Below, in pieces: positions 1 through 36,527 of a stretch of 36,527 nucleotides of DNA. Both the position numbers and the translations under genes were made by a program. The number at the start of each line of letters is the position of its first letter. The first letter of the stretch is position 1. Under the pieces are notes generated by a model that was not told where the DNA came from, ran no database searches, and saw only the letters and a program-made list of their open reading frames with translations. Source of the DNA: Candidatus Acidiferrales bacterium (GTDB lineage Bacteria; Acidobacteriota; Terriglobia; Acidiferrales; UBA7541); NCBI GenBank assembly GCA_030037355.1, contig JASHRL010000144.1, forward strand, positions 1-36,527, in the 5' to 3' direction.

Positions 1-249
1 GATCTCCATTTCCGATACGCGGAAGAATTCGGCCCGCTGCCGGAAGCGTACGAGACGCTGTTGCTCGATGTGCTGCGGGGTGATCCTACGCTTTTTGTGA
101 GCGACGACTGGGTCGAAGCCTCCTGGAAGCTGTATACCCCGCTGCTAGAGGAAAAACCGAAAATCGTACCGTACGCCGCCGGCAGTTGGGGACCTCCAGA
201 AGCAGACAGTTTGCTCGAAGAACTGGGACGAACGTGGACAAAGGCTTGA
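1..249 (+). CDS. zwf: Glucose-6-phosphate 1-dehydrogenase, C-terminal fragment (5' truncated)
   Basis: Frame 1 is open from base 1 (DLHFRYAEEFGPLPEAYETLLLDVLRGDPTLFVSDDWVEASWKLYTPLL...YAAGSWGPPEAD), typical of the G6PDH C-terminus; followed directly by pgl. Confidence 0.9.
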   Translation, partial: DLHFRYAEEFGPLPEAYETLLLDVLRGDPTLFVSDDWVEASWKLYTPLLEEKPKIVPYAAGSWGPPEADSLLEELGRTWTKA

Positions 250-977
250 ATCAGTGTGCGAGGATTTTTCCTGACATAGACGCTTTGAGCCATGCGGCGA
301 TCGAGGAGTGCGTCCGCGCGGCGAATGAAGCCGTGAGCGCCAGAGGAAAATGCTTGATTGCACTTTCCGGCGGGCATACTCCCGAGCACGCGAATCGGAT
401 CTGGGCAAGCGTATATCGCGACAAGATGCCCTGGGCGAAGACACATTTTTTCTGGGGCGACGAAAGATTTGTCGCTGCAGACGACCCGAAGAGCAATTAC
501 CGCATGGCGCGCGAGACGCTATTTAAGAATGTCGCGGTGCCACCGGAGAACATTCATCCGATATCCGCCGGCGTGGGCCAGCCAGATGACGCGGCAAAAG
601 AGTACGAGCGAGTGCTGCGGACATTTATCGGCGACGCGGGACCGTCCTTCGACGTGTTGTTTCTCGGAGTGGGAGTCGAAGGGCATACGGCGTCGCTGTT
701 CCCGGATTCTCCCGCGCTCGGCGAGGAGAAGAGATGGGTTGTCGGTGTTCGCGCGCCCGCCGAACCACCGATCCGCATCAGTTTGACGTTTCCACTGCTG
801 CGCCGCGCGCGAGCCACGTATTTTTTGGTTGCTGGCGCGGATAAGCAGGAAATTATTGCTACGCTGCGGCGCAATGCGCCGGCGGAAACCTCGAAGTTGC
901 CCGTCGCGATGCTGAAACCGGAAGGTGAGGTGATTTGGTTCCTGGACAAGGCAGCCGATGGAGCATTGTCGCCGTAA
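234..977 (+). CDS. pgl: 6-phosphogluconolactonase
   Basis: ALSGGHTPE, FFWGDERFV and LGVGVEGHTASLFPDSPAL motifs; GTG at 234 overlaps the zwf end and is a better start than the ORF-track start at 186. Confidence 0.9.
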   Translation: MDKGLNQCARIFPDIDALSHAAIEECVRAANEAVSARGKCLIALSGGHTPEHANRIWASVYRDKMPWAKTHFFWGDERFVAADDPKSNYRMARETLFKNVAVPPENIHPISAGVGQPDDAAKEYERVLRTFIGDAGPSFDVLFLGVGVEGHTASLFPDSPALGEEKRWVVGVRAPAEPPIRISLTFPLLRRARATYFLVAGADKQEIIATLRRNAPAETSKLPVAMLKPEGEVIWFLDKAADGALSP

Positions 978-1072
978 TAAGCATGAACTCGAATATCGAA
1001 AAACGCATCGTAAGTAATGGCTCGGAAGATTGATGAAAACTGCCTAATGATTCGCCGAGCGCGAGTTTTTGG

Positions 1073-1101
1073 TTGGCGTGAAAGCGGCGAGATGTTATAT
1101 T
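1073..1101 (+). promoter_or_regulatory. Sigma70-like promoter upstream of lepB
   Basis: TTGGCG (1073-1078), 17-nt spacer, TATATT (1096-1101); the lepB ATG is at 1116. Confidence 0.55.
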
Positions 1102-1115
1102 GAAGGTAGCGAAGA

Positions 1116-1694
1116 ATGGCCGACGAGAAAAGTCGCGATTTCGGCTCCTCCATAACTCATCAGCAGCATCCTTCCTTGAAAGCAGAGATGTGGGTCTGGC
1201 TGCGCGATGTGGCCTTTGCCGTGGCGCTGGCTCTGATCATCATTGTATTTCTCTATCAGCCCGTGAAAGTCGAAGGAACGAGTATGGCGCCGCTGCTGAG
1301 CGACCAGGAGCGAATCTTCATCAACAAGTTCGTATATCGCTTCGAGCCGATCCATCGCGATGACGTGATTGTCTTCTGGTATCCACTCGACAGGTCCGAG
1401 TCGTTCATCAAGCGCGTGATCGGTTTGCCGAGTGATACTATCGAGATTCGCGAAGGCGATCTCTACATCAACGGAAAGAAAGTGAACGAGCCGTATGTCC
1501 CGAAGCGCTATTTCGATGATTCGAGTTATGGCCCTGTAACGATTCCTTCCGACGAGTATTTCGTCATGGGCGACCATCGAGACAGCTCCAATGACTCGCG
1601 GATTTTCGGCCCCGTGGCGAGAAAATATATCTACGGAAAGGCCGTCTTCGCCTACTGGCCGTTCCGGCGGTTCGGAGAAATTTCCGCGCCTTAA
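1116..1694 (+). CDS. lepB: Signal peptidase I
   Basis: N-terminal TM segment, EGTSMAPLL (catalytic Ser), FIKRVIGLPSD (catalytic Lys), YFVMGDHRDSSNDSRIFGPV. Confidence 0.95.
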   Translation: MADEKSRDFGSSITHQQHPSLKAEMWVWLRDVAFAVALALIIIVFLYQPVKVEGTSMAPLLSDQERIFINKFVYRFEPIHRDDVIVFWYPLDRSESFIKRVIGLPSDTIEIREGDLYINGKKVNEPYVPKRYFDDSSYGPVTIPSDEYFVMGDHRDSSNDSRIFGPVARKYIYGKAVFAYWPFRRFGEISAP

Positions 1695-1735
1695 TTTTGT
1701 GGCGCGAGATGGTGCGAGAAGCTGATATAAGATGA

Positions 1736-2950
1736 GTGCAGCCGGAGGACACACTGAAGCAGTCGCACGAGGGAAGCGCGGCGCTCGCGCTCGAAGACGG
1801 AAGAGTATTTAAAGGGCGCGCGGCGGGCGCACGTTGCCGCCGCGGTGGCGAAGTTGTTTTTAATACCAGTCTTACCGGTTACCAGGAAGTTTTCACCGAC
1901 CCAAGTTATGCCGGCCAGATCGTCTGCCTGACGTATCCCCATATTGGAAATGTCGGAGCGAACCTCGATGACGAGGAATCGCCGCGTCCGTATATCGAAG
2001 CTCTCGTGGTGCGCGATTTTTCGCAGGTGGCTTCGAATTGGCGCGCGAGCGAAACCGCGAATGCCTATCTGGAGCGCTACAAGATTCCTGTCATCTGGGA
2101 TATTGATACGCGTGCGCTGGTACGGCATCTGCGCATGGTCGGAGCTCTGCGCGGCGTGCTCGCCACGGATGGAACCGATGCAGAGGCGCTCGTCGCGGAG
2201 GCGCGGGCGCTGCCTTCGATGGCTGGACAGGAATTGGCGAGCCGAGTGACATGCGCGAAACAATATCGCTGGGAGCGCGGTTCGATTCCGCTGGCGGCGA
2301 GTTACGCGACGCAAAGCGCAGGCGGCGAGGGTCCCTTGTGGCGCGCAGCGGCTGCGACTCGCCGCGCCGAAGAAAAGCCGCGGTACAAAGTGGTCGCCTA
2401 CGATTTCGGCATCAAGCAAAACATTTTGCGGCTACTCGTGGATCACGGCTGCGACGTGACCGTTGTGCCTGCCGCGACTGCCGCAGAAGACGTGTTGGCG
2501 ATGAAGCCGGATGGCGTTTTTCTGTCGAATGGGCCGGGGGATCCGGAGCCGGTTACGTTCGCCGTCGCCAATATTCGGAAAATCATGGGACGCGTGCCGA
2601 TTTTTGGCATTTGCCTCGGGCATCAATTGTGCGGACTGGCCCTCGGCGGAAAAACTTTCAAGCTCAAGTTTGGACATCATGGATCGAATCATCCGGTGAA
2701 GAATTTGCTGACGGAAAAAGTCGAGATTACGGCGCAAAATCATGGATTTTGCGTTGACCCGGATTCGCTGCCGTCGAGCGACGTGGAAATCACGCACCTG
2801 AATTTGAATGATCACACAAACGAAGGCATGCGGCATAAGTCGCTGCCGATGTTCAGCGTGCAGTATCATCCGGAAGCGTCGCCGGGGCCGCACGACGCGC
2901 GGTATTTGTTCGACCAGTTCACAGAATTGATGGAGTGCCATAAGGCATGA
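1736..2950 (+). CDS. carA: Carbamoyl-phosphate synthase small subunit
   Basis: [60 protein letters not shown] start. Confidence 0.97.
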
Positions 2951-2983
2951 TGTTTGGCGCGGATTGCCTGTATGGTTTGTCAG

Positions 2984-3003
2984 GGCATGGCTTTAGCCAT
3001 GCC
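2984..3003. repeat. REP-like hairpin, 5' outer
   Basis: GGCATGGC-TTTA-GCCATGCC, perfect 8-bp stem. Confidence 0.85.
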
Positions 3004-3022
3004 AAAGCGGAGTTAAGGAGGG

Positions 3023-3036
3023 GCGGCTTTAGCCGC
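3023..3036. repeat. REP-like hairpin, 5' inner
   Basis: GCGGC-TTTA-GCCGC, preceded by GGAG at 3017-3020. Confidence 0.75.
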
Positions 3037-3043
3037 TGAGGTC

Positions 3044-3547
3044 ATGGTCAGTCCACGACGCCATATTCACGCGCCTGGAACGTACTTCGCAACGTCACGT
3101 ACATGGCAGAGCCGGAAACTTTTTACAAATTCCGAGATTTGCAAAATCTTTCTGGAATCGCTGCTTCGATATCGCGAGCAAGGCCGATACGCGCTTCACG
3201 CATTCATACTGATGCCTGAACATTTTCATATTCTGATTACTCCGGCTGAAGACGTAACACTGGAACGGGCTGTTCAGCTTATGAAAGGCGGTTCCGCGCA
3301 CAGCATAGGGGAAGAAAGAAAATTAGCTTTTCCGGTGTGGCAGCGCGGATTCAGCGACCATCGCATTCGAGATTATAGCGATTACGAGATGCACCTGCGA
3401 TACATAGAGCAAAACCCCGTCAAACGAGGAATTGTCGCCTCGCCAGAAGAGTATGAATGGTCGTCGGCAAAGGGAGAAGTCACGTTGAACGACGTACCGC
3501 AGCGGCTAAAGCCGCTTTCTCGTGTGATGGCTGTACGGCACGGCTAA
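3044..3547 (+). CDS. REP-associated tyrosine transposase (Y1/HUH, IS200-like)
   Basis: HUH motif MPEHFHILI; downstream YIEQNPVKRGIV with candidate catalytic Tyr; 167 aa; flanked by REP-like palindromes. Confidence 0.9.
   Translation: MVSPRRHIHAPGTYFATSRTWQSRKLFTNSEICKIFLESLLRYREQGRYALHAFILMPEHFHILITPAEDVTLERAVQLMKGGSAHSIGEERKLAFPVWQRGFSDHRIRDYSDYEMHLRYIEQNPVKRGIVASPEEYEWSSAKGEVTLNDVPQRLKPLSRVMAVRHG
3501..3516. repeat. REP-like hairpin, 3' inner, inverted relative to the 5' copy
   Basis: AGCGGC-TAAA-GCCGCT, located inside the transposase C-terminal coding sequence. Confidence 0.8.
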
Positions 3548-3556
3548 AGCCGTGCC
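3537..3556. repeat. REP-like hairpin, 3' outer, inverted relative to the 5' copy
   Basis: GGCACGGC-TAAA-GCCGTGCC, perfect 8-bp stem; transposase TAA stop is at 3545-3547 in the loop. Confidence 0.85.
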
Positions 3557-3661
3557 CTGACAAAGCGCGATCTTGCCGAGTCAGTGAGCAGCGCATGCGA
3601 TGCAATTTGTTTGTAGGATTCGCGGTCCTGCGGGACTTGAAGAAATGAGCATATAGGCCAA

Positions 3662-6600
3662 ATGGCTAAACGCACGGACATCAAGAAAATCATGATTATC
3701 GGTTCGGGGCCGATTGTCATTGGGCAGGCGTGCGAGTTTGATTATTCCGGTACGCAGGCGTGCAAGGCGCTGCGCGACGAAGGGTACGAAGTCGTGCTGG
3801 TGAATTCGAATCCAGCGACGATCATGACCGACCCTGAGGTGGCCCAGCGCACGTACATCGAGCCGCTGACGAAGGAATATCTCGAGCCCATCATTGCACG
3901 CGAACGCCCGGACGCGCTTTTGCCGACCGTCGGCGGCCAAACCGGATTAAACACAGCGGTCGAGCTGGCCGAGAGCGGCATTCTCGAAAAATACAATGTC
4001 ACGTTGATCGGGGCGTCGCTGAAAGCGATTCGCATCGCGGAGGATCGCCTGCAATTTAAGGATGCATGCCAGCGCGTTGGCCTTGAAGTACCGGCTTCGG
4101 CTGTGGTTCGCGACATCGCCGACGCGGTGAAAATCGCCGACGGGATGGGCTATCCCGTCGTGATTCGCCCGTCATTCACGCTGGGCGGCACGGGCGGATC
4201 GATTGCGTACAACCATGAGGAATTCGCCGAGGCAATCGCGCGAGCTCTCGATGCAAGTCCCGTGCACGAGGCGTTGATCGAAGAATCGGTGCTGGGCTGG
4301 AAGGAATTCGAGCTCGAAGTGATGCGCGATCATCGCGACAACTTCGTCGTGATTTGCTCGATTGAGAATTTCGATCCCATGGGAATTCACACGGGCGACT
4401 CGATCACTGTTGCGCCTGCACAAACGCTCACGGATAAGGAATATCAGCGGATGCGCGACGCGGCCGCGGCTGTGATTCGAGAAGTCGGTGTTGCGACAGG
4501 TGGGTCGAACATCCAATTCGCGGTTGATCCAGAATCCGGCCGGATGGTTGTGATCGAGATGAATCCGCGCGTTTCGCGCAGTTCGGCGCTGGCGAGCAAG
4601 GCGACGGGGTTCCCGATTGCGAAAATAGCGGCAAAGCTGGCCGTGGGGATGACGCTCGACGAAATTCCGAACGATATTACGAAGAAGACGCCATCATCGT
4701 TCGAGCCGACGATTGACTATGTCGTGGCAAAGATTCCGAAGTGGCAATTCGAGAAATTTCCCGGCGCGGATCCGACGCTTTCTGTGCAAATGAAGTCCGT
4801 CGGTGAAGTGATGGCCATCGGGCGGACGTTCGCGGAGGCGCTTGGCAAGGGCATTCGGTCCCTGGAACCGCATGCGCCCTGGCGCGCGCCAGACGAGATC
4901 ACCGATGCGGTGCTACGCGAAAAATTGCACGTCCCGGGGCCGGATCGGATTCATTGGCTGCTGACAGCGCTGCGGCAAGGAATGAAAGTCGACGACATTG
5001 TGGCGCTGACGAAAATCGACTCGTGGTTTTTGTACCAAATGGAGCAGGCCGTAGCGCTCGAAAAGGAAGTTGCTTCGGTGGGCGCCGTCGAAGTTTCTCA
5101 GACGCTCCTCAAAGAGGCGAAACGCTCAGGAATGAGCGATGAACGATTGGCGCAACTCTGGAAGACGAATGCGGCGGACGTGCGTGCGATGCGCAAGAAA
5201 TACGACTTGCGGCCGGTGTTCAAGCGCGTGGATACGTGCGCAGCGGAATTCGAGTCGTTCACGCCGTATATGTATTCGACCTATGAAGAAGAAGACGAAG
5301 CGGAGACTACGGCGCGGCGAAAAGTCATGATTTTGGGCAGCGGACCGAACCGCATCGGGCAGGGAATCGAATTCGATTATTGCTGCTGCCACGCGGCGTT
5401 TGCGCTCAAGGAGGATGGCTACGAAACAGTGATGGTGAATTGCAATCCGGAGACCGTTTCCACGGATTACGACACCTCCGATCGGCTGTATTTCGAGCCA
5501 CTCACGCTTGAGGATGTGCTCTCCGTGATCGAGCGGGAAAATCCCGAGGGTGTGATTGTTCAATTCGGCGGGCAGACGCCGTTGAATCTCGCGCTGGATC
5601 TCAAGCGCAACGGCGCTCCAATCATTGGAACAGCTCCGGAATCCATCGATTTGGCGGAAGACCGGCGGCGATTCGGCAAATTGCTCGAGGAGCTGAACAT
5701 TCCACAGCCGCGAAATGGAACAGCATTGACTTCGGCTGAAGCTGTGAGCGTTGCGCAGGAAATCGGATTGCCAGTGCTCGTTCGTCCGAGCTACGTGCTT
5801 GGCGGACGCGCGATGGTTATCGCGTACGACATGGAAACCGTGCAGCGGACAGCGCTGCAAGCGTCATTGATGAGCAGTGGCGGAGCGCCTCGGCCTATCC
5901 TTGTGGATCAATTCCTCGAAGACGCAGTGGAAGTCGATGTGGACGCGCTGGCGGACGGGACCGACGTCGTGATAGCGGGAATTATGGAGCACATCGAAGA
6001 GGCCGGCATTCACTCTGGCGATTCGTCATGCGTGCTTCCCCCTGTGACATTGAAACCTGCGGACCTAGCGCGAATTCGCGAATATACATCCAAGCTGGCA
6101 AAAGCTCTGCGCGTTGTAGGTTTGATGAACGTCCAATACGCGATTCCTCGAAACAGCGACACAGTGTACGTGTTGGAAGTGAATCCGCGCGCGTCGCGAA
6201 CCGTGCCGTACGTTTCGAAAGCTACGGGTGTGCCGTTGGCGAAAGTCGCGGCACGACTGATGACTGGCAAAAAGCTCGCGGATATGAAGCTGCCGGTGGC
6301 GGAATACAACGGCGTGGCGGAATTACGCAGCCGCGACTATTTCTCGGTGAAATCGCCGGTCTTTCCGTTCAACAAATTCCGCGGAGTGGATACGATCCTC
6401 GGCCCGGAGATGCGTTCCACCGGCGAAGTGATGGGAATTTCACCGAATTTCGGTCTGGCATTTGCAAAGGCGCAATTGGCAGCGGGCCAGCGGTTGCCCC
6501 GCCACGGAACCGTGTTCATCAGCGTCAATGACCACGATAAGCGGCAGTTGCTCGCATTGGCACAGGATCTGATCGCGGCGGGCCTGAAACTGATCGCCAC

Positions 6601-6946
6601 GCGCGGGACGTATCAAACCATCAGCGCCGCCGGCTTGGAGGTCGAGCCGGTATACAAGGTGAACGAAGGCCGGCCGAACATCGTGGATCTGATCAAAACT
6701 GGCAAAGTGGATTTGATCATCAATACGCCTCTGGGACGCGAGTCGTTTTACGACGAGAAATCGATTCGCCGCGCTGCGGTGCGCCACATGTTGCCGTGCA
6801 TTACCACATTCTCCGCAGCGGTCGCAGCGGCGCGCGGGATGCGCGCGCTTTCCGAAGGGCTGGGAGGCGTCGCAGCGCTGCAGGATTTGCATGCGAAAGA
6901 GTTAGCCAGTTCTCCGGCAGCGCAACGTGTTTCCTCCGGGAGCTGA
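3662..6946 (+). CDS. carB: Carbamoyl-phosphate synthase large subunit
   Basis: 1094 aa with duplicated ATP-grasp halves ([50 protein letters not shown]) and C-terminal MGS domain. Confidence 0.98.
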
Positions 6947-6982
6947 ACCGCAAGAACTACTTTCGTTAGTGGCGCCTAATTT

Positions 6983-6991
6983 TGGTAAAAT
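6983..6991 (+). promoter_or_regulatory. Possible extended -10 element upstream of the DapA/HOGA-like gene
   Basis: TGG-TAAAAT ending 9 nt before ATG 7001; no convincing -35. Confidence 0.35.
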
Positions 6992-7000
6992 CCGCAGGCG

Positions 7001-7897
7001 ATGAAACTTCAGGGAATTTTTCCGCCGATAACGACGCCGTTCGCCTCGAATGGCGAAGTCGATTTAACGCGTTTGAAAGAAAACGTCAGCCGCTATAACC
7101 GAATCGGACTCGCCGGATACGTAATGAATGGTTCCACAAGCGAGTCGGTGCTTCTGACCTGGGAAGAAATCGAGCGTACGTGGGCTGTCGCGCGAGAGGC
7201 CGCCGGCGAGAAAAAAATCATGATCGCTGGCACGGGCGCGGAAGCGACCGAAGAGACCATTCGTCACACCAAACGCGCCGCAACTCTTGGGTATGACGCT
7301 GCTCTCGTCCGCACACCGAGTTATTACAAGCCGTTTATGACCTTTGAGGCGGAATCCGCGCATTTTTTGCGAGTCGCTGATGCATCGCCGATCCCCGTGC
7401 TGATTTATTCTGTTCCCGTGTTCACGAACTATACCGTCGAAGCGCCGCTTGTTGCGAAGCTGGCCGCGCATCCGAACATCGTTGGAATCAAGGACAGTTC
7501 TGGAAACGTCCAGAGGATGAAGGACATCGTCGCCTCGACGCCGAAGAGTTTCGGCGCGCTGACCGGTTCCGCTTTGACTCTGGAAGAAGCGCTGAACGAA
7601 GGTGCATCGGGCGCGATTCTGGCGATTGCTTGCGCTGTTCCCGAGGCGTGCGTGGGGCTGTACGACGCTGCGAAGAGTGGCGATTTGCAACGAGTGGAGC
7701 AGCTCAAGAAACGCGCGATCAATCCCGCGGCGACAATCACAACGAAATTTGGGATCGCGGGCCTCAAATTCGCTATGGATCGAGTGGGCTATTTCGGCGG
7801 GCAGCCGCGCGCACCGTTGCTTCCGTTGGCTGAGGAAGCCAAAAAGGAAATCGAGCTGCTGCTGGTGGCCATGAAGCCTGAAGACGTTCTCAGCTAG
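7001..7897 (+). CDS. DapA/HOGA-family aldolase, closer in motifs to 4-hydroxy-2-oxoglutarate aldolase than to DapA
   Basis: PSYYKP, NIVGIKDSSGNVQRM (Schiff-base Lys context); C-terminal TTKFGIAGLKFAMDRVGYFGGQPRAPL resembles recalled HOGA1; NGSTSES replaces the DapA GTTGES motif. Confidence 0.75.
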   Translation: MKLQGIFPPITTPFASNGEVDLTRLKENVSRYNRIGLAGYVMNGSTSESVLLTWEEIERTWAVAREAAGEKKIMIAGTGAEATEETIRHTKRAATLGYDAALVRTPSYYKPFMTFEAESAHFLRVADASPIPVLIYSVPVFTNYTVEAPLVAKLAAHPNIVGIKDSSGNVQRMKDIVASTPKSFGALTGSALTLEEALNEGASGAILAIACAVPEACVGLYDAAKSGDLQRVEQLKKRAINPAATITTKFGIAGLKFAMDRVGYFGGQPRAPLLPLAEEAKKEIELLLVAMKPEDVLS

Positions 7898-8053
7898 ATT
7901 CAAACCCCGCGATTCGTTGCGTCATGCGGAATGCCGCGCACATTCGGCTCTTTCATTCTGCCTGGACCGTTCAAATCACAGTGATTGTGGCGTCTCCGGC
8001 CCACGCTGCACTGGTTGCTGCGACCGAACGCGCCGTGTATCATCACATTCTCC

Positions 8054-9664
8054 ATGGAGTGTCACTGTCTTCAGTTCGGCGAAATTCCGGGAACCACGAA
8101 ATTATTCTCAACCTATCTCAGTGATTTTGACCGCGTGAAGGAGTTCTACGCCCACACGCCGGACGAAGCAGGTGTGCGCGCGGCAGCGAAGGAAGTCCGC
8201 CTCGATGCGGGGATCCGCCGAGGCGTCGTGCAAGTCTTGCGTGAGCAAAATCGCAGGTTCGGCTCGACGCGAGAGACGGACGCGAACCTGGACCGTCTGG
8301 CAGATGGCGCCGTGGCGATTGTCACCGGTCAGCAGGTCGGATTGTTCAGCGGCCCGGCCTACAGCGTTTACAAAGCGCTGGACGCGATTCACTGGGCTGC
8401 GCGGCTGACCAAAGCTGGTGTTGACGCCGTGCCGATTTTTTGGATGGCGACGGAGGACCACGATCTCGCCGAAGTCAATCAAGCAAACTTCGGTGTACGC
8501 GAGGGAATTTCGCGCATTGAACTGCTCCTTCCCGAAGACGCCTCGGGAGTCAGCGTCGGGCGGATTCCGCTCGGTTCAATGGCGGCCGCTGCCGTTGCGC
8601 ACGCGGCTGAACTGCTCGAAGGATCTGCAGCGAACGAAGTTGCGGATATGCTCGAAAAATCATACGCCGCCGATGAAACGTTCGGTTCCGCATTTGGAAA
8701 ATTGTTCGCGCGGCTTTTCGGCGGGCGCGGGTTGATTCTGCTCGATCCTCTTGACAGGCGACTGCATGAACTCGCGCGGCCGGTTTACCGCAAAGCTGCC
8801 GAATCCGCGCAGAAGTTGGACGAGGAGTTGACGGCGCGGAGCAAATCGCTCGACCGGCGCGGATATCACGCGCAGGTGAAAGTGACGCGGCAGGGAACGC
8901 TTTTGTTTCTTGAAGTGAAGGGCAAGCGTGTAGCCCTGCGGCGTCGAAATGGTGATTTCGTCGCGAGCGATATGAAGCTGAGCATGGCCGGGATGCTCGA
9001 GAAAATAGATAAAGAGCCCGAAGCGCTCACGGCGAGCGTACTCCTGCGGCCAGTATTGCAAGATTCGATCTTGCCGACAGCCGCGTACATCGGCGGTCCC
9101 GCGGAAGTTGCATACATGGCGCAAGCTCAGGTTACTTACCGCCAGGTACTGGGCCGAATGCCGGCGATCCTGCCACGCGCGAGCTTCACACTGATTTCAG
9201 CAGAGGTGCAGCGCACGCTCGAAAAGTATGGCCTCGATTTTCGCGAGCTCTTGCGCGGCCGCCAATTGCTTCGGCAAAAGATGAAATTGCAGTACGTACC
9301 TCGGGGACTGGCGGCGCGGTTCGGGCGCGACGAGAAATTGCTGTTGCGTGTCTTGGAAGCTTATCGCAAACCGCTCGGCAAGCTGGACAAGACTCTTGCG
9401 GGGGCGCTGGATACAGCCGAGCGCAAAATGCTCTACCAATTTACAAAGCTGCGCAGCAAAACGGGAAACACCGAAAATCTGAGGACGGGAATCCTCGATC
9501 GGCATGAGCGGCAGATTTTGACGGCACTGTATCCGCACCGAGGCTTGCAGGAGCGAAGTCTGTGCCTTTTGCCGTTCTTGGCGCGCTATGGAATGGAACT
9601 GCTGAAACGGCTCGAAAAAGAAATGGAGAAGCCGTGTGCGGGTCACAGAGTGCTGATGCCATGA
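8054..9664 (+). CDS. bshC: Bacillithiol biosynthesis cysteine-adding enzyme
   Basis: MECHCLQFGEIPGTTKLFSTYL start; AIVTGQQVGLFSGPAYSVYKALDAI; VPIFWMATEDHDLAEVNQANF; start moved from 7985 to ATG 8054. Confidence 0.9.
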   Translation: MECHCLQFGEIPGTTKLFSTYLSDFDRVKEFYAHTPDEAGVRAAAKEVRLDAGIRRGVVQVLREQNRRFGSTRETDANLDRLADGAVAIVTGQQVGLFSGPAYSVYKALDAIHWAARLTKAGVDAVPIFWMATEDHDLAEVNQANFGVREGISRIELLLPEDASGVSVGRIPLGSMAAAAVAHAAELLEGSAANEVADMLEKSYAADETFGSAFGKLFARLFGGRGLILLDPLDRRLHELARPVYRKAAESAQKLDEELTARSKSLDRRGYHAQVKVTRQGTLLFLEVKGKRVALRRRNGDFVASDMKLSMAGMLEKIDKEPEALTASVLLRPVLQDSILPTAAYIGGPAEVAYMAQAQVTYRQVLGRMPAILPRASFTLISAEVQRTLEKYGLDFRELLRGRQLLRQKMKLQYVPRGLAARFGRDEKLLLRVLEAYRKPLGKLDKTLAGALDTAERKMLYQFTKLRSKTGNTENLRTGILDRHERQILTALYPHRGLQERSLCLLPFLARYGMELLKRLEKEMEKPCAGHRVLMP

Positions 9665-9730
9665 ATGGTGGCCCGAAGCGCAACGCGGGCTTTCTGCAGA
9701 TTTCATTCCAAGTTCCCGATGACTTCTCCG

Positions 9731-9739
9731 TGATAAAAT
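9731..9739 (+). promoter_or_regulatory. Possible extended -10 element upstream of the lacD-like gene
   Basis: TGA-TAAAAT, about 83 nt upstream of ATG 9823. Confidence 0.3.
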
Positions 9740-9822
9740 CAGCCAGTTTGAAACAGTGCCAAAGGTGAATCCGGGTGTTCTGCGCGGCTGCGATGCGTTC
9801 GGCGATATGAGGAGACGACAAG

Positions 9823-10839
9823 ATGAAGATAACGCCGGGAAAGCTAAAAGGACTCGAGAAGGTTTCGAATTCCGCCGGAGTGATTGCCGCAGCAGCGATG
9901 GACCAGCGCGGCTCCTTGAGGAAAGCGATCGCTAAGGACAAAGGGATTGATCCCCACGGCGTCACGCCGGAGATGCTGAGCGAATTCAAGCAAGCGGTTG
10001 TGCGGGTCTTGACGCCCCACGCGAGCGCAATTCTGCTCGATCCTGAATACGGCTTGCAGCCTGCGCGGTGGCGTTCCAACAACGCCGGTCTGCTGATGGC
10101 CTACGAGAATAGTGGTTACGACAATACTCGTCCGGGGCGTTTGCCGGACTTGCTCGAAAATTGGTCGGTCCACCGGCTGAAGGAAGCGGGGGCGGATTGC
10201 ATCAAGATTTTGATGTACTACACGCCATTCGATCCGGCGCCTATTAATGACGTGAAGCACGCGTGGATGGAGCGCGTGGGTGCGGAATGCGCTGGCGAGG
10301 ACATCCCGTTGTTTGCGGAGTTCGTTGGCTATCAGGAGGGCGCTGACGAAAAGGGCATCGACTTCGCCAAAAAGAAGCCGGAGATTGTGACGCGCAGCAT
10401 GGAGGAGTTTTCGAAGCCGCAGTACGGAATCGACGTGCTGAAGGTGGAAGTGCCGGTGAACATGGCATACGTCGCCGGCGCGCGATCGTGCAAGGGAGAG
10501 TCAGCCTATACGAAAGAAGAAGCCAAGGACTATTTCCGGCGCGCCGCGGCGGCGGCGAAGAAACCGTTCATCTATTTGTCCGCAGGCGTGAGCAATGACA
10601 CGTTCATTGAGACGCTGCAATTGGCGAGCGAGGCGGCAGTGAATTTCTCTGGTGTTTTGTGCGGACGCGCGACCTGGAAGGATGGCGTCCCGATTTATGC
10701 GAAGCAGGGATTGAGCGCCTTTCAGGATTGGCTGGCCGACCAGGGCGTGAAGAACATCGAAAACGTAAATCGCGGACTTCGCGCGGCAAAGCCTTGGTTT
10801 GGATTCTACGGAGCAGCGTCTGCGGCGGCGCTTGCTTGA
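9823..10839 (+). CDS. Tagatose-1,6-bisphosphate aldolase-like protein (LacD family)
   Basis: AAAMDQRGSLRK, LLDPEYGLQPA, GADCIKILMYYTP, DVLKVEVPVN, PFIYLSAGVSNDTF, SGVLCGRATWKDGVPIYA. Confidence 0.85.
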   Translation: MKITPGKLKGLEKVSNSAGVIAAAAMDQRGSLRKAIAKDKGIDPHGVTPEMLSEFKQAVVRVLTPHASAILLDPEYGLQPARWRSNNAGLLMAYENSGYDNTRPGRLPDLLENWSVHRLKEAGADCIKILMYYTPFDPAPINDVKHAWMERVGAECAGEDIPLFAEFVGYQEGADEKGIDFAKKKPEIVTRSMEEFSKPQYGIDVLKVEVPVNMAYVAGARSCKGESAYTKEEAKDYFRRAAAAAKKPFIYLSAGVSNDTFIETLQLASEAAVNFSGVLCGRATWKDGVPIYAKQGLSAFQDWLADQGVKNIENVNRGLRAAKPWFGFYGAASAAALA

Positions 10840-10889
10840 GTGATTCCAGCGTGAAGAACTCGGCCGGGCAAGGTGGCAAGCCTCGAACC

Positions 10890-11297
10890 ATGACGCGCAC
10901 AATCGACGTGCAGTCGTCGCAGCACACGCAGCTGAAAAACATTACAGCCGAGGTCGCGAAAGCTGTCGAGGAATCGGGTTGTCAAAGTGGCGTCTGTTAC
11001 CTCTACGTCCCGCACACGACAGCCGGCGTGATCATCAACGAAGGAGACGATCCGGATGTGGCCCGGGACATTGCCGCGACGCTTGACCGCCTTGTGCCTA
11101 CTGCGGGCAGTTACCGTCACGCGGAAGGGAACGCGGATTCGCATATCAAGGCCGCGATGACCGGAACGACGGCGACGATCTTCGTCGCGGATGGCAGATT
11201 GGAGCTTGGCCGCTGGCAGGGCATTTTCTTTTGCGAATTCGATGGCCCTCGGCGAAGGGAAGTGCGCGTGAAGATTGTACCGGATCCAACAGAATGA
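10890..11297 (+). CDS. YjbQ/UPF0047 family protein
   Basis: GVCYLYVPHTTAGVIINEGDDPDVARD, HAEGNADSHIKAAMTG, LGRWQGIFFCEFDGPRRREV; ATG 10890 chosen over upstream extension. Confidence 0.9.
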   Translation: MTRTIDVQSSQHTQLKNITAEVAKAVEESGCQSGVCYLYVPHTTAGVIINEGDDPDVARDIAATLDRLVPTAGSYRHAEGNADSHIKAAMTGTTATIFVADGRLELGRWQGIFFCEFDGPRRREVRVKIVPDPTE

Positions 11298-12436
11298 AAA
11301 CGCCCCCCACACTCGGAGTCTACGTGCAGGCGCCGTTCTGCCAGACGAAATGCACGTATTGTAATTTTCACACGGGAGTTTTCTCGCGCGATCTCTACCG
11401 GCCATACGTGGATGCGGTGTGCCAAGAAATTCGCGAATCAGCCGAGTTGCGCGGTTTGGCAGTGGACACAGTATATCTCGGCGGCGGAACACCGAGTTTG
11501 CTTGATCCATCCGACCTGGCGCGAATCCTGGACACGATTCGCGCGACGCACGCGTGCGGCTTGCAGGAGGTTACGTTGGAGGCCGATCCGGAAACGATCA
11601 CACGCGAAAAGGCTGGCGCGTGGTGCGCCGCCGGAATTGGCCGTATCAGCATGGGCGTGCAGTCGTTCTGCGATGTGGAATTGCGTGCTGCGGGCAGGAT
11701 GCACCGGCGAGCGGATATTTATAATGCGAACGAAATTCTGCGCGGCGCAGGAATCGCGAACATCAGCATGGACTTGATCGCCGGATTGCCGCACCAAACG
11801 CGCGCGAGTTGGGAATTGTCGCTGAAGGAATTACTCGCCTTGCGGCCTGAGCACATTTCGATTTACTTGCTGGAAGTCGACGAAGGGAGCCGGCTCGGGA
11901 GGGAAATCCTTGCGAGTGGCGCGCGATACGGAGCCAGCGCAGTGCCAAGCGAGGACGAAATGGCCGAGTTTTATGAGCTGGCCTGTGAGCGCCTGGCCAA
12001 AAAGAAATACGAGCATTACGAAATTTCAAATTGGGCGCAACGCGGACGCGCATCGAAACACAATCTGAAATACTGGCGGCGCGAACCGTATCTCGGATTT
12101 GGCGCAGGCGCGCATTCCTTTGACGGCGCGCGGCGCTGGGCAAATTTGCACGATCCCGCGGCGTACACCGCTGTTATGCAGCGCGGCGCATCGGTGCGCG
12201 AGCAGGAAGAGACTGTGACTGCAAAGCAGGCTCTCGAAGAGGAGCTGTTCTTGGGTCTGCGCGAGCTGGCGGGCATTGATTTGGCGCGTATCGAAAAACA
12301 GTACAGCGCGGATTTGACTCCGCGCGTGCGCAAGTTAATCGAAGATGGGTTGATCGAGCGCGAAGGCGAGCGAATTCGACTGAGTCCGGCGCGGCTCACG
12401 ATTTCGAATGAAGCGTTTGTGGAACTGCTCGGATAG
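11294..12436 (+). CDS. hemW: Radical SAM HemW-like heme chaperone
   Basis: CQTKCTYCNFH (CX3CX2C), VDTVYLGGGTPSLL, RISMGVQSF, HNLKYWRREPYLGFGAGAHSF; ATG overlaps the preceding stop (ATGA). Confidence 0.9.
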   Translation: MKTPPTLGVYVQAPFCQTKCTYCNFHTGVFSRDLYRPYVDAVCQEIRESAELRGLAVDTVYLGGGTPSLLDPSDLARILDTIRATHACGLQEVTLEADPETITREKAGAWCAAGIGRISMGVQSFCDVELRAAGRMHRRADIYNANEILRGAGIANISMDLIAGLPHQTRASWELSLKELLALRPEHISIYLLEVDEGSRLGREILASGARYGASAVPSEDEMAEFYELACERLAKKKYEHYEISNWAQRGRASKHNLKYWRREPYLGFGAGAHSFDGARRWANLHDPAAYTAVMQRGASVREQEETVTAKQALEEELFLGLRELAGIDLARIEKQYSADLTPRVRKLIEDGLIEREGERIRLSPARLTISNEAFVELLG

Positions 12437-12448
12437 CGAAGGTGAGAA

Positions 12449-13534
12449 ATGTATGACTCCAAAGGAATGGACGGGAAGGGCGACGCGGTCGTTGACTTGC
12501 GCAGCGACACGGTGACTCGGCCCACGCCGGCGATGCGCCGCGCAATGGCCGAAGCGGAAGTGGGAGACGACGTTTACGGCGAAGACCCAACGATCAACCG
12601 GCTCCAATCGCACGCTGCGGAAATCTTCGGTCGCGAGGCTGCCCTGTTTGTGCCAAGCGGTTCGATGGGGAATCTCGTCGCGATAAAGGCGTGGACGCAG
12701 CCGGGAATGGAAGTGATTTGCGAGCAACGCGCGCATGTGAATCAATACGAGCTGGCATCGATGTCCGCGATTGCCGGGTGTTTCCCACGAGCCGTCTTCG
12801 CACATGAGGGCATTTTGACTTGGCCCGTTGTGGAATCGTTGATTCGCGCCAAGAGTCCGAACTATTCGCAGACCGGGCTGGTCACGATTGAGAACACGCA
12901 CAATATGGCTGGTGGAACACTCTACGCGACGCAAGTCGTCGAGGAAATTTGCGACCGGGCCCATGAAGCGAAACTGCGCGTGCACATGGACGGCGCACGA
13001 ATTTTCAATGCATCTGTCGCCTTAGGCAAGAGCGTCAGGGAATTGACGCGGAAGTGTGACTCCGTGATGTTTTGTTTGTCGAAGGGACTAGGCGCGCCCG
13101 TAGGGTCGATGCTTGTGGGTTCGAAGGAGTTCATCGAGAAGGCGCACATTAATCGCAAGATGCTCGGCGGAGGAATGCGTCAGGCCGGGGTACTCGCGGC
13201 CGCAGGGCTTGTGGCGCTCGAGGAATCACCAAAAGCTCTCCATCGCGACCATGAAAATGCCCGCTACCTCGCCGAAGGACTTGCAAAGATTCCCGGAATT
13301 TCTGTGGACCCCAAGAAAGTCGTAACCAACATCGTAATCTTTGACGTGCGTGGCACGGAGAAAACAGCAACGGAGATTTGCAGTGAGCTAGGCAAGAAGG
13401 ATGTCCTTTGCGGCGCGACGGACAAATATTTGGTTCGCATGGTCACTCACTACGACGTGGACCGCGCGGGCATCGACCGCGCCATCGCAGAATTGAGTGA
13501 GATCTGCAGTACCGTGGCGAAAACTCATGCGTGA
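12449..13534 (+). CDS. ltaE: Low-specificity L-threonine aldolase/beta-eliminating lyase
   Basis: [64 protein letters not shown] (PLP Lys). Confidence 0.92.
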
Positions 13535-13612
13535 TGTTGCGCGCGTCTGTGCGCGTCCGCGATGTGGTAAAGTTTCTTGTAGGCAGATACGGCGGAGCTC
13601 GAGTGAGGTGAC

Positions 13613-14779
13613 GTGGATTTCTCGTTGACCGATGAACAGCAACAGCTGCGGCGCACTGTCCGAGACTTCGCGGAAGGTGAAATCGCGCCGCATGTGATGG
13701 AGTGGGACGAAGCTTCGCATTTTCCGCAGGAAATCATTCCGCAGCTCGGCGAGATGGGCCTGCTCGGCGTTATTTTCCCCGAAAAATATGGCGGCGCAGG
13801 CTTGGGTTACCTTGAATATTCGATCGTGATCGAGGAACTCGCGCGTGTGGATGGATCCGTAGGCCTGATCGTCGCGGCGCACAATTCTCTTTGCTCGAAT
13901 CACATTTACAAGTTCGGAAGCGAAGAACAGAAGAAAAAATACCTCTCGCAACTCACGCAAGGAAAGAAACTGGGATGCTGGTCGCTGACGGAACCGGGCG
14001 CAGGCTCGGATGCCGGCGGGACGCGCACAGTCGCAGTCAAAAAAGACGGTGGCTGGATACTGAACGGTGCGAAAACATTTACGACGAACGGCCACTACGC
14101 GGATGTGTGCGTGGGAATGGCTGTAACCGATGCGGAGAAGAAGCAGCACGGCATTTCAGCCTTCATCGTCGAAGAAGGGACACCCGGGTTTCGTCCAGGG
14201 AAGAAAGAAAACAAGCTGGGCATGCGTGCGAGCGACACATCGGAGGTAATTTTCAGCGACTGCCGCGTCCCGGCCGAAAATTTGCTGGGCAAAGAAGGCG
14301 AGGGCTTCATCAATAGCCTGCAGATTCTGGATGGTGGCAGAATTTCGATTGCAGCGCTGGCGTTGGGTATGGCGCAGGGCGCGTATGAAGCGGCGGTGAA
14401 GTACGCGAAGCAGCGCAAGCAATTCGGCAAAGCGATCAGCGAATTTCAGGCCATTCAATTCAAGTTGGCGGATATGGCCACGGAGATCGAAGCCGCGCGC
14501 TTGCTCGTTTGGGAAGCGGCGTACTTGGCGGACAAATCGCTGCGGCATGGCGGCGGAGGAACAAGATTCACACGCGAATCGAGCATGGCAAAACTCTTCG
14601 CGGCGGAGGTTGCAGTGCGCGTCGCTAACGAAACTGTCCAAATTTTCGGCGGCTATGGCTTCGTCAAGGATTATCCGGCGGAAAAATACTACCGTGATGT
14701 GAAACTCTGTACGATTGGCGAAGGTACAAGCGAAATACAGAGGCTTGTCATCGCGCGCCAGCTTCTCGGAAAAGGCTAG
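13613..14779 (+). CDS. Acyl-CoA dehydrogenase
   Basis: [78 protein letters not shown] start. Confidence 0.95.
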
Positions 14780-14789
14780 GCGCGCGAGA

Positions 14790-15782
14790 ATGCCTGCTGC
14801 GCCTCCGATCCAGCCCATGACACAGAGCGTTCAAGAGTTGGCTAGGCAGGTGCGCGCCGGTGACGTCCGCGCCATTTCGCGTGCCATGACAGAGATCGAA
14901 AATCGCACACGCGATGCCGAAGCTCTGCTTCGCGAATTGTTTCCGTACACAGGCAAATCGTATTGCGTGGGGATCACAGGCGCGCCTGGTACGGGCAAGA
15001 GCACTCTTGTCGATCGTATGGCGGCATACTACAGGTCTCAGCGGCAGACCGTGGGCGTAATCGCAGTCGATCCTTCAAGTCCATTCACGGGGGGAGCAAT
15101 CCTCGGCGACCGGATTCGCATGCAAGGGCATGCATCCGATAGCGGCGTGTTCATTCGCTCGATGGCCACGCGTGGCTCGCTTGGTGGATTATCGCAGGCG
15201 ACGAGCGATGCAGCGTTGCTCCTCGACGCAGCCGGAAAGCAGATGGTTTTGATCGAAACAGTCGGCGTCGGCCAGGGAGAAGTCGAAATTGCGCGGCTGG
15301 CCGATTGCACCCTCGTCGTTCTTGTGCCGGGGATGGGCGACGACGTGCAGAACCTGAAGGCTGGCCTGATGGAAATTGGAGATGTATTTGTCCTGAATAA
15401 GGCCGATCGTGAGGGCGCGGATCGTTTTGAGCAGCAGCTTCGCGTAATTCTTCAGCTTGTTCCCGAGCGCGATGGATGGAAACCGCCCATCGTGCTAACC
15501 ATCGCGACGCAGAACGAAGGAATCGCTGAGTTGGCGAGGCAAATCGACAGATTCCGTGAACATTTCAGCGGGAAAAAAGAAAAGAGAGCGAAGGAGATTG
15601 CGCTTTGGAAAGAACGCCTGCTCAACCTTCTGCGCGAACAGTTGGTGCGGCGGGCTTTGGCGCACGTGGCTAGCGATCTCATGCTGGACCGGCTCGCAGC
15701 GGAAGTGGCGGAACGGAAGCGTGACCCATACTCTGCAGTGAATGAAATTCTGGAAAAATCTGCCTTAGGGGAGAAACATTGA
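14790..15782 (+). CDS. meaB: MeaB/ArgK-family GTPase (methylmalonyl-CoA mutase-associated type)
   Basis: GITGAPGTGKSTLVDRM (P-loop), VIAVDPSSPFTGGAILGDRIRM, ETVGVGQGEVEIA, LNKADREGADR. Confidence 0.92.
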   Translation: MPAAPPIQPMTQSVQELARQVRAGDVRAISRAMTEIENRTRDAEALLRELFPYTGKSYCVGITGAPGTGKSTLVDRMAAYYRSQRQTVGVIAVDPSSPFTGGAILGDRIRMQGHASDSGVFIRSMATRGSLGGLSQATSDAALLLDAAGKQMVLIETVGVGQGEVEIARLADCTLVVLVPGMGDDVQNLKAGLMEIGDVFVLNKADREGADRFEQQLRVILQLVPERDGWKPPIVLTIATQNEGIAELARQIDRFREHFSGKKEKRAKEIALWKERLLNLLREQLVRRALAHVASDLMLDRLAAEVAERKRDPYSAVNEILEKSALGEKH

Positions 15783-16618
15783 GACTCGGTGATCTGGAGT
15801 TCCTGGTTCTGACGGACGGGACGCTGCGCCTGGACGGCGGCGCAATGTTCGGTGTTGTGCCAAAAACGATGTGGGAGAAGAAAATTCCCGGCGACGAGCG
15901 GAATCGCATCGTGCTCGCGATGAACTGTCTGCTGATACGCGCGGGCGGGAAGACGATCCTCGTGGAGTCCGGCGCGGGAGACAAATGGGACGCGAAGTTG
16001 CGCGATATCTATGCGCTGGAAGGCGCGCCGCGTCTACCGGACCAACTCGCGCAACATGGCGTAAAGCCCGGTGACGTTGATTTTGTCATTGATACGCACC
16101 TGCACTTCGATCATTGCGGATGGAACACGCGCATAGTTGACGGAAAAGTGCGTCCGACGTTTCCGAATGCGCAATACATCATGCAGAAAGGCGATTTCGC
16201 GCACGCAAAGAACCCGACGCTGCGCGACCGTGCGAGCTACTTGTTCGAGAATTATCTTCCGGTGGAAGAAGCGCGGCAATGGAATCTGCTCGAAGGCGAA
16301 AAAGTAATTGCCCCGGGGGTGACTGTTTCTCCGGTGCCCGGCCATACACCGGCGATGCAGTGCGTGAAGCTCGAAGGCGGCGGAAAGACGGCGATCTTCC
16401 TGGCGGACCTTGTGCCAACAACGGCGCATTTGCCGATGGCGTGGATTATGGGCTTTGATCTTTTTCCATTGACCACGCTTGAAGAAAAGCAGAAATGGCT
16501 GCCGCAGATTGCGAAAAATGGCTGGCTCGCCTTATTCGCTCACGATACAAAGGTTCGCGGCGCGTACCTCCACGAAAAGAAAGATAATTACGAAGCCGAT
16601 CCCGTATCGATCGACTGA
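15779..16618 (+). CDS. MBL-fold metallohydrolase
   Basis: DTHLHFDHCGWNT (HXHXDH), PGHTPAMQ, FLADLVPT, FAHD; TTG start in a TTGA overlap with meaB. Confidence 0.88.
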   Translation: MRLGDLEFLVLTDGTLRLDGGAMFGVVPKTMWEKKIPGDERNRIVLAMNCLLIRAGGKTILVESGAGDKWDAKLRDIYALEGAPRLPDQLAQHGVKPGDVDFVIDTHLHFDHCGWNTRIVDGKVRPTFPNAQYIMQKGDFAHAKNPTLRDRASYLFENYLPVEEARQWNLLEGEKVIAPGVTVSPVPGHTPAMQCVKLEGGGKTAIFLADLVPTTAHLPMAWIMGFDLFPLTTLEEKQKWLPQIAKNGWLALFAHDTKVRGAYLHEKKDNYEADPVSID

Positions 16619-16652
16619 GCCAGTTAGGAAATCCACCTACAATTCTTTAAGG

Positions 16653-17564
16653 ATGACGAAAGTGGCGAAAGGAAAGAAAAGTGCCAATAGGTCTGCGGCG
16701 AAAGAACGTGTGACGCTTGGTATCATCGGCGGAAGCGGTCTTTACGCGATGCAGGGGCTCAGCGGCGCACGTGAGCTGCGCGTGAAGACTCCTTACGGAG
16801 ATCCATCGGATGTCTTTGTGGTCGGAAATCTGGAGGGCCATCGCGTGGCGTTTCTCGCGCGCCACGGGCGAGGGCATCGCATCATGCCGAGTGAAATCAA
16901 CTATCGAGCAAACATCTACGCAATGAAAACTCTTGGCGTCGAGCGCATTTTGTCGGTAAGTGCAGTGGGCTCTTTGCGTGAAGATTTGCATCCGCTGGAA
17001 TTTTTGATCCCGGATCAGTTTTTCGACCGCACGCACAGGCGCATCGCAACGTTTTTCGGCGATGGCCTTGTCGCGCACGTGGGATTCGACAAACCAACAT
17101 GTTCCGAGTTGGGCAAATTGCTCACCGCCGCGTGTGAGAGAGCGGGCGTGAAGGCCCATGAGAAAGGGACATACGTATGCATGGAGGGGCCGCAGTTTTC
17201 CACGCTCGCGGAATCTCACACCTACAGGCATTTGAAATTCGACGTGATCGGCATGACCAACCTGACCGAAGCGAAACTGGCACGAGAAGCGGAAATCTGT
17301 TATGCAACCGTCGCGATGATCACCGACTATGACTGCTGGCATCCGCAGCACGATACGGTTTCCGTGCCTGACATCATCAATAATCTCAATCGTAATGCGG
17401 AAAATGTGCAGCGCGTCCTTCGCGAAGCGATCCGAGGGCTTCCGGAGGGGCGAACTTGCAAGTGCGGATCGGCTCTCGCACATGCGTTGCTGACCGATCG
17501 CAAGATGATTCCTGCGACAACAAAACGGCGTCTGGCTCCAATCATCGGCAAATACATTTCCTGA
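16653..17564 (+). CDS. mtnP: S-methyl-5'-thioadenosine phosphorylase
   Basis: LGIIGGSGLYAM, FLARHGRGHRIMPSEINYRANI, GTYVCMEGPQFSTLAES, DVIGMTNLTEAKLAREAEICYATVAMITDYDCW. Confidence 0.93.
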   Translation: MTKVAKGKKSANRSAAKERVTLGIIGGSGLYAMQGLSGARELRVKTPYGDPSDVFVVGNLEGHRVAFLARHGRGHRIMPSEINYRANIYAMKTLGVERILSVSAVGSLREDLHPLEFLIPDQFFDRTHRRIATFFGDGLVAHVGFDKPTCSELGKLLTAACERAGVKAHEKGTYVCMEGPQFSTLAESHTYRHLKFDVIGMTNLTEAKLAREAEICYATVAMITDYDCWHPQHDTVSVPDIINNLNRNAENVQRVLREAIRGLPEGRTCKCGSALAHALLTDRKMIPATTKRRLAPIIGKYIS

Positions 17565-17582
17565 TTAGGAGAAACACATCAA

Positions 17583-18491
17583 ATGTCATTGCTCGTCGTG
17601 GGTTCAGTTGCGTTCGATGCGTTGCAAACTCCCTTTGGAAGCACCGATCGCACGCTCGGCGGCGCGGCCACGTATTTTTCGCTGGCAGCGTCCCTGATGG
17701 CGCCGGTGAGGTTGGTAGGCGTCGTGGGAGATGATTTCAGTGCGGCCGATGAAGCCACGTTTCGCGGCAGAAAAATCGATCTGGATGGCTTGGAGCGCGC
17801 CCCAGGGAAGAGTTTTTTCTGGTCAGGCAGGTATAGCGACGATTTGCGAACCCGCCAAACGCTGACGACCGAATTGAACGTTTTTGCGACATTTGAACCG
17901 AAGCTCCCGGCGGCTTATCAGGATTCACAATATGTTTTTTTGGGGAACATTGATCCTGTGCTGCAAAGGCACGTTCTTGCTCAAATGCGGCGCCGGCCAA
18001 AGCTCGTGGCGCTGGACACGATGAACTATTGGATCTCAGGCTCCTCGGAGGAACTGGCGAAGACGCTCCGTATGATTGATGCGTTGCTGATTAACGACGA
18101 GGAGGCTTCCCAGCTGGGCGGCGAGCACAATATTCTCCGCGCAGTAAAGAGAATTATGTCGATGGGCCCGAGCGCTGTGATCATCAAACGCGGAGAATAT
18201 GGCGCGATGCTATTCCAAGGGGACACAATTGCCGCAGTCCCTGCGTATCCGCTCGAAAAGGTTTACGATCCAACGGGCGCGGGCGACAGCTTCGCGGGCG
18301 GTTTTATGGGATACCTCGCGAGTCAGAGAAAAAGCAGTCACGAGTTTATGCGCAAAGCGATGGTCTACGGCTCTGTTCTGGGCAGTTTTGCCGTGGAGAA
18401 GCTCGGAGTTGAGCGCCTGCGAACGCTGAAGCGGCGAGACGTAGAACGCAGAGCGCGAGATCTCGTGAAGATGACGCATATTCGGCTGTAG
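17583..18491 (+). CDS. PfkB-family carbohydrate/nucleoside kinase
   Basis: LGGAATYFSLAAS, VIIKRGEYGAMLF, YDPTGAGDSFAGGFMGYLA. Confidence 0.9.
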   Translation: MSLLVVGSVAFDALQTPFGSTDRTLGGAATYFSLAASLMAPVRLVGVVGDDFSAADEATFRGRKIDLDGLERAPGKSFFWSGRYSDDLRTRQTLTTELNVFATFEPKLPAAYQDSQYVFLGNIDPVLQRHVLAQMRRRPKLVALDTMNYWISGSSEELAKTLRMIDALLINDEEASQLGGEHNILRAVKRIMSMGPSAVIIKRGEYGAMLFQGDTIAAVPAYPLEKVYDPTGAGDSFAGGFMGYLASQRKSSHEFMRKAMVYGSVLGSFAVEKLGVERLRTLKRRDVERRARDLVKMTHIRL

Positions 18492-18614
18492 TCGGCTGAT
18501 CCATTTCCTCGCGGCGATGTAGTTTTTCTCCGAATCTGGTGAACGAATGTGAACTAATCGGATGCGCATGTCATTGTGTGACTAGACTCGCCTGCCGAAG
18601 TTTCCTATTCTCGT

Positions 18615-19604
18615 TTGTGGCACATGCCACGAGCGATTAAGCCGCCCGCCCTCGAACTGGGGAACCCAGTGCGCATTGTTGCGCCGGCGAGTCCCGTGGA
18701 CGAAGCAGCTTTGCGCAGGGGCTGCGCGGAGCTGGAACGGCTGGGATACGAGCCGCGATGGGACCCGCGAGTATTGGCCCGTCAAGGATATTTCGCAGGT
18801 TCGGCGGAAGAGCGGCTGGCAAAGTTGACGTTGGCGTTCGAGGAAAATTCTTCGCGGGCGGTTTTTTGCGCGCGCGGCGGATACGGCTCAGGATATTTGC
18901 TGGATCGCATCGAGCCGCGAAGATTGAAACAGCCGAAGGCGCTGCTGGGATATAGCGACATTACGTTGCTTCAACTTTTCCTTTGGCGTAAGAAACATTG
19001 GGTAAGTTTCTACGGCCCCATGCTCGCCTCCGGCTTCGATAAGGGAGCGGGCGTCACTGGCGGTTACGATTTGGCTTCATTTCAGCAGGCTCTGACGCAA
19101 ACGAGTCACGGCTGGACGCTCGATTTGCAGGGCGAAACTTTGTTTTTCGGGCGCGCCGAAGGCACGGTTCTCGGCGGCTGCCTGACGCTCGTTGCGGCCA
19201 CGCTCGGCACGCCATGGGAAGTGCAGACCTCCGGAACGATACTCTTACTCGAAGACGTGGCCATGAAGCCGTATCAAGTGGATCGCGCTTTGATACACTT
19301 GCAGCAGGCCGGAAAATTCAAAGGCGTTCGTGGAATATTGCTCGGCGAGTTCCCGGAGTGCCAAGCTTCCGAGGGAAGCGCCACGGTGCGCGAGGTCTGT
19401 GAACGCATCTTGAAACCGCTCAAGATTCCCGTGGTTTGGGGCGCGCCAGTGGGTCACACGCCGCGCGCGATGTTGACGATTCCGCTGAGCGTCAAGGCGC
19501 GCCTTGTGGCGCAAGGTACCGGGCGTCTCGAAATACTGGAGCCAGCCTGCAGCGATATGCACGTGGAAAAAATCATTCGAGGGAAGACGCCACGACGCTC
19601 CTGA
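18615..19604 (+). CDS. ldcA: LD-carboxypeptidase (peptidase family S66)
   Basis: VRIVAPASPV, FCARGGYGSGYLLDRI, LLGYSDITLLQLFL, GTVLGGCLTLVAATLGTPWE, LLLEDVAMKPYQVDRAL; true start may be ATG 18624. Confidence 0.9.
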   Translation: MWHMPRAIKPPALELGNPVRIVAPASPVDEAALRRGCAELERLGYEPRWDPRVLARQGYFAGSAEERLAKLTLAFEENSSRAVFCARGGYGSGYLLDRIEPRRLKQPKALLGYSDITLLQLFLWRKKHWVSFYGPMLASGFDKGAGVTGGYDLASFQQALTQTSHGWTLDLQGETLFFGRAEGTVLGGCLTLVAATLGTPWEVQTSGTILLLEDVAMKPYQVDRALIHLQQAGKFKGVRGILLGEFPECQASEGSATVREVCERILKPLKIPVVWGAPVGHTPRAMLTIPLSVKARLVAQGTGRLEILEPACSDMHVEKIIRGKTPRRS

Positions 19605-21031
19605 ATCGTTCTCTGGAACATATCCATTTGCTCGGCATCGGCGGCGCAGCGATGGCCCCAGTCGCGGGCATGTTGAAGGAACGCGGCCACACGGTAACCG
19701 GTTCCGACACGGGGGTATATCCGCCAGCGTCAACCCTGCTTACATCTCTTGGAATCCGCTGGAATGAAGGTTTTCGTGCAGAAAATTTGCGGCCCACCCC
19801 AGACTTGGTCGTCGTTGGAAACGCAATCTCGCGAGGCAATCCGGAACTTGAAGCCGTCCTCGACGAACGCATTCCATCCTGGTCGATGCCACAAACGATA
19901 GAAGAGCTTTTCTTGCCCGGCCATACCTCTATTGTTATCGCTGGCACTCACGGCAAGACGACGACAACATCTATGCTTGCTTGGATTTTTCACGTCGCGG
20001 GGCGACGGCCGGATTTTCTGATCGGCGGGGTCGTGCCGAATTTTGGTGACCGAAGCTACGGTCTCGGCGGCGGCGAAGAGTTCATCATCGAAGGCGATGA
20101 GTACGACTCCGCCTATTTCGACAAAGCTCCGAAGTTTCTGCATTATCATCCCGACGAGCTGATTCTGACGTCGCTGGAATTCGACCACGCGGATATTTAT
20201 CCTGATCTTGCTGCGATTGAGTTGCAATTTGAGCGACTCGTGAATCTCGTTTCCCGGCGCGGCAAGATTTTAGTCTGGGGCGAAGCTCAGAATCTGGTTG
20301 CGTGCACGAAAAAGGCGTTTTGCCCTGTGGAGACATACGGTTTGTCGCCCGAAATGGATTGGCATGCGGGCGATATCGAATGGCGCGACGGGATGACTCA
20401 TTTCCGCGTCGTCTACCATCGTGACGAAGTCGCTCGCATTCGCATGCCGCTCGTCGGACGGCACAACGTGATGAATGCGGTTGCCTGCGTGGCCATGGCA
20501 TTCGGCCGCTCGGTCGAATGCGAAGCGATTGAAATGGCGCTGGCGAAATTTCAAGGCGTACGCCGGCGGTTGGAAATCAAGGGCGAAGCGAATGGCGTGA
20601 CGATCGTCGAAGATTTCGCCCACCATCCGACGGCTATTCAGGCAACCATCGAAGCTGCTCGTGCGCGCTGGCCGGGTCGCAGGCTCTGGGCGGCGTTCGA
20701 ACCGCGCTCGAACACTATGCGCCGTCGAATCTTCGAAGGTAAATTAGCAGGGGCGCTCGCCACGGCTGATTGTGTTGTTCTTGGCCCTGTGAACCGTCCG
20801 CATCTGCTTTCCGACGACGAACGCATGGATACGCAGCGTGTGGTTGCGGCGATTCGCGAGCAGGGAAAATCAGCGCATGCCTTCCGCTCCGCGGCAGAAA
20901 TTGCAGAATTTGTTGGACCGCAGTTGGCGCCGGGCGACTTGGTTCTGGTAATGTCGAACGGCAGCTTCGACGGTCTTTGCGGGAAGCTCATCGAGACTAT
21001 CGAGAAAGGACTCGCGGCTCACAAATCGTGA
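19601..21031 (+). CDS. mpl: UDP-N-acetylmuramate:L-alanyl-gamma-D-glutamyl-meso-diaminopimelate ligase
   Basis: HIHLLGIGGAAMAPVAGMLKERGHTVTGSD, IAGTHGKTTTTSMLAWI, FIIEGDEYDSAYFDKAPKFLHY, VEDFAHHPTA, AFEPRSNTMRR; start uncertain (CTG 19601 or TTG 19628). Confidence 0.9.
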   Translation: MNRSLEHIHLLGIGGAAMAPVAGMLKERGHTVTGSDTGVYPPASTLLTSLGIRWNEGFRAENLRPTPDLVVVGNAISRGNPELEAVLDERIPSWSMPQTIEELFLPGHTSIVIAGTHGKTTTTSMLAWIFHVAGRRPDFLIGGVVPNFGDRSYGLGGGEEFIIEGDEYDSAYFDKAPKFLHYHPDELILTSLEFDHADIYPDLAAIELQFERLVNLVSRRGKILVWGEAQNLVACTKKAFCPVETYGLSPEMDWHAGDIEWRDGMTHFRVVYHRDEVARIRMPLVGRHNVMNAVACVAMAFGRSVECEAIEMALAKFQGVRRRLEIKGEANGVTIVEDFAHHPTAIQATIEAARARWPGRRLWAAFEPRSNTMRRRIFEGKLAGALATADCVVLGPVNRPHLLSDDERMDTQRVVAAIREQGKSAHAFRSAAEIAEFVGPQLAPGDLVLVMSNGSFDGLCGKLIETIEKGLAAHKS

Positions 21032-22830
21032 AAAATCACTTGGGAATTTCACGGCTTACGCGTATCAGTTTCGTTTTTCTGCTCTCATTCATCGCCATTC
21101 GCGCGAATGCGACGATTCGCTACGCCATTTCCGTCGCGCAGCCCGATCAGCATATCTTTCACGTCACCATGACTGTCGCCAACGCCGGACGAGAACTCGT
21201 CGTTGCCATGCCCGCGTGGAACGCCACCTACGACATTCGCGATTTCGCTTATCGCGTGACGGAAGTCCGCGCGACGCGCGGAAGTGATTCATCGCCTTTG
21301 CATATAGAAAAACTCGACAAGCAAACTTGGCGCATCAGCGCAGCAGATGAAAGTTCCGCATCAAATCTCGGCGATGTCACAATTCAGTACGATGATTACT
21401 GGGATGACGTCGGGCCATTCTCCTCGCAGCTCAACGAACACCACGCATATATGAATCTCGCCGAAGTGTTGTTCTATGTTCCGGATCGGCGCGCGGAAGA
21501 ATCCTTCGTCCAATACACGGATCTGCCGGCGAATTGGCACGTCGTGCAGGAGCTTCCCGCGGCGCAAGCTCCCCAGAGCTTTATGGCTCCGAGCTACGAC
21601 GCGCTCGTGGATGCTCCAGTGGAAATCGGCGCGTTCCGCGAATTTCAAATTGACGCAGGGAACGCACATTTGCGTGTCGTCGTGGATGGCACAGACTGGA
21701 ACCAGAACGACTTAAGCGACACGCTGCGCAAAATCGTCTCTTCTGAAACAGGGATGATGCGCGATGTTCCATTTCGCGAATATATGTTCATCTTCCACTT
21801 CGGCCCGTACACCGAAATGGGCGGTGGCGGGATGGAGCATTCGAACTGCACGGCGATTGCAGTGCCATCTGCCGATGTGGTTGCTAACGTCGCAGCGCAT
21901 GAGTTTTTTCACCTGTGGAATGTGAAGCGCATTCGCCCGCAGACGCTTCAGCCCGTGGACTACACGAAAGAAATGTGGACCCGAGCGCTGTGGTTCGCGG
22001 AGGGCGTGACGAGTACCTACGCGTCATTCACGATGGTGCGCACGGGTCTATGGGATCGCCAGCGATTTTATGCGGATCTTGCGCAGCAGTTTACCGAGCT
22101 CGAAGCTCGTCCAGCCCACAAATGGCAGAGCGCTGAGGAATCGAGCCTGGACACGTGGCTGGACCTCTACGATTACTATAATCGGCCCGAAGTGAGCATT
22201 TCGTACTACAACAAGGGCCAAATCCTCGGTGTGATGCTTGATTTGGCCATTCGCGACGCGACCGACAATCACAGATCGCTCGACGACGTGATGCGCGCGA
22301 TGGACGATGATTATGCGCATCAGGGTCGCTTTTACGATGACAGTCAGGGCGTCGAGCAAGAGGTGGAGAAAATCTCCGGCCGGAGTTTCAAAGAGTTTTT
22401 TGCGAAGTATGTTACCGGCACGGAGGAAATTCCTTACAACGACTTTCTCAGCGCGGCGGGATTGCAGACTCAAGCGCAGGAGCGCGCCGTAGCCGATTTA
22501 GGTTTTCAGATCTCGCGTGGCTTTTTCGCCACCGGAGGGATTTCCTCTGTGACTCAGGGGAGCAGCGCGGAAAAGGCGGGCCTGCGATCCGGCGACGTCC
22601 TGTTACAACTCGATGGCCGGCCCTTCGGACGCCAGGCCATGCAATTCGCGCTTCAGGGCTCGCCGGGCGACGAGGTCAGGTTGCGCATTCAGAGAAACGG
22701 GGTCGAGCGCGATATTTCCTATTCCCTCGGAAAACGAATGGTGCAAACCTTCTCGATTTCTGAGATTCCCGGTGCAAATGCGCGGCAGAAGCGGATTCGC
22801 GACGGCATGCTTCGGGGCATCACGAATTAA
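21028..22830 (+). CDS. M61-family (glycyl aminopeptidase-like) metallopeptidase with C-terminal PDZ domain, exported
   Basis: Signal-like N-terminus ISFVFLLSFIAIRANA; HEFFHLWNVKRIRP (HEXXH); GGGGMEHSNC; PDZ-like SSVTQGSSAEKAGLRSGDVLLQLDGRPF. Confidence 0.93.
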   Translation: MKNHLGISRLTRISFVFLLSFIAIRANATIRYAISVAQPDQHIFHVTMTVANAGRELVVAMPAWNATYDIRDFAYRVTEVRATRGSDSSPLHIEKLDKQTWRISAADESSASNLGDVTIQYDDYWDDVGPFSSQLNEHHAYMNLAEVLFYVPDRRAEESFVQYTDLPANWHVVQELPAAQAPQSFMAPSYDALVDAPVEIGAFREFQIDAGNAHLRVVVDGTDWNQNDLSDTLRKIVSSETGMMRDVPFREYMFIFHFGPYTEMGGGGMEHSNCTAIAVPSADVVANVAAHEFFHLWNVKRIRPQTLQPVDYTKEMWTRALWFAEGVTSTYASFTMVRTGLWDRQRFYADLAQQFTELEARPAHKWQSAEESSLDTWLDLYDYYNRPEVSISYYNKGQILGVMLDLAIRDATDNHRSLDDVMRAMDDDYAHQGRFYDDSQGVEQEVEKISGRSFKEFFAKYVTGTEEIPYNDFLSAAGLQTQAQERAVADLGFQISRGFFATGGISSVTQGSSAEKAGLRSGDVLLQLDGRPFGRQAMQFALQGSPGDEVRLRIQRNGVERDISYSLGKRMVQTFSISEIPGANARQKRIRDGMLRGITN

Positions 22831-22854
22831 AGTGTTGCTCAGTCCACACGGACA

Positions 22855-23565
22855 ATGATTCGCACCCTCGCAGGCTTAACGTTCCTCGCATTGTATATCA
22901 TCGTCGTCGGCTTGCCTGTCATCGCCTACTCCCTTCTAAGCGGGGAAAGCGATTTTCTTTATCGTGCGGGAATTTGGGGAATCGCTGCTTCGATGCGCCT
23001 CGCTGGAGTGCGCGTGCGCGCGGAAGGTGTCGAGAACATTCCAGCCGGCGTCTGCGTTTTCGCGGCGAATCACGTGAGCAACCTGGACCCTCCCGCTGCG
23101 TTGGTCGGGGTTCCGCGTCGCATTTCCTTTTTGGCGAAAAAGGAAGTGTTCAAAGTTCCCGTCGTGCGCACGGCGATGCGACTCGGGAAGATTGTTCCAG
23201 TGGACCGTGCCGATAGGGAAGCGGCAATCGCAAGTGTCGACCAGGCCGTTGCTGTTCTTCGTGAGGGGATTTCATTTTTCGTGTTCCCTGAAGGTACGCG
23301 CAGCGGCGATGGCGCTCTCAATCCGTTTAAGAAGGGCACATTCGCGATGCCGATTGAAGCTGGCGTGCCTGTCGTGCCCGTGGCAATTCGAGGAAGCCGC
23401 GAGCGGATGCCCAAGGGGAAACGGTGGGCCATCCCCGGAGAAATCGTGCTTCACTTCGGCGCGCCGATTGAAAGCGCTCAGTATAGTGTGAAGGACCGCG
23501 ACAAATTGATGGAGCGCGTGCGTGATGCTGTCGCGGCGGGATTGCAAGATCCCAAGCCGAATTGA
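22855..23565 (+). CDS. plsC: 1-acyl-sn-glycerol-3-phosphate acyltransferase
   Basis: NHVSNLD (NHX4D), SFFVFPEGTRS, N-terminal TM segment. Confidence 0.93.
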   Translation: MIRTLAGLTFLALYIIVVGLPVIAYSLLSGESDFLYRAGIWGIAASMRLAGVRVRAEGVENIPAGVCVFAANHVSNLDPPAALVGVPRRISFLAKKEVFKVPVVRTAMRLGKIVPVDRADREAAIASVDQAVAVLREGISFFVFPEGTRSGDGALNPFKKGTFAMPIEAGVPVVPVAIRGSRERMPKGKRWAIPGEIVLHFGAPIESAQYSVKDRDKLMERVRDAVAAGLQDPKPN

Positions 23566-23598
23566 CGCGCTTGCCTCGCAGGAAAACGCGAAGTGAAA

Positions 23599-24630
23599 TC
23601 AGGGCTTTTGGAGAGCTGCGCGAAGCCGCGCAACTTCCTTCTCTAGTGCGCGAACCTCGTGTTGCAAATCGGGCAGGCGATTGAATGCGCCCACACAACG
23701 CAGCCACGTCTTGTTTTCGAGCCCGGGTGAGCCGGAATAAGTTGCGCCTGGAGGAATGTCGTGTGACACGGCGCTCTGTGCGGTAAGAATCGCCCCGTCG
23801 CCGATCTTGAGATGCCCCGCCGCAGCAGACTGCCCGGCCATAATGCATCGATCGCCGATCACAGACGAACCGGCAAGCCCCACCTGTCCGCAGAGCAATG
23901 TATCCTCGCCAACTGTGCAGGCATGTCCAACTTGCACGAGATTGTCGATTTTTGCTCCGCGCTTGATAAGCGTCTCGCCGACGGTCGCGCGATCGATGGC
24001 GCTGTTGACCTGGACCTCCACATCATCGCCGATGACCGTTCGTCCGGATTGTTGAATTTTGTACCAGGCGCCGTTTGCCTGCCGCGCAAAGCCGAAACCA
24101 TCTCCGCCGATGACGCAGCCATTCTGCAGAATCACGCGATTGCCGATCTGGCAATTTTCGCGCACCGCGACATGGCTGTGCGCGAAGAAGTCGTCGCCAA
24201 TTTGCGCGCCACGATAAATGCTGACGAAGCTGTGTAACACAGCCCCACGGCCAATCACCACTTCATCATCAACGAAGCAATGTGGCCCAATATGCGCATC
24301 CGCGCCAATTCGCGCCGATTTCGAAATAACGGCCGTCGGATGAATTCCCGGAACGTAGCGCGGAGGTTTATGAAAAAGCTCGATAGCATGCGCAAACGTC
24401 AAATAAGCGTCGTCTGCGCGCAGAGACGCGATCGGAATATCTCGCTCATCCCGCGGGACGATAATGGCCGACGCGCGCGTCGTCGCGACCGCCGAGCGGT
24501 AGCGCCGGTTGGCGAGGAATGTCAACTGGCCGGGAAGCGCATCTTCGATTCCTCCGACGCCGGTAATTTCGACCTGCGCGTCGCCATCGAGCTGGCAGTT
24601 GAGCCGGTCGGCGATTTCTCCGAGCTTCAT
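23599..24630 (-). CDS. lpxD: UDP-3-O-acylglucosamine N-acyltransferase
   Basis: Hexapeptide repeats, NGCVIGGDGFGFA, AIDRATVGETLIKRGAKIDNLVQVGHACTVGEDTLL; MKLGEIADRL start at 24630 with GGAGGAG SD. Confidence 0.93.
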   Translation of the reverse strand: MKLGEIADRLNCQLDGDAQVEITGVGGIEDALPGQLTFLANRRYRSAVATTRASAIIVPRDERDIPIASLRADDAYLTFAHAIELFHKPPRYVPGIHPTAVISKSARIGADAHIGPHCFVDDEVVIGRGAVLHSFVSIYRGAQIGDDFFAHSHVAVRENCQIGNRVILQNGCVIGGDGFGFARQANGAWYKIQQSGRTVIGDDVEVQVNSAIDRATVGETLIKRGAKIDNLVQVGHACTVGEDTLLCGQVGLAGSSVIGDRCIMAGQSAAAGHLKIGDGAILTAQSAVSHDIPPGATYSGSPGLENKTWLRCVGAFNRLPDLQHEVRALEKEVARLRAALQKP

Positions 24631-24774
24631 AATCTCCTCCATCTTTGACCCGTGGCGCGGATGCGCATAGACAGCATGCATGGGACAACGCATCAAGCCG
24701 CGTCGAAAATGTACATCAAAGTGATGCCCGGAAACGAGCATGCAATTGAGACAGAGTCCAACGAAAACGGGCGA

Positions 24775-25266
24775 CTACTCGTTGAAGAGTTTTGGCTGCG
24801 AAGGTGCCGCGGCAGCGGCGGGACGTCGGCGCGCAATTCCAACCACTCCTAGAACCTTCATTTCCGTGAGTGCACTGCGTGGAATGAAGACCCACAGGCT
24901 GTTGCCATGGAGGTCTGGGGGCGTGAGCCGGACTCCATTTTCGAGCAGATCGAGCAAGTCGTTCGAGACGATGCCTTCGAGATCGTCATCATCCCGAAAT
25001 CGCAGGCGAACCCAAAGCCCATCCAATTTCGGCCGGCTCAAAAATGCCTTCCGCTCCAATTGAAAATCATCCGTAAAGTCACGGACAAAGTGGATGGATT
25101 TGACCTTCGCGAGGTCGAGTGTGTGGTATTCACCTTCGCGAGTCAGAATTTCAATCGTCGCCGCGCCGCCCAACCCCGCCGGGTTCAAAAATCCCTGCTC
25201 CCGGGAGCGATCCAATAGCAGTACCACAACCTTCTTGTGAGTTGTGCTCGTCGCGCGCTTCTTCAC
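24775..25266 (-). CDS. Conserved-looking uncharacterised protein, 163 aa
   Basis: GTG-start ORF, no competing plus-strand gene; VRLRFRDDDDLEGIVSNDLLDLLENGVRLTPPDLHGNSLWVFIPRSAL; alanine-rich C-terminus. Confidence 0.7.
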   Translation of the reverse strand: MKKRATSTTHKKVVVLLLDRSREQGFLNPAGLGGAATIEILTREGEYHTLDLAKVKSIHFVRDFTDDFQLERKAFLSRPKLDGLWVRLRFRDDDDLEGIVSNDLLDLLENGVRLTPPDLHGNSLWVFIPRSALTEMKVLGVVGIARRRPAAAAAPSQPKLFNE

Positions 25267-25346
25267 AGGAGCCGAGCCTCGTTGACAAGCCGGAAAGATG
25301 TTGCGAAAGGACCGGGCCTATGTTATTGTTGCCATCGCCTGTTGTC

Positions 25347-25369
25347 AACCTATTGTTTTTCAATAGGTT
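25347..25369. promoter_or_regulatory. Perfect hairpin in the divergent intergenic region upstream of murJ
   Basis: AACCTATTG-TTTTT-CAATAGGTT, 9-bp stem, ends 20 nt before the murJ TTG start. Confidence 0.6.
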
Positions 25370-25389
25370 AGGAACGGAGCGGCTGCCGA

Positions 25390-27003
25390 TTGACAGAGCA
25401 TAGGCAGATTCTCAGATCGGCCTCCGTCGTCACAGCGGTAACCCTGGTTAGCCGAATTTGTGGCTATCTCAGGGACCAACGAATCACGCTTTTGCTGGGG
25501 ACATCCGTTGCAGCTGATTCGTTCATTCTGGCGTTCCGTATCCCTAATCTTTTGAGGCGTTTGGTAGGAGAAGGCTCGCTATCCGCATCCTTCATCCCAG
25601 TCTTCGCTGGCTACCTCAAGACCCAAGACGAAAAGGCCATCTGGCAGTTTGCCAATCGCGTTTTTTGGACGCTGGCATTGCTCGCGGGGATACTCGCAAT
25701 CTTGGGAATGATTTTTTCCGCACAGCTCATCCGCATCTTTACGATATTTGGCTATTCACACAGCCAGTGGGCCCTTGCCGTCTATCTGAATCGCATTATT
25801 TTTCCTTATATTTTTTTTGTCTCCCTGGCGGCGCTGGCTATCGGCATCCTCAACTCGTTTCATGTGTTCGCCTTGCCAGCGGCGATGCCAATTCTGTTCA
25901 ATCTGTCGGTGATTCTGTTTTCCTTCGGCGCAGTGTACCAGCCCATCATGAAATGGGCGCCAGAAGCCTATCGAACTCCGGCGGTGGCCCTGGCCGCGGG
26001 AATCCTTGTGGGAGGCGCTCTGCAGTTCCTTGCGCAGGTTCCGGCTTTGGTGCGAAGGGGAATGCACTTCGATTTCGGCATCAGCTTCAAGGATCCCGGC
26101 GTACGTCAGGTCGGAAGGCTGATGGGGCCGGGGTTCTTCGGCATCGGGATTTACCAGATCAATTTTTTTGTGGACACGATTTTCGCCACGGCATCACGAA
26201 TGCCTCGCGGTAGCGTGACGTCGCTCTATGTGGCCGAGCGCGTAATGGAATTGGTTTTGGGAAGTTACGCAATTGCCATGTCAACCGTCATATTGCCGAT
26301 GATGTCGCACCAGGCTGCGGGGCAGAAGTACGACGAAATGAAAAAGACATTTACCTTTTCTTTGCGTCTGGTCTCGTTTATCACCATTCCGGCAGCAGTG
26401 GGGCTCGTGCTGTTGCGCACCCCCATTATTCAGGTGCTCTTCCAGCATGGAAAATTTGTCGCCGAGTCGACTTCGCTCGCGGCGCGCGCGCTTCTGTATT
26501 ACGGCTTGGGACTGCCTGCTTTTGCCGGAGTGAAGATGGTGGTCCCGCTTTTTTACTCCGCGCAAGACACCAGAACACCAGTGCAAGTTGCAGGATTGGT
26601 TCTCCTGATCAATATAGTTTTGAACACTGTTTTTCTCTGGATCTTCTTCCGCGCTTTTTATAACGGAAGCCCTGCGCTGGCTACGTCCGCGGCCGCTTAC
26701 GTCAATTTCTTCGTGCTGCTATGGATCTTCCGCAGACGCTTCGGCCGGCTCGGCTTCAAGAAAGTGATGGCATCTCTGGGCCGTGTGGTGGCCGCATCCA
26801 CCGCCATGGGCTTTGCGTGCGCGGCCTTCTTGCGCTACGTCCATTTCAGCTCCTATCCCCATTTGTTGCCACGAATCGGCTTACTGACGGTCGTTATTCT
26901 GGGAGCTGTCGCATTGTATCTGGGCTTAGCTTGGCTGTTCCGCTGCGAGGAGCTTGGCGAACTGCAGAAAGTTTGGCGGCGTCCAGAAGGAGCGGCTGCA
27001 TGA
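25390..27003 (+). CDS. murJ: Lipid II flippase MurJ
   Basis: SASVVTAVTLVSRICGYLRDQRITLLLGTSVAADSFILAFRIPNLLRRLVGEGSLSASFIPVF; multiple TM segments; TTG start. Confidence 0.95.
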   Translation: MTEHRQILRSASVVTAVTLVSRICGYLRDQRITLLLGTSVAADSFILAFRIPNLLRRLVGEGSLSASFIPVFAGYLKTQDEKAIWQFANRVFWTLALLAGILAILGMIFSAQLIRIFTIFGYSHSQWALAVYLNRIIFPYIFFVSLAALAIGILNSFHVFALPAAMPILFNLSVILFSFGAVYQPIMKWAPEAYRTPAVALAAGILVGGALQFLAQVPALVRRGMHFDFGISFKDPGVRQVGRLMGPGFFGIGIYQINFFVDTIFATASRMPRGSVTSLYVAERVMELVLGSYAIAMSTVILPMMSHQAAGQKYDEMKKTFTFSLRLVSFITIPAAVGLVLLRTPIIQVLFQHGKFVAESTSLAARALLYYGLGLPAFAGVKMVVPLFYSAQDTRTPVQVAGLVLLINIVLNTVFLWIFFRAFYNGSPALATSAAAYVNFFVLLWIFRRRFGRLGFKKVMASLGRVVAASTAMGFACAAFLRYVHFSSYPHLLPRIGLLTVVILGAVALYLGLAWLFRCEELGELQKVWRRPEGAAA

Positions 27004-27932
27004 CAAAACAGGCTATTGCGACTCAAGCGGCGCGGCTTCGCGCTCCCATCGAAGGTCTCATTCGCAGTTTCTTGAACTATCTGCGCATTGAGAAGGGCCT
27101 ATCGAAGAATACGATCCTTGCCTACGGGCGCGATTTGAAGAAATTCGAATCCTTTGCCGAGAAGCATGGCCGCACTCTCAAGGACGTTCGCCGAGAAGAC
27201 GTCGTCGATTTTCTTCGCACGTTGTATCACGCCGGCCTGGATAGCCGCTCCGTCGCCCGGCATCTGGTTTCGCTGCGGAATTTCTTTCGCTTCGCGGAGT
27301 TGGAGGGTCTAATCGAAGAAGATCCCGCGGCAAATGTCGAAGCGCCGCGATTTCGCATGCGCTTGCCCGAGCACTTGACCACCGAAGAAGTGAATTATTT
27401 ACTCGCCCAGCCGGATCTGAAGACTGCTGGCGGCGTGCGCGACCGCGCTATGATCGAATTGCTTTATTCGACAGGCTTGCGTGTTTCCGAGCTTATGAAT
27501 TTGCAGTCCAGTGACATTCATCTCGAAGGCGGCCGTTTGCGCTGCATCGGGAAGGGCAACAAAGAGCGGCTCGTGCCGATGGGCCGGTCGGCGGTGAAAG
27601 CTCTGGAAGAGTATTTGAAATATTCGCGGCTGGATCTCCTCGGCAACAAGAGTTCACCGTATGTCTTTTTGAACCGTTTTGGCGGGCCTATGGGCAGAAT
27701 CGCATTCTGGAAAAAGCTCTCCGAATATGGCCGGCGCGCTGGCCTCAGAATCAAACTGAAGCCCCATACCTTGCGGCACAGTTTTGCGACGCATCTGCTC
27801 GAGCGTGGCGCGGATTTGCGTTCTGTGCAGTTGATGCTTGGCCATGCGGATATTTCGACGACGCAAATCTATACGCATGTAGTGAAGGATCGTCTCAAGG
27901 AAGTGTATAAGCAGCATCATCCTCGGGCTTGA
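27000..27932 (+). CDS. xerD: Tyrosine recombinase XerD
   Basis: STGLRVSELMNL, GKGNKERLVPM, HTLRHSFATHLLERGADLRSVQLMLGHADISTTQIYTHV. Confidence 0.93.
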   Translation: MTKQAIATQAARLRAPIEGLIRSFLNYLRIEKGLSKNTILAYGRDLKKFESFAEKHGRTLKDVRREDVVDFLRTLYHAGLDSRSVARHLVSLRNFFRFAELEGLIEEDPAANVEAPRFRMRLPEHLTTEEVNYLLAQPDLKTAGGVRDRAMIELLYSTGLRVSELMNLQSSDIHLEGGRLRCIGKGNKERLVPMGRSAVKALEEYLKYSRLDLLGNKSSPYVFLNRFGGPMGRIAFWKKLSEYGRRAGLRIKLKPHTLRHSFATHLLERGADLRSVQLMLGHADISTTQIYTHVVKDRLKEVYKQHHPRA

Positions 27933-28010
27933 GCGCGGGGCGCGCTCGGCCTTGGGCAGCGGCATGTTTTGTGCATAAGTAGGTATGTTCTGCGGGAGGC
28001 GAAATCTTCG

Positions 28011-29543
28011 ATGCCTGATTATATGTATCTGTTGGAAAGTCGGCTGTCACCCGAACAGCGCGCGCTTCTCTTGCGCGTGCAGGAATTGGCGCGGGCGCAG
28101 GAGTCGAACATCTATTTGACGGGCGGCGCCGTCCGCGACTTGCTCTGCGGAATGCCATTGCGCGACCTGGATTTCACCGTCGAAGGAAACCCCGGGCGCA
28201 TGGTGCGCGAGCTCGAAAAAGGCGGCGCGCGTATCGTGGTCGACGATGAGCGCTTGCGGCATTACGAATTAATTTTTGCGGGCGACGTTGATGGTTCGAT
28301 TTCCGCTGCTCGCGATGAATTCTACGCGCGGCCCGGCGCGAAGCCGGAGATGCGCTGGTCTACAGTGATGGAAGACTTGCGCCGGCGCGATTTTTCCATC
28401 AACGCCGTAGCCATCTCCTTGAATCCCAATTCGCGTGGTTTGCTCCTCGATCCCACGAATGGTCTTGCGGATTTGGAACGCCGCGAGGTTCGTGCACTGT
28501 CCATTCACGCGTTCACAAATCAGCCGATTCGCCTGATGCGTGCATTGCGTTTCTGTGCGCGCATGGATTTCAAGATGGAGCAGCGGACGCAGGAATGGTT
28601 TGATTTGGCAATCGAGCGCGGCTTGCAGGAAACAATCGAGCAGCATGCCGTCGGTCAGGAAGTCATGGACGCGGCGCGCGAGGAGAATCCAGCCGCGGTG
28701 CTGAAGCAGTTTGAAGAGCACGATTTTCTCGCGGCAATTCATCCGAAATTGCAAAGGCGTCGTCCGGACTACGACGGACTCGTGCGGCTCGCCAGGGCCA
28801 AAGAAGAGTTTGCGGCGGTCGGTTTGAAAGTTCGGCCGGTGACGGGCACGCTCTATTACATGTTGCGCAAGCTCGAGCCGCGCATGGCATCCGTGATGAA
28901 AAATCTCGATATTCCCAACGCGGCCATCGCCAGCGTTCAGCATCTACCCGGCGAAGCGAGGAAGCTGTTGCAATTGTTGCGCGGTAGCAAGACGAAGGGC
29001 GCGCGCGAGGCGTATGAAGTGATCTCTCACACGCCCAACGAACTTCTCGTTTTTATGAACGCGGAATTCCGTAATCCGAGGGCGGCGAGCAAGATCCGAA
29101 ACTACCTGCAAAAATGGCGTCCTCTGCGTCTCAATCTGCCGGTAACCGAACTAAGCAATCTCGGCGTGCCGCGCGGGCCGAAGTTCGACAAGGTGATCGA
29201 GCAGCTTTTCGACGCGCAGCTTCGTGGGAAAGGTCGAACGCCGGAGGATGTCACAAAGCTCCTGAAGCAATTCGCGGGAATCAAAGACGAGCCGAAGAAG
29301 TCCGCGAAAGACGAGAAAAAGAAGCGCGGCAAGGAAAAGGACTCCGACGCAGCGAAGCACAAGCATATTGTGAAGCAATCCGTGGAGAATGAGGGGGTAC
29401 ATGCAGTTGCTGCAGAGGGGTCGGCAAAAACCGGAGTCAGCGCCAAATCGGCCACGTTGCCGGCGCGCAAACATGCGCCTCGCACGGTCGCACGGAAACG
29501 CACCAAGCCATCGGCAAAGGCCAAGAGGCGCGTGCGGCGGTGA
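28011..29543 (+). CDS. Class II nucleotidyltransferase (CCA-adding/poly(A) polymerase family) with long basic tail
   Basis: YLTGGAVRDLLCGMPLRDLDFTV, MEDLRRRDFSINAVA, QPIRLMRALRFCARMDFKM; ATG 28011 preferred over 27969. Confidence 0.88.
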   Translation: MPDYMYLLESRLSPEQRALLLRVQELARAQESNIYLTGGAVRDLLCGMPLRDLDFTVEGNPGRMVRELEKGGARIVVDDERLRHYELIFAGDVDGSISAARDEFYARPGAKPEMRWSTVMEDLRRRDFSINAVAISLNPNSRGLLLDPTNGLADLERREVRALSIHAFTNQPIRLMRALRFCARMDFKMEQRTQEWFDLAIERGLQETIEQHAVGQEVMDAAREENPAAVLKQFEEHDFLAAIHPKLQRRRPDYDGLVRLARAKEEFAAVGLKVRPVTGTLYYMLRKLEPRMASVMKNLDIPNAAIASVQHLPGEARKLLQLLRGSKTKGAREAYEVISHTPNELLVFMNAEFRNPRAASKIRNYLQKWRPLRLNLPVTELSNLGVPRGPKFDKVIEQLFDAQLRGKGRTPEDVTKLLKQFAGIKDEPKKSAKDEKKKRGKEKDSDAAKHKHIVKQSVENEGVHAVAAEGSAKTGVSAKSATLPARKHAPRTVARKRTKPSAKAKRRVRR

Positions 29544-29656
29544 GCGGCAGCATTGCAACGTCGATCTCGCCAGTCATCGTTTTGCTCTTGCGATTTCGCC
29601 GAGTGTGTCATCCGTCGTAGCCAAATTGCATTCGTCGGTTTAAAATGAAGACCAGC

Positions 29657-32600
29657 ATGGGTTCGGCAGAGTTCGTCCACTTACATCTCCACACGGACTA
29701 TTCGCTTCTGGATGGTGCCTGCGAAATTGGAGAACTGACGGCTGAGGCCGCGCGCCAAAAAATGCCCGCCGTCGCCGTCACGGATCATGGCAATCTTTTT
29801 GCCGCTGCCAATTTTTTCCACGAGGCAGCCACGCATGGCGTGAAGCCGATCATCGGCTGCGAAGTCTATGTCGCGCCGGATAGCCACAAAAATAAAGGGG
29901 CCAACGCCGAGCGCTCCAACCATCTCGTCCTGCTCTGTGAAAACGACGAAGGTTATCGCAACCTGATTCGTTTGGTTTCCACGGGATTCCTCGAAGGCTT
30001 TTACTATAAGCCGCGCATCGATCACGAACTTTTGGCCAAACACAGCCGTGGCCTGATTGCGCTTTCCGCATGTCTGCGCGGAGAAGTCACCGAGCACATT
30101 TTAGAAGAGCGCCATGAACAGGCGCGAACTTCGGCCTATCGGCTCCAGGAGATTTTCGGCAAGCAGAATTTCTTTCTCGAAGTTCAAGACCAGGGTCTCG
30201 ATGTCGACAAGCGCGTCAATCAGGGCGTCGTGCGCCTCGCGAAAGAAACAGGCATCCCGCTGGTAGCGACGAATGATTGCCATTACCTGACAAAATCGGA
30301 TGCTCATGCGCAGGAAGTTTTGCTGTGCATTCAAACCGGCAAGACGATGAGCGACACAAGCCGCATGCGTTTCGCGACTGACCAGTTTTATTTCAAGACG
30401 GCGCAGGAAATGACGCAGGTGTTTCGCGAGTTGCCCGACGCGCTCTCGCGAACGCTGGCGATCGCCGAGCGCTGTCACGTCAAAATCGAACGCGTGCAGA
30501 ATCCGTTTCCGGTGTTTCAAGTTCCAGAAGGTGCCACGACGGATTCCTACTTTGAGCGTGTGGTGCGCGAGGGATTCGCGGAACGTGCCCCGCAGCTTGA
30601 AAAACTCTCCAAAGAAAATCGCCTGCGTTATCCGCTCGCTGTGTATGAGCAGCGCCTCGCGAGCGAAATTGAAATGATCAAGAAGATGCAGTTCTCCGGT
30701 TACTTCTTGATTGTTTGGGATTTCATTCGCTACGCGCGTGCTCAAGGCGTCCCGGTCGGGCCTGGCCGCGGTTCGGCTGCCGGCAGCTTGGTCAGTTACG
30801 CGCTGCGCATCACAGACGTGGACCCTCTTCAGTACGATCTCCTCTTCGAGCGTTTCCTGAACCCCGAACGCATCTCCATGCCCGATATCGATATCGATTT
30901 TTGTATGCGCCGCCGCGGCGAAGTCATCGACTACGTGCGCCAGAAATATGGCCAGGAGAATGTCGCCCAGATCATCACGTTCGGGACGATGGCGGCGAAA
31001 GCCGCATTGAAAGATGTCGGCCGCGCTCTCGACATGCCCTATGGCGAAGTCGACCGTCTCGCGAAGCTCGTGCCTAATCAGCTCAACATCACGCTCGAAG
31101 ACGCGTTATCTGGCTCTTCGCCGCTTGCCGCGCAGCGCGATAGCGACGAACGCGTCAAGGAATTGGTCGAAGTCGCGCTTCGCCTCGAAGGTCTGGCGCG
31201 CCATGCATCCACGCACGCGGCCGGCGTTGTGATTTCTCCGCGTCCACTCACGGAAATTGTTCCGCTTTATCGCTCCACACGCGATGAAATCACAACGCAG
31301 TACGACATGAACGCACTCGAGCGCATCGGCCTCCTGAAGATGGATTTCCTCGGCCTGACGACGCTCACTGTCCTCGAAGACACGGTCGCTCTCATTAAGC
31401 AAAATCGTGGATTGGATCTGAGGCTCTCCGAGTTGCCGCTCGACGATAGAGACACGTACGCGATTTTCGGCAAGGCCGACACGACCGGAATTTTTCAGTT
31501 TGAATCTCACGGCATGCGCGAAATTCTTCGTCGCTATCAGCCGGCGCGCCTCGAGGACTTGACCGCGCTCAACGCGCTCTACCGCCCCGGTCCAATTCAA
31601 GGCGGTATGATTGATGATTTCATCGCTCGTAAGCATGGCAAGAAAAAAGTCTCTTATGATTTGCCTGAGCTCGAGGAAATTCTTTCGGAAACCTATGGCG
31701 TCATCCTGTATCAGGAGCAGGTGATGCAGATCGCCAATCGTCTGGCTGGCTTTTCGCTCGGCGAAGCCGACATTTTGCGCCGTGCCATGGGCAAAAAGAA
31801 GCGCGAAGAAATGGCCGCGCAGCGAGAAAAGTTCCTTGCGGGATGCGCAGCTCGAAAAGTTCCTGCGAAAAAGGCTGAGAAGATTTTCGATCTCATGGCC
31901 GAGTTCGCCGGATACGGATTCAATAAGTCGCATTCCTGCGCCTATGCGCTCCTCGCCTATCAGACCGCCTATTTGAAGGCGCATTTCCCCGTGGAATTTA
32001 TGGCCGCGATGCTGACTTCGGAAACGGGAAACACGGAGAAAGTGGTGAAGTACATTAACGAGTGCCGCGGCATGGGAATCCGTGTCCTTCCCCCCGACGT
32101 TCATCAGAGCAGCCTCTATTTCACGCCGATTGGCGAAGACATACGTTTCGGTTTGGCCGCTATCAAAAACGTCGGCGAAAACACGGCCAAAGCCATCTGC
32201 GATACGCGCGCTGAGCGTGGCAACTTCGCCGATATTTACGGGTTTTGTTCTGCGATTGAACCGCGCTTCCTGAATCGGCGCGTCTTGGAAAGTCTCGTGA
32301 AAGCGGGCGCGATGGATTGCTTCCATGCTCCGCGCGCGCGCCTGTGGGCTGCTATCGAAGGCGCGATGAGTCATGGACAAAAAATGGATCGCCAGCGCAG
32401 TGTCGGCCAGCACGGCCTGTTCTTGGGCGGCGCCGCGCCCGTTGCTGCGGAAGAGCCGCAAAACATTTTGCCGCCCGCTGATGATTGGACCGAAGAACAG
32501 ATGCTTTCTGGCGAGCACTCGGTCCTTGGATTTTATGTTTCCGGCCATCCGCTGGATAAGTATGCGGGACAGTTGAAGGATTTTGGCGCGCTCGAACTCG

Positions 32601-33178
32601 GCGCACTGGAGGGCCGCCGGAACGGCGAAGAATTGACGATCGCTGGAATCGTCGTGCAGACGCGCTCCATGCGCTCGCGCCGAGGCGCTCGCTGGGCTAT
32701 TTGCAGCTTGCAGGATCGCACAGGCAGTGTTGAAGTCCTTGTATTCCCCGAGGCTTTTCAGCGATACGAAAACCTGCTCAAAGGTGCGACGCCGATTTTG
32801 ATTCGCGGGCGAGTGAATGTGGAAGAAGCCGGAACGCGGTTCGTTGCTTCAGATGTTCGCCTCATCGAAAAGATAGGGCAGTTGAATGGCAACGGGACTC
32901 CAGGATTGATGCGCGTTCGCGTGAATCTTCAAGCTGTAAACACAGGAATCCTGGATCAGTTGCAGCGGGTGCTCACTGAGTGTCCTGGCCGATGCCGCGT
33001 TGCATTCGACCTTTTGTCGGACGATGGCACAATGGCAACACTGGATTCCGAGAAGGGAATTGAGCCGACGGAAGAGGCATTGGCGCGCGTCCGTGAGATT
33101 TGCGGTGCGGATTCGGTTACTCTCCAAGCCACAAATGGCGCGATCAGCGCGGCCGTCGCTGCGGGGGCCCCATTTTGA
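29657..33178 (+). CDS. dnaE: DNA polymerase III subunit alpha
   Basis: FVHLHLHTDYSLLDG (PHP), GPGRGSAAGSLVSYAL, MPDIDIDFCMRRRGEVIDYV, C-terminal OB fold; ATG 29645 is an alternative start. Confidence 0.97.
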   Translation: MGSAEFVHLHLHTDYSLLDGACEIGELTAEAARQKMPAVAVTDHGNLFAAANFFHEAATHGVKPIIGCEVYVAPDSHKNKGANAERSNHLVLLCENDEGYRNLIRLVSTGFLEGFYYKPRIDHELLAKHSRGLIALSACLRGEVTEHILEERHEQARTSAYRLQEIFGKQNFFLEVQDQGLDVDKRVNQGVVRLAKETGIPLVATNDCHYLTKSDAHAQEVLLCIQTGKTMSDTSRMRFATDQFYFKTAQEMTQVFRELPDALSRTLAIAERCHVKIERVQNPFPVFQVPEGATTDSYFERVVREGFAERAPQLEKLSKENRLRYPLAVYEQRLASEIEMIKKMQFSGYFLIVWDFIRYARAQGVPVGPGRGSAAGSLVSYALRITDVDPLQYDLLFERFLNPERISMPDIDIDFCMRRRGEVIDYVRQKYGQENVAQIITFGTMAAKAALKDVGRALDMPYGEVDRLAKLVPNQLNITLEDALSGSSPLAAQRDSDERVKELVEVALRLEGLARHASTHAAGVVISPRPLTEIVPLYRSTRDEITTQYDMNALERIGLLKMDFLGLTTLTVLEDTVALIKQNRGLDLRLSELPLDDRDTYAIFGKADTTGIFQFESHGMREILRRYQPARLEDLTALNALYRPGPIQGGMIDDFIARKHGKKKVSYDLPELEEILSETYGVILYQEQVMQIANRLAGFSLGEADILRRAMGKKKREEMAAQREKFLAGCAARKVPAKKAEKIFDLMAEFAGYGFNKSHSCAYALLAYQTAYLKAHFPVEFMAAMLTSETGNTEKVVKYINECRGMGIRVLPPDVHQSSLYFTPIGEDIRFGLAAIKNVGENTAKAICDTRAERGNFADIYGFCSAIEPRFLNRRVLESLVKAGAMDCFHAPRARLWAAIEGAMSHGQKMDRQRSVGQHGLFLGGAAPVAAEEPQNILPPADDWTEEQMLSGEHSVLGFYVSGHPLDKYAGQLKDFGALELGALEGRRNGEELTIAGIVVQTRSMRSRRGARWAICSLQDRTGSVEVLVFPEAFQRYENLLKGATPILIRGRVNVEEAGTRFVASDVRLIEKIGQLNGNGTPGLMRVRVNLQAVNTGILDQLQRVLTECPGRCRVAFDLLSDDGTMATLDSEKGIEPTEEALARVREICGADSVTLQATNGAISAAVAAGAPF

Positions 33179-34119
33179 AAGACAGACACCGCAAACGCGA
33201 AATTGACGAACTTGAGCGCGATGTAGAGCAGCTTGCTCCGCTGGCGCCCAAGGACGACAAGGCCGGTCAGGAGCTCGAGCGCCTCCGCCGCGAAGTCGCC
33301 GAGCTCAAGAGCGAATTCTATTCGCACATGAGCGCCTGGCAGCGGCTGCAAATCGCGCGCCATCCGCAGCGCCCGTATTTGCTCGATCTCGTGCCGCGCC
33401 TCTTCGAGAATTTCAGCGAGATCCATGGCGACCGCGGCTTCGCCGACGATCCTGCCATTGTCTGCGGCATGGCCGATTATCACGGACGCCCAGCGATGGT
33501 GATTGGCCATCAGAAGGGTCACGACACAAAGCAGCGCGTCGAGCGCAATTTCGGCCAGGCCAAGCCCGAAGGGTACCGCAAAGCTCTGCGCGCGATGCGA
33601 CTGGCCGCCAAGTTCGGTCGTCCAATCCTGGCTTTCATCGACACGCCCGGTGCATATCCCGGCGTCGATGCGGAAGAGCGCGGACAGGCGGAGGCAATTG
33701 CGCTCAACCTGCGCGAAATGGTGCGTCTGCCCGTTCCCATCATCGTCACAATAACCGGCGAGGGCGGTTCCGGCGGCGCGCTTGCCGTTGCGATTGGTGA
33801 TCGCATTCTGATGTTGGAGAACTCCGTGTATTCCGTAATTTCGCCGGAGGGCTGCGCTTCCATCACCTGGCGAGACGCCTCCAAAGCTGAAGTTGCTGCA
33901 GAGGCCTTGAAGATTACTGCCACCGATTTGCTGGCCTTAAAATTGATTGATGAAATCGTGCCGGAACCCGAAGGCGGCGCTCACCTCGATCACGACGCCG
34001 CAGCAAAACTGCTCGATGTGGCCCTGACGCGCGCTTTGGATGACGTTTCCAAGCTCCCCCCAAACGATCTGCTCGAAGCCCGCTACGTGAGATTCCGCCA
34101 GATGGGACTCTTTTTCTAA
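33175..34119 (+). CDS. accA: Acetyl-CoA carboxylase carboxyltransferase subunit alpha
   Basis: FSEIHGDRGFADDPAIVCG, PEGYRKALRAMRLAAKFGRPILAFIDTPGAYPGVDAEERGQAEAIA, GEGGSGGALAVAIGDRILMLENSVYSVISPEGCA; TTG start in a TTGA overlap with dnaE. Confidence 0.95.
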   Translation: MKDRHRKREIDELERDVEQLAPLAPKDDKAGQELERLRREVAELKSEFYSHMSAWQRLQIARHPQRPYLLDLVPRLFENFSEIHGDRGFADDPAIVCGMADYHGRPAMVIGHQKGHDTKQRVERNFGQAKPEGYRKALRAMRLAAKFGRPILAFIDTPGAYPGVDAEERGQAEAIALNLREMVRLPVPIIVTITGEGGSGGALAVAIGDRILMLENSVYSVISPEGCASITWRDASKAEVAAEALKITATDLLALKLIDEIVPEPEGGAHLDHDAAAKLLDVALTRALDDVSKLPPNDLLEARYVRFRQMGLFF

Positions 34120-34180
34120 TTGCTTCCGCCGATCCTGTCTTGAAACTTTCTCACGGTTCGATTCGTACCTGTATTTAGTT

Positions 34181-34197
34181 GGGCTTGAACCAAGCCC
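34181..34197. promoter_or_regulatory. Hairpin directly upstream of the SD of the zinc-ribbon gene
   Basis: GGGCTTG-AAC-CAAGCCC, followed at 34198 by GGGAGGTGA and GTG at 34210. Confidence 0.5.
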
Positions 34198-34209
34198 GGG
34201 AGGTGAGCC

Positions 34210-34761
34210 GTGTTCTGTGATCAATGTGGCAGGGAAGCCGCGCCGGATGCCCGTTTTTGCAGCAACTGTGGAAGGCTAATGGCCACGCAGCCGTCGAATC
34301 AGCCTTCTCCATCGGCGGCCGCTCCGCCGCACTATGGTTATGTCGTGCCGCCGCCGGAACGGCGCGTCGACGCCCACATTCGAACGCTTGGAATCCTTTG
34401 GGCCATTTCCGCGGTTCTGCGCTTGTTGGAGGTCGGGTGGATCTGGTTTGCCGGAAGAATGATCGTGCCCTCGGTTCTTGGCTCCGTGCTTCCGTCATTC
34501 ACGCCCGGTTCTCCGCTCGACCGCGTGGTCATGGGCGGGATCGCGTTTGCGTCTGCGCTGTTTGTTCTGCAAGCAGCTTTGGCAATCGTCACCGCATGGG
34601 GCCTTTTGGAGCGCCAGAGTTGGGGACGAGTCGTCGGAATCATTGCAGGCATACTGGCGCTCTTGCGCTTTCCCCTCGGAACGGCGCTGGGAATTTACAC
34701 GCTCTGGGTCTTGCTTCCGGCGTCTTCGGAGATCGAATACCGCAACATGGCCCGCGCCTGA
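34210..34761 (+). CDS. Zinc-ribbon membrane protein, uncharacterised
   Basis: CDQCGREAAPDARFCSNCG at N-terminus, then Pro/Ser linker and several hydrophobic segments; strong SD. Confidence 0.85.
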   Translation: MFCDQCGREAAPDARFCSNCGRLMATQPSNQPSPSAAAPPHYGYVVPPPERRVDAHIRTLGILWAISAVLRLLEVGWIWFAGRMIVPSVLGSVLPSFTPGSPLDRVVMGGIAFASALFVLQAALAIVTAWGLLERQSWGRVVGIIAGILALLRFPLGTALGIYTLWVLLPASSEIEYRNMARA

Positions 34762-34872
34762 AAAACTCCTGTTGCGCGCAAAGCTGGCGTTTGCGAGTTG
34801 GACACTCTCTCGCAGGCGCCAGTTGCCCGCGTTTATCGCCTGACATAGTGTGAAGTGATGGAGGCGACTCAC

Positions 34873-35202
34873 ATGGAAGGCGAGGCGGGGGCGATGGCGT
34901 CAGCAGAAGTGTTTCGGCCGTACGAGCGTTTGGTTGAAATCACGGTTCTTGGGAAGACTTTTCTCGTTCCCGAAAAAAACTCTCTGCTGCGCTGCTTTCA
35001 ATTCATCAGTCCCGAAACAATTCCTTATGGCCGCTTCTGCTGGAATCAGGAATGCCAGTATTGCCGCGTCATGTGCCAGCTTCCTGATGAAGATGCTCCG
35101 CGTCCCATTCTGAGCTGCAAGTTCATGGTCTCCCCGGGGATGAATATCACTGAGCTCGCTCCGGAATTGCGTGCTTGCCTGAAAAACAAGCTGGGCGCCT
35201 GA
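34873..35202 (+). CDS. Small 2Fe-2S ferredoxin-like protein
   Basis: FCWNQECQYCRVMCQLPDEDAPRPILSCKFMVSPGMNITEL: CX4CX2C plus distal Cys; ATG 34873 has upstream GGAGG. Confidence 0.65.
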   Translation: MEGEAGAMASAEVFRPYERLVEITVLGKTFLVPEKNSLLRCFQFISPETIPYGRFCWNQECQYCRVMCQLPDEDAPRPILSCKFMVSPGMNITELAPELRACLKNKLGA

Positions 35203-35248
35203 CGCCGGCGCTTGCATTGCGCCTGTTTCGCGTGCCATCCTTGCCGCG

Positions 35249-35881
35249 ATGAATTTGAATGCGCAGGTTTGCTGCGATGGTTGTGGTGCGCTCGCAACGG
35301 ACGAGCATCTGTGTCTGCGCGTCGCGCGCCTCGAACTTGCTACGCGCTTCCGGCCAATTCATATTGACGCGCTGATTCTCATTCCCTCGCCGTTTCCGCG
35401 CTTCGGCGATTATTTCTATAAGCCGGCGGAATCCCCAGCAGATCGGGGTGCTGAATCGCAAACTTTCTTCCGCGGAGTGCTTTCAGCTGCGGGAGTTGAT
35501 ACGTTGCAGGGCCGCGACGAAAGGGTTTTGCTCGAAGAATTTCAGCGGACCGGATGCTTCCTCGCTTCGTGGTCCGAATGTCCTCCGGACAACGCGCAGA
35601 TTTCCTTTGACGATACGCTTGGCAATTTGGCCCCTTCTGTTGTCCGTCGAATCAAGTTTTCCTATCGCCCGAAGCGCATCATTCCAATCTCGCACCATCT
35701 CGCGCCGTATTTGTCAGCCTTTCGCGAAGCCGGTCTCACTGACATCGTCATGCTGAAAGACGGCAAACCGATAGCGATGCCGGATTTAGGCAATCCTGCC
35801 AAGATGGATGGCTTCCGGGCAGAATTGGCCGCCGTCCTCGGCAAAACAGCGCCCCGTGCCGGCTCCGCAAGTCAGACTTAG
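35249..35881 (+). CDS. Uncharacterised protein, possibly uracil-DNA glycosylase-like fold
   Basis: 210-aa ORF filling the interval between its neighbours; RPIHIDALILIPSPFPRFGDYFYKP...FFRGVLSAAGVD...EEFQRTGCFLASWSECP. Confidence 0.6.
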   Translation: MNLNAQVCCDGCGALATDEHLCLRVARLELATRFRPIHIDALILIPSPFPRFGDYFYKPAESPADRGAESQTFFRGVLSAAGVDTLQGRDERVLLEEFQRTGCFLASWSECPPDNAQISFDDTLGNLAPSVVRRIKFSYRPKRIIPISHHLAPYLSAFREAGLTDIVMLKDGKPIAMPDLGNPAKMDGFRAELAAVLGKTAPRAGSASQT

Positions 35882-35992
35882 GTCTGTGACGCGCGCGTGA
35901 CGTACGACACGAGTCTCTGTGTCCTGCGTCACCGACTGTGATAAACTGCCCCGTTATAAAAGTCATAGTAAGTTTATGGGGGCCCTTATATT

Positions 35993-36460
35993 ATGAACGC
36001 CCGGACGAAATTCTCAATCGGCGCCGTCATCATCGTGGGTACGTTGGTGTGGCTCGGGTGGGTCGGCGCATCGCAAAGCAAGACCTATTATCATACGATT
36101 AACGAACTGCAATCTCTTCAAGGAGCCGCACTGCACCAGCGCATGCGTGTCAGCGGCAATGTCGAAGACGGCTCCATCAAGCGCCTGCCCGGTCGCATCG
36201 ATTTCGTGCTTACCGAGGAGGGCAAGACGCTTCCGGTAAGCTACGTCGGCGACGCTCCTCTGCCGGATACATTCAAAGGCGGCGCCCAGGCGCTCGCCGA
36301 AGGCAAGCTCATGCCAGACGGCCGCTTTGTCGCCGAGCAAATCCAGGCCAAGTGCGCCTCGAAATATCAAGCGACGCCTGGCGGTGAGCCTGCGGAACCT
36401 TCGCCAGCGAAATCAACCACTCAAGTTCAGCCAGCAAGCGTGGCAGGCCCGCGCAGTTAA
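35993..36460 (+). CDS. ccmE: Cytochrome c maturation heme chaperone CcmE, CXXXY type
   Basis: N-terminal TM anchor, MRVSGNVEDGSIKR, IDFVLTEEGKTLPVSYVGDAPLPDTFKGGAQALAEGKL, FVAEQIQAKCASKY. Confidence 0.92.
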   Translation: MNARTKFSIGAVIIVGTLVWLGWVGASQSKTYYHTINELQSLQGAALHQRMRVSGNVEDGSIKRLPGRIDFVLTEEGKTLPVSYVGDAPLPDTFKGGAQALAEGKLMPDGRFVAEQIQAKCASKYQATPGGEPAEPSPAKSTTQVQPASVAGPRS

Positions 36461-36478
36461 CGGGAGCGCAGCGATCCA

Positions 36479-36527
36479 GTGGATATCATCGGTTCCTTTG
36501 CGTTAGTCCTTGCTCTTCTCGCGACGG
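36479..36527 (+). CDS. ccmF: Probable CcmF heme lyase subunit, N-terminal start (truncated by window end)
   Basis: GTG-initiated VDIIGSFALVLALLAT, hydrophobic and CcmF-like, directly after ccmE. Confidence 0.5.
   Translation, partial: MDIIGSFALVLALLAT

Follow-up and report, generated by a model that had tools for sequence, protein, structure and literature searches.

Acidobacterial RAYT-like genes (TIRYT) carrying terminal inverted repeats have been described as part of the elements named TIRtrons (Di Nocera et al. 2013, PMC3733652). In the text of that article, a sharply defined acidobacterial TIRYT group is recognized, some repeats are called 'double palindromic' and sometimes overlap the 3' end of the gene, and some TIRs are repeated in the genome, though only one of the three TIR families of K. 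versatilis. The same text names transposition or cleavage of the TIR by TIRYT as future work, and mentions neither a carA-carB nor a mutL location. RAYT 'orthogroups', in which one chromosomal position is associated with different REP classes by strain, have been reported by Nunvar et al. 2013 (PMC3686654). The open-access literature text yielded no report of a RAYT at carA-carB or mutL; RAYT combined with carA/carB returned unrelated papers.

The locus described here lies between carA and carB in the window (the whole 36,527-nucleotide stretch that was analysed). It is a real, well-formed element of a known kind, a TIRtron, in that a RAYT-like gene is accompanied by terminal inverted repeats on both sides, as it also is in most relatives. 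Its parts and immediate neighbours are as follows:

1736–2950, + strand: carA, carbamoyl-phosphate synthase small chain, the upstream neighbour (Pfam CPSase_sm_chain, GATase)
2976–3003, + strand: left outer hairpin, with head TTTGTCAG (2976–2983), 8-bp stem GGCATGGC/GCCATGCC and loop TTTA
3004–3022, + strand: left spacer of 19 nt, holding AGGAGG (3016–3021)
3023–3036, + strand: left inner hairpin GCGGC-TTTA-GCCGC, with tail TGAGG (3037–3041) directly 5' of the RAYT start
3044–3547, + strand: RAYT, a TnpA-REP-like Y1 transposase of 167 aa (NF047646, Y1_Tnp, PDB 4ER8)
3502–3515, − strand: right inner hairpin, within the 3' end of the RAYT ORF (from arm comparison and folding)
3537–3564, − strand: right outer hairpin, with head TTTGTCAG, stem GGCACGGC/GCCGTGCC and loop TTTA
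3662–6946, + strand: carB, carbamoyl-phosphate synthase large chain, the downstream neighbour (Pfam CPSase_L domains)

A sequence-only reading of this DNA had called the ORF a RAYT, and model searches bear this out: it scores 118.2 bits against NF047646, the NCBIfam model of REP-associated tyrosine transposases (cut-off 80), and matches the Y1_Tnp domain. The closest solved relative is E. coli TnpA-REP (PDB 4ER8, E=6.3e-11), with which the HUH, WQ and Tyr motifs align; here these are EHFH (aa 59–62), WQ (99–100) and YIEQNP with the catalytic Tyr120. The ORF thus has the Y1 transposase domain, HUH, catalytic Tyr and RAYT-type motifs of the class, and the locus has the flanking REP-like hairpins that are also dispersed genome-wide. 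None of the subclasses in the survey PMC6006769 has EHFH, WQ and YIEQNP as its three motifs. An IS200/IS605 insertion sequence (multi-copy, near-identical, autonomous) was considered and ruled out, with one copy in the genome and an IS200 model score below the cut-off (18.5 versus 55 bits). The genome's four other RAYTs are distant, matching at E 1e-4 to 1e-13, and the nearest relatives of the carA-carB RAYT are only 62% identical.

The hairpin repeats that flank the RAYT are not a product of chance: GGCTTTAGCC has four mismatch-free matches in the window, all of them at this locus. As had been proposed, two nested inverted hairpin pairs bracket the gene; the outer arms (2976–3003 and 3537–3564) are 93% complementary over 28 nt, and the inner arms (3023–3042 and 3496–3515) 95% over 20 nt. 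The outer arms differ only at the two positions of a single stem pair, T-A on the left and C-G on the right; each side therefore retains its 8-bp stem and TTTA loop, and the suggested compensatory change is confirmed. Single-stranded DNA folding gives two hairpins in each unit, at −15.3 kcal/mol (z −3.2) on the left and −18.0 kcal/mol (z −3.9) on the right. The reverse complement of the left inner hairpin has a (C)TCAG foot, which places the inner hairpin in inverted orientation relative to the outer. Some details of the sequence-only reading required correction: (i) the inner GCGGC-TTTA-GCCGC pair is present, but its hairpins measure 14 nt rather than 16 nt, (ii) the spacing of 19–20 nt between inner and outer hairpins holds on the left (19 nt) but is 21 nt on the right, and (iii) the layout is more entangled with the gene than described, the right inner hairpin lying inside the ORF and the stop codon in the right outer loop. 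The exact ends of the element are deduced from the correspondence of its arms.

The RAYT stop codon TAA (3545–3547) is supplied on the + strand by the loop region of the right outer hairpin. The stop likewise lies within a hairpin loop at 27 of 103 related RAYT loci, because TTTA and TTCA loops read TAA and TGA on the opposite strand; a stop supplied by a TAAA or TGAA loop may help to explain the preference for TTTA and TTCA loops. At the other end of the gene (window positions 3016–3041), a Shine-Dalgarno-like AGGAGG stands 5' of the inner hairpin and GAGG directly 3' of it, just before the RAYT start. Hairpin-dependent or self-limiting translation of the RAYT is possible. As no more than an idea, a RAYT that binds its own end could limit its own expression, the inner tail and spacer being at the expected ribosome-binding site. 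An AGGAGG-like motif ends the spacer in 8 of 36 left units, all eight in the window's clade by inspection; among right units it occurs in 2 of 26, and among solo units in 0 of 23.

The hairpins are members of a dispersed, REPIN-like repeat family. A pattern search with TCAGGGCNNGGCTTNAGCCNNGCC returned 14 matches in the 3.75-Mb genome and none with the reversed control, which agrees with the earlier description of the hairpins as REP-like and shows them to be dispersed. Across all 61 genomes searched, the reversed control again gave 0 matches; relatives carry between 0 and 85 copies of TCAGGGCNNGGCTTNAGCCNNGCC. Of 62 distinct copies of the outer hairpin, 60 have complementary bases at the free NN/NN positions, with three combinations of pairs represented. 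In most of this genome's copies, a shorter second hairpin, tailed by a TGAGG-like sequence, stands about 15–21 nt beyond the outer one and starts with TCA(G) when read on the opposite strand; each unit therefore pairs two unlike hairpins in inverted orientation, a form comparable to that of a REPIN. TCA(G) stands at the outer ends of both hairpins and solo copies are mostly doublets, but the partners are unlike in stem and length, and any movement as one unit, which defines a REPIN, is putative; the second half exists in at least three versions in this genome. In place of the GTAG or GTGG foot of canonical REPs, the foot here is TCAG, and those of relatives AAAG, GAAG, TAAG and TGGG.

A second two-hairpin family, with foot GTGGGTCG, has seven copies in this genome (G000 C13, C41, C60, C138, C310, C349 and C400; L289–L295) and flanks none of the RAYT loci found there. 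In other genomes, the same foot flanks RAYTs located after gyrB (L192, L224). The RAYT of this family may have been lost from the present genome.

The flanks of 103 related RAYTs were extracted for comparison of hairpin layout, and most show the double-hairpin arrangement on both sides. The double-pair layout is thus the rule for this RAYT group, and less unusual than first supposed. The outer foot depends on lineage, with GTCAG, GAAAG, GGAAG, TTAAG, TGTGG and others represented. Within an element, left and right ends resemble each other: over 78 loci, feet match at 4.28 of 5 positions (2.66 ± 0.11 when right ends were shuffled among loci), and stems at 7.15 of 8 (5.33 ± 0.12), with the choice of the best right hairpin applied to the shuffles too. 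This agreement above shuffled levels indicates that both ends of an element evolve together.

The RAYT group has recurrent homes. Of the 103 distinct RAYT loci on the tree, 28 lie in the carA-carB gap (for three of these, only one of the two genes is within the stretch seen) and 13 in the aspS-mutL gap, in every case on the same strand as the gene that follows. Rarer addresses are after gyrB, between nuo genes, before pheS, and between murE and murF; these genes, and aspS and mutL, were named from their translations, without a family search. The carA-RAYT-carB loci are spread over at least six families, while the RAYT group as a whole is almost confined to the class, with one outside genome (G540) in a phylum sample of 247. 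Occupation is discontinuous: among the matches examined, a RAYT fills carA-carB in at least 22 of 399 class genomes. Family f11 was also sampled blind to the RAYT, and 5 of the 25 carA-carB gaps in that sample contain a RAYT match, one of which is only a 38-aa fragment. Most of the genomes compared are metagenome-assembled, and their contigs sometimes end at RAYT elements.

Other occupants of these gaps were also seen. One genome, G107, holds two RAYTs of different clades (L231 and L228), one in carA-carB and one in aspS-mutL. In four genomes, the carA-carB gap contains a small gene resembling a GIY-YIG nuclease (L098 in G001, L099 in G003, L106 in G033 and L123 in G005; family assigned from the translation only), bracketed by inverted CATTCCGAG...GAGGAATCTGC repeat copies. 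This second, unrelated repeat-flanked nuclease suggests that the gap serves generally as a place of insertion. Two congeners (L098 and L100; G001 and G004) have a small membrane-protein-like ORF directly after carA, which is absent from the window.

Comparison of RAYT and CarAB distances gives partial congruence. In family f11 the two are correlated (Mantel r 0.62, p 0.0002), the pattern that vertical descent would give; clades W and b taken together show no such agreement (r 0.08, p 0.22). RAYTs resident at carAB fall in at least three RAYT clades, and a single clade was rejected for them (p-AU 1e-89), as it was for mutL residents (p-AU 1e-5). In these AU tests, labels were suggested by the data and the tree was a quick one, and departures leading to paraphyly would also break monophyly; the result thus indicates relocation, the direction of which lies outside the test's reach. 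Given that the residents are not one clade, the trees indicate that relocation of whole units did happen over evolutionary time.

A search for scars in relatives' carA-carB gaps gave one clear case, the congener G001; G408 also holds an apparent relic. The G001 gap holds one exact, complete two-hairpin unit without a RAYT, in which the GGAG spacer motif of left units is followed, where the RAYT would begin, by a RAYT-start-like CATGG. This unit is most simply taken as a remnant, in which case a RAYT was probably in the carA-carB gap before G001 and the species described here split. A candidate in G028 was weak, with 2 mismatches over 13 nt where shuffles reached a minimum of 3, and was left out of the count. 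Since carAB occupancy is a minority state, gain and loss are not firmly separable; the best fit is a long residence in which relocation was rare and loss recurrent.

The sequence-only reading had entertained a different history, in which the four hairpins and RAYT form a unit of the composite-transposon type, still mobile and only lately inserted into carA-carB. The ends are indeed symmetric, no same-genus genome has this RAYT at E≤1e-25, and in most relatives within the window's own family the genes nearly abut, with 17 of 28 carA-carB gaps measuring 0–40 bp. Insert-free junctions had been proposed as a means of defining the element's ends; none came from a very close relative. Against recent entry are the single-copy RAYT with its distant nearest relatives, the recurrence of carA-RAYT-carB in distant families, and the left-end features of the G001 unit. 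Two observations had been named in advance as arguing against recent mobility; an arrangement shared with distant taxa was found in part, and a lack of other hairpin copies was not (14 outer copies). We consider recent entry improbable. Still less credible is the proposal that the hairpins are RNA regulators (attenuators or terminators) of the car operon, only incidentally associated with a RAYT. Transcription of the gap that holds them is probable, the RNA leader gives a better fold than shuffled sequences do (z −2.5), and the inner tail GAGG and spacer AGGAGG resemble ribosome-binding sites; but RAYTs at mutL, gyrB, nuo and further loci are flanked by these units too, solo copies occur genome-wide, and the hairpins have no match in Rfam and no terminator-like site. 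The scan that returned no terminator also returned no sigma-70-like promoter. Both proposals were rejected on the evidence against each.

Harder to set aside, though in our judgement unlikely, is strictly vertical residence: a RAYT present in carA-carB in the class ancestor, with losses and departures alone producing today's pattern. The f11 congruence, the apparent relics in G001 and G408, and the shared strand of all carA-carB cases are in its favour. It is opposed by the spread of carAB residents over at least three clades, with the reservation that departures could leave them paraphyletic, and by family f6, in which the RAYT in the carA-carB gap of G164 is of a different clade from those of G107 and G188. 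In the reading that we prefer, with a probability of about 0.7, a TIRtron/REPtron-type RAYT element has an old carA-carB residence that has been mainly vertical, often lost, and occasionally recolonised.

In this preferred reading, each flanking unit is a REPIN-like hetero-dimer, consisting of a long outer hairpin with a TCAG foot and a short inner hairpin inverted to it. By analogy with E. coli TnpA-REP, from whose biochemistry we infer cleavage chemistry and transposition, the RAYT would (i) bind foot and hairpin as single-stranded DNA, (ii) nick via Tyr120, and (iii) occasionally copy or move two-hairpin units to other intergenic sites, giving rise to the dispersed non-autonomous copies. 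The gene and both flanking units would relocate jointly only rarely, and the carA-carB copy would owe its distribution to long residence by mainly vertical descent, frequent loss, and occasional recolonisation by related RAYTs. Favoured homes would be same-strand housekeeping gaps, chiefly carA-carB and aspS-mutL, and more rarely nuo, gyrB, murE-murF and pheS. The recurrence suggests that an element in such a gap may be tolerated or protected, plausibly because these gaps would accept inserts, provide read-through expression and penalise deletions. A bolder extension, which we hold to be doubtful but worth stating, is that carA-carB and aspS-mutL are true docking homes: different RAYT lineages would have entered them independently, perhaps replacing or exchanging with a resident two-hairpin unit, and been kept since their deletion would damage an operon that is essential.

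The carA-carB and aspS-mutL set bears on the persistence of RAYTs as single-copy 'domesticated' transposases. RAYTs with two common homes across families and ends that switch in step provide a natural series for asking which of position, joint expression with a host operon and hairpin recognition maintains them. The sequences also point to foot-hairpin recognition extending beyond GTAG/GTGG, and offer matched RAYT-foot pairs for binding tests.

Among known systems, the E. coli TnpA-REP (PDB 4ER8) shares HUH, WQ and Tyr with the present RAYT, but is distant in sequence and has a reported foot of GTAG rather than TCAG. The REPINs and REPtrons of Pseudomonas and E. coli (Bertels and Rainey 2011, PMC3116915; Nunvar et al. 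2010, PMC2817692) have in common with it a single-copy RAYT, inverted doublets and dispersed non-autonomous copies; they differ in their GTAG/GTGG feet, against TCAG, AAAG, GAAG, TAAG and TGGG here, and in that the two hairpins of a unit are here unlike in length and stem. As in the RAYT orthogroups (PMC3686654), RAYTs at a common position have differing REP sequences; those orthogroups lie within species groups, whereas the present set extends across families of a class, and different RAYT clades can occupy the same gap. Closest, together with these orthogroups, are the acidobacterial TIRtrons (PMC3733652), which likewise place a Y1 transposase between inverted repeats; the present set shows hetero-dimer units, switching of feet matched at both ends, and recurrent homes throughout the class. 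The carA-carB element is unusual in its non-GTAG feet, the unlike hairpins of each unit, the matched switching of its feet and its recurring address in the genome; apparently new are the recurrent homes and the non-GTAG, lineage-specific feet matched at both ends.
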